A DNA stretch of 64,000 bases. Origin: Alphaproteobacteria bacterium. GTDB taxonomy: Bacteria > Pseudomonadota > Alphaproteobacteria > Micropepsales > Micropepsaceae. The notes beneath the pieces are model-generated. The model had not been told where the DNA came from. It ran no database searches and was given only the letters and a program-made list of their open reading frames with translations. The DNA lies in NCBI GenBank assembly GCA_016124385.1, contig WGNU01000006.1, forward strand, positions 372,001-436,000, written 5' to 3'. This document shows, piece after piece, positions 1-64,000 of this stretch; position 1 is the stretch's first letter; every line of letters begins with the position of its first letter. The position numbers and the translations under genes were made by a program.

Positions 1-96
1 ATGATCGAGGACCCTGCACAGAAGATCGGCCGCCCGAGGCAGCTTTACACGGGCGCGGCGCGGCGCGAGTATGTCCCTCTCAACAAGCGCGGTTAA
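1..96 (+). CDS. gltA: Citrate synthase, C-terminal fragment
   Basis: Only the last 31 codons and the TAA stop lie in the window; the ATG at position 1 is an internal methionine. The peptide contains KIGRPRQLYTG, the near-invariant C-terminal signature of hexameric bacterial citrate synthases (E. coli GltA ends with KIARPRQLYTG followed by about 12 residues). Citrate synthase condenses acetyl-CoA and oxaloacetate to citrate in the TCA cycle. In Hyphomicrobiales gltA commonly lies next to lpxB in opposite orientation, as here. The assignment rests on this short stretch plus the neighbourhood. Confidence 0.85.
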   Translation: MIEDPAQKIGRPRQLYTGAARREYVPLNKRG

Positions 97-119
97 CAGC
101 GCCGAACATGTGAGGGCCC

Positions 120-362
120 ATGTGGGGGGACCGGGGTGACACGATCGCGGCGGCCGTGCGGCCGCTCAAGCGGTCCACGGCGCCAGTGCGCACGTTGCGA
201 ACCTATGCGCTCGTGCGAACAGGCGATGAGGTGCGGATCATCCGCATCGCGCTGCAGGCGGCGAACGACAATTTCCCGCCGCGCTATCTGGGGTGGATGA
301 AGCTGGCGGCCCTCGCGGGCGCCGGCGTTGCGTTTGGGCTCGGCCTCATTCTTTTTTCATGA
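120..362 (+). CDS. Small hypothetical protein with one C-terminal membrane segment
   Basis: An 80-residue reading frame 24 bases after gltA and on the same strand. The N-terminal half is basic and rich in Arg and Thr. Residues about 60 to 79 form one hydrophobic stretch (LAALAGAGVAFGLGLILF), so a single-pass C-terminal anchor is likely. A GAGGG stretch lies very close to the ATG, so a downstream start is possible. Its stop overlaps the stop of convergent lpxB by six bases. No family was recognised. Being a real gene is plausible from the hydrophobic tail and the tight fit between neighbours, but unproven. Confidence 0.4.
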   Translation: MWGDRGDTIAAAVRPLKRSTAPVRTLRTYALVRTGDEVRIIRIALQAANDNFPPRYLGWMKLAALAGAGVAFGLGLILFS

Positions 363-1553
363 GGCAGGGAGCGCTCGCGCCCCGACCAGCGAGAGGACGA
401 CCCGCGCGGCCCGCAGGCTCGGCCGCTCGTCGCCCTCGCCCAAGGCCGAAGCGACCTTCTCGAAACCGTCACACTGACGCTGGCGCGCTGTCTCATCGAA
501 AAGGATCTCGGCGACCGCCGGCTCGAGCCTTTCGGGCGTGCAATCCTCCTGGATGAATTCAGGCACCACACCCTCCTTCAGGATCAGATTGACCAGCGTC
601 ACGAAGGGCACGTTAATGAGCCGGCGCGCGATCCAGGCGGTGAGCGCGCCGACGCGATAGGCGACGATCATCGGGCAGCGCGCGAGGGCGAGTTCCGTCG
701 TCACGGTGCCGGAGGCCGCGAGCGCGGCTGTCGCCGCATCGAAGCTCTCGAATTTTTCGCTCGCCGTCTGCGTGACGATGAGCCGTGAAGGCCAGCCTGC
801 GGTTTCTTTCGCGATCCGCTCGCGCAGGTGCGTCAGCGTCGGTAGCACGCAGACGAGATCGGGGTGCTGCGCCGCAAGCCGCCGCACGGTTTCTCGGAAG
901 ACCGGCAGGATGAAGCGGATCTCGCTGGAGCGGCTGCCAGGCAGGACAAGCAGCAACGGCGCGTCGGCCGCGATGCTGTGGCGCGTGCGGTAGGCGGCGC
1001 CGTCCTTCATGAAAATGCGGCGCTCGATCACCGGGTGGCCGACGAAACTCGCCGTGACGCCTGCCGCCTCGAAGAACGCCGGCTCGAACGGCAAAAGGCA
1101 GAGCACATGATCCGTGTACGTCGCCATCTGTTTCGCGCGGTAGGACCGCGAGGCCCAGACCTGCGGGGCGACGTATTTCACGATCTTCAGATTCGGGTCG
1201 CGCTTGCGGATCGCGCGGGCGATGCGATGCGTGAAGTCTGGGCTGTCGATGAGGACGACCACATCGGGGCGCACCCGCTCCGCGAAAGCGGCGGCCTGAC
1301 GGACCCGGCGCAGGATCGCGGGGATTTTCGGCACCACCTCGCGCAGCCCCATGACCGAGGTGTCCTCGAGGCCATAGAGGGGAACAAAGCCCCGCGCGCG
1401 CATCAGCGGCCCGCCGACACCGACGAGGCGAAGCGCATCGTGATCGGGCTCGATCTCGCGGAGCGCGGTCACGAGATCGGCGCCGAGCGCGTCGCCCGAG
1501 GGCTCGCCGGCAACCAGCATGATCGTCAGGGGGCGGACGGTGGGGGGCGACAT
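357..1553 (-). CDS. lpxB: Lipid-A-disaccharide synthase LpxB
   Basis: 398 residues, normal for LpxB. The enzyme condenses UDP-2,3-diacylglucosamine with lipid X (2,3-diacylglucosamine-1-phosphate) to the lipid A disaccharide at the inner membrane face (GT19 glycosyltransferase). Visible motifs are AGEPSGD at 15-21, IDSPDF at 102-107, YVAPQVWAS at 127-135 and a GHP motif at 172-174, all typical of the family. The frame is open for 45 more codons upstream, but that would overrun lpxI; the ATG at 1553 sits seven bases past the lpxI stop, so it was chosen. It is the last gene of the leftward lipid A operon, directly after lpxI, which makes one of its substrates. Confidence 0.95.
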   Translation of the reverse strand: MSPPTVRPLTIMLVAGEPSGDALGADLVTALREIEPDHDALRLVGVGGPLMRARGFVPLYGLEDTSVMGLREVVPKIPAILRRVRQAAAFAERVRPDVVVLIDSPDFTHRIARAIRKRDPNLKIVKYVAPQVWASRSYRAKQMATYTDHVLCLLPFEPAFFEAAGVTASFVGHPVIERRIFMKDGAAYRTRHSIAADAPLLLVLPGSRSSEIRFILPVFRETVRRLAAQHPDLVCVLPTLTHLRERIAKETAGWPSRLIVTQTASEKFESFDAATAALAASGTVTTELALARCPMIVAYRVGALTAWIARRLINVPFVTLVNLILKEGVVPEFIQEDCTPERLEPAVAEILFDETARQRQCDGFEKVASALGEGDERPSLRAARVVLSLVGARALPAS

Positions 1554-1560
1554 CTTCGGC

Positions 1561-2421
1561 CTAGTGCGCGCGAACGCCCTTGAGAAAAAGCCCGAGCGCA
1601 TCGGCGCGCGCGATGGCGGCCAGCCGGTCGATGATGAGCGCGCCCCCGGCCTCGACCGCGATCCCCGCGAGGCCCGCCGCGGCCGCACGTTCCACGGTTG
1701 CGACGCCGACGGCGGGCAGATCGACCCGGCGCTCCTGGCCGGCCTTCGCCATCTTGACGAGGACGCCCTTTCGCGCCCCCGCCGTTCCCTTCAAATGGGC
1801 AGGCAGCGCGGCGAGATCGGCGAGCATCTGGTCGGTTCCCTGCGCCGCCTCGACCGCCAGCACGACACCCTCCGCGACGACGCATCCCTGCCCCACATCG
1901 AGCGGGGAGAGCGCGCGCAGCACCGCGATCGCGCGCGCAATATCGCGCTCATCCGCTGGGGTCGCGCGCCGCTGCGCGAGATCGCCATCGGGGGCTGCGA
2001 GGCCTTTGAGGATGGTCTCGGGCGCGCGGACAGGAAGGCCCTCGCTCTCGAAAGCATCGATCAGCGTGCGGAGGATCGCATCGTCCCCGCGTGTCGCCGC
2101 CGCGACCAGGCGGGGCATCAGGGCCGCGCCCTTCAGATCGGGAATGAGCGCACCCCAATCGGGGCGCTTGACTTTTCCCGCCATGGTCACGGCCACGCAG
2201 CCGGCCGCCTTCAGCGCGGCGACCGAAGCACCGAACTTGCCGATCGGATGGCGGCTATGGGGAAAGGGCGCGATGCTGTCATCGGCGATGCCCTCGAGCG
2301 CGACGATGAAGACGCGCCCACCCTCCCCCTCCCAGGCGCGGGCCAGCAAGGCCGGCAAGGCGCCCGCGCCTGCGATGATGCCGAGCGTTCCCATCGCGCC
2401 GGCGTCGCTCGGCGTGGTCAC
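1561..2421 (-). CDS. lpxI: UDP-2,3-diacylglucosamine pyrophosphatase LpxI
   Basis: LpxI (formerly DUF1009) hydrolyses UDP-2,3-diacylglucosamine to lipid X and UMP; it is the alphaproteobacterial replacement for LpxH. The N-terminal GIIAGAGALP (14-23) is the family signature. Two starts are possible: a GTG at 2421 overlapping the lpxA stop as GTGA (286 residues), and an ATG at 2394 (277 residues) just before the conserved domain. I list the GTG because the overlap would couple translation to lpxA, but neither has a convincing Shine-Dalgarno sequence. Its place between lpxA and lpxB fits the pathway order. Confidence 0.9.
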   Translation of the reverse strand: MTTPSDAGAMGTLGIIAGAGALPALLARAWEGEGGRVFIVALEGIADDSIAPFPHSRHPIGKFGASVAALKAAGCVAVTMAGKVKRPDWGALIPDLKGAALMPRLVAAATRGDDAILRTLIDAFESEGLPVRAPETILKGLAAPDGDLAQRRATPADERDIARAIAVLRALSPLDVGQGCVVAEGVVLAVEAAQGTDQMLADLAALPAHLKGTAGARKGVLVKMAKAGQERRVDLPAVGVATVERAAAAGLAGIAVEAGGALIIDRLAAIARADALGLFLKGVRAH

Positions 2422-3212
2422 GCGCCCCGCTGCGGCATACAGAGCGGGCGCTGGCCGCCCGCGCGCACGAATTCGATGAGGGTCATGACTTCGGGCCGCG
2501 CGGCAAAAAGTTCGGCCACATCTTCCAGGCGCTCCTGGAACGTGCCCTCGGCCGCGAACAACAAGCGGTAGGCGTTGCGCAGATCGTGGATCACCTCGCG
2601 CGAGAAGCCGCGCCGCTTCAGCCCCACGAGATTGAGTCCGGCGAGAAACGCACGGTTGCCCATCACCGAGCCGAAGGGGATGAGGTCGCCCTCCAGGCCC
2701 GCCATGCCGCCCACAAAGGCGTGCGGGCCGATCCGGCTCCATTGATGGACGGCCGATCCGCCGCCCAGCCAGACGAAATCGCCGATATCGACGTGCCCGC
2801 CGAGCATCACATTGTTCGCCATGATGACGTTGTTGCCGAGCTGACTGTCATGGGCGACGTGGCACCCGGCCATAAAGAGACCGTCATGGCCAACCTTCGT
2901 TTCGCCGCGCGCGCCGGCCGTGCCGGGGTTCATGGTCACGCCCTCGCGGATGAGGTTGCGCGCGCCGATGGTGAGCTTCGTCGGCTCACCCTTATAGGCG
3001 AGGCTCTGCGGCGGACTGCCGAGGGACGCGAAGGGATAGATCGCCGTTTCCGCGCCGATCGACGTGTGGCCGGCGACCGCGACATGGGAGATGAGACGCA
3101 CACCGTCACCGAGCGTCACATTGGGCCCGACGACGCAGAAGGGACCGATCTGGACATCATTGCCGAGCACCGCGCCATCCTCGACAATGGCGGTCGCATG
3201 GACTTTAGCCAT
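2418..3212 (-). CDS. lpxA: Acyl-ACP--UDP-N-acetylglucosamine O-acyltransferase LpxA
   Basis: 264 residues. It catalyses the first step of lipid A synthesis, transfer of a 3-hydroxyacyl chain from ACP to UDP-GlcNAc. The N-terminal two thirds is a left-handed beta-helix made of hexapeptide repeats; GCHVAHD at 116-122 contains the likely catalytic histidine (His121, E. coli His125). The C-terminal third is the usual helical trimerisation region. The ATG at 3212 was chosen because MAKVHATA matches the family N-terminus; it overlaps the fabZ stop by eight bases, which suggests coupled translation. Confidence 0.96.
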   Translation of the reverse strand: MAKVHATAIVEDGAVLGNDVQIGPFCVVGPNVTLGDGVRLISHVAVAGHTSIGAETAIYPFASLGSPPQSLAYKGEPTKLTIGARNLIREGVTMNPGTAGARGETKVGHDGLFMAGCHVAHDSQLGNNVIMANNVMLGGHVDIGDFVWLGGGSAVHQWSRIGPHAFVGGMAGLEGDLIPFGSVMGNRAFLAGLNLVGLKRRGFSREVIHDLRNAYRLLFAAEGTFQERLEDVAELFAARPEVMTLIEFVRAGGQRPLCMPQRGA

Positions 3213-3708
3213 TGGCCGCCTCGACCGCTTTGGTCTGGCCGTCGCGCTCCACAATCATCGCGGAATATTCCGCTTCCGCGCAGAGAGCGCCGGCGACGCG
3301 CGCCTCGCCCGTGAAGCGCCAGACGGGCCCACGATGGCGCGCGACGGTCACCGGCAATTCCAGTTGATCGCCCGGCATTACAGGATGGCGAAACCTTGCG
3401 CGGTCAATGGTCATGAAGAAGACGAGCTTGCCCTCGGCTTCTTTGCCCAACGTGTGCACGACAAGGGCGCCCGCGGTCTGCGCCAAAGCCTCTATGATGA
3501 GAACGCCCGGCATGATGGGGAAGCCGGGGAAATGACCCTGAAAATGCGGCTCGTTGATCGACACGGATTTGAGGCCGCGGGCGCTGTGTCCCGGCTTCAT
3601 GTCAACGACGCGGTCGATCATCAGGAAAGGCGGGCGATGCGGGATAAGCTCCATGACGCGGCGAATGTCCGCCGTGTCCATTTCCGCCGTAACCACAGCC
3701 TCGTTCAT
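3205..3708 (-). CDS. fabZ: 3-hydroxyacyl-ACP dehydratase FabZ
   Basis: 167 residues with a single hot-dog fold. It dehydrates 3-hydroxyacyl-ACP in fatty acid elongation and so competes with LpxA and LpxD for the hydroxyacyl-ACP pool. The family motifs are present: PHRPPFLMID (23-32), the catalytic His59 in QGHFPGFP, and Glu73 in the following helix. The start at 3708 overlaps the lpxD stop as ATGA. The longer open frame upstream runs through lpxD in another frame and has no homology-like content. Confidence 0.96.
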   Translation of the reverse strand: MNEAVVTAEMDTADIRRVMELIPHRPPFLMIDRVVDMKPGHSARGLKSVSINEPHFQGHFPGFPIMPGVLIIEALAQTAGALVVHTLGKEAEGKLVFFMTIDRARFRHPVMPGDQLELPVTVARHRGPVWRFTGEARVAGALCAEAEYSAMIVERDGQTKAVEAANG

Positions 3709-4724
3709 GGCTTGCGCTTCCCCTTCGCCAGCCGCGCGAGTGCCGCAACTTCCCGCCGCCACTCCGCTGCGGGGCGGGCAGGAAACCCGCCATAGACGCC
3801 ACCCGCCGGCAAATCGCGCGTCACACCCGCACGGGCCGCAACCATCGCGCCAGAGCCGATCGTCACGTGGTCGGCAACGCCCACCTTGCCGCCGAGTACG
3901 ACGCCGTCGCCGATTGTGATGGAGCCCGACAGTCCCACCTGCGAGACCAGGATGCACGCCCGTCCGATGTGCGTGTTGTGCCCGATCTGTACCAGATTAT
4001 CAATCTTGGTGCCCTCGCCGACGACCGTGTCCGCCGCCGCGCCGCGATCGATTGTCGTGTTGGCGCCGACTTCGACATCGTCCTGCAGGATCACGCGGCC
4101 GAGCTGGGGGATCTTCACGTGTCCCCCGGGCCCGCGCGCATAGCCAAACCCATCCTGGCCGATGCGCGCGCCGGCATGAACGATCACACGGTCGCCCAGA
4201 TAAGCGCAGAAGACCGTCGCGCCCGGGCCGATGACGCAATCGGCCCCCATGGCAACGCCCCGGCCGATGATAGCGCCCGCCCCGATGCGCGACCGGGGCC
4301 CGATCTCGGTGCCTTCGGCAATGACAGCGCCGTGCTCGATCGCAATGTCGTCATGGAGGACCGCCGTCGGGTGAACGGCGAAACCGGCCGTTGGCGCGTG
4401 GAGGCCGTCCGCCTGCGGATAAAATAGGCGGGCGATCCGGGCATAGGCATAGAGCGGATCGCGGACGACAAGCGCGACGGCCGAAGCTGGCACGAAGTCC
4501 TTCATCTCCTCGCGCACCAGCACCGCGCCAGCCTGTGTGCGCGCGAGATCGTTCTTGAACTTTGCTGTCTCGCAGAACGAGAGATGGGCTGGTGCTGCGC
4601 GCGCCAGGGGCGCCGTATCGGCGATCATTCGATTTCCGGCGCCTTCCAGCGTGGCGCCCAGGGAGCTCGCGATCTGCGCGATGGCGAACGGCCCGTGATT
4701 GTCGAAGAAGCGAGGATCAGCCAT
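3705..4724 (-). CDS. lpxD: UDP-3-O-(3-hydroxyacyl)glucosamine N-acyltransferase LpxD
   Basis: 339 residues. It adds the second 3-hydroxyacyl chain, amide-linked, to UDP-3-O-acylglucosamine. Residues about 1-105 form the uridine-binding domain; about 115-300 is a left-handed beta-helix of hexapeptide repeats; the tail is a short basic helix. The conserved IGQDGFGYA lies at about 188-196 and NLVQIGHN at 243-250, with His249 as the likely catalytic base (E. coli His239). It lies 45 bases after the ompH stop in the same operon. Confidence 0.96.
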   Translation of the reverse strand: MADPRFFDNHGPFAIAQIASSLGATLEGAGNRMIADTAPLARAAPAHLSFCETAKFKNDLARTQAGAVLVREEMKDFVPASAVALVVRDPLYAYARIARLFYPQADGLHAPTAGFAVHPTAVLHDDIAIEHGAVIAEGTEIGPRSRIGAGAIIGRGVAMGADCVIGPGATVFCAYLGDRVIVHAGARIGQDGFGYARGPGGHVKIPQLGRVILQDDVEVGANTTIDRGAAADTVVGEGTKIDNLVQIGHNTHIGRACILVSQVGLSGSITIGDGVVLGGKVGVADHVTIGSGAMVAARAGVTRDLPAGGVYGGFPARPAAEWRREVAALARLAKGKRKP

Positions 4725-4769
4725 TGGCCCTAGCCGCGGGTTGGGCCCTGGCGCAGGGCGCAGCGACCC

Positions 4770-5393
4770 TCACTGGCCGCTGCCTTCCCCTTCCATGGGC
4801 TTGGGAACTTCGACGAGTTCGACCTGCACCTTGGGTAGCGATTCATCCAGCCGCTGGATCGCCGATCCCGTCACGTCGACATCGATCGCGCCGAGCACGA
4901 CCACGCCGCGATCAAGCAGCAAATTTGCGCCACGCTCGATCATGATTTCCTTCAGAATCGGCTCAAGCGCTTCCGCGACCTGTTGGCGCGCTTTGTTGAC
5001 GCCGCCCTGGATCTGCGCCTGACGTTCCTGGATGCGCTGTTGAAGTGCCGCCTGACGGTCGCGAAGACCCTTCTGGCGCTGTTCGCGCACTTTCGGATCG
5101 AGTACGGATGCCTGCTCCTGCAGCTGCTTGGCATCCGCGCGGATCTTGGCCTCCTCGGGGCCGAATTCCTCTTCCATCTTTTTGCCGTAGGCCTCGACCT
5201 GACCGACGATATCCTTACCAGCCGCGCTCTGGCGCATGACGACAGCCCGGTCCACGACGAGGATCAAAGGCGTTGGCGTTGTCTGCGCAACAGGGGCTGC
5301 AGGGGCGGTTTCCTGGGCCAACGCCGGCTCGGCGAAGAACACTGCCAACGCCAGCGCACAAAGGGCGCGAAGCGGGCTCACTCGCATCATCAT
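4770..5393 (-). CDS. OmpH/Skp-family periplasmic chaperone
   Basis: 207 residues. A signal peptide covers residues 1-26 (hydrophobic core, then ALA before Gln27). The middle (about 65-150) is a charged coiled coil rich in Gln, Glu and Arg, as in the long tentacle helices of Skp/OmpH, flanked by hydrophobic beta segments. Skp holds unfolded outer-membrane proteins in the periplasm and delivers them to BamA. Its place between bamA and lpxD is the usual one. Starting at the second or third methionine instead of the first would change little. Confidence 0.9.
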   Translation of the reverse strand: MMMRVSPLRALCALALAVFFAEPALAQETAPAAPVAQTTPTPLILVVDRAVVMRQSAAGKDIVGQVEAYGKKMEEEFGPEEAKIRADAKQLQEQASVLDPKVREQRQKGLRDRQAALQQRIQERQAQIQGGVNKARQQVAEALEPILKEIMIERGANLLLDRGVVVLGAIDVDVTGSAIQRLDESLPKVQVELVEVPKPMEGEGSGQ

Positions 5394-5423
5394 AGGGGAA
5401 CCACGTCCTTCTTGGCGGGCCTT

Positions 5424-7769
5424 TTAGAACCGCGTGCCAGCGCTAAAGCGGAAGGCTTCGGTCTTGTCATAGTCCTCTCGCGCAAATGCGTGCGCGAAGT
5501 CAAGTCTGACCGGACCGAACGGTGAATCCCACAAGAGGCTGAGGCCTGCCGAGGCGCGCAAAGCGAGATCGTCCTCGATGAAACACGTGCCAAGGCCGGT
5601 GCAAAAGTCCTTGGTCGCGTCGTCGACGATGCCGACCGTCCCGAAATCGGTAAAGAGACTGGTGGCAACGCCCAGTTCCTCGGGCAGGAAGTTCGGGAAG
5701 CGAATCTCGGCCGTGCCGACGGCGAAGAGCTGACCGCCCACAGCGTCCTGTTCGGCGCCGAGGGTATCGCGCGGCCCGACGCCCGCGTTCTCGAAGCCCC
5801 GGAAAGTCGAGCCGCCCTTGAAGAAGCGATCGTTGACCCGGACGAAATCGTCGCCGCCGTAACTGTCGATATAGCCCGCGCTGATCCCTAAGCTGCCGAC
5901 GAGTTCGTCGATGAAGAGGCGCTGATAGACCGTTGCATCGATCTGGCTACGGTAGAATTCGATGTCGCCGCCCAAACCCGCCAAATCCTGCGTGAACGAG
6001 GCTTCGAAGCCGCGCGTTGGTCGATAGGGATCATCCGTATCCGCGTAAGAGACCGTGAAGCCGACCAAGGATGAGAGCGTCGAGCCGTCGAGCTGTTGAA
6101 TGACCGGCGAGGCGTTGGCATCGGGATCGATGTCGTCCTGACGGATGGTGTAGCGCGTATTGAACCGAGCGAACTCGGACAGCGGGAAGCCCGCGCGCAG
6201 GCCAAAGCCGGTGGCATCTGCCTCGTAGGACGAGGCGTCGTATTGCGACAAGATCTTGTAGAGGTCGAAGCCGACCGCGAGATTGCGATCAAGAAAATAG
6301 GGCTCGGTGAAACGCAAATCGATCTGCTGCCGTTCTCCGGATGCGCTGAGGCGCAGACGCAGGAATTGGCCGCGACCGAGGAGATTGCGCTCCGTCACGC
6401 TCACATCGAGGATGAAGGCGTCCGCCGACGACACACCGAAGCCCAGCGAAAGTTCGCCTGTCGACTGCTCCTCGACCTCGACATTGAGGACCGTGCGATC
6501 GGGCGCGCTGCCCGGCTCTTCGGTGACTTCAACCTTCTTGAAGAAGCCGAGGCCGCGGATACGCGCCCGCGAACGATCAATCAGAACGCGGTTGAAGGCG
6601 TCGCCCTCAGCCAGGCGGAATTCGCGGCGGATGACCCGGTCCAGGGTGCGCGAATTGCCGACGATATTGATGCGATCAACATAGACGCGCGGGCCTTCCT
6701 CCACCGTGTAGATGATGTCGATCAGCTTTTCTTCGCGGTTGCGGCGCACGCGCGGCTTGATCTCAGCGAACGCGTAGCCCTTCGTTCCGGCGATGAACGT
6801 GAGCGCATCGACGCTCTTGTCGATCAGCTCCGCATTATAGACATCGCCGGGGACCGTGAGCAGAAGCGGCTCGAGATCGCTGGCCGGAAGTTCCGCCAGG
6901 GACGTGTCTACGGAGACCGCGCCGAACGAATATTGCTCGCCCTCTTCCACCGTGAAGGTGATGAAGAAGCCGCTGCCGTCCGGCGCGAGTTCGGCGACCG
7001 CCGAAACGACGCGGAAATCGGCATAGCCGTTCGTCAGATAGAAGCGGCGCAACTGTTCGCGGTCGAAGGTGAGGCGGTCGGGGTCGTAGTTATCGCTGCT
7101 CGTCAGGAATCGCCACCAAGCGGATTCCTTCGTTGCGATCTCGCTTCGCAGTTCGCTGTCGCTAAAGACTTTGTTGCCGATGAAATTGATGCGGTTGACG
7201 CCCGTCACCGGCCCTTCGGAAATCTCGAAGACGAGATCGACGCGGTTCTGAGGCAGCTCGACGATCTTGGGCTCGACGGTGGCGGCGAAGCGGCCAGAGC
7301 GGCGATAGAGCTCGATAATGCGCTGAACGTCGGCCTGGGCTTTCGCGCGCGTGAAGACGATGCGGGGTTTGAGCTGAACCTCGGCCTCGAGGTCCTCGGT
7401 CGTCAGCTTTTGGTTTCCTTCAAAAGCAACGCGATTGATGATCGGGTTCTCAACGACCGCGACCGTCACGTTACCACCGGCCTCGCGAATCTGAACGTCC
7501 GCGAAAAGGCCTGTGGCGAAGAGTGTCTTCAGCGACAAGTCTATCAGCTGCTCATTGAAGACCTGGCCCTCTTGGATTGCCAGGTAGGACTTCACCGTAA
7601 GGGGCTCAATGCGCTGCGTGCCCTCGACCGAGATCGAGCGAACGATGTTCGCCGTCTCGTCCGCCGCCAGCGCGCCGCTTTCCGCCCCGTCGCCAATCGC
7701 GACAGCGAAAAGGGCACACACGAAGGAAATTGCGCCGGCCACTCGGGCGCACCTGCTCCGCCACGTCAT
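5424..7769 (-). CDS. bamA: Outer membrane protein assembly factor BamA
   Basis: 781 residues, usual for BamA. After a signal peptide (about 1-36) come five POTRA-like repeats (about 45-420) and a C-terminal beta-barrel that ends in an aromatic Phe, the outer-membrane insertion signal. The conserved loop-6 motif is present as FRGFENAG, followed by GPRD. BamA is the core of the machine that folds and inserts beta-barrel proteins. The start at 7769 has a strong GGAGG ribosome binding site eleven bases upstream; the open frame extends further but without signal-like sequence. It follows rseP and precedes its chaperone ompH. Confidence 0.96.
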   Translation of the reverse strand: MTWRSRCARVAGAISFVCALFAVAIGDGAESGALAADETANIVRSISVEGTQRIEPLTVKSYLAIQEGQVFNEQLIDLSLKTLFATGLFADVQIREAGGNVTVAVVENPIINRVAFEGNQKLTTEDLEAEVQLKPRIVFTRAKAQADVQRIIELYRRSGRFAATVEPKIVELPQNRVDLVFEISEGPVTGVNRINFIGNKVFSDSELRSEIATKESAWWRFLTSSDNYDPDRLTFDREQLRRFYLTNGYADFRVVSAVAELAPDGSGFFITFTVEEGEQYSFGAVSVDTSLAELPASDLEPLLLTVPGDVYNAELIDKSVDALTFIAGTKGYAFAEIKPRVRRNREEKLIDIIYTVEEGPRVYVDRINIVGNSRTLDRVIRREFRLAEGDAFNRVLIDRSRARIRGLGFFKKVEVTEEPGSAPDRTVLNVEVEEQSTGELSLGFGVSSADAFILDVSVTERNLLGRGQFLRLRLSASGERQQIDLRFTEPYFLDRNLAVGFDLYKILSQYDASSYEADATGFGLRAGFPLSEFARFNTRYTIRQDDIDPDANASPVIQQLDGSTLSSLVGFTVSYADTDDPYRPTRGFEASFTQDLAGLGGDIEFYRSQIDATVYQRLFIDELVGSLGISAGYIDSYGGDDFVRVNDRFFKGGSTFRGFENAGVGPRDTLGAEQDAVGGQLFAVGTAEIRFPNFLPEELGVATSLFTDFGTVGIVDDATKDFCTGLGTCFIEDDLALRASAGLSLLWDSPFGPVRLDFAHAFAREDYDKTEAFRFSAGTRF

Positions 7770-7845
7770 GTCTCGATCCGCCTCCGGAGTCCCCTCGCGA
7801 CCCATGCCCCGGATCGCACCTACGCGCCGCCCTCTCCCCCAACCG

Positions 7846-8994
7846 TCAGAAGAGACCGAATTTCGACAAGTCGTTCCAGGTCGCAAAAACCATCAAGAAC
7901 AGCACCAGAGCCAACCCTATGCGGAACCCCATTTCCTGGGTCCGCTCCCCCAAGGGCTCTCCCCGGACAGCTTCGAATGCATAATACACAAGATGCCCGC
8001 CGTCGAGCATCGGAATCGGGAAGAGATTGATCAAGCCGATGCTGATCGACAACACTGCGATGAGATTGATGAAGACGCCCGGACCCATCGCGGCTGCATC
8101 GCCCGATGCCTTGGCGATAGTCGGCAGACCGCTAATCTGAGAGACGTCACCCTCGCCGAACACTTTGCGGCCGATATAGTCGAGCGTATCAGCCGCGAAA
8201 CCAAAGGTATGGCCGATAGCGAGCACGAGCGCCGTCCCAGGCCAATAACGCACATGCGTGATGTTGCTCTCGTCGAAATCAGGGCTGATCCCAAGGAGAC
8301 CACCCTCCATCTTGTTCCCCATCGGGTCGGTGATCTCAGTGCGAACCGGCGTCACCGGGAGCGTCACTTCCTGACCCGCACGCTCGACGACGGCGACCAT
8401 GTCTTGACCGTCGCGCAGGATCACATAGCGCCTTATGTCCCCGAAATCCTCGATCGTGACATCATCGATGCGCAGCAGAAGGTCGCCGACCTGGAAGCCT
8501 GCCCGCTCGGCGGCGCTGCCGGCCTGGATTTCGCCGATGCGCGGCGCCACACGCGTCTCGCCGATCACCATCAATAGGCCCATGTAGATCGCAATCGCCA
8601 GCAGGAAGTTGGCGGCAGGACCCGCTACCACCACGAGCGCGCGCTGGTAGAGAGGCTTGAAGTGGAAACAATCCTTGGCCTGCGGATCGCGCGCCAGCTC
8701 GCGGATGCGATCCTGATCAGGCTGGCTCGCCGCGTTCTCATCGCCCCAGAATTTCACGTAGCCGCCAAAGGGCAGCCAGCCGATCTTCCAGCGCGTCCCC
8801 TTTGAATCTTCCCAGGCATAGAGCGAGCGGCCAAAGCCGATCGAGAAGGTCTCGACCCGCACGTTGAAATAGCGGGCGACGAGGAAATGTCCGAGTTCGT
8901 GAATGAAGACCACGACGGTGATGACGACGAGAAAAGCGAGCGTGTAGGTGAGAATCGTCCACCCCGTTCCCACCGCACTTGCAACGATATCCAT
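7846..8994 (-). CDS. rseP: Site-2 metalloprotease RseP
   Basis: 382 residues of a multi-pass intramembrane zinc protease of family M50. The zinc motif HELGH is at 32-36 inside the first membrane segment, and the third ligand motif MLDGGH lies in a late membrane segment. One PDZ domain lies between about 125 and 215, in contrast to the two of E. coli RseP. Such enzymes cleave anti-sigma factors or signal peptides within the membrane. It lies between dxr and bamA, the standard position in the envelope operon. Confidence 0.94.
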   Translation of the reverse strand: MDIVASAVGTGWTILTYTLAFLVVITVVVFIHELGHFLVARYFNVRVETFSIGFGRSLYAWEDSKGTRWKIGWLPFGGYVKFWGDENAASQPDQDRIRELARDPQAKDCFHFKPLYQRALVVVAGPAANFLLAIAIYMGLLMVIGETRVAPRIGEIQAGSAAERAGFQVGDLLLRIDDVTIEDFGDIRRYVILRDGQDMVAVVERAGQEVTLPVTPVRTEITDPMGNKMEGGLLGISPDFDESNITHVRYWPGTALVLAIGHTFGFAADTLDYIGRKVFGEGDVSQISGLPTIAKASGDAAAMGPGVFINLIAVLSISIGLINLFPIPMLDGGHLVYYAFEAVRGEPLGERTQEMGFRIGLALVLFLMVFATWNDLSKFGLF

Positions 8995-9064
8995 CCCGGC
9001 GAGGCTCCTCCCAAAGCGACTTTACGCCGCCGTTCGTTTTTCGCACGAAGCCTGCGCCTCGCGA

Positions 9065-10288
9065 TTAGGGCGTGCGCCCTTCGGTGAGCATGGTGCCAGC
9101 CGTCTCCCGCGCCCAGCGATCCCGCTCCAATACATCAACGAGCGAGCCCGGTTTCCCGGTCAGGCCCGCTCTCTCCGCCGCCATCAGCGTCGCCTCGACA
9201 AGCCCGGCAATCGCGCCGAAGCCGATCCGGCGCTCCAGAAAGGCGCCGACCGCGACCTCGTTCGCAGCATTGAGAATTGTAGGCGTGCCACGCCCCTGTT
9301 TCAAGGCGGCAACAGCGAGGCCGAGACAGGGAAACCGTTGGAAATCCGGGGCTTCGAACGTGAGCTGGCCGATCCGCACGAGGTCGAGCCGCTCGGCGGG
9401 GGCCGCGATCCGCTCCGGGTAACCCAGCGCAAAGGCGATGGGCGTGCGCATATCGGGCGTGCCCAATTGGGCGAGCACCGAGCCATCGACATAGGCGACC
9501 AGCGAATGGATGACAGATTGGGGGTGGATCAGCACTTCCAGCCGCTCGGCGGGCATGTCGAACAGATAGTGCGCCTCGATGAGCTCGAGGCCCTTGTTCA
9601 TGAGCGTGGCGCTATCGACCGAGATCTTGGCGCCCATCGACCAATTGGGGTGGGCGACCGCCTGTTCCGGCGTCGCCTTCGCCATCCGTTCGCGGTCCCA
9701 GAGGCGGAACGGCCCGCCCGAGGCGGTGAGGATAAGGCGGTCGACGGCGCTCCGGTTTGGCTCCTCGAAGACCTGGAAGATCGCATTATGCTCGCTGTCG
9801 ACCGGCAACAGCTGCACACCTGCCTCAGCGACCGCACGCATAAAGACATCGCCCGCCGATACCAGGCACTCCTTATTGGCGAGGGCGAGGGTCGTGCCGG
9901 GCCGGAGCGCGGCCATGGCGGGGCGCAGGCCCGCTGTGCCTACGATCGCGGCCATGACCCAATCGGCTGGGCGCGCGGCAGCTTCGAGCAGGGCGTCTGG
10001 ACCTGCGGCCGCCTCGATCCCTGTGCCGGCGAGTGCATCCTTCAACTCGCGGTATTTCTCCGGCTCGCCGATCACCGCGAGCTTGGCGCCGGCCGCCCGG
10101 GCGCAGCGGGCCAACACAATGGTGTTTTGAAAGCCGGTCAGCGCCTCGATCTCATAGGCATCGGGCTGCCCCTTGCGGAGATGGGCGATGAGGTCCAGCG
10201 TCGATGCGCCGACGGAACCCGTCGCGCCCAGGATCGTGATCCGGCGGCCCGCCGTCAGCGGCTGGTGCACGCGCGCAGTCTCGGTCAC
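9065..10288 (-). CDS. dxr: 1-deoxy-D-xylulose 5-phosphate reductoisomerase
   Basis: 407 residues. It converts DXP to 2-C-methyl-D-erythritol 4-phosphate with NADPH, the committed step of the MEP isoprenoid pathway. The NADPH-binding GATGSVGAST is at 21-30; the metal and substrate motifs DSEHNA, ASGGPF and the long HPNWSMGAKISVDS stretch are intact. I chose the GTG at 10288, which overlaps the cdsA stop as GTGA and gives the family length; the frame remains open far upstream only because of GC richness. It precedes rseP and follows cdsA and uppS, which use its isoprenoid product downstream. Confidence 0.95.
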   Translation of the reverse strand: MTETARVHQPLTAGRRITILGATGSVGASTLDLIAHLRKGQPDAYEIEALTGFQNTIVLARCARAAGAKLAVIGEPEKYRELKDALAGTGIEAAAGPDALLEAAARPADWVMAAIVGTAGLRPAMAALRPGTTLALANKECLVSAGDVFMRAVAEAGVQLLPVDSEHNAIFQVFEEPNRSAVDRLILTASGGPFRLWDRERMAKATPEQAVAHPNWSMGAKISVDSATLMNKGLELIEAHYLFDMPAERLEVLIHPQSVIHSLVAYVDGSVLAQLGTPDMRTPIAFALGYPERIAAPAERLDLVRIGQLTFEAPDFQRFPCLGLAVAALKQGRGTPTILNAANEVAVGAFLERRIGFGAIAGLVEATLMAAERAGLTGKPGSLVDVLERDRWARETAGTMLTEGRTP

Positions 10289-11112
10289 CACGTCACTCCC
10301 AATGGTCCCTCCGGCACAAAGACTAACATGGCACCCACGGCGAGCGTCACCGCGAGCAGGCTGTCCAGGCGATCGAGAAAACCACCATGTCCGGGTATGA
10401 TGTCCCCGGCGTCCTTGGCGTGGAAGTGACGTTTGAGCGCGGACTCGCTCAAATCTCCGCCCTGGCCCAAAAGCCCGGCGATTGCCCCCAGAAGCGCGGC
10501 GGCCAGCGGGTTCGGCGCCCCGAGGACGAGGGCGACCGCGCCGCCGGCAAGGCCCGCGCTCGCCAACGCACCGGCAAGCCCGGCCCAGGTCTTTTTCGGG
10601 GAGAGCGCCGGCCAGAGCTTCGGCCCGCCGAAGAGATTGCCGGCCAGCCAGGCGCCAACGTCGGAAGCCCAGACAGCCGCGAAAATCCATAGAATGACGA
10701 GTTTTCCGTGGTCCGGGATCTCCGCCAGCGCGACAAAAGTCGCGGCGGGCAGGCCAAGGCAGAGCACTCCGGCCGCCTGCCAGAGGAAACCCTTGCCGCG
10801 CCTGGAACCATCGAGGCCGGCGCCGAGCGCGCCCAACGCGATGAACGGCGCGGCGAGGTCCGGCCGGCCGCATAGAACCGCCGCAACGCCGGCGATGATC
10901 GCCGCGACGAAGAGGGCGAGGCCCGAGGGCGGGACCTCCCGTTCGACGAGACGAAGCCATTCGAACGCCATGCGGCCCGAGAGGAGAACGACCCAGGCGG
11001 CGAGGACCGGGCCTCCCGCCCAGAGCGAGAGCCCGGCGAGTACCATCAACACGATGGCGGAGGCGCCGCGACGCAGCACCATGGCGGGCGACAACGCTTG
11101 GGATGCCGTCAC
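10285..11112 (-). CDS. cdsA: Phosphatidate cytidylyltransferase CdsA
   Basis: 275 residues with about seven to eight membrane segments. It makes CDP-diacylglycerol from phosphatidic acid and CTP, the branch point to all phospholipids. The signature region SPKKTWAG and, near the C-terminus, KRHFHAKDAGDIIPGHGGF followed by LDRLDSL carry the conserved Lys, Asp and His residues. It starts 49 bases after uppS and ends in a GTGA overlap with dxr. Confidence 0.95.
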   Translation of the reverse strand: MTASQALSPAMVLRRGASAIVLMVLAGLSLWAGGPVLAAWVVLLSGRMAFEWLRLVEREVPPSGLALFVAAIIAGVAAVLCGRPDLAAPFIALGALGAGLDGSRRGKGFLWQAAGVLCLGLPAATFVALAEIPDHGKLVILWIFAAVWASDVGAWLAGNLFGGPKLWPALSPKKTWAGLAGALASAGLAGGAVALVLGAPNPLAAALLGAIAGLLGQGGDLSESALKRHFHAKDAGDIIPGHGGFLDRLDSLLAVTLAVGAMLVFVPEGPLGVTW

Positions 11113-11160
11113 GGATGCGCGCGGACGGCGGTCCCTTCCGCGGCAATCGCGGCTGGATGC

Positions 11161-11892
11161 CTATCCCGCTCCATAGCGACGCTCGCGGCTGTGATACTGG
11201 GCGATCGCGGCCTCCAGCGAGGCGCGCGTGAACTCCGGCCAGAATTCCTCGACGAAGACGAGTTCGGCATAGGCCGCCTGCCAGATGAGGAAGTTCGACA
11301 GGCGCTGTTCGCCGCTGGTGCGGATGACGAGGTCGGGATCGGGGATGCCGGCAGTCAAAAGCTCGCCCGCAAAGACTGGCTTCGTGATCTCTTCCGCCTG
11401 CAGCCGGCCCGCCTTGACGGCCTCGGCAATCCGGCGGGCCGCGCGGACGATCTCGTCCTGGCCGCCATAGTTGAAGGCGATGATGAGCGTCATGCGCCGA
11501 TTGTCGGCCGTGATGGTCTCGGCCTCCTCGATCAGCGCCACGATGTCGGGCGCGACGCCCTCGCGCTCGCCAATGACGCGCACGCGCACGCCGTTGCGAT
11601 GCAGCTCTTTCAGGTCCTGGCGGATATAGATCCGCAGGAGGCCCATCAGATCCTCGACCTCGTCGGCCGGGCGGTTCCAGTTCTCGGCGGAGAAGCTGTA
11701 GAGCGTGAGGTTCGCGATGCCGAGCTCGGCCGCGCCCTCGACGATCCGGCGCACGGCGGCGAGCCCCTGGCGATGGCCGACGGCGCGCGGCAGGCCCCGC
11801 TGGCGAGCCCAGCGGCGGTTGCCATCCATGATGATCGCGACGTGCTGAGGCGCGGCCTCGTCACTGGCTTTCGTGGCTTGAACTAGCGACAC
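11161..11892 (-). CDS. uppS: Undecaprenyl diphosphate synthase (isoprenyl transferase)
   Basis: 243 residues, a cis-prenyltransferase that makes the C55 carrier lipid for peptidoglycan and O-antigen. The catalytic Asp23 lies in IMDGNRRWA, and the C-terminal [12 protein letters not shown] motif binds the substrate diphosphate. The stretch FSAENWNRP is also diagnostic. It stands between frr and cdsA. Confidence 0.96.
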
Positions 11893-11969
11893 GCGACACC
11901 GAACCCTTCCTGATGGCGGTCCCGACGCCGGATCGCCGGCATCCCGCCCGCAATCAGCAACTCTAGGGA

Positions 11970-12536
11970 CTAAACCTGCATAATTTCTTGCTCTTTGGCG
12001 TGCAGCGCCTGATCGATCTCCTTCACGATCGAGTCCGTCATGCGCTGCACCTCCACTTCGAGGCGCTTTTCCTCGTCCTGTCCCATCTGCCCGTCCTTGA
12101 CGAGCTTTTTGAGCACATCCATGCCGTCCCGGCGCACGTTGCGCGCCGCGACACGGGCGGCTTCGGCGTATTTGTGGCCGAGCTTTGCGAGTTCTTTGCG
12201 GCGTTCTTCCGTCAAAGCCGGGATCGGGATGCGGATCAACTGACCGTCAACCTGCGGATTAACGCCCAAACCTGCCTGACGGATCGCCTTTTCGACGGCC
12301 ACGACCAGTCCTTTGTCCCAAACCTGGACAGTCAGCATGCGCGGCTCGGGCACGTTTACAGTGCCAACCTGGCTGAGCGGCATCGTGCTGCCATAGGCCT
12401 CGACGACAATCGGATCGAGCAGGCTGGCGCTGGCGCGCCCCGTGCGCAGGCCGTTGAATTCCTGCTTCAGCGTGGCGACCGCGCCCTTCATCCTCTTCTG
12501 GAGATCGTCGCGGTCGAAGGGTGGTGGCGATGCCAT
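11970..12536 (-). CDS. frr: Ribosome recycling factor
   Basis: 188 residues. With EF-G it splits the post-termination ribosome complex. The sequence shows the basic helix with [12 protein letters not shown], the VNVPEPRML segment of domain II, and the long C-terminal coiled helices ending in [12 protein letters not shown]. An ATG nine codons upstream is possible, but the ATG at 12536 follows GGAGG by seven bases, so it was chosen. It lies between pyrH and uppS. Confidence 0.96.
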
Positions 12537-12611
12537 GGGTGGTCCTCCGGAGCTCTTTGCCACAAGGCGCGCAGAGCTTAGACCCCCGCGTCCGCTCTCG
12601 TCATCTGTGTT

Positions 12612-13337
12612 TCACGCGGCGCCCGCAATCAGCGTGCAGGGGCCCTCGCCGCGCAGCACACTCACGAACCGCCCGCGATCGTGGATGTTGAAGACGATAA
12701 TCGGAATGCGATTTTCCCGGGACAGCGAAATCGCGGTGGCGTCCATCACCTTCAGATCGCGGGACAACACATCGAGGTAGCTCAGCTTCTCGTAGCGCGT
12801 GGCGGTCTTGTCGAGCTTGGGGTCGGCGGAATAGACGCCGTCGACCTGCGTTCCCTTCAGAAGCGCGTCGCACCCCATCTCGGCGGCACGCAGGGCGGCG
12901 GCGGTATCGGTCGTGAAGAACGGATTGCCGGTGCCGGCCGCGAAGATGACGACGCGGTTCTTTTCCATGTGGCGGATCGCCCGGCGGCGGACATAGGGCT
13001 CGCAGACGCTCATCATCGGGATCGCGGACTGGACGCGCGTATAGACGCCGATCTTTTCAAGCGCGTTCTGCATCGCGAGCGCGTTCATGACGGTCGCGAG
13101 CATGCCCATATAGTCGGCGCTTGCCCGCTCCATGCCGGCGGCCGCGCCCGAGAGGCCCCGGAAGATGTTGCCGCCGCCGATCACGAGGCAGACCTGGACG
13201 CCAGCGGCGGTCGCATCGCGGACGTCGCCCGCGATGCGCTCAACCGTATCAATGTCGATGCCGTAGCCCTGGCCGCCCATCAGGGCCTCGCCCGAAATCT
13301 TGAGGAGAACACGGCGGTAGCGCGGCGTGTCGCTCAT
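12612..13337 (-). CDS. pyrH: UMP kinase
   Basis: 241 residues of the amino-acid-kinase fold. It phosphorylates UMP to UDP, feeding pyrimidine nucleotides to RNA and to UDP-sugars such as those used by the lipid A genes nearby. KISGEALMG (13-21), GGGNIFRG (about 54-61) and [13 protein letters not shown] are the phosphate- and UMP-binding motifs. It follows tsf by 56 bases. Confidence 0.96.
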
Positions 13338-13393
13338 CGGGCGCGATCCTCTGCGGTCGGGGGTTTCAGCGGTATTTGATCCTGTGCGTGTCC

Positions 13394-14320
13394 TTAAGCC
13401 TTGCCGGCGGCGGCGGCGACCTCGGCGGCGAAGTCGCTCTCATCCTTCTCGATGCCCTCGCCGAGCTGAAGGCGCACGAAGCCCGTCACCTTGATCGGCG
13501 CGCCGGCCTTGCCCTCGGCCTCCTTCACGGCCTGCGCGACCGACTTGGAGGGATCATGGACAAAGGCCTGATCGAGCAGCGCAGCTTCCTTGAAGAAGGA
13601 TTTGAGACCCGATTCCACGATTTTGGCGATCACGTTTTCCGGCTTGCCGGAGGCGCGCGCCTTGTCGGCCAGAACGTTCTTCTCGCGTTCCAGCACCGCC
13701 GGATCAATCGCATCGCCCGTCAGAGCAACCGGATTGGCGGCCGCGACATGCATCGCGATCTGCTTGCCGAGCGCTTCGAGCGTCTCCTTGTCGCCGGTCG
13801 ATTCAAGGGCGACGAGCACGCCGATCTTGCCAAGGCCCGGGGCGACCACGCCGTGAACATAGGCGCCGATCGCGCCGGCCGAGACTTCCAGCCTGGCGAC
13901 GCGGCGCAGCGACATGTTCTCGCCGATCTTGGCAACGGTCGCTGCGATCTTCTCCTCGACCGTGCCGCCACCCGGATAGGCCGCCGCGCGCAGGGCCGCG
14001 ACGTCCGCCGGCTGGGCGAGCGCCAAGTCCGTAACCGCTTGGACCATTTCCTGGAACTCGGTATTGCGCGCGACGAAATCCGTTTCCGCGTTCACCTCGA
14101 CGGCGACGCCGGCTGGGCCGCGCGTCACAAGGCCGATAAGCCCTTCCGCAGCGGTACGGCCGGCCTTCTTGGCCGCCTTGGCGAGACCCTTCTTGCGCAG
14201 CCAGTCGACGGCGGCCTCGGTATCGCCCGCCGCCTCGGTGAGCGCGGTCTTGCAGTCCATCATGCCCGCGCCGGTCTTCTCGCGCAGGTCCTTCACCATT
14301 GCGGCGGTGATCTCAGCCAT
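13394..14320 (-). CDS. tsf: Elongation factor Ts
   Basis: 308 residues. EF-Ts is the nucleotide exchange factor for EF-Tu. The N-terminal UBA-like module carries [13 protein letters not shown] (12-24), and the core motif TDFVARN is at 80-86, which contacts EF-Tu. The rest has the usual two-subdomain core. It lies 41 bases after rpsB; the pair is probably co-transcribed and controlled with S2. Confidence 0.97.
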
Positions 14321-14361
14321 TGTCAGAGGCTCCTTGGATGAGCAGGCGGTTCAGCGATGCG

Positions 14362-15153
14362 TCAGCCGGCCGGCGACGGCGCGGCCTCGGGTCCCTCGGG
14401 CGCGCGCGGCAGATCGACGGTCGGAATTTCCGCGCTCTCGCCGAGATCGACGCCCGACAGCTGCTGGCTCTCCGACAGGCCGTCGATCACGGCGCCCGCG
14501 ATCAGATCGCAATAGAGCTGGATCGCGCGGGCCGCATCGTCGTTGCCGGGAACCGGATAGGTGATGCCGTCCGGATCGCAATTGGAATCGAGCACCGCGA
14601 CGACCGGAATGCCAAGCTTGCGCGCTTCCAAAATCGCGTTCGCCTCGCGGTTCGTGTCGATCACGAACATCAGGTCGGGCGTACCGCCCATGTCCTTGAT
14701 GCCGCCGAGCGCGCGTTCAAGCTTTTCGGCCTCGCGCGTCATGTTGAGCTGCTCTTTCTTCGTGAGGCCCTGGCCGCCCGCCTCCAGCACTTCCTGCAGC
14801 GTGCGCAAGCGGCGGATGGAGTGTGAAATCGTCTGCCAGTTCGTGAGCGTGCCGCCGAGCCAGCGATAGTTCACGAAATACTGCGCGCAGCGGCGCGCCG
14901 CATCCGCGATGGGCTCGGACGCCTGGCGCTTCGTTCCGACGAAAAGCACGCGGCCGCCTTGCGACACGACCTGCTTCACCGTCACCAGCGCTTGGTGCAG
15001 CAGCGGCACCGTCTGGGCGAGATCGATAATGTGGATATTGTTGCGGGAGCCGAAGAGAAAGGACTTCATCTTCGGATTCCAGCGATGGGTCTGATGACCA
15101 AAGTGGACGCCAGCTTCCAAGAGCTGGCGCATCGTGAATTCAGGCAGCGCCAT
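14362..15153 (-). CDS. rpsB: 30S ribosomal protein S2
   Basis: 263 residues. The family start [20 protein letters not shown] follows GGAG by nine bases, so 15153 was chosen over a start 15 codons upstream. [11 protein letters not shown] and [11 protein letters not shown] are diagnostic. The C-terminal tail (after about residue 230) is acidic and Pro/Ala-rich, longer than in E. coli. S2 is the first gene of the leftward operon, with a promoter about 150 bases upstream. Confidence 0.97.
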
Positions 15154-15302
15154 ATCGTCAACTCCTTGACCGGTTCGACCGCTGCGGGAAGACCCCAAAA
15201 AGGGGACCGGTCGGACGACCCAGATGACCCGCGCCAGACGATCCTCGATCGCCCGCGCCTTGCCGCCTGCGCGCCCTTTGACCCGCGTGTGGAATGGGGC
15301 GG

Positions 15303-15331
15303 CTTATATCGGCATGGGGCAACCCGCGCAA
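15303..15331 (-). promoter_or_regulatory. Predicted sigma-70 promoter and leader of the rpsB operon
   Basis: On the minus strand TTGCGC (15326-15331) is followed after exactly 17 bases by TATAAG (15303-15308). Transcription would start near 15296, giving a leader of about 140 bases before rpsB. The leader contains a small hairpin, CCCC-AAAAA-GGGG, at about 15192-15204. In other bacteria S2 represses its own mRNA through a 5' leader; whether this one does so is inference. Confidence 0.55.
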
Positions 15332-15422
15332 GGTGCGGGCGCGCGCGGCGCTCGCGCCGCTTGACGCGGCGCCCCGGCGCTGGCCCAGGATGGGGCGCAC
15401 AACCCCAGCGAGAGCGCGCCCC

Positions 15423-16616
15423 ATGGCCAGCCCGAAAGACCCGATCCGCCCTGCCCTGCGCGCCCTCGCCCGCAACGGGATCGGCGAAGTGGCGCGCCTC
15501 GGCCTTGGCCAGAGCGATGTCATCCCCCTCTGGTTCGGCGAGAGCGACCGCGTGACGCCCGCCTTCATTCGCGACGCCGCCAAGCGGGCACTCGATGAAG
15601 GCCGCACGTTCTACACTTTCGCCAACGGCATTCCCGAGTTGCGCCGGGCGATCGTCGATTTCCACCACCGGTATCAGGGCGTCGCGCTCTCGCCCGAGCG
15701 GATCTCGGTTCCAGGGGCGGCGATGCTGGGCGTTCGGATCGCACTTCAGTGCCTGATTGAAACCGGAGACAACGTTGTCGTCGTCGCGCCGATCTGGCCC
15801 AACATCTTCGAGGCGGTGCGCGCCTCCGGCGGCGAGCCGCGCCTCGTCATGCTGGAGCCGGAGGACGCGGGCGCAGGATGGCGGCTCGACCTTCAGGCGA
15901 TCGCCCGGGCCTGCGATGACCGCACGAAGGCGATTTTCGTCGCCTCGCCCGGCAATCCGACCGGCTGGGTGATGAGCCGGAGCGAACAGGAAGCGCTGCT
16001 CGCCATCGCCCGTGCGGAGGGGATCGCCATCATCGCCGACGAAGTCTACGGCACGCTCGTCTATGAGGGCCGCGCCGCGCCGAGCTTTGCCGCGCTCGCC
16101 GGGCCAAACGAGCCCGTCTTCATCATCCAGTCCTTTTCCAAGGCCTGGGCGATGACCGGCTGGCGGCTCGGCTGGCTGATCGGGCCGGAGGACCTTTATC
16201 CCAAGATCGCTCAGCTCATCGCCGTCAACAACACGGGCGCGACAACCTTCGCGCAATGGGGCGGCCTCGCCGCGATCACCGAAGGCGATGATTTCATCGC
16301 CGAGATGGTCGCGTGCTGCCGCGAGGGGCGCGACGTCGTCGATGAATTCGTGCGCGGCCACAACGCCATTACCTGGGCGCGGCCGGAAGGCGCCTTCTAC
16401 GGCTTCCTCGCGATCGAGGGCCTGACCGACAGTCTCTCCTTCGCCAAGGCCCTGCTCGCCGAGACGCGCGTCGGCGTCGCGCCGGGCATGGCGTTCGGCG
16501 TGCCGGGCGATCCCGAGATCGAGCGGCATATCCGGATCTGCTTCGCACAAGACAAGACGCGTCTCCAGGAAGCGCTTGACCGGCTCGGCCGGTTCGTTGA
16601 GGAGGGGCGGCGCTAA
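15423..16616 (+). CDS. PLP-dependent class I/II aminotransferase
   Basis: 397 residues of fold type I, aspartate-aminotransferase family. The PLP lysine is Lys240 in SFSKAWAMTGWRLGW; Asn178 (SPGNPTGW), Asp206 (ADEVYG) and the substrate-carboxylate Arg near the C-terminus are also present. The substrate cannot be named; similar proteins are annotated as aspartate or aromatic aminotransferases. The ATG at 15423 begins the conserved domain. It is transcribed away from rpsB and ends convergently with dnaE, overlapping by four bases. Confidence 0.9.
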   Translation: MASPKDPIRPALRALARNGIGEVARLGLGQSDVIPLWFGESDRVTPAFIRDAAKRALDEGRTFYTFANGIPELRRAIVDFHHRYQGVALSPERISVPGAAMLGVRIALQCLIETGDNVVVVAPIWPNIFEAVRASGGEPRLVMLEPEDAGAGWRLDLQAIARACDDRTKAIFVASPGNPTGWVMSRSEQEALLAIARAEGIAIIADEVYGTLVYEGRAAPSFAALAGPNEPVFIIQSFSKAWAMTGWRLGWLIGPEDLYPKIAQLIAVNNTGATTFAQWGGLAAITEGDDFIAEMVACCREGRDVVDEFVRGHNAITWARPEGAFYGFLAIEGLTDSLSFAKALLAETRVGVAPGMAFGVPGDPEIERHIRICFAQDKTRLQEALDRLGRFVEEGRR

Positions 16617-19600
16617 ATCTCCTGCGCCTCGAGCACGCCGGGGAGTGCGCGCACGGCCCCCGTCAGCTGCGGCGTGACCGTGAAGCGGCCGGGCAGTTCC
16701 AACTCGACCTCGCGGCCGTCCTCGAGCTGAAGGACGAGATTGACGATGCCGCGCCCGGGCCGGTTGACGAGGCGCTGCAGCGGGGTCAGGGGCGCCGCAT
16801 CGTTGACGAAGACGCGAAGGCCCGCGCCCGTCTCGGCCACCACGTCATCGAGGCTCTTGACCGTCTGTACCCGGAGCTTCAGCTCATCGCCCTGCCATTC
16901 CGCGAACGCGCCGAGGACGACCGAGGCGCCGGGCTCCAGCTTGTCTCGCGCAGCGAGCAGAGTTTCGGAAAAGACAATCACCTCGAAGACACCGCTCGGA
17001 TCGGAGAGCGTCACGAACGCGTAGGGCGTTTCCTTCTCGCGCGATTTGCGTTCCTGGCGGGCGATGACGGTGCCCGCGAGCGTTGCGAACCGCGCCTCGC
17101 GCGCCGCACTCGTCTGAAGGGCCGCAATCGAGACGACGCCCGCGCGGCGCAGCGCCTGGGCCGAGGTATCGAGCGGATGGCCGGAGAGATAGAACCCAAT
17201 CGCTTCGAATTCCTTCTGCAATTGCTCGGCCTCCGTCCAGGGTTCGGCGGCCCGGAGCGGTGGATCATCGAGTGCGGCCGCCTCTGCGCCAAAGAGGCTC
17301 GCCTGGCCGGCCTCGCGGGTGCGCTGCGACTCATTCGCGTGCGAGAGGATCACCTCGACGTTCGCGAACACTTGCGCGCGGTCGCGCAAGAGCGCCGAGA
17401 GGGCGCCCGCGGCCGCGAGGCTTTCGAGCGCGCGCTTGTTGACGTGGCGCGGATCGATCCGCCGCGCGAAATCCCACACCGAGAGGAACGGCCCGCCACG
17501 CTCACGTTCGGCGACGACGTGATCCATCGCCTGACGGCCGACATTGCGGATGGCGGCGAGCCCATAGCGGATGGCGCGCGTGCCATCCTCATCGCTCTCG
17601 ACCGTGAAGGTTGGCGATGAGCGATTGATGCAGGGCGGGCGCACCGCGATCCCCAAGCGGCTCGCCTCCTCGCGGAAAACATTGAGCCGGTCGGTCGCGC
17701 CGATATCGAGCGTCATCGAGGCGGCGATGAATTCGGCCGGGAAATTCGCCTTCAGATAGGCCGTCTGATAGGCGACCTGCGCATAGGCGGCGGCGTGGCC
17801 CTTGTTGAAACCGTAGCCTGCGAATTTCTCGGCCTGCTCGAAGATCTCGATCGCCGCGCCTTCGGGAATGCCGCGCTCCTTCGCGCGTTTGACGAAGGTC
17901 TCGCGGTTCTGCGCCATCGCGCCCTTGTCCTTCTTGCCCATCGCGCGGCGCAGATTGTCGGCCTCGCCCATCGAATAGCCGGCGAGCTCACGGGCGATCA
18001 ACATGACGTCCTCCTGGTACGTCATGACGCCATAGGTTTCCTCGAGGATCGGCTTCAGCGCGGGGTGGATGTAGTCCGGCTCCTCCTCACCGTGCTTGCA
18101 GGCGATGTATTTGGGGATCGACTGCATCGGGCCCGGGCGGTAGAGCGCGACGAGGGCGATCAGATCCTCGATCCGGTCGGGCTTGAGCTTGCGGATGAGA
18201 TCGCGCATGCCCGTGCTTTCCAGCTGGAACACGCCCACGGAATCGCCACGCGAGAGCATCTCGTAGGTGGCCGGATCATCGAAGGCGACGTCTTCCGTCT
18301 TCACCGCGATGCCGCGCCGGGCGAGCAATTCCTCTGTCCGCGCGATCACCGTCAGCGTTTTCAATCCCAGAAAATCGAACTTCACGAGGCCGACCGCCTC
18401 GTTGTCCTTCCAATCGAATTGGGTGACGGGCATTTCGGATTTCGGATCGCGGTAGAGCGGGACCAGTTCATCGAGCGGGCGGTCGCCGATCACGATGCCA
18501 GCGGCATGCGTCGAGGCGTGGCGGTAGAGCCCCTCGATCTTCTCAACGATCGAGAAGAGCCGTGCGACCTCTTCCTCGCGCTCGGCCATCTCGCGCAGGC
18601 GCGGCTCGCCTGCGATCGCCTCTTTCAGGGTCACCTGCTGACCGGGGACATTGGGAATGAGCTTCGAAATCCGGTCGACCTGGCCGTAAGGCATCTGCAG
18701 CACGCGGCCGACATCGCGCACGGCCGCGCGCGGCTGCAGCGTTCCATAAGTGATGATCTGGGCGACGCGGTCGGCGCCATAGCGCTCCTGTACATAGCGG
18801 ATGACCTCACCGCGCCGGTCCTGGCAGAAATCGATGTCGAAATCCGGCATCGAGCGGCGTTCGGGATTGAGGAAGCGCTCGAAGACCAAACGGAAGCGCA
18901 AGGGATCGAGCGCGGTGATCTCCAGCGCCCAGGCGACGATCGAGGTTGCGCCCGAGCCGCGCACGCCGACCGGAATGCCTTGCGCACGCGTCCATTTCAT
19001 GAAGTCGGAAACGATGAGGAAATAGCCCTCGAAACCGACGGTCACGATCACGTCGAGTTCGTAGTCGAGGCGCTTCCAATAATCTTCCTCGGGCACGAAC
19101 GCGCCCGCGCGCTCCAGGCGGTGCTTCAGTCCTTCGCGGGCCTGCGCGCGCAATTCATCGCCGGCCGTGCGGCCCTCGGGCAGCGCGAATTGGGGGAGGA
19201 TCGGCGCGCGGCGGCGCGGGACATAGGCGCAGCGCCGCGCGATCTCGAGCGTGTTCGCCACCGCCTCGGGCAGGTCGTCAAAGAGCGCGGTCATTTCCTG
19301 CGCGCTCTTGAAGGAGTGATCGCGCGTGACGCGCCGGCGCTCGGTCTCGGAGACCGCCGTTCCGGCCGCGATGCATAGAAGCGCGTCATGCGCCTCATAC
19401 ATCGCGGGCTCGCCGAAATAGGGCTCGTTGGTCGCGACGAGCGGCAAATCCATCTCGTAGGCGAGATCGAGGAGACCCGTTTCGGCGGAAACTTCCTCGG
19501 GCGTGCCGTGGCGCTGCAGCTCGACATAGAGGCGGCCCGGGAAGATCGCGGCGAGCTTCGACGCGAGCGCCTTGGCGGCCGGCTTCTGGCCCGCGACCAA

Positions 19601-20050
19601 GGCCGCGTTCAGCGGTCCCATCGGGCCGCCGGTCAGGCAAAGAAGGCCCTCGCTCAGAGCGGCAAGATCTTCAAAGCACACGTGGGGGGCTTCGTGCGCC
19701 GCCGTGCCCAGATAGGCGCGGCTGACGAGCTTTGAGAGATTGCGCCAGCCCGTTTCGTTCTGGACGAGAAGGGCGAGCGAGGGCCAAGGGGGCATGCCCG
19801 GGAGGCTCCGCACCGGGCTTGCGCGATCGCTGCCCGGATCGAGCGCGAGCGTGCAGCCCATGATGGGCTGGATGCCGGCATTGCCGAGCGTCTCGGCGAT
19901 TTCGACCGCGCCGAAGAGATTGTTCGTATCGGTGACGGCGACCGCGGGCATCGCATAGTCGCGGCAGCGCTTGGCCAGTTCCTTGACGCGGATCGCGCCT
20001 TCCAGGAGCGAATAGGCGCTATGGACGCGCAAATGCACGAACTCCGCCAT
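16613..20050 (-). CDS. dnaE: DNA polymerase III alpha subunit (replicative, DnaE1 type)
   Basis: 1145 residues. It is the replicative polymerase. The N-terminal PHP domain begins MAEFVHLRVHSAYSLLEGAI; the polymerase palm carries PDFDIDFCQDRRG with the catalytic aspartates; helix-hairpin-helix, OB (residues about 980-1060) and C-terminal tau-binding parts follow. Length and sequence fit DnaE1 rather than the mutasome polymerase DnaE2/ImuC. The start at 20050 is preceded by a GGAAGGA ribosome binding site. A tiny SOS-type gene ends 103 bases upstream on the same strand with no clear terminator between, so part of dnaE transcription may come from that promoter. Confidence 0.95.
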   Translation of the reverse strand: MAEFVHLRVHSAYSLLEGAIRVKELAKRCRDYAMPAVAVTDTNNLFGAVEIAETLGNAGIQPIMGCTLALDPGSDRASPVRSLPGMPPWPSLALLVQNETGWRNLSKLVSRAYLGTAAHEAPHVCFEDLAALSEGLLCLTGGPMGPLNAALVAGQKPAAKALASKLAAIFPGRLYVELQRHGTPEEVSAETGLLDLAYEMDLPLVATNEPYFGEPAMYEAHDALLCIAAGTAVSETERRRVTRDHSFKSAQEMTALFDDLPEAVANTLEIARRCAYVPRRRAPILPQFALPEGRTAGDELRAQAREGLKHRLERAGAFVPEEDYWKRLDYELDVIVTVGFEGYFLIVSDFMKWTRAQGIPVGVRGSGATSIVAWALEITALDPLRFRLVFERFLNPERRSMPDFDIDFCQDRRGEVIRYVQERYGADRVAQIITYGTLQPRAAVRDVGRVLQMPYGQVDRISKLIPNVPGQQVTLKEAIAGEPRLREMAEREEEVARLFSIVEKIEGLYRHASTHAAGIVIGDRPLDELVPLYRDPKSEMPVTQFDWKDNEAVGLVKFDFLGLKTLTVIARTEELLARRGIAVKTEDVAFDDPATYEMLSRGDSVGVFQLESTGMRDLIRKLKPDRIEDLIALVALYRPGPMQSIPKYIACKHGEEEPDYIHPALKPILEETYGVMTYQEDVMLIARELAGYSMGEADNLRRAMGKKDKGAMAQNRETFVKRAKERGIPEGAAIEIFEQAEKFAGYGFNKGHAAAYAQVAYQTAYLKANFPAEFIAASMTLDIGATDRLNVFREEASRLGIAVRPPCINRSSPTFTVESDEDGTRAIRYGLAAIRNVGRQAMDHVVAERERGGPFLSVWDFARRIDPRHVNKRALESLAAAGALSALLRDRAQVFANVEVILSHANESQRTREAGQASLFGAEAAALDDPPLRAAEPWTEAEQLQKEFEAIGFYLSGHPLDTSAQALRRAGVVSIAALQTSAAREARFATLAGTVIARQERKSREKETPYAFVTLSDPSGVFEVIVFSETLLAARDKLEPGASVVLGAFAEWQGDELKLRVQTVKSLDDVVAETGAGLRVFVNDAAPLTPLQRLVNRPGRGIVNLVLQLEDGREVELELPGRFTVTPQLTGAVRALPGVLEAQEI

Positions 20051-20153
20051 CGCCCTTCCTTCCCGCGATTCGCCGCCCAAACCCGGCCCCAGTATCGGCG
20101 AGGGAGGCGGTCCATCGAACCGGCCCGACGCCGTCATCCACAGAAATCTTGCC

Positions 20154-20267
20154 TCAGGTGAAGGCCGCTTCGGCGAGCGTGATCCAGCCGAGCGTTCCGG
20201 CGACGAACGCCACGAAGCCAAGCATGGCCGCCAAATCGCCGCCCCATTCGTTCATCGCCTGCCGCAT
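20154..20267 (-). CDS. 37-residue single-pass membrane microprotein behind LexA-type boxes
   Basis: The 37 residues begin MRQAMNEWGGDLAAM and contain one hydrophobic segment (about residues 12-31, DLAAMLGFVAFVAGTLGWIT). The ATG has an excellent GGAGG site five to six bases upstream. The promoter upstream has a consensus TTGACA and two overlapping LexA-type boxes. Seen: small frame, ribosome binding site, boxes. Known: in Caulobacter the SOS-induced 29-residue membrane protein SidA blocks division through FtsW/FtsN, and in E. coli LexA controls the 29-residue membrane toxin TisB. Inferred: this gene encodes an SOS-induced membrane peptide of that type. No sequence match to SidA is claimed. Confidence 0.7.
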   Translation of the reverse strand: MRQAMNEWGGDLAAMLGFVAFVAGTLGWITLAEAAFT

Positions 20268-20279
20268 CGTCGCCTCCTC

Positions 20280-20323
20280 GTTCCTGGTATGTTCTATGTT
20301 GTTGTTTTGTTCTCGTCTGTCAA
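20280..20323 (-). promoter_or_regulatory. SOS promoter with two LexA-type boxes
   Basis: Read on the plus strand, GTTC-CTGGTAT-GTTC (20280-20294) is a perfect GTTC-N7-GTTC box, the LexA operator of Alphaproteobacteria. Three bases further, GTTG-TTGTTTT-GTTC (20298-20312) matches seven of eight positions. On the minus strand a perfect TTGACA (20318-20323) lies 17 bases from AACATA (20295-20300), so the boxes cover the -10 and spacer, as expected for repression. The start of transcription would be about 20 bases before the microprotein ATG at 20267. Confidence 0.75.
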
Positions 20324-20347
20324 GGGGCGATTTTTGGGGCGGTGAGC

Positions 20348-20382
20348 ATCCTTCGAGGCTCGCTGCGCTCGCGCCTCAGGAT
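20348..20382. repeat. Intergenic palindromic (REP-like) element
   Basis: An imperfect palindrome: ATCCT and GAGGC on the left pair with GCCTC and AGGAT on the right. The half GCCTCAGGAT occurs again at 20440-20449. It lies between the lolD stop and the SOS promoter. Elements of this look are common between genes in Hyphomicrobiales; it may also terminate lolD transcription. Confidence 0.6.
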
Positions 20383-20461
20383 AAGGGGCCTGCACGGCGA
20401 TGGCGTTTGGGGATGAGGGCGTTGGATCGCCGCCCCCGGGCCTCAGGATGAGGGCGAACCG

Positions 20462-21178
20462 TCAGGCCGCCGCCGGGGCGGTCTCGGAGAGCCGGCCGTC
20501 GCTGAGATAGAGCGTGCGGTCCATCGCGGTCGCGAGGGCGGGATTGTGGGTCGCGATGAGGGCGGCGAGCCCCTCCCCCCGCACGAGCGCGAGGAGCGCC
20601 TCGAACACGGTGCCGGAGGTGCGCGTGTCGAGATTGCCGGTCGGCTCGTCGGCGAGAAGGATCTTCGGCCGGGCGATGAGCGCGCGCGCGATCGCGACGC
20701 GCTGCTGCTCGCCGCCCGACAATTGCCCCGGGCGATGCTCGAGCCGGCTGGCGAGACCGAGGCGCTCCAGCATCGCGGCCGCGCGCTCCCGCGCCGCGCC
20801 CGCGCCGAGCCCGCCAATCCGCAGCGGCATTGCGACGTTCTCCAGCGCGGAGAATTCCGGCCAGAGATGGTGGAACTGATAGACGAAGCCGATCTCTTCG
20901 CGGCGGATGCGCGTGCGCTCGGCATCCTCCAGCCCCGTGCAGTGGCGCCCGGCGATGAGGATGTCGCCCGAGGTCGGCGTCTCAAGGAGGCCCGCGATAT
21001 GGAGGAGCGAGGATTTGCCGGCGCCCGAGGGGCCAACGAGCGCCACGATCTCGCCGGCGGCGATGGAAACGCTCAGTTCACGGAAGATCACGAGCTCGTG
21101 CTCGCCCTGATGGTAGGTGCGCGTCACGCGGTCGAGCGCGAGGGCGGGCGATCCCGTGCGCGGGGCGCGGTCACTCAT
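20462..21178 (-). CDS. lolD: Lipoprotein-releasing ABC transporter ATPase LolD
   Basis: 238 residues. Walker [10 protein letters not shown] starts at 49, the ABC signature is LSGGEQQR, and Walker B is [23 protein letters not shown] after the Q-loop fits the LolD/MacB clade. It powers release of lipoproteins from the inner membrane to LolA. The ATG overlaps the lolC stop by eight bases, so the two subunits are made together. The start at 21178 was chosen over an upstream frame lying inside lolC. Confidence 0.94.
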
Positions 21179-22427
21179 AGCGCAGCGCCTCCACCGGGTC
21201 GAGGCTCGCCGCGCGCCAGGCGGGATAGAGCGTCGCGAGGAAGGCAAGCGTCAAAGACATCACCATCACCGCGATCGTCTCGTTGGGATCGAGCCGCGCG
21301 GGGATTTGGCTGAGGAAATAGATCTCTGGATTGAAGAGCGCGGTGCCGGTGAGCGAGGAGAGGAACTGGCGGATCTCCTCGATGTTGAGGCAGAAGAGAA
21401 TGCCGATGACGAGGCCGAGGATCGTTCCGGTAAAGCCGATGGCCGAGCCGGCGATGAAGAAGACGCGCATCACGCCGCCCTTCGTCATGCCGACAGTCCG
21501 CAGGACCGCGATATCGCGCGATTTGTCCTTCACGAGCATGATGAGCCCGGAAATCGTGTTCAGCGCGGCAACGAGAATGATCAGCGTCAGGATCAAGAAC
21601 ATGACGTTGCGCTCGACCATCAGCGCATCGAAGAAGCTCTGATTGATCTGCTGCCAGTCGAGCACGCGGGTGTTCGTGGGCGCGATCGCCTCGACCGCCG
21701 GGCGGAAGGATTTCACGGCATCGGGATCATCGACCATGATCTCGATCGATTGCGCGGCGCCTTCGAGATTGAAGAAGAGCTGCGCGCGGTCGAGCGGCAT
21801 ATAGATGAAGGCGGCATCGTATTCCGACATGCCGGCGGTGAAGGTTCCGGCCACGCGATAGGTCTTGCGGCGCGGCGTCGTGCCGAAGGGGGTGACGTCG
21901 CCGTTGGGCGCGATCAGCGTCACGGGCATGCCGACCGCCAGACCCAGGGCGGCGGCGAGCCGACTGCCGAGGATCACCGCATCGCCCTCGAAGGCGTCGG
22001 CCGCGCCGTCCGACAGATTGGGGGCGATCGGCGTCAGGCTCAGCAGATCCTCGCGCCGCACACCGCGCACGAGGGCGCCTTGCGCGAGGCCGCCAGCCGA
22101 GATCAGCACCTGCCCCTCGATCTGCGGCGTCGCGCGGGTGATGCCGGGGATCGCGGTCAGCTTCGCTGCCAGCCCGTCGAAATCGGGAATGCCGGTCGGC
22201 GCGTAGGTCTGGACCAGCATGTGGCCGTTGACGCCCAGAATGCGCCCCAGCAATTCGTGGCGAAAGCCGTTCATCACCGCCATCACGATGATGAGGGTCG
22301 CAACGCCCAGCGCGATGCCGATGAAGGAGAAGCCCGCGATGACCGAGACGAAGCTCTCCTGCTTCTTCGCGCGCAGATAGCGCCCGGCCAGCAGCCACTC
22401 GACGGAGCCGAAGGGAATGGCGGTCAT
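21171..22427 (-). CDS. lolC: Lipoprotein-releasing ABC transporter permease LolC/LolE
   Basis: 418 residues with four membrane segments (about 30-55, 265-290, 310-340, 370-395) and a large periplasmic domain between the first two. [20 protein letters not shown] and the C-terminal [18 protein letters not shown] are hallmarks of LolC/LolE. Many alphaproteobacteria have a single such permease that works as a homodimer with LolD; only one is seen here. The ATG at 22427 is preferred over one ten codons upstream because it begins the conserved cytoplasmic leader. Confidence 0.93.
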
Positions 22428-22465
22428 GCGGCGATGGCCTCTTGGTGTCGCGACCATCCCCTTTC

Positions 22466-22548
22466 GTCATCGCCCGGCACCGTCCGGGCGATCCATGTGT
22501 TCCGGACGATCCGGAATCCACGGACCACCCGCATGCGCGGGTGGTGAC
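22466..22548. repeat. Bipartite palindromic element, copy 1
   Basis: Two hairpins back to back between lolC and proS: ATCGCCCGG-6-CCGGGCGAT (22469-22492) and ACCACCCGC-4-GCGGGTGGT (about 22524-22545), bounded by GTC on the left and GAC on the right with CCATG and CCACGG next to the hairpins. TCCGGA occurs twice in the middle. Other copies are at 26921 and 48853, with different stem bases but the same plan. Confidence 0.65.
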
Positions 22549-22581
22549 GGGAACGCGAGGTTGACGTCACCGATCGCTCCC

Positions 22582-23901
22582 TCACGCCATAGCCAACATC
22601 TGCAAGGCCGCGTCGGGCGAGAGCGTCTGGCGCTCGCCGGTCCGGCGGTTCTTCACTTCCACCTCGCCCTTCGCCGCGCCCTTGGGGCCGATGATGAGCT
22701 GGTGCGGCAGGCCGATCAGATCCATGGCGGCGAATTTCGCGCCCGCGCGCTCGCCGGTGTCGTCGTAGAGGACGTCGCGGCCCCTGCCCTCCAACTCGGC
22801 GAGCAGCTTTTCGGCGAGCGCGCTCGTCGCCTGATCGTCGACCTTCAGATTGATCAGGCCGACATCGAAGGGCGCGACGGGCTCGGGCCAGATGATGCCC
22901 GCCTCGTCGTGGCTCGCTTCGATGATCGCGCCGAGCAACCGCGAGACGCCGATGCCGTAGGAGCCCATCTCAACCGGCACGTCGGTGCCGTCGGGCGCGG
23001 TGACTTTCGCGTTCATGGGCTTTGAATACTTCGTGCCGAAGTAGAAAATATGGCCGACCTCGATACCGCGCGCGGCGAGGCGGCGGTCCTCGGGCAGCGC
23101 GTCGAAGGCCGCCGCGTCGTGCATCTCCTCGGTCGCGGCATAAAGCGCGGTGCGCGCCTCGATGAGGGGCGTCAAATCCGCCTCGTAGTCGAGATCCGCG
23201 CCGGGCGGCTCCATATCGACCAGCGCCTTGTCGCAGAAAACCTGGCTCTCGCCGGTTTCCGCAAGGATGATGAATTCGTGCGAGAGATCACCGCCGATGG
23301 GCCCCGTGTCGGCGCGCATCGGGATCGATTTCAGGCCCATGCGCGCGAAGGTGCGCAGGTAACTCACGAACATCTTCTGATAGGCGCGGCGCGCGCCCGC
23401 CTCGTCGATGTCGAAGGAATAGGCATCCTTCATCAGGAATTCGCGGCCGCGCATGACGCCGAAGCGCGGGCGCACCTCGTCGCGGAATTTCCACTGGATA
23501 TGGTAGAGGTTGAGCGGCAGATCGCGGTAGGAGCGCACGGAGGCGCGGAAGATGTCCGTCACCATCTCCTCGTTCGTCGGGCCGAACAGCATCTCGCGCT
23601 TGTGGCGGTCCTCGATGCGCAGCATCTCCTTGCCGTAATCGTCGTAGCGCCCGCTCTCGCGCCACAGCTCGGCCGATTGGATCGTGGGCATCAAGAGCTC
23701 GATCGCGCCCGCGCGGTCCATCTCCTCGCGCACGATCGCCTCGATCTTCTTGAGGACGCGCAGGCCGAGCGGCAGCCAGGCATAGATGCCGGCGGCCTCC
23801 TGGCGGATCATCCCCGCGCGCAGCATCAGCCGGTGCGAGACGATTTGCGCGTCGGCGGGCGTTTCTTTCAGGACCGGCAGGAAAAAGCGGGAGAGACGCA
23901 T
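22582..23901 (-). CDS. proS: Prolyl-tRNA synthetase (short, no editing insert)
   Basis: 439 residues, the alphaproteobacterial type lacking the INS editing domain of the long bacterial ProRS. Class II motifs are visible: motif 2 around [20 protein letters not shown] and motif 3 around [14 protein letters not shown]; the anticodon-binding domain occupies the last 100 residues. It charges tRNA-Pro. MRLSRFFLP is the family N-terminus, so 23901 was chosen. It lies between a DMT transporter and lolC. Confidence 0.95.
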
Positions 23902-23997
23902 CGGGCTTCGGCAATCCAAGAAGGGCGGCCGCCGAGTCAGGCGGCGATGGGTGCCCCTTTTAGAGCGTTTCGCGAGTTCCGGGAAATGACCTTCGCG

Positions 23998-24900
23998 TCA
24001 CGGTCGGCGGCGCAGCCGCCAGGCGGAGCGCTCGAGCGTATAGACGCCCGCGCCCGCAATCGCGGCGATGCCGATGGCGGCCCAGAGATCGGGGATCTCG
24101 TGCCAGACGAGGAAGCCGAGGATGAGCGCGAAGACGACCGCGGTATAGCGGAAGGGCGCGATGGCGGCGATGTCGGCGTCGCGATAGGCGGTGATGACGC
24201 AGTAATTCGCGCTCGTGAGGAGGATGCCCGAGCCCACGAGATACGCCCAGACATGGGGCGGCACCGCGACCCAGGTTTCGAACGGCGCCAGCATCCAGGC
24301 GGCGATGGCGACGGCGGCGGTCGCGAACGCCGTCAAGAGGATCGAGGGGATCTGCGGGTCGAGCCGGCGCGTCAGAAGATCGCGGATCGCGACCATGAAG
24401 GCGATGCCGAGGGCCATCAGCGCGGGGATCGTCGTCGCGCCGCCGGGCTTGGCGATCAAAAGGACGCCGGCGAACCCGATGAGGATCGCCGTCCAGCGGC
24501 GGATGCCGACGTGCTCGCCCAAAAAAATCGCGGCGAGCGCCGTCATGATGAGCGGCGTCGTCTGGACGATCGCGGCGAGATCGCCGAGCGCGATCAGCGG
24601 CAGGATGACGACATAGGTCAGCGAGAGCGCCGCCTCCAGCCCGGAGCGAAGCGCGACGCCCGGCGTCAGCGCGGGGCGCAGGCGCCGGAACGCCCCCATC
24701 GAGGCCGCGAGCGCCATCACGCCAAGGGTCGCCAGGATGCCGCGCAGGCCCATGATCTGCGAGGTCGGCAGATGCTCGGTCGCGAGCTTGACGCACGTAT
24801 CGCTCGAGACGAACAAGGCGTTCGAAAGCGTCAGGAACGCGATCGCGCGCGCGTTGCCGGGGCGCGGGGCGTCAAGGGCGGGGGTTGCGGGCGATGCCAT
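23998..24900 (-). CDS. EamA/DMT-family membrane transporter
   Basis: 300 residues with ten predicted membrane segments in two EamA repeats (about 20-140 and 160-290), each ending in a segment typical of drug/metabolite exporters. The substrate cannot be deduced; relatives export amino acids, S-adenosylmethionine-like compounds or other metabolites. It starts 33 bases after the FMN-binding protein gene on the same strand and may be co-transcribed with it. Confidence 0.8.
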   Translation of the reverse strand: MASPATPALDAPRPGNARAIAFLTLSNALFVSSDTCVKLATEHLPTSQIMGLRGILATLGVMALAASMGAFRRLRPALTPGVALRSGLEAALSLTYVVILPLIALGDLAAIVQTTPLIMTALAAIFLGEHVGIRRWTAILIGFAGVLLIAKPGGATTIPALMALGIAFMVAIRDLLTRRLDPQIPSILLTAFATAAVAIAAWMLAPFETWVAVPPHVWAYLVGSGILLTSANYCVITAYRDADIAAIAPFRYTAVVFALILGFLVWHEIPDLWAAIGIAAIAGAGVYTLERSAWRLRRRP

Positions 24901-24933
24901 GGGCCGGCATCTCCACCGCCCGCCCGGGCGCTG

Positions 24934-25539
<606 letters not shown>

Positions 25540-25595
25540 GTCTCCGCTCCGTTCCTGGGAGAGAGGGGCCGGCTGCGATGCCGGCCCCCTCGCCG

Positions 25596-26141
25596 TTACG
25601 CCGCATTCAAGGCCGGGGCGCGCGGGAAGTCGATGACGACGTCGAGCGCCTCGTTCAGATAGTTCGTGAAAATGTTGAGCGCGACGTTGGCGATGATCTC
25701 GACGATCTGCTCGTCGGAGAAGCCCGCATTGCGGATCGCGGCCACGTCCTGCGCGCTGACGCCACCGCGTGCCTCAACGAGCGCGCGGGCAAAGGCGATC
25801 GCGGCGCCCTCCTTCGGCTCGGCCGACCGGCCGACGCGGGCGGAGTGGATCTCGGCCTCGCTCAGCCCGGCGCGCTTGCCGAGCGCGGTGTGCGCCGACA
25901 GGCAATAGTCGCAGCCGTTGCGCTCCGCGACGGCGAGCGCGATCCGCTCCCGCGTTTTAGCCGAGAGCGCGCCCGCGCCTAGGCTTTCGGTGAGCTGCAG
26001 GAGGCCAGCCAACGCCTTCGGACTGTGGGCGACCGTTGCGTAGAGATTGGGGACGAGCCCGAGCTTCTGCTTCACGGCTGAGAGCAGGTTCGCCGCTTCC
26101 GGCGCGGCGGTGTCGGTGGAGACGGGGGCGATACGGGGCAT
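25596..26141 (-). CDS. AhpD-like peroxidase-related protein (carboxymuconolactone decarboxylase family)
   Basis: 181 residues. The AhpD core motif is intact: Glu73, then Cys77 and Cys80, then His84 (ERNGCDYCLSAH), the redox-active site that reduces peroxides or peroxiredoxin. The all-helical CMD fold fits the whole length. It is the first gene after a TetR regulator; a 22-bp dyad overlaps its predicted promoter. Together with the FMN-binding protein this suggests an oxidative or electrophile stress response; the inducer is not known. Confidence 0.85.
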   Translation of the reverse strand: MPRIAPVSTDTAAPEAANLLSAVKQKLGLVPNLYATVAHSPKALAGLLQLTESLGAGALSAKTRERIALAVAERNGCDYCLSAHTALGKRAGLSEAEIHSARVGRSAEPKEGAAIAFARALVEARGGVSAQDVAAIRNAGFSDEQIVEIIANVALNIFTNYLNEALDVVIDFPRAPALNAA

Positions 26142-26182
26142 GGGTGAGACTTCCTTCGGGTTGGGGATCGGTGCGTCCGGTC

Positions 26183-26204
26183 ATGTACCGAACGATCGGT
26201 ACAT
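26183..26204 (-). promoter_or_regulatory. Dyad operator over the promoter of the AhpD-like gene
   Basis: A perfect dyad with arms ATGTACCGA and TCGGTACAT around a 4-base centre. On the minus strand TTGCGC (26222-26227) and TATGTA (26200-26205) form a promoter with a 16-base spacer, so the dyad sits on the -10 region. The neighbouring TetR protein is the obvious candidate to bind. Confidence 0.65.
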
Positions 26205-26269
26205 ATCACCCCGCCGGCGATGCGCAACCCCAGTGGCTGCGAAAGACGCCCGATCTCACGCGTCTGTGA

Positions 26270-26824
26270 CTAAGGGAGGAGCCCGTCGATCGCCTTCAGC
26301 GCGCGGCGGAAGGGAGCCGTCTTTTCCAGCGCTGCCGACACGACGAGCGCGCCTTGAATGCGGATCACCGCGTCCTCGGCTTTCGCCTTGGCGTCGGCTG
26401 CGGAAAGGCCTCCCTCCTTCAGGAGGTCGCCGAGCGCCGCCATCCAGTTCTTGACAATCGCCTTCAGGCGCGGCTGGAACTGGCCCCGCGTGCGCTCCAC
26501 CGCGAAGGCGGCGAGGAGGCACGGGGCGCGGCCGCCCTCATAGAGCGTATCCAGCGATCGCGTCATGGCGAGCAGGCGCGCGCGTGGGGGTGCCGCCCCT
26601 TTCAGGGGCGCGACGACATCGCGGGCAAGTCCGGCGGCGGCCCGCTCGAGCACAGCCTGCGCCATCTCCTCCTTGCCGCCGGGGAAATGGTGATAGAGGC
26701 TCGATTTCCCAAGGCCCGTCGCGGCGGAGAAATCGCTCATCGAGGCGCCCTCGAAGCCCGCGCGGCGGAACACATCCGCCAGGATCGCCGTCACCTCGTC
26801 GCGCGTCAGCGCGGCCTTTGCCAT
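26270..26824 (-). CDS. TetR/AcrR-family transcriptional regulator
   Basis: 184 residues. The N-terminal helix-turn-helix (about 25-50) reads SMSDFSAATGLGKSSLYHHF, a typical TetR recognition module. The C-terminal part is the LmrA/YxaF-like ligand domain with Cys110 in APCLLAAFA. It stands 128 bases before the AhpD-like gene on the same strand, with dyads upstream of both genes, so it likely represses itself and the two downstream genes. Confidence 0.88.
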   Translation of the reverse strand: MAKAALTRDEVTAILADVFRRAGFEGASMSDFSAATGLGKSSLYHHFPGGKEEMAQAVLERAAAGLARDVVAPLKGAAPPRARLLAMTRSLDTLYEGGRAPCLLAAFAVERTRGQFQPRLKAIVKNWMAALGDLLKEGGLSAADAKAKAEDAVIRIQGALVVSAALEKTAPFRRALKAIDGLLP

Positions 26825-26836
26825 GGATGTCGTCCC

Positions 26837-26860
26837 TCTCTGGACCGTTCGGTCTAGAGA
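26837..26860 (-). promoter_or_regulatory. Dyad operator upstream of the tetR gene
   Basis: A 24-bp dyad with 11 of 12 paired positions, core GACCG-TT-CGGTC, lies 13 bases before the TetR start. A consensus TTGACA (26880-26885, minus strand) stands just upstream, so a protein bound here would cover the -10 and start site. It shares the ACCG/CGGT half-sites with the dyad at 26183 but at a different spacing. Confidence 0.6.
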
Positions 26861-26920
26861 TCGGGTGCGGCGGCGGCGGTGTCAAGATTGAAAGCCGATG
26901 GCCCCGCACCTTGTTGCGTT

Positions 26921-27006
26921 GTCATGGTCCGCGCAGGCGGACCATCCACGCCTTTTTCGGCGGCGTCGGTTTCAGCCATGGATGCTCCGCCTGCGCGGAG
27001 CATGAC
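26921..27006. repeat. Bipartite palindromic element, copy 2
   Basis: Two perfect 9-bp hairpins, ATGGTCCGC-4-GCGGACCAT (26924-26945) and ATGCTCCGC-4-GCGGAGCAT (26982-27003), bounded by GTC and GAC and joined by a 36-base middle that starts CCACG and ends CATGG. The gap 26825-27070 holds this element and the tetR promoter, and no gene. Confidence 0.7.
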
Positions 27007-27070
27007 AAGGAGAAGGCGAGCGAGCCCTGACGGGTCTGCCGCGACGGGTCGGCCGCCCCCGGTGCGGCCG

Positions 27071-28714
27071 CTAGAGTCCGACCGGCTTCATGCCATCGAA
27101 CTGCACGCGCGGGCCGAGATTCTGGATGAGGCTCTCGACATCGACATTCGGCGTCGAATCCTGGCCCGAGCCCGGCGCCGCGTCGCGCAATTGCCCGAGG
27201 TCGAAATCCATCCGCTTGTCGTAAGTGCGGTCGATCTGATTGCGCAGGCGCTGCTCGGCCTCGTACCAGCGGCGCTTCGAGCCGCCGTCGTCGCAGCTTT
27301 CCAGCTCATCCTCGTCGGTCGCGCCCCAGCGGCGCTCGATGCAGTGATAGGGATCGAACGACAGCTTGAAGAGGCGCTGCTGCATGATCTCCTTGAAGGT
27401 CATGGTCACGGGCTGACCGTCCGTGTTGCGATAAACGATGCGGCAGCGCTCGTTCTCACGGTTGAAGGTCTCGATCAGCTCTTCCTTCAGCGTGACGCCG
27501 TCATAGGAAAGTCGCGGGTCGCGCTTCACGTACATGTCGAGCAGATGCTTCATGTTGACGTAGAGTTCGGCGAAGCGGGTCTTCAGGCGCGCGTCGCGCG
27601 AGGGCGTGGAGTAAATCTCCCACTCCATCATCGCGGTGCCGTAGATGTTGTCCGGCAGGCGGCTCGGCTGATCCTTGCGATGGATGCCCGCGCCGATCGC
27701 CATGTCGACGGCCTGGACGCGATCCTCGAGGTCGCCGCAGATCGAGCGCATCGAGGCAGAAAGCTCATAAACCGGGTTGTAGACCTGATTGCCGTCCGCG
27801 AGCCTGAGGCGAACGAACTCGAAGTAGCTGACTTCGACGCCGTCGTTGATGAATTTGCCGTCCTTCCAATTGCCGGACGCGTCCGGCGCGTTGCCGACAT
27901 ATTGCTCGGTCGAGAAATCCGCGATCTGTTCGTTGGAGGCAAAGACCAGCTTGCCGCCGCGCAGCACGCCGTCCGCGCCTTTCGAGGCGCCGACGAGTTC
28001 GATCGGGCGCCAGTTCTTGAAGCCTGAGCCGAGCGCTGGATCGTCGCGCGCGAATTGCGCGCCGAAGACCGAGCGCGTAAGCGTCCGGTCGGGGTGGGAA
28101 TCCATGTAGTGGACGCGCCCATCTTCGGTCACCTTGAAGACCATCACAACGTGGCCGTTGATGTCGTAGATGACAGTCCCGGCGCGGATCGCGCCCTTCT
28201 CAATCTTGGGCGAATAGAAGTCCGAGACCGAGGCGCCGCGATCATAGGTGTGGGCGACGCGGAAGGTGGCCGAAGAGATCTGGTTCACGATGCCGTTGAG
28301 AATGCCCACGACATTGGCGCCGGTATAAAGGTTCTGGCGCGCGACCGGCTTGTTCCCCGAACGGTTGAAGCGGATGTCGCCGCCCTTGGCGAGCGGGCTC
28401 ACCGCCGCCGCGTAGGAGAACGGCAGGCCCTTCTTCCAGGCGAAATAGGCGCGCAGCTGGTAGGGTAGATCCGCGCAATCGCCGTCGATCCGCAGGCCGC
28501 GCGGGTCGGTGTCACGATAGGGGTTGGACGAGCTCTGGAAGCACTCGACGGTCGTCTCGCAGTTGGACTCGCCGATCGCCTGGACGAACTGGGAGAACTC
28601 CTCCTCGTGCTCGGGCAGCCAGCGTTCGTGGCGGATCTGATAAGTGATCGCCGCATCGGCCGCCTGCGCCGAGATCACCAGAAATACCACTGTCAGCCAT
28701 GCACGGATCGCCAT
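27071..28714 (-). CDS. Secreted protein of unknown function, possible cysteine peptidase
   Basis: 547 residues with a signal peptide (1-21). No family was recognised with certainty. Residues 75-100 read IDGDCADLPYQLRAYFAWKK, with Cys80 at the start of a helix as in papain-like and transglutaminase-like folds; about 100 residues on come His188 in INGHVVMVF and Asp205 in YMDSHPD, together a plausible Cys-His-Asp triad. The C-terminal 300 residues have scattered cysteines (SICGDLED, ERCRIVY, YHCIER, ESCDDGG) that may form disulfides, and no repeats. It would act in the periplasm or outside the cell. The next gene also encodes a secreted protein and overlaps no other unit. Function is unknown; the peptidase idea is inference. 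Confidence 0.6.
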   Translation of the reverse strand: MAIRAWLTVVFLVISAQAADAAITYQIRHERWLPEHEEEFSQFVQAIGESNCETTVECFQSSSNPYRDTDPRGLRIDGDCADLPYQLRAYFAWKKGLPFSYAAAVSPLAKGGDIRFNRSGNKPVARQNLYTGANVVGILNGIVNQISSATFRVAHTYDRGASVSDFYSPKIEKGAIRAGTVIYDINGHVVMVFKVTEDGRVHYMDSHPDRTLTRSVFGAQFARDDPALGSGFKNWRPIELVGASKGADGVLRGGKLVFASNEQIADFSTEQYVGNAPDASGNWKDGKFINDGVEVSYFEFVRLRLADGNQVYNPVYELSASMRSICGDLEDRVQAVDMAIGAGIHRKDQPSRLPDNIYGTAMMEWEIYSTPSRDARLKTRFAELYVNMKHLLDMYVKRDPRLSYDGVTLKEELIETFNRENERCRIVYRNTDGQPVTMTFKEIMQQRLFKLSFDPYHCIERRWGATDEDELESCDDGGSKRRWYEAEQRLRNQIDRTYDKRMDFDLGQLRDAAPGSGQDSTPNVDVESLIQNLGPRVQFDGMKPVGL

Positions 28715-28765
28715 CGAGCCCCCCTTTGCGCGAGGGGTCAGCCTCCCCGAGGGGCTTACGCGGAG

Positions 28766-29212
28766 TCAAGGCGTGGCGGGTGATCCGCCGAGGATGGACG
28801 CGCGAGTGTTGCAGGCTGCAACGACGTCCGCGCGGCCCAGGCCCGCGACCGGCTGGCCGTCCAAGGTCGTGACCGCGCCCGTCGCCAGGTCGAGCGCCAG
28901 CGTCAGGATCGGCGTTTCGGTCCTAAACGTGCCGCGGCGCTCGATCGGCGCCTCGATGCCGATGAAGACGACGGGCGGCACGCCCGATACGCCGCCCAAA
29001 TCGGCCGGGGCGACCATTCGGCCGTCCGCGGTGATCCCCGGCTGATAGGTCGGCGCGTTCGCCGCGTCGTAGACCGCGAGCGTGCGACAGGTCTCCTCAT
29101 CGACCACCAGCCCGCCCGGCGGCTGATCGGCCCGGGCCGGAGCCGCGCTCGCCAGCGCGCAAAAGACGACCGCCGCCCGCAGTACCCGTCCAGATTGTAA
29201 ATTTACGCTCAC
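28766..29212 (-). CDS. Small secreted protein of unknown function
   Basis: 148 residues. A signal peptide ends at about Ala28 (APARA before Asp29). The mature protein has two cysteines (Cys42 and one near residue 134, AACNT) that could pair, and beta-rich, Gly/Pro-rich sequence. No family was recognised. It is transcribed just ahead of the 547-residue secreted protein, 51 bases apart, so the two are likely co-expressed. Confidence 0.6.
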   Translation of the reverse strand: MSVNLQSGRVLRAAVVFCALASAAPARADQPPGGLVVDEETCRTLAVYDAANAPTYQPGITADGRMVAPADLGGVSGVPPVVFIGIEAPIERRGTFRTETPILTLALDLATGAVTTLDGQPVAGLGRADVVAACNTRASILGGSPATP

Positions 29213-29279
29213 CGGCGCGTTCCTCGAGGGAAAGTTGGTCGAAATTTACGCATTTTGCCGTTTTCGCGACGTTAATGCG

Positions 29280-29303
29280 TGACAACGCGCTTTGATTTTG
29301 TCA
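29280..29303. promoter_or_regulatory. Inverted repeat between divergent transcripts
   Basis: TGACAA (29280-29285) and TTGTCA (29298-29303) form a dyad with a 12-base centre in an AT-rich island between the secreted-protein gene (leftward) and the small RNA (rightward). GTGACA and CATTAA within it could be the -35 and -10 of the RNA. A regulator site is possible; nothing shows which protein binds. Confidence 0.35.
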
Positions 29304-29312
29304 TTAAATTTC

Positions 29313-29425
29313 CATCGAGAAAGAGGCCGCACATAGCGGCCCGAGTTTGGGGAGGATAAGCCGCCGGACACGACCCCGTCTGGTGGTTCTAGAGGCAGGG
29401 CCCATGGTCCTGCCTTTTTTGTTTT
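29313..29425 (+). ncRNA. Predicted structured small RNA of unknown family
   Basis: Three consecutive hairpins: GGCCGC-5-GCGGCC (29325-29341); a 9-bp stem CCGCCGGAC with GTCTGGTGG (29361-29386) whose pairing needs two G-U pairs on the plus strand; and a terminator. The G-U pairs become A-C mismatches on the other strand, which supports plus-strand transcription. No protein frame fits. The 5' end is a guess from the AT-rich island upstream. I could not match it to a known Rfam family from memory. Confidence 0.6.
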
Positions 29426-29428
29426 TTT
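29393..29428 (+). terminator. Rho-independent terminator of the small RNA
   Basis: AGGCAGG pairs with CCTGCCT around a 9-base loop that can extend the stem, followed directly by six T, a G and seven more T. This is the clearest intrinsic terminator in the window. Confidence 0.85.
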
Positions 29429-29462
29429 GGCGATCCCGGCGGTTCGGCGTGCTTTCGCGGCG

Positions 29463-29738
29463 CTAGAGCGGCCCTGCGATGAACTCCGCCCACTCATCGA
29501 TCGAGACCAGCCCGCCCTCGACGACCCCATAGAGCACCGCCCAAACTACCGTCGCGATGACCGTCGCCCAGAGCGCCTTGCGGCCGAGATTGGGCGCGAT
29601 GGGCGCGGCGGGATCCGTGCCCTCGACGATATCGCCCTCCTCGCCCTGCGCGCGCACGCCGACCGACAGGCTCGGGATGAAGGCGAGCCACCAGGCGATG
29701 ATGAAGACGATGACGCTGCCGCCGATGCCCATGCGCAT
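29463..29738 (-). CDS. DUF1467-family small membrane protein
   Basis: 91 residues with two membrane segments (about 7-27 and 56-78) separated by an acidic, Ala/Pro-rich loop. The N-terminal GIGGSVIVFIIAWWLAFIPSL is typical of DUF1467, a small alphaproteobacterial family often found beside RNase J. Function is unknown. It follows rnj by 32 bases on the same strand. Confidence 0.8.
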   Translation of the reverse strand: MRMGIGGSVIVFIIAWWLAFIPSLSVGVRAQGEEGDIVEGTDPAAPIAPNLGRKALWATVIATVVWAVLYGVVEGGLVSIDEWAEFIAGPL

Positions 29739-29770
29739 TCTCCCGCTGCGGTCTTTTTCCGACTCTGCGC

Positions 29771-31426
29771 TCAGATATAGACGATCTGGACGCGCGTGAC
29801 CGGGCGCTTGCCCCAGAGGTCTTTCGCCGCGCGGCGAATGGCGCGCCGCACGGCCTCGCTCGCGCCGGCCTCGTCCTCGCGCTGGCGCTGCGTCAGGTTC
29901 TCCGCCGCCTCGGCCGCGGCATCGATGAGATCCTCCATGATCTCAGCGGGCACGCCCTCGCATTGAAGGACGGGATCGACCGCCCAACGCCCGCGCTTGT
30001 CGAGCACGAGCGTGGCGGCGACGACGCCGCCGAAGGCCAGGCCCCGGCGCGCGCGCAGCACCGCCTCGCCATCCTCAAGCACCAAATCACCATCGACATA
30101 GAGCCGGCCGGCCGGCGCTTCGTCGATGATCCGCGCGCGGCCAGGGGCCAGGCGCACCATGTCGCCGTTCCGCGCGATCACCGTCTCTTTCACCTGCATG
30201 TCGCGGGCAAGCTGGGCGTGGGATTGGAGATGCCGCGTTTCGCCATGCACCGGAATCGCGATCTGCGGGCGCACCCATTGATACATCTTCGACAGCTCGT
30301 CGCGGCAAGGATGGCCCGAGACGTGGACGAAATGGTCGCGCTCGGTCAGCACTTCGACACCCTTTTCAGCGAGCGCGTTCTGAACGGCGAAGATCGCGCG
30401 ATCATTCCCGGGAATGACACGCGAGGAATAGATGACGGCATCGCCCGCCTCGAGCGTCACCTCAGGGTGATCGCCCTGCGCGATCCGCGAGAGCGCGGCC
30501 GCGCCCTCGCCCTGGCTGCCGGTGCAGAGATAGAGCACCTTGTCGCGCGGCAGGAAGCGCGCATCGGCGGCCGCGATCGGCTCCGGCACGCCGCGCAACA
30601 TGCCGGTCTCGCGCGCGGCCGCGACGATCTTGAACATCGAGCGGCCGACAAGCGCGACCTCTCGCCCATGGGCCTTGGCGGCGAGCATCACGGTTTCGAG
30701 ACGCGCGACGTTGGAGGCAAAGGACGTGACGGCGACGCGGTTCTTCAGTGTGCCGATCAATTCGGTGAGGCTTTCGCGGACCGCGCCTTCCGAGCCCGAA
30801 TGGCCGGGGACGAGCGCGTTCGTCGAATCGCAGACGATCGCGAGCACGCCCTCATCGCCGAGCGCGCGGAGCGCGGCCTCGTCCGTCGCCTCGCCGATCA
30901 GGGGATCGGGGTCGATCTTCCAATCGCCCGTGTGGAGCACGGTGCCGAGCGGTGTCTTCACCGCGACGGCGTTGGGCTCGGGGATCGAATGCGTGATCGT
31001 GATGAGTTCGAGGTCGAACGGCCCGAGCGAGAGCGTGCCGCCGAGCGGCAAGATGTTCAGCGTCACGTCATCGAGAAGATCGGCTTCCTCGAGCTTGGAG
31101 CGCAACAGCGCGCCCGTGAAGGGCGTCGTCCAAATGGGGCAGCGCAGTTCCGGCCAGAGATGGGCGACCGCGCCGATGTGATCCTCGTGGCCGTGCGTCA
31201 GCACCATGCCGAGCAGGTTCTTGCGGCGCGCAACAATGAATTGCGGATCGGGCAGCACGAGATCGATGCCGGGCGTATCGTCCTCGCGCCCGAAAGTGAC
31301 GCCGCAATCAAGGATGATCCATTGGCGCTTTCCCGGCTCGCCATAGCCGTAAAGGGTGAGGTTCATGCCGATCTCGCCGGAGCCGCCCAGCGGCAGGAAC
31401 ACGAAATCGGGGCCAGCCTCACTCAT
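29771..31426 (-). CDS. rnj: Ribonuclease J
   Basis: 551 residues. A metallo-beta-lactamase/beta-CASP nuclease with endo- and 5'-exoribonuclease activity in RNA processing and decay. The zinc motif HGHEDHIG is at 78-85; HTGDWKID, CDSTNA and the beta-CASP SSRVIPGND and HVSGHPCRDE motifs are intact. It lies between birA and a DUF1467 gene, a common alphaproteobacterial order. Confidence 0.94.
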   Translation of the reverse strand: MSEAGPDFVFLPLGGSGEIGMNLTLYGYGEPGKRQWIILDCGVTFGREDDTPGIDLVLPDPQFIVARRKNLLGMVLTHGHEDHIGAVAHLWPELRCPIWTTPFTGALLRSKLEEADLLDDVTLNILPLGGTLSLGPFDLELITITHSIPEPNAVAVKTPLGTVLHTGDWKIDPDPLIGEATDEAALRALGDEGVLAIVCDSTNALVPGHSGSEGAVRESLTELIGTLKNRVAVTSFASNVARLETVMLAAKAHGREVALVGRSMFKIVAAARETGMLRGVPEPIAAADARFLPRDKVLYLCTGSQGEGAAALSRIAQGDHPEVTLEAGDAVIYSSRVIPGNDRAIFAVQNALAEKGVEVLTERDHFVHVSGHPCRDELSKMYQWVRPQIAIPVHGETRHLQSHAQLARDMQVKETVIARNGDMVRLAPGRARIIDEAPAGRLYVDGDLVLEDGEAVLRARRGLAFGGVVAATLVLDKRGRWAVDPVLQCEGVPAEIMEDLIDAAAEAAENLTQRQREDEAGASEAVRRAIRRAAKDLWGKRPVTRVQIVYI

Positions 31427-31496
31427 CGCGCGGGCCGCCTCACCTCGGCGCGGCCCGGCGCGCCTCTTCCATCCCTCACGCGCAGCATCCTTCTCA

Positions 31497-32246
31497 TCAG
31501 CCCCAGAATACCTCGCCCGCGGCGATCGGCTTCGTCAAGCCGCCCTCCCCTTCGAGCAGCAGCGCGCCGGAGGGATCGAGCCCCATAAACCGTCCGCGCA
31601 GCGTTTCCGCCGGCAGGCGCACTTCGATTGCCTCGCCCACGCCCTTGGCGCGCGCGAGCCAGGCGTCGCGGATCGGCGCGAAGCCCTCGCGCAGCCAGAG
31701 ATCCGACCAGCGCTCGAACGCGCCCGCGAGGATCTCGAGCGCTTCTTTGGGTTCGGGCGCGGTGCCGCCGTCCGCCGCGATGGTGGTCGCAGGATAGGGC
31801 GTGCCCTCCGGCGCCCAGCGCAGATTGACGCCGATGCCGATCGCGATCCAGGCGAGGCGATCGCCGCCCGGTTCGGCAGCAGATTCGAGGAGAATGCCCG
31901 AAACCTTCGCGCCCGCGATGAGAACATCGTTCGGCCATTTGAGCTGCACCGCGCCAGCACCGCATTCTGCAACGAGATCGGCGACGCTGAGCGCGGCGAC
32001 GAAGGAGAGCGTGCCCGCCTGCTGCAAGGTGACGGCCGGGCGCCAGAGCAGCGTCGTCATCAGATTGCCGGTCGGAGAATCCCACGTGCGCCCGCGCCGT
32101 CCGCGACCGGCGGTCTGGCGATGCGCGAGCAGCCAGAGGGGACCCGGCTCGCCCGCCTCTGCGCGGCGCCGCGCCTCCTCATTGGTCGAATCGATCGTCT
32201 CGAAGATCTCGCAGCGCCAGCCGTTCGAGAGGCGATCACCCGTCAA
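31497..32246 (-). CDS. birA: Biotin--[acetyl-CoA-carboxylase] ligase
   Basis: 249 residues, the catalytic type without the N-terminal DNA-binding domain, so it is an enzyme and not a repressor. The biotinyl-AMP loop GRGRRGRTW (about 48-56) and KWPNDVL (about 104-110) are diagnostic. It biotinylates carboxylases. The start appears to be TTG at 32246, overlapping the nuoN stop as TTGA; there is no later ATG before the conserved domain. The gene follows nuoN, as often in alphaproteobacteria. Confidence 0.9.
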   Translation of the reverse strand: MTGDRLSNGWRCEIFETIDSTNEEARRRAEAGEPGPLWLLAHRQTAGRGRRGRTWDSPTGNLMTTLLWRPAVTLQQAGTLSFVAALSVADLVAECGAGAVQLKWPNDVLIAGAKVSGILLESAAEPGGDRLAWIAIGIGVNLRWAPEGTPYPATTIAADGGTAPEPKEALEILAGAFERWSDLWLREGFAPIRDAWLARAKGVGEAIEVRLPAETLRGRFMGLDPSGALLLEGEGGLTKPIAAGEVFWG

Positions 32247-33685
32247 TTGACGAGCGCCCTCGCGGCTAAACCGGCCGCCGGAATGATCGAGGAGGCAAGC
32301 ACGACGAAGAACACGTTGAAGGCGGCCGTGCCGGCGAGGATCAGCCGGAGCTCGGACGGCATCGGCTGTTCGAACGCGCCCGCCGGCTCGCCGTTATAGA
32401 TGATGAGCACGATGCGGATGTAATAATAGGCGCCGACCACGGTCGTCAGGATACCGATGATCGCGAGCGGCCAGAGCCCTGCCTCGACCGCCGCCATATA
32501 GACGTAGAACTTGCCGAAGAATCCCGCGAGCGGGGGGATGCCGGCGAGCGAGAACATCAAGATCAAGAGCGAGAGCGCGAGCAGCGGCTGTGTGCGGGCC
32601 AGCCCTGAGAGATCGTTGATCGATTCGACCCGCCCTTCCGGGCGGCGCATGGCGAGGATGCAGACGAACGTGCCGACCGTCATCGCGAGGTAGATCGCGA
32701 GATAAATGAGCACACCCTCGACGCCCTTGGCGGTTCCCGGCGCCAAGCCCACCAGCATGTGGCCGACATTGGCGATCGAGGAATAGGCCATCAGCCGCTT
32801 GATGTTGGTCTGGCCGATTGCGGCGAAGGCGCCGAGCGCCATCGAGGCGATCGAGACGAAGATGATGACCTGCTGCCACTGCGTCGTGACGGCGGGAAAC
32901 GCCTCCAGCAGCACGCGGAGCAGCAGCGCCATCGCGGCGAGCTTGGGCGCGGCGGCGAAGAAGGCGGTGACGGGCGTGGGCGAGCCCTCATAGACGTCGG
33001 GCGTCCACATATGGAACGGCACAGCCGAGACCTTGAAGACGAGGCCCGCCATCATGAAGACGAGGCCGATGATGAGGCCGATGGAGGCGCCATCGCTCGC
33101 GAGCACGGCGGCGATGCCGCCAAATTCCGTCGCGCCCGTGAAGCCATAGACGAGCGATCCGCCATAGAGCAGCAGGCCGGAGGAAAGCGAGCCGAGGACG
33201 AAATACTTAAGGCCCGCCTCGCTCGAGCGCGCGGAATCGCGGTGGAAGGCGGCGAGCACGTAGAGCGCGAGGCTCTGCAATTCCAGCGCGACATAGAGCG
33301 AAATCAGGTCGTTCGCGACGATCATCAAGCTCATGCCGAGCGTCGCGAACAGCACGAGCAGCGGAAATTCGAAGCGCTCGATCCGCTCCTCGCGCAGGAA
33401 GCGCGCGGACATGAGGATCGAGAGCGCGGCACCGGCCAGCACCAGCACCTTCATGAAATCGGTAAAGGCATCGATCCGCACGAGACCATGGAAGGCGAGC
33501 CCGCCGGTGCCCGGCTGGAAGACGACGATCACGCCGGCAATGAGGATCGCCAGCACCGCGAGTGCCGAAATCTCCATCGTGCTGCGGTCGCCGCGAAAGG
33601 CGCCGTACATCATCAAGACGAGGATGCTACCGGCGAGCACCAGCTCGGGCATGAGGACGGCCAGATCCTGGACGAGATTCTCCAT
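32243..33685 (-). CDS. nuoN: NADH-quinone oxidoreductase subunit N
   Basis: 480 residues, about 14 membrane helices, an antiporter-like proton channel of complex I. The conserved region SAVPFHMWTPDVYEGSPTPV with its catalytic charged residues lies near the middle. It is the last nuo gene; its stop overlaps the birA start. Confidence 0.95.
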   Translation of the reverse strand: MENLVQDLAVLMPELVLAGSILVLMMYGAFRGDRSTMEISALAVLAILIAGVIVVFQPGTGGLAFHGLVRIDAFTDFMKVLVLAGAALSILMSARFLREERIERFEFPLLVLFATLGMSLMIVANDLISLYVALELQSLALYVLAAFHRDSARSSEAGLKYFVLGSLSSGLLLYGGSLVYGFTGATEFGGIAAVLASDGASIGLIIGLVFMMAGLVFKVSAVPFHMWTPDVYEGSPTPVTAFFAAAPKLAAMALLLRVLLEAFPAVTTQWQQVIIFVSIASMALGAFAAIGQTNIKRLMAYSSIANVGHMLVGLAPGTAKGVEGVLIYLAIYLAMTVGTFVCILAMRRPEGRVESINDLSGLARTQPLLALSLLILMFSLAGIPPLAGFFGKFYVYMAAVEAGLWPLAIIGILTTVVGAYYYIRIVLIIYNGEPAGAFEQPMPSELRLILAGTAAFNVFFVVLASSIIPAAGLAARALVN

Positions 33686-33693
33686 GGCGAGAG

Positions 33694-35205
33694 CTAGTTC
33701 CCTCCGGCGCCGAGCGTGGCGGTGGTGGCCAGCGCGGCCGCATGATCGTGGATCAGGTTATTGACCGCAGCGCCCGTCACCTCGAGCACGGGGGCGGGAT
33801 AGAAGCCCATCGCGACCGTTAGAACCAAGAGCGGCAGCAGCACCGCGATCTCGCGCGGGTTCAGATCCATGATCGACTGGAGATCGGGCTTGTCGAGCGT
33901 GCCGAAGATCACGCGGCGATAGAGGGTCAGCGCATAGGTGGCCGACAGAATGACGCCCGTCGTCGCGAATATCGCGACGAACGTGTTCACCTGGAAGGCG
34001 GCGAGCAGCGTGAGGAACTCGCCGACGAAGCCTGAGGTGCCCGGCAAGCCGACATTCGCCATCGTGAAGACCATGAAGGCGGCGGCATAGAGCGGCATGC
34101 GCTTGGCAAGCCCGCCATAGGCCGCGATCTCGCGCGTGTGCATGCGGTCATAGATGACGCCGACGCACAGGAACAGCGCGCCCGAGACGAGGCCGTGGGA
34201 GATCATCTGCACGATCGCGCCGTCAATGCCCTGGCGCGTGACCGTGAAGATGCCCATCGTCACGAAACCCATATGGGCGACGGAGGAATAGGCGATGAGC
34301 TTCTTGATGTCTTCCTGCGCGAGCGCGACGAGCGACGTGTAGATGATCGCGACGATCGATAAGGAATAGACAAGCGGCGCGAAATCGACCGAGGCGAGCG
34401 GGAACATCGGGATCGAGAAGCGCAGGAACCCGTAGCCGCCCATCTTCAAGAGAATGCCGGCCAGGATGACCGAGCCCGCGGTCGGCGCCTCCACATGCGC
34501 GTCGGGCAGCCAGGTGTGGACCGGCCACATCGGCATCTTCACTGCGAAGGAGGCAAAGAACGCGAGCCAGAGCCAGGTCTGCATCTCAGGCGGGAAGCGG
34601 TGGTCGAGCAGCGCGCGGATGTCGGTCGTGCCCGCATCGACATACATCGCGAGGATCGCGAGCAGCATCAGCACGGAGCCGAGCAGCGTATAGAGGAAGA
34701 ATTTGTAGGTCGCGTAGACCCGACGCTTGCCACCCCACACGCCGATGATGATGAACATCGGGATGAGGCCGCCCTCGAAGAACAGATAGAAGAGGACGAG
34801 GTCGAGCGCGCAGAAGACGCCGATCATCAGCGTCTCGAGCACGAGGAAGGCGATCATGTAGTCCTTCACGCGCTCGGTGATCGATTCCCAGCTGGCGAGA
34901 ATGCAGGCCGGCATCAGCAGCGCGGTCAAGACGACGAAGAGGATCGAGATGCCGTCGACGCCCATGCGGTAGTCGATATTGCCGCCCAGCCACCCGACAT
35001 CCTCCACGAACTGGAAATCGGGATTGGCGGGGTCGAACAGCGACCAGAGATAGAGCGCGAGGCAGAGATTGATGACCGTCGTATAAAGGGCGACCAGCCG
35101 CGCGTTGCGGTTGGCGACCTCGGTCTCCTGCTGGATGAACGCAATGAAGAGCGCGCCGGCCAGCGGCAGGAAGGTGACGAGCGTCAGGATCGGCCAATCG
35201 GTCAC
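33694..35205 (-). CDS. nuoM: NADH-quinone oxidoreductase subunit M
   Basis: 503 residues, 14 membrane helices, antiporter-like channel of complex I. The motif [20 protein letters not shown] carries the conserved lysine and histidine. The start at 35205 overlaps the nuoL stop as ATGA. Followed by nuoN after eight bases. Confidence 0.96.
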
Positions 35206-37259
35206 GGCGTCACCCCGCTCGTCGCCATGAAATAGGTGACGATCGCGGCGATGCCGATCAGCATCGCGAACGCGTAGTGGTAGATGAAGCCCGATTGCAG
35301 CTGCACGACGCGGCGCGTCACGTCGATCACGCGCGCGGCGACGCCATCAGGCCCCAGGCCGTCGATGATCGCGCCGTCCCCGCCCTTCCAAAGAAGCCGG
35401 CCCAGCCATTTCGCGGGCCGTACGAAGATGAGGTCGTAGAGCTCGTCGAAATACCATTTGTTGTAGAGGAACGTGTAGAGCGGTCCCTTGCGCGCGGCGA
35501 GCTGTGGCGGCCAGGCCGGATGGCGGATGTAGAAATACCAGGCGATCGCGAGGCCGAGCAGCATCGCGGCGAAGGGCGAGAGCTTCACCCAGTCCGGCAC
35601 GTGATGGGCCGCCTCGAGAATGCCGCCGCCATGGGCCGCGCCCTTCTCCGGCGCTTCGGGCGCCGCTTCGGTCGCGGCATGGCCCGCCGGCGCCGCGTGT
35701 TCCGCGGGCGCGGCGTGCTCGCCGGTGTGGGCGGACGCGACATAGATCGAGCCGTTCCAGAATTCCGCACGCTCATCGCCGACGAAAAGATTCACGAAGA
35801 GCCCGCCAGCGAAGATCGCGCCCACCGCCAGCGCCATCAGCGGCACGGTCATGACGCTGGGCGGTTCGTGCACGTGGCTGATCGTCTCTTCATCCGCCCG
35901 GTGGGGCCCGTGGAACGCCATGAACATCAGCCGCCAGGAATAGAACGAGGTCATCACGGCGGCCGCGACGCCTGCGATGAAGGCATACATGCCGTGCTCG
36001 GACCCCGATGCGTAGGCCGCCTCGATGATGACGTCCTTCGAATAGAAGCCTGCCGTGCCAATGCCGAGGAAAGGAATGCCAAGGCCCGTCAGCGCGAAGG
36101 TTCCGGCCAGCATCATCGCCCAGGTGAGCGGGATGAGGCGGAAGAGCCCGCCCATTTTGCGCAAATCCTGCTCGTGGTGCATCGCGTGGATGACCGAGCC
36201 CGCACCCAGGAACAGCAGCGCCTTGAAGAAGGCATGCGTGAAGAGGTGGAACATCGCGGCCTCGTAGGCCGAGAGCCCAGCCGCGAAGAACATGTAGCCG
36301 AGCTGCGAACACGTCGAATAGGCAATGACGCGCTTGATGTCGTTCTGGAAGAGCCCGACGGTCGCGGCGAAAAAGGCGGTGGAGGCGCCGACGATCGTCA
36401 CCACCATCAAGGCGCTCGGCGCGAATTCGAAGAGCGGCGAGCAGCGGCAGACGAGGAAGACGCCGGCCGTCACCATGGTCGCGGCATGGATAAGGGCGGA
36501 GACGGGCGTCGGGCCTTCCATCGCGTCCGGCAGCCAGGTGTGAAGGCCCAATTGGGCCGACTTGCCGCACGCGCCCATGAAGAGCAGCAGGCAGATGGTC
36601 GTCAGGATGTCGACGCGATAGCCGAGGAAATCGAAGCTCTGCCCGGCCGCCTCGGGCGCTGCGGCGAAGACCGTGTCGAACGAGATCGAGCCGAACGCGA
36701 AATAGACGCCCATGATGCCGAGCGCGAAGCCGAAATCGCCGACGCGGTTGACGACGAACGCCTTGATCGCGGCGGCGTTCGCCGAGGGCTTCTCGTACCA
36801 GAAACCGATCAGGAGATAGGAGGCGAGGCCCACGCCCTCCCAGCCAAAGAACAGCTGGAGGAAATTGTCCGCCGTCACCAGCATCAGCATCGCGAAGGTG
36901 AAAAGCGAGAGATAGGCGAAGAAGCGCGGACGGGCCGGATCTTCGTGCATATAGCCGATCGAATACATGTGAACGAGCGCGGAGACGCCGTTGACAACCA
37001 CGAGCATGACGGCCGTCAGCGTGTCGAAGCGTAGCGTCCAGTTCGCCTGGAAGGAGCCCGACTGGATCCAGGGGAGAACCTCGACCGTCACCACTTCGCC
37101 GCCCAGCGCGATGCGCGAGAAAGCCACGATCGAGAGGCCCAGCGCCATGAACATGAAGCCGGTCGTGAGCACCTCGGCGCCGCGCGCGCCGATATAGCGG
37201 CCGCCGAGGCCGGCAATCAGCGCCCCCAGCGCGGGAAGGAAGACAATCGCGGATAGCAT
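35202..37259 (-). CDS. nuoL: NADH-quinone oxidoreductase subunit L
   Basis: 685 residues, 16 membrane helices with the long lateral helix, outermost antiporter-like subunit of complex [21 protein letters not shown] is the conserved channel motif. Residues about 509-543 form an unusual low-complexity insert rich in Ala, His, Glu and Pro (repeats of EHAAPA) in a loop before the lateral helix. Followed by nuoM with an ATGA overlap. Confidence 0.95.
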
Positions 37260-37272
37260 GGCGGCGCTTGCG

Positions 37273-37581
37273 CTAGCCCTTCATGAGATTGATATCCTCA
37301 ACCGCGATGGTGCCGCGGTTGCGGAAATAGACGACGAGAATGGCGAGCCCGATCGCGGCCTCGGCGGCCGCGACGGTGAGGACAAGCAGCGCGAAGACCT
37401 GGCCGACGAGATCGCCCAGGAAGGCCGAGAACGCGACGAGATTGAGATTGACCGAGAGCAGGATCAGCTCGATCGACATCAAGATGATGATGACGTTCTT
37501 GCGGTTGAGGAAGATGCCGAAGACGCCGATCGTCAAGAGCGCCGCGGAAACGATGAGGTAGGGGCCAAGGCCGACTTCCAT
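37273..37581 (-). CDS. nuoK: NADH-quinone oxidoreductase subunit K
   Basis: 102 residues with three membrane helices. The two conserved glutamates of the proton path, in [14 protein letters not shown] and in [10 protein letters not shown], are present. It stands between nuoJ (five bases) and nuoL (thirteen bases). Confidence 0.96.
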
Positions 37582-37586
37582 GGCGC

Positions 37587-38198
37587 TCAGGCCCCCTGCC
37601 CGGGCTTCACGTCGCGAAGCGTGACGGCCTCCGCCGGGTGACGGGCCACCTGTTCGTCGACGTTCTGCCGGCGCACGCCCGTGCGCTGGCGCAGCGTCAG
37701 GACAATCGCGCCGACCATCGCGAGCAGCAGCACGAGCCCCGCCAGTTGAAAGAGATAGACGTAATCAGTGTAGAGGATGCGGCCGAGCGCCTCGGTGTTG
37801 CTGATTTCGGCCGGAGGCGCCGCGAGCGCCGCGCGCTGGCCCTCCGCGCCCGGCGCGATCGCCCAGGCGCCGAGCACGACGATCAGCTCAACCATCAGAA
37901 CGAGGCCGATCACCGAGCCGATGGGGAGATATTGCAGGAAGCCTTGGCGCAGTTCGGTGAAGTCGATGTCGAGCATCATCACGACGAAGAGAAACAACAC
38001 CGCGACGGCGCCGACATAGACGATGACGAGGATGAGGGCGAGAAACTCCGCCCCCAGAAGAATGAAGAGGCCGGCCGCGTTGAAGAAGGCGAGGATCAGG
38101 AAGAGCACCGAGTGCACGGGATTGCGCGCGGCGATGACCATCAGCGCCGATGCGATCAGCACGCAGGAGAAAACCGAGAACGCCAGCGTCTGCAGCAA
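37587..38198 (-). CDS. nuoJ: NADH-quinone oxidoreductase subunit J
   Basis: 203 residues with five membrane helices. [15 protein letters not shown] and [17 protein letters not shown] are strongly conserved and include the pi-bulge helix of complex I. I chose a TTG start at 38198, four bases after GAGGGG, because it matches the family N-terminus (LQTLAF); a GTG at 38234 would add 12 residues without a ribosome binding site. Confidence 0.9.
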
Positions 38199-38320
38199 TT
38201 TGCCCCTCGCTCGGCCGCCACTTGTCCCGCGCACCCCACGCCCCAGGCGGCGGCACGCACAAGCGGGACCGTCAGCCCCGAATCATCCGTCAGTCCCGAC
38301 CCTGTCGAATCCCGCACCTT

Positions 38321-38809
38321 CTATCGGTACGGGGCATCCAGTTCCAGGTTTTTCGCGATCTCGCGCTCCCACCGGTCGCCGTTCGCGAGCAGCTTCTCCT
38401 TGTCGTAGAGGAGCTCCTCGCGCGTTTCGGTGGCGAACTCGAAATTCGGTCCCTCGACAATCGCATCGACCGGGCAGGCCTCCTGGCAAAAGCCGCAATA
38501 GATGCATTTGACCATGTCGATGTCGTAGCGGGTGGTGCGCCTTGAGCCGTCGTCGCGCGGCTCGGCCTCGATGGTGATGGCCTGGGCGGGGCAAATCGCC
38601 TCGCAGAGCTTGCAGGCGATGCAGCGCTCCTCGCCATTGGGGTAACGGCGCAGTGCATGCTCGCCGCGGAAGCGCGGCGACAGCGGGCCCTTCTCGAAGG
38701 GATAGTTGATCGTGACCTTGGGCTTTGCCATGTAGCGCAGCGCCAGGAACATGCCCTTCCAGACATCCAGCAGGAGAAGGCCGCGCAAGCTTCGGTCGAT
38801 CACGCCCAT
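38321..38809 (-). CDS. nuoI: NADH-quinone oxidoreductase subunit I
   Basis: 162 residues carrying clusters N6a and N6b: Cys63, 66, 69, 73 ([12 protein letters not shown]) and Cys102, 105, 108, 112 ([12 protein letters not shown]). It links NuoB's N2 cluster to the chain from NADH. The ATG at 38809 ([10 protein letters not shown]) matches the family; an upstream start is less likely as it would overlap nuoH. The gap to nuoJ is 122 bases and shows no gene. Confidence 0.96.
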
Positions 38810-38819
38810 CTGCGGCTCC

Positions 38820-39875
38820 CTATTGCGGAAAACTGTCGGTGGCGACGAGCCAACCGGCGGTGATGACAACCCATACCAGGGTCAGCGGCAGAAACACCTT
38901 CCAGCCGATGCGCATGAGCTGATCGTAGCGATAGCGCGGCACGAACGCCTTGGTGAGGCCGAAGATGAGGAACACCAGCCAGACCTTGAGGATGAACCAG
39001 AGGACGCCCGGCACCGCGTTCAGGGGCGCAACATCCAGCGGCGGCAGCCAGCCGCCGAGGAAGAGGATCGAGAACATCGCGCACATGAGGACGATGTTGG
39101 CGAGCTCGGCGATCATGAAGAGGAGATAGGGCGCGCTCGAATACTCGACCATGTAGCCCGCGACCAGCTCGCTTTCAGCTTCGGGCAGGTCAAAGGGCGG
39201 GCGGTTCGTTTCCGCGTGGGCGGAAATGAGGAAGACGATCGCCATCGGGAAGAGGAGCGAGAAGAGGTTCCAGCCGTGAAGCTCCTGCTGGCGGACGATC
39301 TCGGAGAGATTGAGCGAGCCCGCCCAGAGCAGCACGGTGATCAGCACGAAGCCGATCGAGACCTCGTAGGAGACCATCTGCGCGGCCGTGCGCAGCGCCC
39401 CCAGGAACGGGTACTTCGAGTTCGAGGCCCAGCCGCCCATGATGATGCCGTAGACGCCGAGCGAGGAGATCGCAAAGAGGAAGAGGATGCCGACATTGAC
39501 GTCGGCGATCACCCAGCCATCCGCCATCGGGATCACGGCCCAGGCCGTCAGCGCGAGCGTGAAGGCGATGTGCGGGGCAAGGAAGAAGACGACCTTGTTC
39601 GCACCCGAGGGGACGACGATCTCCTTGAACATGAACTTGAAGAGATCGGCGAAGGATTGGAGGAGGCCGAAGGGCCCCACGACATTCGGGCCCCGGCGCA
39701 GCTGCACCGCCGCCCAGATCTTGCGGTCGAAATACATGAAGAAGGCAAGGTTCAGGAGCAGCACCAGAACGACGGCGAGGATCGAGGTCGCCTGGCCCAG
39801 CGCCCAGGCGAGCTCGGGCAGCGGCTGATCGCTCACGCCGCTGATGATCCAGTTCCAGAAATCGATCGAGAACAT
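38820..39875 (-). CDS. nuoH: NADH-quinone oxidoreductase subunit H
   Basis: 351 residues with eight membrane helices, forming the quinone chamber with NuoB and Nuo[21 protein letters not shown] and [20 protein letters not shown] are the conserved loops. The ATG at 39875 starts the first helix. Followed by nuoI after ten bases. Confidence 0.96.
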
Positions 39876-39883
39876 CGCCGCCC

Positions 39884-42007
39884 CTATTCCGCCGCCGCCT
39901 TGAGCCCGCCGCCCAAATGGAGGCGGCTGCACTCGGCCATGGTCGCGCTCGCACGCGCGATCGGATTCGTCAAATAGAAATCGGCGATCGCATCGGTGAG
40001 CTTCTGGCCGCCGTCGATCGGCCCTGCGGCGCCGATCTCGCGCCAGAGCGCGGCATCGGGCGCGGGCGTTTCGGGCGCCTTGTCGAGCACGGCGACGTGC
40101 GGCACCTCGAGCACCAGCTTCTTCCTGAGCGCGATCAGGTCGTCATAGGGCAGCCGCTTGCCGAGCACGTCAGAGAGCGCGCGCAGGATCGCCCAATCCT
40201 CCTTCGCCTCGCCCGGCGGGAAGACGGCGCGGTTGGCGCGCTGGGCGCGTCCTTCCGTGTTCATGTAGATGCCCGATTGCTCGGTATAGGCCGCGCCCGG
40301 CAGGATCACGTCCGCGCGCTCCGCGCCCCGGTCGCCGTGGCTGCCCTGATAGACGACGAAGGCGTTGCCCATCAGCGCCATGTCGATCTCATCGACGCCC
40401 AAGAGATAGACGAAATCGATCGCGTGCTCGCCGATGCCCTGGACGATGCCGAAGATGTCGCGGCCGCTCTCGGCCGGCAGGAACCCCAGATCGAGCGCGC
40501 CGACGCGGGCCGCCGCCGTGTGAAGCACGTTGAAGCCGTTCCAGCCACCCTCGCCGCCCGGGCCGATCATGCCGGTCTCGCCGCCAAGCGTGACGGCGGC
40601 TTTCAGGATCGCCGCGCCGTCGCCGCGCGTGAGCGCGCCCATGCCGAGGATGAGCGCGGGGCGCTTGGCATCTTTGAGGATGCGCGCGAACTCGCTGCCC
40701 GAAGATTTCCTAAGGATCGCCGGATCATCGCCCAATTCCATCACCGGATAGGTGAGGTCGGCGGGTGCGCCCAGCCGCAGGATCTTCGCGTCGTGTTTCA
40801 GCCACGCCTTGCGCAGCCGCGCGTTCAGGACCGGCGCCTCGGTGCGCGGATTGCACCCGATGAGGAGGATCGCGTCCGCATCCTCGATATCGCCGAGGCG
40901 CGTGTTGAAGAGATAGCCCTCGCGCGGGCCAAGGCCGATCGCGGCGCCGTCCTGGCGGCAATCGAGGTTCGGCACGCCCAGCGCCACCATCAGATCCTTC
41001 AGCGCCATCACGGCTTCCATGGGCGCGAGATCCCCGACGAGCGCGGCCATGCGCTCGGGTTTCGTTGCCCTCACTTTCGCGGCGATGGCGGCGAACGCCT
41101 CGCCCCAGGAGGCTTTCGCGAGCTTGCCGTTCTTGCGCACATAGGGCGTGTCCAGCCGCTGGCGGCGCAGGCCATCCCAGATGAAGCGGGATTTGTCGGA
41201 GATCCACTCCTCGTTCACGTCATCGTGGTTGCGCGGCAGGATGCGCATCACCTCGCGGCCGCGCGCATCGACCCGGATGTTGGAGCCGAGCGCGTCCATG
41301 ACATCGATCGTCTCGGTCTTGCGCAATTCCCAGGGGCGCGCGGTGAACGCGTAAGGCTTCGAGGTCAGCGCGCCGACGGGGCACAGATCGATCACGTTGC
41401 CGGAGAGCTCGGACGCCATCGCGTGCTCGAGATAGGTCGTGATCTCCATGTCCTCGCCGCGGCCGATGGCGCCCAGCTCATCGACGCCGGCGACCTCGGC
41501 CGCGAATCGGATGCAGCGCGTGCAGTGGATGCAGCGCGTCATGATCGTTTTGATGAGCGGGCCCAGATATTTGTCGGGCACGGCTCGCTTGTTCTCCGAG
41601 AAGCGCGAATGGTCCATGCCATAGGCCATGGCCTGGTCCTGCAGATCGCACTCGCCGCCCTGGTCGCAGATCGGGCAATCGAGTGGGTGATTGAGGAGCA
41701 GGAACTCCATCACGCCCTCGCGAGCCTTCTTCACAATCGCGGAGTTGGTGACGAGCTCGTGGAGGGGCTGGCCCTCCTTCACGGGCGGCAGATCGCGCAG
41801 CTGCTGCGCGCAGGAGGCGACGGGCTTGGGGCCCGGCCGGCCGCCCATCTTCACCTCGATCAGGCACATGCGGCAATTGCCCGCGATCGACAGGCGCTCG
41901 TGATAGCAAAAGCGCGGGATCTCCTTTCCCACCGCCTCGCAGGCCTGGAGCATGGTGAGCGTCGGATCGAGATCGTGCTCGACGCCGTCGATGAGGATCT
42001 TGGTCAT
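39884..42007 (-). CDS. nuoG: NADH-quinone oxidoreductase subunit G
   Basis: 707 residues. The N-terminal 2Fe-2S domain (N1b) has [16 protein letters not shown] with Cys at about 34, 45 and 48; further clusters N4 and N5 follow in [18 protein letters not shown] and [12 protein letters not shown]; the rest is a molybdopterin-oxidoreductase-like domain that has lost its cofactor. It carries electrons from NuoF towards NuoI. Start at 42007 has the family sequence MTKILIDG. Confidence 0.96.
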
Positions 42008-42041
42008 GCCGCCCTTTCGCGCTGGCCGGTGCCACTCACGC

Positions 42042-42344
42042 TCATTGCTGCGAGGTGGCCCACAAAACGACGTAGTAGCCGATTAGCGCCTGGAACGCGG
42101 CCGAGATGGCGAAAACCAACGGCGGCTTGATGAAGGCCCATACCGACGATCCTGCTTCGCCCATCTTCGCGGCCATGCCGGAGCGGCGCGCCTCCTCGGC
42201 CTTGCGCCTTGCCGCCGCCGCGTCGCCCCACAGCGAGAACAATCCCCAGACCGGGCCGATCACCGGCACGCCGAAATAGCCGAGCCATTCGCCGACGCTC
42301 GTGTCCGCCTGGTTCTTCTGCTTCTGACGCTCTCCCTCCGCCAT
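42042..42344 (-). CDS. Unknown small membrane protein inside the nuo operon
   Basis: 100 residues. Two hydrophobic segments (about 20-40, with [19 protein letters not shown], and about 72-95) flank a charged linker rich in Ala, Arg and Glu. The start is preceded by GGGAGG at good distance. It lies between nuoF and nuoG, on the same strand, with gaps of about 30 bases on each side, so it is almost surely co-transcribed with complex I. It does not match any core Nuo subunit. A role in complex I assembly or as a supernumerary subunit is inference only. Confidence 0.75.
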
Positions 42345-42374
42345 GTCGCTCCCTCCCCCTTGCCATGGTCGGCC

Positions 42375-43667
42375 CTACTCCGCAGCCTGCGGCCGCGCGC
42401 GGGCCATTTTTCGATCCATGATGCGCCGTTCGACCTCGCCGCGGAAATGCCGGAAGAGGCCCTGGATGGGCCAGGCCGCCGCGTCGCCGAGCGCGCAGAT
42501 CGTGTGGCCTTCGACCTGTTTCGTGACTTCAAGGAGGAGATCGATCTCCTCCACATCCGCTTCGCCGCGCGCCATGCGCGTCATCACGCGCCACATCCAG
42601 CCGGTGCCTTCGCGGCAGGGCGTGCACTGGCCGCAGCTCTCGTGCTTGTAGAAATACGAAAGCCGGGCGATCGCGCGCACGATGTCGGTCGATTTGTCCA
42701 TGACGATGACGGCCGCGGTGCCGAGGCCGGATTTGACGTCGCGCAGGCTGTCGAAATCCATCAGCACCGTGTCGCAGATGTCCTTCGGGATCAGCGGCAC
42801 GGACGAGCCACCCGGGATCACCGCCAGGAGATTGTCCCAGCCGCCGCGCACGCCGCCCGCGTGCTTCTCGATGAGTTCCTTCAAGGGAAGGCCCATCTCC
42901 TCCTCGACGTTGCAGGGCCGCTCCACGTGGCCGGAAATGCAGAAGACCTTGGTGCCGGTGTTGCCGGGGCGGCCGAGCCCCGCGAACCACTCCCCGCCAC
43001 GGCGCAGGATGGTCGGCGCGACGGCGATCGATTCGACGTTGTTGACGGTCGTCGGGCAGCCATAGAGGCCGACATTCGCCGGGAACGGGGGCTTCAGGCG
43101 CGGCATGCCCTTCTTGCCCTCGAGGCTTTCGATGAGCGCCGTCTCCTCGCCGCAGATATAGGCGCCGGCGCCGTGATGGACCACGATATCAAAGTCATAG
43201 CCGTGGACGTTGTTCTTGCCGATGAGCTTGGCCTCGTAGGCCTCGTCCACCGCGCGCTGGAGCGCCTCGCGCTCGCGGATGAACTCGCCGCGCACATAGA
43301 TAAAGGCCGCGATCGCGCCCATCGCGAAGCCGGCGACAAGGCAGCCCTCGACCAGCTTGTGCGGATCGTGGCGCAAGATGTCGCGATCCTTGCAGGTTCC
43401 GGGCTCGGACTCGTCGGCGTTGACGACGAGATAGGTCGGGCGGCCGTCGGACTGCTTGGGCATGAACGACCATTTGAGGCCGGTCGGGAAGCCCGCGCCG
43501 CCCCGGCCGCGCAGCCCCGATTTCTTCATCTCATCGATGATGCCGTCGCGGCCTTTGGCGAGAATGGCCTTCGTTCCGTCCCAGTCGCCGCGCGCGCGGG
43601 CGCCCTTGAGGCCCGGGTCCTTGAGGCCATAGAGGTTCGTGAAGATGCGGTCCTTGTCGGCGAGCAT
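42375..43667 (-). CDS. nuoF: NADH-quinone oxidoreductase subunit F
   Basis: 430 residues, the NADH- and FMN-binding subunit with cluster N3. The FMN/NADH site [16 protein letters not shown] is near residue 50, and [15 protein letters not shown] near residue 350 holds three of the four cluster ligands. Starts one base after the nuoE stop. Confidence 0.97.
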
Positions 43668-43668
43668 G

Positions 43669-44274
43669 TCAGGCCTTCACCTCTTTGAGCGTCGTCGGGC
43701 CGCCGCGCGGTTCGGAGGAATGCCGGCCGATCTGCGAGCCGGGCTTGGGCGCCTTGCCGCTCTTCAAATCCGCCAACAGTTTCTCGGTCGAGGCAGCGTC
43801 CAGATCTTCATAATAGTCCGAGCCGATCTGAAGCATCGGCGCGTTGACGCACGCGCCCAGGCACTCGACTTCCATCCAGGACCAGAGGCCCTCGCCATAG
43901 ACAGTGTGGGGCTTGGGCCCGATCATCTTCTTGCAGGCGGCGACGACGTCGTCCGAGCCGCGCAGCATGCAGGGCGTGGTCGTGCAGACCTGAACGAGAT
44001 GCCTGCCCACGGGCGCCAAGTTGAACATCGTATAGAAGGTCGCGATCTCGTAGACGCGGATATAGGAGAGGCCGAGCATCTCGCCGATCACGCGGAGCAT
44101 CGGCTCGGTCACGTAGCCCCCCTGCTGTTCCTGCGCGCGCCAGATGATCGGCACGATCGCGGAGGCCTGCCTTCCGGCCGGGTATTTCGCGATCTGCTGT
44201 TTCGCCCAGGCGAGGTTCTCGGGGGTGAAGGCGAAGGAGGCGGGCTGCTCCGCGGCCAGACGGCGGGCGCTCAT
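43669..44274 (-). CDS. nuoE: NADH-quinone oxidoreductase subunit E
   Basis: 201 residues, thioredoxin-like subunit with the 2Fe-2S cluster N1a. [14 protein letters not shown] and [14 protein letters not shown] hold the four cysteines. Its ATG overlaps the nuoD stop. The C-terminal tail is basic and probably disordered. Confidence 0.96.
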
Positions 44275-45461
44275 CGATCGACCTCCCCGAAGACGATGTC
44301 GAGCGAGCCCAAAATCGCAGAAAGATCCGCCAACATGTGACCCTTGCAGAGAAAATCCATCGCCTGGAGATGGGCAAAGCCCGGCGCGCGCAGCTTGCAG
44401 CGATAGGGCTTGTTGGTGCCATCGGAGACGAGATAGACGCCGAATTCGCCCTTGGGCGCCTCGACCGCCGCGTACACCTCACCCGCCGGCACGTGATAGC
44501 CTTCGGTATAGAGCTTGAAGTGATGGATGAGCGCTTCCATCGAGCGCTTCATCTCAGCGCGCTTGGGAGGCACGATCTTGTTGTCGGTCGCAGAGACCGG
44601 CCCTTGCGGCATCTTTTCAATGCATTGGCGCATGATGCTCGTCGATTGCCGCATCTCTTCCATGCGGATGAGATAGCGGTCGTAGCAATCGCCGTTCTTG
44701 CCGACCGGGATCTGGAAATCGAGGTCGGAATAGCACTCGTAGGGCTGCGAGCGGCGCAGGTCCCAGGCGAGCCCCGAGCCGCGCACCATCACGCCCGAGA
44801 AGCCCCAGGCGAGCGCGTCCTCGGCCGAGACGATGCCGATATCGACGTTGCGCTGCTTGAAGATGCGGCTGCCGGTGAGGAGGTCGTCGATATCGTCGAG
44901 CACCTTGGGGAAGGTCTCGGTGAAGGTGTGGATGTCCGCCAGCAATTGCGGCGTCAAATCCTGGTGGACGCCGCCGGGGCGGAAATAGGCCGCGTGCATG
45001 CGGCTGCCGCTGGCGCGCTCGTAGAAGATCATCAGCTTCTCGCGCTCCTCGAACCCCCACAGCGGGGGCGTGAGGGCGCCGACGTCGAGGGCCTGCGTCG
45101 TCACGTTGAGGAGGTGATTGAGGAGGCGGCCGATCTCGCTGTAGAGCACGCGGATATATTGCCCGCGCGGCGGCACCTGAAGGCCGAGCAGCCGCTCCAC
45201 CGCGAGGGCGTAGGCGTGCTCCTGGTTCATGGGCGCGACGTAATCCAGCCGGTCGAAATACGGCACCGCCTGGAGATAGGTCTTCTGCTCGATCAGCTTT
45301 TCCGTGCCGCGATGAAGGAAGCCGATATGCGGATCCACGCGGTCGACGATCTCGCCGTCGAGGTCGAGGACCAGACGCAACACGCCGTGGGCGGCGGGAT
45401 GCTGCGGCCCGAAATTGATCTGGAACTTGTTGTCTTCCGGTTTTTGCTGCGCGTCTGCCAT
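44271..45461 (-). CDS. nuoD: NADH-quinone oxidoreductase subunit D
   Basis: 396 residues, the 49-kDa-type subunit of the quinone site, related to the large subunit of NiFe hydrogenases. [17 protein letters not shown] near the N-terminus contains the quinone-binding histidine; the C-terminal FGEVDR is the family end. Separate from nuoC, as in most alphaproteobacteria. Confidence 0.97.
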
Positions 45462-45476
45462 GGGCCTCTTGATCCT

Positions 45477-46094
45477 CTAGCCGCCGGCTTTCTCATCGCC
45501 CGGGAGCACGTATTGCGCGCCTTCCCACGGGCTCATGAAATCGAAGGTGCGAAATTCCTGGGTGAGCTTGACGGGCTCGTAGACGACGCGCTTCTGCGCG
45601 TCGTCGTAGCGCAGCTCGACGAAGCCGGTCAGCGGGAAATCCTTGCGCAGCGGATGGCCGGAAAAGCCGTAATCGGTGAGGATGCGGCGCAGATCGGGGT
45701 GATTGGAAAAGAGGATCCCGAACAGGTCGAACGCCTCGCGCTCGTACCAATTGGCGGCGGGAAAGAGTTCAACGACGCTCGGCACGGGCGTGGTCTCATC
45801 CGTCTCGATCTTCACGCGAATGCGCTGGTTCTGATGCAGCGACAGCAAATGATAGACGACGTCGAAGCGCTTGGCCCGGGCTGGATAATCCGCGCCCGCG
45901 ATGTCGATCAGCACGGCAAACTGGCACAGCGAATCATCGCGCAGGAACCGCAGCACCTGGGCGATATCCTGCGCGCGCGCCTTCAGCGTCAGCTCGCCAT
46001 AGGAAACGCTCTCTCCCGTGATGGAGCGGTCGAGCGCGCCGGCGATGTGGCCGGCCAAGTCCTTCAGGTTCTCGTCGCGTTCGTCGTCTGCCAA
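45477..46094 (-). CDS. nuoC: NADH-quinone oxidoreductase subunit C
   Basis: 205 residues, the 30-kDa-type subunit. [29 protein letters not shown] is the family signature, with the rest of the alpha/beta domain before it. The likely start is TTG at 46094, 12 bases past the nuoB stop; no ATG exists between the nuoB stop and the conserved domain. The ribosome binding site is weak. Confidence 0.9.
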
Positions 46095-46105
46095 GGGGTT
46101 CTCGT

Positions 46106-46678
46106 CTAGCGTTCGATCGTTCCGGTGCGGCGAATTTTCTTCTGCAGCTGCAAGATGCCGTACATCAGCGCCTCGGCCGAGGGCGGGCAGCCGGGAACGT
46201 AGATGTCGACCGGCACGATGCGGTCGCAGCCGCGCACCACCGAATAGGAATAGTGATAATAGCCGCCGCCGTTGGCGCACGAGCCCATGGAGATCACATA
46301 GCGCGGCTCGGGCATCTGGTCGTAGACCTTGCGGAGCGGCGGCGCCATCTTGTTGCAGAGCGTGCCGGCGACGATCATCACATCGGATTGACGTGGGCTC
46401 GCGCGCGGCGCGACGCCAAAGCGCTCGAGGTCATAGCGCGGCATGTTGACCTGCATCATCTCAACGCCGCAGCAGGCGAGCCCGAACGTCATCCACATCA
46501 ACGAGCCGGTGCGCGACCAGTTGATGAGGTCGTCGGCCGCGGCCAGCAGGAAACCGCGATTGGACAATTCGCCGTCCATCGCCTCGAACATCAACGCATC
46601 GGACGCAGTGGCCGTGCGCGCGCCCTCGACGCCCGCGCGCGCCGCGGCGCCGGCCGGCATCCTGTCGCCTATTCCCAT
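46106..46678 (-). CDS. nuoB: NADH-quinone oxidoreductase subunit B
   Basis: 190 residues, the PSST-type subunit holding cluster N2, the electron donor to quinone. The ligands are Cys69 and Cys70 ([10 protein letters not shown]), a Cys in GSCANGGG and one in [10 protein letters not shown]. The ATG at 46678 has AGGGG seven bases upstream and overlaps the nuoA stop by ten bases; a second ATG at 46660 is possible. Confidence 0.95.
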
Positions 46679-47034
46679 TCGAGCGCCCCTTTGCGCCATT
46701 CGTAGATGAAGCCGATCGTCAGCACGCCGAGGAAGAGCATCATCGACCAGAAGCCGGCCAGACCCAGATCGCCCAGCGTGATCGCCCAGGGAAAGAGGAA
46801 GGCGACTTCGAGATCGAAGATGATGAAAAGGATCGAAACCAGGTAGAAGCGCACGTCGAACTTGCCGCGCGCATCGTCGAACGCGTTGAAGCCGCATTCA
46901 TAGGCCGAGAGCTTTTCCGTGTCCGGGTCGGACGGCGCGACGAAGAACGGCACCGCCACCAGGAGCACGCCGAAGACTGCCGCGATCGCGATGAAGAGCA
47001 CGATCGGCAGATATTCGAGCAGAAACGCATCCAT
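46669..47034 (-). CDS. nuoA: NADH-quinone oxidoreductase subunit A
   Basis: 121 residues with three membrane helices. The conserved loop [19 protein letters not shown] contains the cysteine that marks the quinone entry site, and [11 protein letters not shown] is diagnostic. The start at 47034 begins the first helix. It is the first gene of the nuo operon. Confidence 0.96.
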
Positions 47035-47167
47035 GCGCTCGATCCTTCCACGGTTGGATTTCGCACATCCAAGGAGGGCTCGCCCGCGTCGCGGCTTCGC
47101 GCTTCTTGCCGTGCGGGCGCGTTCGTTGTCGCTGCGACTCGCAGCGGACGCCCCCGTTTCGCGGCGC

Positions 47168-47195
47168 AGTATACTGGCGGCCCAACGGCATGCAA
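47168..47195 (-). promoter_or_regulatory. Predicted nuo operon promoter with direct repeats
   Basis: Minus strand TTGCAT (47190-47195), 16-base spacer, TATACT (47168-47173). The start would lie near 47161, leaving a leader of about 127 bases. The 12-base direct repeat AACGGCATGCAA (47184-47195) / AACGGCATACAA (47216-47227), 32 bases apart, overlaps and precedes the -35, as an activator site would. A hairpin TTGGAT-7-ATCCAA (47054-47072) lies in the leader. No gene is seen in 47035-47264. Confidence 0.5.
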
Positions 47196-47264
47196 TTTGA
47201 TATGCGGCGGTCCGCAACGGCATACAACCGCAGGGGAGACCGGGACACATCGCCCGGGCCGTGC

Positions 47265-47711
47265 CTAGGCCCCCTTGGGCCGCGTCGCCTCGGCAAAGGC
47301 GGTGCCGATTGCCTTGCCGGTGAGGAAGTCGAGGAGCAGTCCGGTGTCGAGCGCCTCGAAGACTTCGGTGATGCCGGCCGGGCCCGAGCGGGCAAAGAGC
47401 GTGTATTCGTTTTCGTAGGGCTTGCCCGCGGCCTTGGAGAACGCGCGATAGATGAAGCGGACCGCGCTCACGCGATCATCGCCCGCCTCGTCCAGGATCT
47501 CGACCGAACAATCGGGGCGGTAGTGCTCCGTCCAGACGGCCGTGTTGAAGGCGATGACGGCCTCGCGCCCCCTCATCGGCCGCGCGAACGGGAGGGAGGC
47601 CGAGAGCGACCATTCGATCGACGGCGCGTAGAGCGCGGCCATCGCATGGACATCGCCAAAGGCGGTCACGAGCTTTCCGGCGGGCGTTAGGGCGGGTGTT
47701 TTGGCGCTCAT
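47265..47711 (-). CDS. NTF2-like (SnoaL-type) protein
   Basis: 148 residues of the cone-shaped NTF2-like fold: an N-terminal helix ([25 protein letters not shown]), then [16 protein letters not shown] and beta strands with [14 protein letters not shown]. Members bind small hydrophobic molecules or catalyse isomerisations; the function here cannot be told. It lies between the nuo promoter and tRNA-Asp, alone on the minus strand. Confidence 0.7.
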
Positions 47712-47773
47712 CGGGGTCGCTCCGCCGATGCCCCTTGAAGCGCTTGGGACTTGTTGTCGGATCGGGATCGAAA

Positions 47774-47850
47774 TGGCGGGAGCGACGGGGCTCGAACCCG
47801 CGACCTCCGGCGTGACAGGCCGGCACTCTAACCAACTGAGCTACGCCCCC
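47774..47850 (-). tRNA. tRNA-Asp (GTC)
   Basis: A 77-base cloverleaf on the minus strand. The acceptor stem GGGGGCG pairs with CGCTCCC, the discriminator is G, and CCA is encoded. The anticodon loop CTGTCAC holds GTC; the T-loop reads TTCGAGC. All arms pair. Confidence 0.95.
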
Positions 47851-47868
47851 GCGGGCGACGAGGGCGAC

Positions 47869-47897
47869 GGTGTAAGGCGGCCCTCCGCCCAAGTCAA
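47869..47897 (-). promoter_or_regulatory. Promoter of tRNA-Asp
   Basis: Minus strand TTGACT (47892-47897), 17-base spacer, TACACC (47869-47874). The expected start falls about 12 bases before the tRNA. Confidence 0.6.
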
Positions 47898-48008
47898 GGA
47901 ATGGGCCGGGAGCGCACGGAACCAGCGGGTCTAGCGGTTCCGGCCGCTGGCCTCATCGCCCTCTTCTGGTAGGAAACGGGCGCACCGTCCGCGCCTCGGA
48001 GATTCCCC

Positions 48009-48707
48009 ATGACCCAGCATATCGGCATCGCCGGCTGTTCGGCGGAGGGGGCCGCGCTCTGCTATCGCACGATCTGCGCGGAGGGACCGGCGCTTCTCAG
48101 CAAGCCCTACGCGCATCCCGAGATCTCGATGCACACGCCCTCTTTCGCCGACTACTTGGCGTGCTTCGAGCGCGACGACTGGAATGGCGTTGCCGATCTG
48201 ATGGTCGCCTCGGGCGAGATCCTCGCGCGCGCGGGGGCCGACTTCCTCATCTGCCCCGACAACGCCATCCACCGCGTGTTCGACGCTGTGGCCGCGCGCT
48301 CGCCGCTGCCGTGGCTCCACATCGCGCGCGTCGTCGCCGATGAAGCGGCCGCGCGCGGGTTCACGCGGCTCGCGCTCACGGGAACGCGCTGGCTCGTCGA
48401 GAGCGAGGTCTATCCCGACGCGCTCGCGGCCACCGGCATCGCGTGGCAGCGGCCAGAGCCCGCCGACCGCGCCGCGATCAACCGGATCATCATGGAGGAG
48501 CTCGTTCCCGGCCTCACGACGCCCGAGCAGGTGCCGGTCTTTCAGCGCATCATCGCCGCGATGAAGGGAGACGGCTGCGACGCCGTCGTGCTCGGCTGCA
48601 CCGAGATCCCGATCAGCCTCAACGATGAGACCTCGCCGCTGCCGACGCTCGATTCGACGCGGCTCCTCGCCCGCGCGGCGTTGAGGAGGGCGGTGGGCGG
48701 CCGGTGA
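48009..48707 (+). CDS. Aspartate/glutamate racemase-family protein
   Basis: 232 residues. The two cysteine regions typical of cofactor-independent racemases are present: CPDNAIH near residue 82 and GCTEIP near residue 199. The N-terminal IGIAGCSAEGAALCY resembles the phosphate-like loop of this fold. Members racemise Asp, Glu or hydantoins; the substrate is unknown. It starts just after the divergent tRNA-Asp promoter and its stop touches a tandem repeat ending in tRNA-Val. Confidence 0.85.
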   Translation: MTQHIGIAGCSAEGAALCYRTICAEGPALLSKPYAHPEISMHTPSFADYLACFERDDWNGVADLMVASGEILARAGADFLICPDNAIHRVFDAVAARSPLPWLHIARVVADEAAARGFTRLALTGTRWLVESEVYPDALAATGIAWQRPEPADRAAINRIIMEELVPGLTTPEQVPVFQRIIAAMKGDGCDAVVLGCTEIPISLNDETSPLPTLDSTRLLARAALRRAVGGR

Positions 48708-48731
48708 TGGTGGGCGGTGATGGTGGGCGGT
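48706..48731. repeat. 13-bp tandem duplication at the 3' end of tRNA-Val
   Basis: GATGGTGGGCGGT occurs twice head to tail (48706-48718, 48719-48731). The second copy includes the CCA end and acceptor stem of tRNA-Val; the first touches the stop codon of the racemase gene. Confidence 0.7.
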
Positions 48732-48796
48732 GACGGACTCGAACCGCCGACATCCTCGGTGTAAACGAGGCGCTCTACCAACTGAGCTAACCGCCC
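48721..48796 (-). tRNA. tRNA-Val (TAC)
   Basis: A 76-base cloverleaf on the minus strand. The acceptor stem GGGCGGT pairs with ACCGCCC, discriminator A, encoded CCA. The anticodon loop TTTACAC holds TAC. The D and T arms pair normally. Confidence 0.95.
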
Positions 48797-48806
48797 GCCG
48801 GAGCGG

Positions 48807-48835
48807 AGACTAGCGCGTCACGGGTGCGACTGGAA
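48807..48835 (-). promoter_or_regulatory. Candidate promoter of tRNA-Val
   Basis: Minus strand TTCCAG (48830-48835), 17-base spacer, TAGTCT (48807-48812), ending 11 bases before the tRNA. The -35 is a weak match. Confidence 0.4.
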
Positions 48836-48852
48836 CGCCGCCTTCGCCCCGC

Positions 48853-48937
48853 GTCATGGTCCGCGACAGCGCACCATCCACGGCTTTCATTCGGCTCCTC
48901 TCTAAACCATGGATGCTCCGCATTCACGGAGCATGAC
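48853..48937. repeat. Bipartite palindromic element, copy 3
   Basis: Same plan as the copy at 26921: GTC boundary, a hairpin starting ATGGTCCGC, CCACGG, a middle of about 33 bases, CCATGG, a hairpin ATGCTCCG-6-CGGAGCAT (48913-48934) and a GAC boundary. The first hairpin has mismatches here. Confidence 0.7.
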
Positions 48938-48975
48938 ATGCCATGAAAGAGGCGGGCGAAGGGAATCTGCTGCTC

Positions 48976-49407
48976 TCAGCGCAGGAACACGCGACGATCA
49001 TACGGGACAGGCTCGCACGCGACGCCATCGGCATCGGCGTCGTTGCGGGACCAGTAGCCCGCCTCGCCATCGCGTGACGGCGCCAGCCCTACAAGGCGCG
49101 CCATATCGCAATTGGGCGCTGCCAGCATGTGACGCACCGTGTCCCAGGGCGAATAAGGACTTAGCAAAAATAATGCGGCCGAAACCGCAAATACCGTCAT
49201 CCCCAGCACGGCGACGGGCAGCAGTCGAACGCTGAGGCGCGCCCAGCGTCGGCGCCGCTCATCCGCCTCGCGAATTGCGCGAAATCGGGTCTGCAAGGAG
49301 CGGAGTTCGCGATCGGGATCCCGTCCTTCGTGGACCTCAAGATCGCTTGCTCGCGGCATTGTTCCCACCCAATCCTGCGTGGTCGGTTCGCTATTGAACC
49401 CGGCCAT
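48976..49407 (-). CDS. Membrane-anchored protein with C-terminal excalibur calcium-binding domain
   Basis: 143 residues. An arginine-rich cytoplasmic N-terminus (about 1-57), one membrane segment (about 60-85, LLPVAVLGMTVFAVSAALFLL), then an extracytoplasmic domain with NCDMARLVGLAPSRDGEAGY and NDADADGVACEP. The two cysteines and the DxDxDG loop are the excalibur motif. The domain is thought to bind calcium and is found on secreted or surface nucleases and hydrolases; no enzyme domain is present. An internal start at 49359 is possible. Confidence 0.8.
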   Translation of the reverse strand: MAGFNSEPTTQDWVGTMPRASDLEVHEGRDPDRELRSLQTRFRAIREADERRRRWARLSVRLLPVAVLGMTVFAVSAALFLLSPYSPWDTVRHMLAAPNCDMARLVGLAPSRDGEAGYWSRNDADADGVACEPVPYDRRVFLR

Positions 49408-49421
49408 TGCAGGCGATCGGA

Positions 49422-49438
49422 GCTAACGAATCGTTAGC
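49422..49438 (-). promoter_or_regulatory. 17-bp perfect dyad upstream of the excalibur gene
   Basis: GCTAACGA, one base, TCGTTAGC, 15 bases before the start codon. A second small inverted repeat CTTAC-5-GTAAG lies at 49456-49470. The position fits an operator; the regulator is unknown. Confidence 0.4.
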
Positions 49439-49495
49439 GCGCACGAGAACGCACACTTACGCTGAGTAAGCACCCCGCCAAGCGACGGGCGCCCC

Positions 49496-49518
49496 ATGCC
49501 CGCTCGCGCGGGCATGAC
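49496..49518. repeat. Single hairpin of the palindromic family
   Basis: ATGCCCGC-4-GCGGGCAT followed by GAC, matching the right half of the bipartite elements. It lies just after the hup stop and may act as its terminator. Confidence 0.5.
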
Positions 49519-49533
49519 AGAACCCTATGCGGC

Positions 49534-49806
49534 TTAGTTCACAGCCTGCTTGAGCTGTGCGCCGGCTTTGAATTTCGGCTGGTTGGAGGCCGGGATCTTG
49601 ATCTCCTCGCCCGTGCGCGGGTTGCGGCCGGTGCCGGCCTTGCGCTTGGTCACGTGGAACGTGCCGAAGCCCACGAGGCGGACTTCGTCGTCGTCCTTCA
49701 GCGCCGCCGTGATCGCATCGAACACCGCATCGACGGCCTTGGCCGCGTCGGCCTTCGTCATGCCCGACATATCCGACACCTTGGCGATCAGATCATTCTT
49801 GTTCAC
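49534..49806 (-). CDS. hup: HU-family DNA-binding protein
   Basis: 90 residues. The DNA-binding arm region contains GFGTFHVTKRKAGTGRNPRTG, the family signature. HU bends and compacts DNA. The start is GTG at 49806 (VNKNDLIAKV), matching the family N-terminus; an ATG far upstream would add 26 unrelated residues. It follows lon, the usual alphaproteobacterial order. The 255 bases between lon and hup hold the lon terminator, a palindromic element and the hup promoter. Confidence 0.95.
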   Translation of the reverse strand: MNKNDLIAKVSDMSGMTKADAAKAVDAVFDAITAALKDDDEVRLVGFGTFHVTKRKAGTGRNPRTGEEIKIPASNQPKFKAGAQLKQAVN

Positions 49807-49963
49807 GTGCTTTCGCCTTTCTTGGAAATGGCGGGGGAGCCCCACCCGAGTCGGCGCCATTTTAACCGTTCTGAGACGGGGCAACCACCCGAAAGCCGCA
49901 GAAAACCTGGGGATCAGTCCCGCCAGGGGCGCGCGGGGGTCGCGGGGACCCGCGCGGGGCCCT

Positions 49964-49993
49964 GAAAAAGGGCGGGCCGAACGGGCCCGCCCT
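49964..49993 (-). terminator. Rho-independent terminator after lon
   Basis: On the minus strand a perfect 10-bp stem (AGGGCGGGCC / GGCCCGCCCT) with a 5-base loop is followed by TTTT. It separates lon from hup. Confidence 0.8.
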
Positions 49994-50001
49994 ATTTGTT
50001 C

Positions 50002-50058
50002 TCCGTCACCCCCTCCCGGCCTTCGGCCACCCTCCCCGCTCGAGGGGAGGGTTTGGGG
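50002..50058. repeat. GC-rich palindromic element after lon
   Basis: Contains GGCC-3-GGCC and a 9-bp hairpin ACCCTCCCC-6-GGGGAGGGT (50029-50052), flanked by CTCCC blocks. This kind of sequence recurs between genes in related genomes. Confidence 0.5.
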
Positions 50059-50061
50059 AGG

Positions 50062-52521
<2,460 letters not shown>

Positions 52522-52633
52522 GAGTCTCGTGTCCTTACCGGGCGGGGCGCTCCAATAAGCCGCCCAAGCCCTCCTTGGAGAGACGGGTGCCGGTTTGCCA
52601 CGCACCGGCGCCCTTTGGATTAGGCTAAGTGAT

Positions 52634-52672
52634 GCCTCGGGCGCCCCTCTTCAAGGGAGGGGCCCCTGAGGC
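52634..52672. repeat. Strong hairpin between clpX and lon
   Basis: GCCTC...GCCCCTC on the left pairs with a right arm ending GAGGC, 14 of 16 positions, small loop TTCAA. No T-run follows on the minus strand, so it is a hairpin but not a classic terminator. Confidence 0.5.
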
Positions 52673-52675
52673 CGT

Positions 52676-53950
<1,275 letters not shown>

Positions 53951-54172
53951 ACGCTCTCCTCCACGACCCTTCGCCACGTCAAACCCCGCCTATGCAGGCT
54001 TCGCGCCAGCCTCCATGTTAGGGGCGGCCATCCGCCGCGATCAACGAGAATCAATCCGTTGCTCGTTATAGGCTGTTTCGGCACGCCACCCATAGGCCCT
54101 CAGTCACAAGCCTAGCGGCCACGCGCTCAACATTCACTTAATCTGCCCCGCCGGCCAAAAAAGCCCCGGGAA

Positions 54173-54799
54173 TCAAGCCTCGGCGGTCTCGGGACGGCTT
54201 TCGATGACCTGATCGATCAATCCGAAGGCTTTTGCCTCTTCCGGCGTCATGAAGCGGTCCCGGTCGAGGGTCTTTTCAACCACGGCGATATCCTGGCCCG
54301 TATGGCGGCCGTAAATCTCGTTCAAACGCTTCTTAATCTTGACGATTTCCTCAGCATACCGGGCCATGTCGGTCGCCTGGCCCTGATAGCCGCCGGAGGG
54401 CTGGTGCAACATGACACGCGCGTTGGGCAGCGCATAGCGTGCGCCCTTCTCACCCGCGCACAGCAAAAGTGACGCAGCGGAAGCCGCCTGCCCCACACAC
54501 AACGTTGTGATCTCGGGGCGGATGTATTGCATCGTGTCGTAGATCGCGAGGCCCGCCGTCACCACGCCGCCCGGCGAGTTGATGTACATCGCGATCTCTT
54601 TCTTGGGATTCTCAGCTTCAAGGTAGAGCAGCTGCGCGGTGATGAGGCTCGCCATGTGGTCCTCGATGGGGCCCGTGACGAAAATGATCCTCTCCTTGAG
54701 AAGCCGCGAGTAGATGTCGAAGGCGCGCTCGCCCCGCGAGGTCTGCTCGACCACCATCGGGACCAACATGTTGGAATAGACCTCGCGGGCGTCTCTCAT
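54173..54799 (-). CDS. clpP: ATP-dependent Clp protease proteolytic subunit ClpP
   Basis: 208 residues. The catalytic triad is Ser107 (GQAASAAS), His132 (MLHQP) and Asp181 (RDRF). NSPGG at 74-78 is the usual oxyanion loop. Two residues after the serine are Ala-Ala instead of the common Met-Gly. ClpP forms the peptidase barrel that works with ClpX or ClpA. It lies between tig and clpX; the 222 bases before clpX show no gene. Confidence 0.95.
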
Positions 54800-54969
54800 C
54801 GGGGGCTCCTTGGGCGGCCGCGGACCTGCGGCTTCGTGAATCTATAGCCTATTCATGTCAGCGGGGGAGTTAAGGAATTCAATCCCCGCCAAGGTTCCGC
54901 GCCCGTGGCGGCGGGGCCCCTCGACGGCACATGCACAGGATCGGCCACCGCCCCAGGGGCAAGCGGCTC

Positions 54970-56334
54970 TTAGGCTTTCGCCTTCTCGCGCTCGATCCGG
55001 TCGTCGGGGTCGGAGAACAGCTCCTCGCGCGGCACGGTCGTCTCGTTGACCGTCGCCAGCTCGACGATGAAGTCGACCACCTTGTCCTCGAAGAGCGGCG
55101 CGCGCACTTCAGCGAGGGCGGCCGGGTTCTTCTGGTAGAACTCGAACACCTGACGCTCCTGGCCGGGGAATTGGCGCGCGCGCTGCGCGATGGCGCGGGT
55201 GAGTTCTTCCTGGCCGATCGTGAGGTTGTTCAGGCGGCCGATCTCGGCGAGCACGAGGCCGAGGCGGACGCGCCGCTCGGCGATCGCGCGATACTCGGCG
55301 CGCGTTTCATCCTCCGACTTACCATCGAGGGGGAAGGTCTTCTCCTCGCGCTTCATTTCGGCTTCGACGGCCGACCAGACGCCGTTGAATTCCGCCTCCA
55401 CCATGCCCGGCGGCAGGTCGAAGCTGTGCGCCTTGTCGAGCTGGTCGAGCAGCGCGCGTTTCAGATGCGCGCGGCTGGCGCCCGCGAAATCCTGCTTGAT
55501 CTGATCGCGCACGCGCTCCTTCAGTTGATCCAAACTCTCAAGACCGAGCTTCGTTGCGAGCGAATCATCGATCGCGACATCATCGGGTTTGGCGACTTCC
55601 TTCACCTGAACTTCGAAGACCGCGTCCTTGCCGGCGAGGTTCTCCGCGCCATAGTCGGCCGGGAAGGTGACGTTCAGATCGCGCGCATCGCCGGCCTTCA
55701 CGCCGACGAGCTGGTCCTCGAAACCGGGGATGAAGCGCTTGGAGCCGATGACGATCTGCGCGCCTTCGGCGCTGCCGCCCTCGAACACCTCGCCGTCCAC
55801 CTTGCCGACGAAATCGATCGTCAGGCGGTCGCCCTCGACCGCCGCCTCGCCCTCGGCGCGGGGGCTATAGCTCTTTTGCTGTTCGGCGAGGCGATTGAGG
55901 GCCTCGTCCACTTCGGCGTCGGTGACCTCGCTCGTCAGCCGCTCGATGGTGAGCGTTGCGGGATCGACGGGCGTGAAGTCGGGCATGATCTCGAGCGCGA
56001 CCTTGAAGGAGAGATCCTCCTTGCCGGTCAGCACCTCTTCGATTTCGCCTTCAAGTTCGATGTGAGGCTGCTGCGCCGGGCGGAGCGAGCGCTCCTCGAT
56101 CGCGGATTGCGAGCCCTCGTTCACGGCTTCCTGGATGATCTCGCCCATCAGCGACTTGCCGAAGGTCTTGCGCAGATGCGCAACCGGCACCTTGCCCGGG
56201 CGGAAGCCCTTCAGCTGCACCTGGCCCTTGATCTCGTCGAGCTTGGCCGTCAGGCGGCCGTCGAGATCGCCCTTGGGGATCGTGATCCTGAATTCGCGCT
56301 TCAGGCCCTCGGTCGCCGTTTCCATCACTTGCAT
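54970..56334 (-). CDS. tig: Trigger factor
   Basis: 454 residues. Ribosome-binding N-terminal domain with GFRPGKVPV (about 43-51), an FKBP-type PPIase domain around DRLTIDFVGKVDGEVFEGGS, and a helical C-terminal chaperone domain ending in an acidic-basic tail. It binds nascent chains at the ribosome exit. First gene of the tig-clpP-clpX-lon set. Confidence 0.96.
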   Translation of the reverse strand: MQVMETATEGLKREFRITIPKGDLDGRLTAKLDEIKGQVQLKGFRPGKVPVAHLRKTFGKSLMGEIIQEAVNEGSQSAIEERSLRPAQQPHIELEGEIEEVLTGKEDLSFKVALEIMPDFTPVDPATLTIERLTSEVTDAEVDEALNRLAEQQKSYSPRAEGEAAVEGDRLTIDFVGKVDGEVFEGGSAEGAQIVIGSKRFIPGFEDQLVGVKAGDARDLNVTFPADYGAENLAGKDAVFEVQVKEVAKPDDVAIDDSLATKLGLESLDQLKERVRDQIKQDFAGASRAHLKRALLDQLDKAHSFDLPPGMVEAEFNGVWSAVEAEMKREEKTFPLDGKSEDETRAEYRAIAERRVRLGLVLAEIGRLNNLTIGQEELTRAIAQRARQFPGQERQVFEFYQKNPAALAEVRAPLFEDKVVDFIVELATVNETTVPREELFSDPDDRIEREKAKA

Positions 56335-56396
56335 CGTTCAATCCTACTTCAAACCGTCGCTGCCCCGGGCGGGCGAATGTCGGGCGGGGCCTTGAG

Positions 56397-56481
56397 TGGT
56401 GCGGGCGGAGGGACTTGAACCCCCACGACTTGCGTCACGAGAACCTAAATCTCGCGTGTCTGCCAATTTCACCACGCCCGC
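56397..56481 (-). tRNA. tRNA-Leu (TAG)
   Basis: An 85-base class II tRNA with a long variable arm, minus strand. The acceptor stem GCGGGCG pairs with CGCCCGC, discriminator A, encoded CCA. The anticodon loop TTTAGGT holds TAG. Confidence 0.95.
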
Positions 56482-56552
56482 CCTATGCCCTTCCGTGCTT
56501 GGAGCCGAGCGAGGACGCGCCTTATCCGATCGCCAAAAGCGGGAGGGACGCC

Positions 56553-58052
56553 CTATAGCGCATCGGTTTCCGGCTGGCCAGTAGCCAATCCGGCAAGGAC
56601 GCCGGGCAGCGCCTCGGGGAGATCCTCCGCGATCAGGCCGGGGCCGAAGGCGAAGGCCACCGCGCCATGCAGCCAGACAGCGGCGGCGGCGGCCTCGAAG
56701 GGCGCCAACCCCTTAGCCATCAGCCCCGCGACGAGGCCGGCGAGCACGTCGCCCGCCCCGGCGGTCGCGAGGAACGCGGGCGCGTTCGTGTTGACGGCGG
56801 CGCGGCCATCGGGCGCCGCGATCACCGTGTCGGCGCCTTTGAGGATCACCACGGCACCCGCGCGCTTTGCCGCCTCGCGCGCCGCCCCGAGCTTGCCGTT
56901 CGGATGGTCGGCGAGATCGGGGAAAAGCCGCTTGAACTCGCCCGCATGGGGCGTGAGGACGGTGCGCCCGCCCCTCCCCCTGATCGCGGCGAAGAGCGCA
57001 TCGGGCGCGCTCTCGAAACTCGTGAGGCCGTCCGCATCGAGCGTGATTGCGGCGGGGCTCATCAGGGCCGCGCGAACGAGCGCGGCCGTCGCCTCGCCGA
57101 CGCCGAGCGCGGGCCCGAGGACGACGCTGTTCTTGCGCGTGTCGGCGAGGAGCTGTTTCAGGCCCTCTGCGCCCGCGAAGCGGCGGACCATGATCGCGGT
57201 GAGCGCGGCGGCATTGACCGCGAGCGCGTCGGGCGGCGAGGCGAGCGTCACCAGCCCCGCGCCGACCCGCAAGGCGGCCCGCGCGGAGAGGCGCGCGGCG
57301 CCCGTCCCCTCGATCCCGCCCGAGACGGCAAGGACATGTCCGCGCGCATATTTATGCGCCTCAGGGTCCGGGAGCGGAAGACGCCAGAGGCCGGGCGCGT
57401 TCTCGAACGCTGATGGCTTCACGGCCGCGATCATCGCCTCCGTCACGCCGATATCGGCGATAAGAACATCGCCGCAAACCCCGCGCGCGGGATAGAGCGC
57501 GTGGCCGGGTTTCTTCGCCGCGAACGTCACGGTCAGCGCCGCGGCGATCGCGCGGCCGCCAAGGACCGCGCCGGTATCGGCATCGATGCCGCTCGGCACA
57601 TCGACGGCGACGACACGCGCGCGGTGGGCCTTGAGGGTCTCGGCGAGCGCGGCAGCCGGGCCCTCCAGCGGGCGCGTAAGGCCGATGCCGAACAGCGCGT
57701 CGATGAAAACATCCGCCTGCGGAAGATCGCCGGAAAGCCTTTGCCACGGCCCCGTCCAGCGAGCGGCCATCGCGGCCGCGTCGCCCTTCAGCGCCTCGCG
57801 CGGGACCAATCCCTCGACCGCGACGTCATAGCCCCGCTCGGCCAGGAGGCGCGCGACGACATAGCCATCGCCGCCATTGTTGCCGGGCCCGCAAAAGACG
57901 ACCGCGCGGCCGGCCGGCCAGCGCGCGGCGAGCGCATCGGCGACGGCCCTGCCCGCGCGCTCCATCAGCGTCAGCGAGGGCGTGCCCGCTGCGATGGCGG
58001 CGGCCTCGGCGGCGCGCATCTCGGCAGCGCTAAGGAGTGCGGTTGCTGTCAC
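56553..58052 (-). CDS. nnr: Bifunctional NAD(P)H-hydrate epimerase / dehydratase
   Basis: 499 residues. The N-terminal YjeF_N domain (about 1-215) has GPGNNGGDGYVVAR and DVPSGIDADTG; the C-terminal YjeF_C kinase-like domain has TPHAGEFKRLF and NAPAFLATAGAGDVLAG with the catalytic Asp. Together they repair damaged NAD(P)HX. The start is GTG at 58052, overlapping the amidase stop as GTGA. In many alphaproteobacteria nnr is next to glnB-glnA; here three genes lie between. Confidence 0.95.
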   Translation of the reverse strand: MTATALLSAAEMRAAEAAAIAAGTPSLTLMERAGRAVADALAARWPAGRAVVFCGPGNNGGDGYVVARLLAERGYDVAVEGLVPREALKGDAAAMAARWTGPWQRLSGDLPQADVFIDALFGIGLTRPLEGPAAALAETLKAHRARVVAVDVPSGIDADTGAVLGGRAIAAALTVTFAAKKPGHALYPARGVCGDVLIADIGVTEAMIAAVKPSAFENAPGLWRLPLPDPEAHKYARGHVLAVSGGIEGTGAARLSARAALRVGAGLVTLASPPDALAVNAAALTAIMVRRFAGAEGLKQLLADTRKNSVVLGPALGVGEATAALVRAALMSPAAITLDADGLTSFESAPDALFAAIRGRGGRTVLTPHAGEFKRLFPDLADHPNGKLGAAREAAKRAGAVVILKGADTVIAAPDGRAAVNTNAPAFLATAGAGDVLAGLVAGLMAKGLAPFEAAAAAVWLHGAVAFAFGPGLIAEDLPEALPGVLAGLATGQPETDAL

Positions 58053-59464
58053 GCAAAATCGGCCGGGCGTTTCTTGGCGTGCGAGTGTTCCTGCTCATAG
58101 GCCGCCGCGACGCGCAGCACCATCGCGTCATCGAACATCTTGCCGACGATCTGAAGGCCGATGGGCAGGCCCTCCTTCGAGAAGCCGCAATTGATGCTGG
58201 CGGCGGGGTTCTGCGTCAGATTGAAGGGCAAGGTGAAAGGCGTCCAGGAGAGCCAGGCGTTGCCGTCGTCGTCATACGGATAGATCCGCCCGACCGGAAA
58301 GGCCGTCGTTGCGACCGAGGGGCAGAGCAGCGCGTCGTAATTCTCCATGAACTGGCGGAACTGCGACCCCAAGGTGCCGCGCGCCTGGATGGCGGCCATG
58401 TAGTCCTCGAAGGTAATCGCCGCCGCTTGCTCGACCAGCTTGCGCAGATCGGGCTCGAGCAGCGCCGTCTTGTCGGGCGGCAGCTTGCCGAGAAACGCGC
58501 GCGCGCCCGCCCACCAATGAACGCGAAAGACGCCGACGGGATCGGCGAAACCGGGATCGACCTCCTCGACATGGGCGCCCAGCTGCGCGAGGGCGGTCGC
58601 GGCGTTGCGCACCGCTTCATCGACTTCGGGCAATACCTTCGGCGCATAGCCAAGGCGCGGGCTGAAGGCGATCCGCAAGCCGCGCACGCCGTCATGCAGC
58701 ACGCGCGTATAGTCCACGTCGCGGCTGTAGCGCAGCGAATGCCAATCGCGCGTGTCGGGCTTGGAGATTTCGTTGAGGAGGATCGCCGCGTCCTGCACGG
58801 TGCGCGCGTGCGGGCCGACATGGGCGACCGTGCCGAAGGGCGAGAGCGGATAGGCGGGGACGCGGCCAAAGCTCGGCTTCAGGCCGAACGTGCCGGTGAG
58901 CGAAGCAGGCAAGCGGACCGAGCCGCCGCCATCCGTTCCGAGCGCGAGCGGCGCGAAGCCGGCCGCGACTGCCGCGGCCGAGCCGCCCGAGGAGCCGCCG
59001 GGCGTCAGCTCCTTGTTCCAGGGATTGCGCGTGATGCCGGTCAAGGGGCTGTCGGTCGTCGCCTTCCAGCCGAATTCGGGTGTCGTCGTCTTGCCGAGGA
59101 GGACCGCGCCCGCCTCGCGCAGCCGCGCGACGGACGGTGCGTCCATGTCCCAGGGGCCAGCCTTGTCGACCGTCAAGGAGCCGCGCAGCGTCGGCCAATC
59201 CTTCGTGAAGAGCAGATCCTTGATCGCGACCGGCACGCCATCGAGCGGGGAGAGCGGCACGCCGATCATCCAGCGCTCTTCGGATTCGCGCGCCATGTCG
59301 AGCGTGCGCTCGGCATCCATGTGGCAGAAGGCGTTCAGCGCGGCGTCGCGCGCATCGATGCGACCGAGGAGATATTCGGTGACCTCGACCGGCGAGAGCG
59401 CCTTGCTCTCGTAGGCCCGGCGCAAATCGGCGGCGGTGAACCAGTGAAGATCATCGTCGGACAT
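58049..59464 (-). CDS. Amidase (amidase-signature family)
   Basis: 471 residues. The Ser-cisSer-Lys triad is visible: Lys82 (AIKDLL), Ser158 (GGSSGGSAAA) and Ser182 (DGGGSVRLPA). It hydrolyses an amide bond; the substrate is unknown. It is not GatA, as no gatB or gatC is nearby and the C-terminus differs. It follows the histidine phosphatase gene by 18 bases. Confidence 0.92.
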   Translation of the reverse strand: MSDDDLHWFTAADLRRAYESKALSPVEVTEYLLGRIDARDAALNAFCHMDAERTLDMARESEERWMIGVPLSPLDGVPVAIKDLLFTKDWPTLRGSLTVDKAGPWDMDAPSVARLREAGAVLLGKTTTPEFGWKATTDSPLTGITRNPWNKELTPGGSSGGSAAAVAAGFAPLALGTDGGGSVRLPASLTGTFGLKPSFGRVPAYPLSPFGTVAHVGPHARTVQDAAILLNEISKPDTRDWHSLRYSRDVDYTRVLHDGVRGLRIAFSPRLGYAPKVLPEVDEAVRNAATALAQLGAHVEEVDPGFADPVGVFRVHWWAGARAFLGKLPPDKTALLEPDLRKLVEQAAAITFEDYMAAIQARGTLGSQFRQFMENYDALLCPSVATTAFPVGRIYPYDDDGNAWLSWTPFTLPFNLTQNPAASINCGFSKEGLPIGLQIVGKMFDDAMVLRVAAAYEQEHSHAKKRPADFA

Positions 59465-59482
59465 GCCAGGCCTTCCCCCGCT

Positions 59483-60034
59483 CTAGCGCACGATCGTCAG
59501 CGCCACTTCCTCGCCCTTGGCGGCCACGCTGAGCGCGCGGCCATCGCTCGTCAGCGTCCAGATGCTCGCGTTCGCGGGGTGAACCGCAACCACGGCGTCC
59601 GTGCCGAGCGCGCGGCCCACCGCCACGTTGATCGCCACGAAATGGGAGAACACGACTGTATCCTCCCGGCAATTCAAAAGGTATTGAACGACGCCGTCGC
59701 ACCAGGCGCGGATCTCGGGCGAGGTGTCGGCCCAGTTCCCCATCATCAGCGTACGGAGCCATTCGCGGCGCTCGCCGAGCTTGAGGCCAGGCGAGGGAAT
59801 CTCCGCGACTGCCTCCTCGATCGAAACGGTGCTTCCCCACATGTCCGCGAGCGGGGCGGCGGTCTCGCGCGCGCGGGCGAGCGGGCTCGAGACGAGCGCG
59901 AGCGGGCCCTTGGGCGCGAGGGCCTTGGCGGCCTTTCCGGCCTGCTCGCGGCCGAGCGCGGAGAGGCCCGGGTCCAGCGCGTCCGCGTAGCTCGCGGCCG
60001 CCTCGCCGTGGCGAACGAGGTAGAGCGTCGTCAT
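59483..60034 (-). CDS. Histidine phosphatase-family protein
   Basis: 183 residues of the phosphoglycerate-mutase-like fold. The catalytic RHG is at 8-10 (LVRHGEA); a second conserved His lies in VVFSHFVAI. The partner Arg is in SSPLARARETA. Such proteins are often phosphatases of small molecules. The ATG at 60034, eight bases past the thiolase stop, begins the domain; upstream sequence is out of family. Confidence 0.88.
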   Translation of the reverse strand: MTTLYLVRHGEAAASYADALDPGLSALGREQAGKAAKALAPKGPLALVSSPLARARETAAPLADMWGSTVSIEEAVAEIPSPGLKLGERREWLRTLMMGNWADTSPEIRAWCDGVVQYLLNCREDTVVFSHFVAINVAVGRALGTDAVVAVHPANASIWTLTSDGRALSVAAKGEEVALTIVR

Positions 60035-60041
60035 TCCGCCC

Positions 60042-61580
60042 TCACGCGAAGGTCGCGATGTTGAGGCCGCCCGTGTGCGCGACCGAAACCGGGCGGCCCA
60101 GCATTTCTTCCTCGAACATGCGCGCGATGAGCGCCTCGTCCTCGACCTTGGCGAGGAAGCGCGCGTCCGCCGCGTCGCGCCCGACGATGATGCCGAAGCG
60201 CTGGCCCTTGCGGTCCGTGACGACGGTATAGGTCTCAACCTTCCCCTCGCCCTTCATCTCGGTGACGACGCGCGGGCGCTCCATCGCATCGAGTGCCTTC
60301 TGGTAGGTCTTGGGGTTCTCGCGCGTCCATTTCCCGTGCGTCGGCGTCGTCGAATAGATGCCGATCGCGTGCTTCGTCACATACATGCCGTTGCCGGTGA
60401 GGAGGCCGAAGGCGCCGGGCTTGGCGCGGAGTTTCTCCACCATCGTCGCGATCGAGTGCATGACGTAGTTGTTGCCCGCGCCACCGAAATAGGGGAGCCC
60501 GCCGGTGATGGTGAGGCCGCGCGGATCATCGAGCGAAAGGCCAAGCTCCGCCGCGCCAATCTCGACCGCGCTCGAGAAACACGAATAGAGATCGATATAG
60601 GTCATGTCGGCGAGCGTCTTGCCGGCCATCGTCAGCGCCTTTTGGCCCATCATGCGGATCGCGGGCGAGGAGTGGAAATTGATCCGCTCGCTGACGTTCC
60701 AGATGTCCGTCGCGTCGGCGCAACCGTGGAGATAGACCCATTTTCCTTCCGGAATGCCGAGCGCCCTCGCCTTGCCGACGCTCGTCATGATGACGGTCGC
60801 GGCCTGGTCGACCTCGATGACCGAGCACATGTATTTCGTATAGGGAAAGCCGACGAAGCGGTTCTTCTCGCCGGGCGTTGCGATTTCTTCCGGCGTGCGG
60901 AAGGTCGGAAACCAGGAGCCGGGATTTTCCGAGGCGAGCTTCGTAAAGGGCGAGAAGAGCTTGCCGATCAGCGCCATCTGCTCTTTCACGCTGCGGCCGG
61001 CCTTGGCGCGCAGGCCATTCTCGAACAGGGGATAGGTGTTGACCGGAAACGAGAGCCCATAGGCGTTCTCGTAGTCGTTGACGCCGCGCCGGCTGTCGCC
61101 GATCTCGATCGGCTCGCCGCCCGCGTCCTCGTGCCACTCGTATTTGACGCCGCGCTTCATGCCGCCCATGAGCGAGGCGAGATATTCCGCGCCCGTGAGG
61201 ATCGCGACCTCGACCTCGCCGTTCGCGATGCGCTCCGCCATCAGGCTCACGAGCATTTGCGGCGTGTTGCCGCCGGCGGCGGTGTAGATCTCGGTGCGCG
61301 GCTTGGCATCGATGCGCTTGGCCAGCGAGCGCGGCGGATTGGGATAGGCGCGCGCAGTGAGCGAGCGGGTTTCGGAGGAATCCGCGATGAAGCGCACGAC
61401 CGCGATCGTGTCGGCCGCCTGCATGAGCGCCTCGCCCGCGCCCGCATCGGCGGCCGCCATGCGCGTCGCCTTTTCGAGCATCGCGATGGGATCGAGGCTC
61501 TCCTCGTATTTGGCCTCTTGGGCCGTGCGCTGCGTGAACTGGCCGACGCCGACCAGAATGGGCGTGCTGTCTTCCACCAT
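60042..61580 (-). CDS. Thiolase-like protein (SCP-x/acetyl-CoA acetyltransferase family) without the usual cysteine
   Basis: 512 residues of the thiolase superfamily. The N-terminal half ends in YTAAGGNTPQML (99-110), where thiolases carry their nucleophilic cysteine, but no Cys is present. LYSCFSSAVEI and GLPYFGGAGNN stand where the HxxxF and CxG motifs are expected; the latter has no Cys. A C-terminal beta domain (about 430-512) follows. Related genes are found in fatty-acid and sterol degradation clusters; here the activity is unclear. First gene of a four-gene operon with the phosphatase, amidase and nnr. Confidence 0.8.
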   Translation of the reverse strand: MVEDSTPILVGVGQFTQRTAQEAKYEESLDPIAMLEKATRMAAADAGAGEALMQAADTIAVVRFIADSSETRSLTARAYPNPPRSLAKRIDAKPRTEIYTAAGGNTPQMLVSLMAERIANGEVEVAILTGAEYLASLMGGMKRGVKYEWHEDAGGEPIEIGDSRRGVNDYENAYGLSFPVNTYPLFENGLRAKAGRSVKEQMALIGKLFSPFTKLASENPGSWFPTFRTPEEIATPGEKNRFVGFPYTKYMCSVIEVDQAATVIMTSVGKARALGIPEGKWVYLHGCADATDIWNVSERINFHSSPAIRMMGQKALTMAGKTLADMTYIDLYSCFSSAVEIGAAELGLSLDDPRGLTITGGLPYFGGAGNNYVMHSIATMVEKLRAKPGAFGLLTGNGMYVTKHAIGIYSTTPTHGKWTRENPKTYQKALDAMERPRVVTEMKGEGKVETYTVVTDRKGQRFGIIVGRDAADARFLAKVEDEALIARMFEEEMLGRPVSVAHTGGLNIATFA

Positions 61581-61842
61581 CGCCGTTCCTCCCGATTATC
61601 GTGACCAGCGAAACTCGCCGATGGTCCGCGCGTTGTCCAGTTGACGTGAAGGGAAGCGTGGCGCTGCGAATGATGGCGAGAAGGTGGCGCCGCGCTGAAT
61701 GGATCGTCAGCTTCAGTTCGCGGCCTTGTGTGTGGTGAGAAGGCCAGCGTGCCTCCATCTTAGAGTCACGGTTCCTGCGAACCGCCCTTCAAGGCGTCAC
61801 AGTCGTTTCTCCCCGCATACGTCCAGAAGCGCCGAGAAGGGG
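61581..61842. other. Intergenic gap upstream of the thiolase operon
   Basis: No gene is seen. A small hairpin CGGTTC-4-GAACCG is at 61770-61785, preceded by GTC, resembling half of the palindromic elements. A promoter for the leftward operon is expected here but none is convincing. Confidence 0.4.
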
Positions 61843-61844
61843 AC

Positions 61845-61937
61845 CGGGCCCGGTGGATGCGTACCATCCCCGGGCCCGCGTTCTTTCAGCGCCCTTGCGA
61901 TAAGGGAACGGCCGACGCATCGCTGCGCCGGCCGTTC
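61845..61937 (-). terminator. Hairpin cluster after glnA
   Basis: Reading leftwards from the glnA stop: a 14-bp hairpin with a GCGA tetraloop (61906-61937) that pairs completely on the minus strand through a G-U pair; then CCCTT-5-AAGGG (61892-61906); then a long hairpin with arms CGGGCCCGG / CCGGGCCCG (61845-61878). T-runs are short, so they may end or protect the transcript. Confidence 0.55.
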
Positions 61938-61965
61938 GCACTCTCCCCGCGGACCTAAGGCGTGC

Positions 61966-63375
61966 CTAGACCGAATAGTACATCTGGAACTCGATCGGAT
62001 GGGGCGTGTGCTCCATCGCGTAGACGTCCTGCATCTTCAGCTCGATCCAGCTGTCGATGAAGTCGTCGGTGAAGACGCCGCCCTTCTTCAGGAAGCCGCG
62101 GTTCTTGTCGAGATTTTCGAGCGCCTCGCGAAGCGAACCGCAGACCTGCGGCACGTCCTTCAGCTCTTCCGGCGGAAGGGCATAGAGATCCTTGTCCATC
62201 GGCTTGCCCGGATGGATCTTGTTCTCGATGCCGTCCAAACCCGCCATCAGCAGCGCCGCATAGGCGAGATAAGGATTCGCGCCCGGATCGGGGAAGCGCA
62301 CTTCGATGCGCTTGCCTTTGGGCGAGGGCGAGAACGGGATGCGCACCGAAGCGGAGCGGTTGCGCGCCGAATAGGCGAGCAGCACGGGCGCTTCGAAACC
62401 CGGGATCAGGCGCTTATAGGAGTTCGTCAGCGGGTTCGTGAAGGCGTTCACGGCCTTCGCGTTCTTGATGATGCCGCCGATGTAGTAGAGGCAGGTCTCG
62501 GAGAGATCCGCATAGCCCGAGCCCGCGAAGAGCGGCTGGCCACCGCGCCAGATCGACTGGTGCACGTGCATGCCCGAGCCGTTGTCGCCCTTGATGGGCT
62601 TGGGCATGAAGGTCGCCGACTTGCCATACGCCGCGGCCACCTGGTGCACGACGTATTTATAGATTTGCATGTTGTCGCCGCACTTCGTCAGCGTGTTGAA
62701 TTTGAAGCCCAACTCATGCTGCGAGGGAGCAACCTCGTGGTGATGCTTTTCCGGGTCGATTCCCATGTCGCCCATGACGGCGAGCATCTCGGAGCGGATG
62801 TCCTGGAAAGCGTCCACCGGCGGAACGGGGAAGTAGCCGCCCTTGATGCCGGGCCGATGGCCGAGATTGCCCATCTCGTAGTCCGTGCCCGTGTTGTAGG
62901 GGCCTTCCATCGAGTCGACCTGATAGAAGCCCTTCGCCATCGAGACTTCCCAGCGAACGTCATCGAAGATGAAGAACTCAGCTTCCGGGCCAAAATAGAC
63001 CGTGTCGCCAACGCCGCTCGACTTGACGTATTTCTCGGCCGAGAGCGCGATCGAGCGCGGGCAGCGCTGATAGGGCTCGCCGGTCGAGGGCTCGTGCACG
63101 TTGCACGTGATCGACAGCGTCGTCTGCGCGAAGAAGGGATCGATCACCGCCGTCGAGAGATCCGGCTTCAGGAGCATGTCGGACTCGTTGATCGCCTTCC
63201 AGCCGGCGATCGAGGAGCCGTCGAACATCGTTCCCTCGTTCAACAACTCGGAGTCGACCAACGACAAGTCGAACGTGACGTGCTGCCACTTGCCGCGTGG
63301 GTCCGTGAAGCGAAGGTCGACGAACTTGACCTCCTTCTGCTTGATCATCGACAGAATTGACTCTGCGCTCGCCAT
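61966..63375 (-). CDS. glnA: Glutamine synthetase, type I (GSI-beta)
   Basis: 469 residues, exactly the usual GlnA length. [37 protein letters not shown] and the adenylylation site tyrosine in DLYALPPEE (near residue 397) show an adenylylation-controlled GSI-beta. It makes glutamine from glutamate and ammonia. The start at 63375 follows GGAAGGA and begins MASAESIL. It lies behind glnB, 154 bases apart, so it may be transcribed from the glnB sigma-54 promoter and from its own. Confidence 0.97.
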
Positions 63376-63529
63376 GGTCCTTCCGCTTCCCTTCTTGCTC
63401 TCGCCGCGGCCCCAAATCGTCCGGGGCCTCACATTACCTCAGGCCGCCCCGTGTGCCGTGGCGGCCCCCGCTCAACGCCCTTGCGGGCACTACCCTGTCT
63501 TCCCGCGCCGGGGCCCCTGCCCCCTCGCG

Positions 63530-63930
<401 letters not shown>

Positions 63931-64000
63931 AGGGCAGGCCGAGCGAGGGAGACTGCGAATGGCGGCGAAAATGACATGCTGGATGGCCGTTGTCGCGTTC

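Follow-up and report, generated by a model that had tools for sequence, protein, structure and literature searches.

A LexA-boxed membrane microprotein gene upstream of dnaE is a probable alphaproteobacterial sidA ortholog

Division inhibitors of the SOS response are commonly described as specific to individual lineages. SidA of Caulobacter, a 29-amino-acid inner-membrane protein, is the primary SOS division inhibitor and acts on FtsW (PMC4211646); an AlphaFold 3 study positions it, at low confidence, against helix 7 of FtsW (PMC13396833). The sidA gene carries the locus tag CCNA_02004 (PMC10769358), and dnaE of Caulobacter is CC1926 (PMC1839093). The recN gene, CC1983 in the one tag series, is CCNA_02062 in the other (PMC12700426), which gives an offset of 79 between the two series, and therefore sidA and dnaE adjoin each other. 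Our literature search found no paper that names the locus tags of sidA and dnaE together. In the older Caulobacter tags, sidA is presumably CC1927, and early regulon predictions reportedly listed LexA boxes ahead of dnaE.

In the window (the whole 64-kb stretch of DNA that was analysed, from a genome that is 74% complete), dnaE is preceded on the same strand by a gene for a microprotein of 37 amino acids (MRQAMNEWGGDLAAMLGFVAFVAGTLGWITLAEAAFT; 33 when counted from the second methionine), and the dnaE ATG (position 20050, minus strand) is located 103 bp past the microprotein stop codon (Table 1). Translation may start at M1 or at M5. The highest hydropathy over 17 residues is 1.91, with values of up to 2.4 in relatives, and the microprotein is predicted to have one transmembrane helix in a chain of about 30 residues, as in SidA. 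The N-terminus typical of the family is M-x-W-x-K-D-A-A-A-G. Few copies in the family diverge from it as far as those of the window (WGGDLAA) and of a relative in the same genus (WIEEIMAA), and the topology of the window protein is less clear because the lysine of the usual W-x-K-D is absent from its N-terminus. Scans of five family members against Pfam and NCBIfam gave no match above the curated cut-offs. When the 37 residues were used as a single-sequence query against the window's family, one relative (of the same genus) was recovered at E < 0.01 and the other matches were weak; seven of these hits proved to be located at dnaE.

Table 1. Features of the microprotein–dnaE region, in window coordinates.
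Feature	Position	Strand	Evidence or remark
Microprotein gene, 37 codons; predicted single-pass membrane protein, probable sidA ortholog	20154..20267	minus	Frame kept in 61/79 family loci, pN/pS 0.39–0.53
Ribosome-binding region, GAGGAGG ahead of the microprotein ATG	20268..20279	minus	Read from sequence
LexA box 1, perfect, GTTCCTGGTATGTTC (GAACATACCAGGAAC on the gene's strand)	20280..20294	minus	12 nt from the annotated ATG; position kept in the family
LexA box 2, one mismatch, GTTGTTGTTTTGTTC (GAACAAAACAACAAC on the gene's strand)	20298..20312	minus	Perfect-plus-variant pair also present at lexA in this genome
TTGACA, likely -35 of the SOS promoter; LexA boxes follow just downstream	20318..20323	minus	TTGAC recurs in relatives
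DnaA-box-like element TGTGGATGA just past the microprotein stop	20134..20142	minus	Present in 52/60 family loci
CGATACT past the DnaA-like element, candidate -10 of a promoter for dnaE alone	20091..20097	minus	Spacing kept in the family
dnaE, DNA polymerase III alpha subunit	16613..20050	minus	ATG 103 bp past the microprotein stop

Conservation was assessed in a sample of 79 dnaE-upstream regions collected from the window's family. The results revealed that (i) the microprotein was recovered by profile in 61 of the 79 regions, the perfect GAAC-N7-GAAC box was present in 59 (compared with 1 reversed-pattern control site in the same regions), and both occurred together in 56; (ii) a membrane ORF started within 100 nt of the box in 58 of the 59 boxed regions, whereas for random positions in regions without a box the figure was 18 of 100, some of these regions holding a displaced microprotein; (iii) the start codon was most often 29 nt from the box; and (iv) pN/pS of the microprotein was 0.39 for close pairs and 0.49 and 0.53 for more distant ones, the pairs not being mutually independent. 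The microprotein profile was built from 12 of the same genomes, and E-values for those 12 are therefore not independent; the box test and the codon test are independent of the profile. Three boxed regions (L294, L333, and L334) fell below the profile threshold, yet a membrane ORF was present in each on inspection. In more than ten family members, the microprotein near dnaE is missing. On this comparative evidence, the microprotein is a real gene under selection, because its frame, boxes, and pN/pS are conserved across the family. The preliminary description had proposed a 37-codon gene directly upstream of dnaE, encoding one membrane segment and equipped with a strong GGAGG site and a pair of LexA-type boxes, and had named conservation in relatives among its checks; all of these elements were confirmed at the positions given, and this check was borne out by the counts above.

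The 2 LexA-type boxes of the window are spaced 18 bp apart. The TTGACA element is located 56 nt before the microprotein ATG, and a TTGAC at about -53 to -59 recurs in relatives; in a strict scan, no sigma-70 promoter passed. The perfect box pattern has 3 matches in the window against 1.5 expected, and 48 matches genome-wide against 49 for the reversed-pattern control, with no enrichment in the genome. Because these frequencies are at chance in both window and genome, a single motif match is uninformative by itself, and the evidence for the boxes being real is therefore their conservation rather than their occurrence. In the same genome, the lexA promoter carries a perfect GTTC-N7-GTTC box together with a GTTG-type variant (GTTGCAGTTTTGTTC), and one-mismatch boxes are located upstream of recA. 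The lexA gene (L001, G000:C8:366212) is located on the same contig, about 26 kb from the microprotein gene, near the dnaE cluster. In addition, a perfect AT-rich box (GAACAAAGAAAGAAC) at position 1501 of L377 (G000:C6:419555) is situated ~100 bp upstream of a glycosyltransferase-like ORF (MLSIVIPTLNAERHLPRTL); this pair is possibly a further SOS gene, or chance.

A 29-residue Caulobacter ORF upstream of dnaE served as the query for a scan of named genomes; a Caulobacter CtrA sequence was used only to locate Caulobacteraceae genomes, an assignment that the named loci then confirmed. In Caulobacter vibrioides DSM 9893, a 29-amino-acid SidA-type gene is followed by dnaE 51 bp past its stop codon and has a LexA box (GAACATCTTGTGAAC) 64 bp before its ATG. 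This ORF is equated with the published sidA on the grounds of its length, position, box, and locus tags rather than of the published sequence. Among 80 named Caulobacteraceae loci, dnaE is directly downstream on the same strand in all 79 that are readable (C. vibrioides L185 and 78 others), and in L239 the sequence stops ~45 bp past the SidA-type gene, with dnaE beyond reach. A LexA box with at most 1 mismatch was present at 79 of the 80 loci, the contig of the 80th beginning 24 bp before the gene.

The same arrangement occurs elsewhere in the class. In other families, the perfect box was present in 19 of 119 dnaE-upstream regions (reversed-pattern control, 1 site), and a membrane ORF was found within 100 nt of the box in 18 of these 19 regions; the nineteenth (L048) also has a membrane ORF under a looser rule. 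A boxed membrane microprotein upstream of dnaE was found in ten further families, and the microprotein gene is missing near dnaE in many families of the class. These counts suggest a wider range for SidA than in the literature that we found. An iterated profile seeded with Caulobacteraceae SidA alone (inclusion threshold E 0.1) recruited 12 ORFs from 132 loci, 32 of them boxed; all 12 were at boxed loci and nothing else was recruited, and members of the window's family came next in the ranking, with E near 1–10. In hhalign comparisons, the window's family aligned with the intermediate families at 96% (score 37.6; shuffled-helix control maximum 26.6) and the intermediates with SidA at 90%; the direct comparison of the window's family with Caulobacter SidA gave 2% (score 11.6), which is within the controls and not significant. 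The intermediates were picked by position and box, and the hhalign figures thus support rather than prove descent. Because the profile links combine with a shared locus and promoter, the best reading is that the window family and SidA are orthologous. The earlier view of the gene as possibly new and without an obvious match to SidA is not supported, since in C. vibrioides the SidA-type gene, preceded by a LexA box, occupies the corresponding position and the two families are connected through chains of profiles.

We conclude that the gene is, with good confidence, the local sidA ortholog, encoding a putative LexA-controlled, single-helix SOS division inhibitor that would act as Caulobacter SidA does. 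The genome encodes LexA, RecA, and two FtsW/RodA proteins. Because the boxes are present and LexA and RecA are encoded in the genome, repression by LexA and its RecA-triggered relief can be proposed. In the undamaged cell, LexA would occupy both boxes over the promoter and keep the microprotein gene off. RecA on single-stranded DNA would lead to LexA cleavage, the promoter would fire, and a 33–37-residue single-helix inner-membrane protein would then accumulate. By analogy with Caulobacter SidA, its target is probably FtsW (and FtsN), which it would bind in the assembled divisome; septal wall synthesis would be kept in an inactive state, and division would be delayed until the DNA is repaired. 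In this scheme, binding by LexA, induction, insertion into the membrane, the target, and the block to division are all inferred. A role as an SOS division inhibitor, one of those raised in the preliminary description, is supported by the evidence from position, promoter, and family.

The sequence has diverged to the point where profiles no longer connect it directly with Caulobacter SidA, which would also suit a protein that is SidA-family by descent and has changed its target, for example to another wall-synthesis protein instead of FtsW. We consider such a change unlikely, as the position, size, box, and helix are retained and proteins of the FtsW/RodA family are present. A TisB-like SOS toxin, which would depolarise the membrane and promote dormancy, is very improbable. 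The size, single hydrophobic helix, and SOS-type control of the window protein fit what is known of that family, as does the hydropathy of up to 2.4 in relatives, but the locus is the same as that of Caulobacter SidA. Moreover, tisB is accompanied by an antisense antitoxin RNA and has a long, regulated leader, for which little room is left in the window gene: the likely -35 element is ~56 nt upstream of the ATG, and the box-to-start spacing is short.

The relation of the promoter to dnaE could be examined in six family members in which the microprotein is displaced from dnaE (L302/L339, L304/L340, L310/L341, L331/L342, L268/L343, and L321/L347). One extra co-directional ORF of ~135–185 residues lies between the 2 genes in L302, L304, L310, L331, and L268, and two such inserted ORFs are visible at least in part in L321/L347. 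The perfect box remains ahead of the microprotein in all 6 cases. That the box stays with the microprotein when other ORFs separate it from dnaE argues for the microprotein as the gene that the box serves; any SOS control of dnaE would be no more than a by-product. On the gene's strand, no terminator was found between the microprotein and dnaE, as had been noted before, and read-through from the SOS promoter into dnaE is possible.

TGTGGAT or TGTGGAC directly follows the microprotein stop codon in 52 of 60 family loci, compared with 0.043 sites per 100 bp upstream, and CGATA lies 42–46 bp from TGTGGA in 37 of the 60 (44–45 bp in 31). The DnaA box TTATCCACA has ATCCACA as its core. Across the class, TGTGGAT/ATCCACA occurs at 1.30 per kb within 250 bp upstream of dnaE, a count that takes in members of the window's family, versus 0.19 further upstream (~sevenfold). 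Where one inserted ORF separates the displaced microprotein from dnaE, the DnaA-like element stays at the microprotein stop, ahead of the inserted ORF and dnaE, as would be expected of a promoter for an operon of the two. A separate promoter is suggested because the DnaA-box-like element and the GATACT element keep a fixed spacing; dnaE thus probably has its own promoter past the microprotein stop, and the DnaA-box-like element suggests control of this promoter by DnaA. The earlier proposal that the SOS promoter raises dnaE is not supported, given that the box follows the microprotein and conserved elements suggest a separate promoter. A structured RNA or attenuator between the genes was rejected, as the intergenic RNA folds no better than shuffles (z +1.44, window sequence). 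A leader peptide or upstream ORF serving SOS control of dnaE might account for the 103-bp distance and the lack of a terminator on that strand, but it has little to recommend it: the amino-acid sequence of the microprotein is under selection, the box keeps to the microprotein where an additional ORF intervenes before dnaE, a separate conserved element lies between the genes, and the RNA shows no excess of folding. A chance ORF with chance boxes, for which the chance frequency of the raw box pattern in the genome would speak, is already refuted by the conservation of frame, boxes, and spacing in dozens of genomes and retains virtually no probability.

Beyond the identity of the gene, we put forward, as a tentative idea that may well prove wrong, that the sidA-dnaE locus represents a checkpoint module ancestral to the alphaproteobacteria, in which a fast-evolving SOS division inhibitor has long been kept beside the gene of the replicative polymerase; one promoter would respond to damage through LexA, and the next, that of dnaE, to replication initiation through DnaA. 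If this were true, SidA would be an old checkpoint protein broadly shared in alphaproteobacteria, which annotation misses because SidA has ~30 residues and is too divergent for sequence search and which place and a LexA box can find. Dozens of natural variants would then be available for studies of how one helix can halt FtsW, and a LexA box ahead of dnaE should be credited to dnaE itself only with caution.

Among the known systems, TisB of Escherichia coli, the toxin of a toxin–antitoxin pair, resembles the window protein as a small SOS-controlled membrane peptide but has no locus relation to it. YneA, SosA, and ChiZ, of Gram-positive and mycobacterial species, are likewise DNA-damage-induced membrane division inhibitors and have been modelled as FtsW binders (PMC13396833); they belong to other phyla, have no locus relation, and are longer, with extra domains (LysM in YneA and ChiZ). 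DidA of Caulobacter crescentus is also a small single-helix division inhibitor induced by DNA damage, but it has 71 amino acids, is induced by DriD independently of SOS, and binds FtsN (PMC4211646). SidA (CCNA_02004) differs in its length of 29 residues compared with 37 here and in sharing little residue identity, the sequence link running only through intermediate families. By contrast, its gene, like that of the window, is located directly upstream of dnaE on the same strand with a LexA box over the promoter, and encodes a protein of ~30 residues with one membrane helix.
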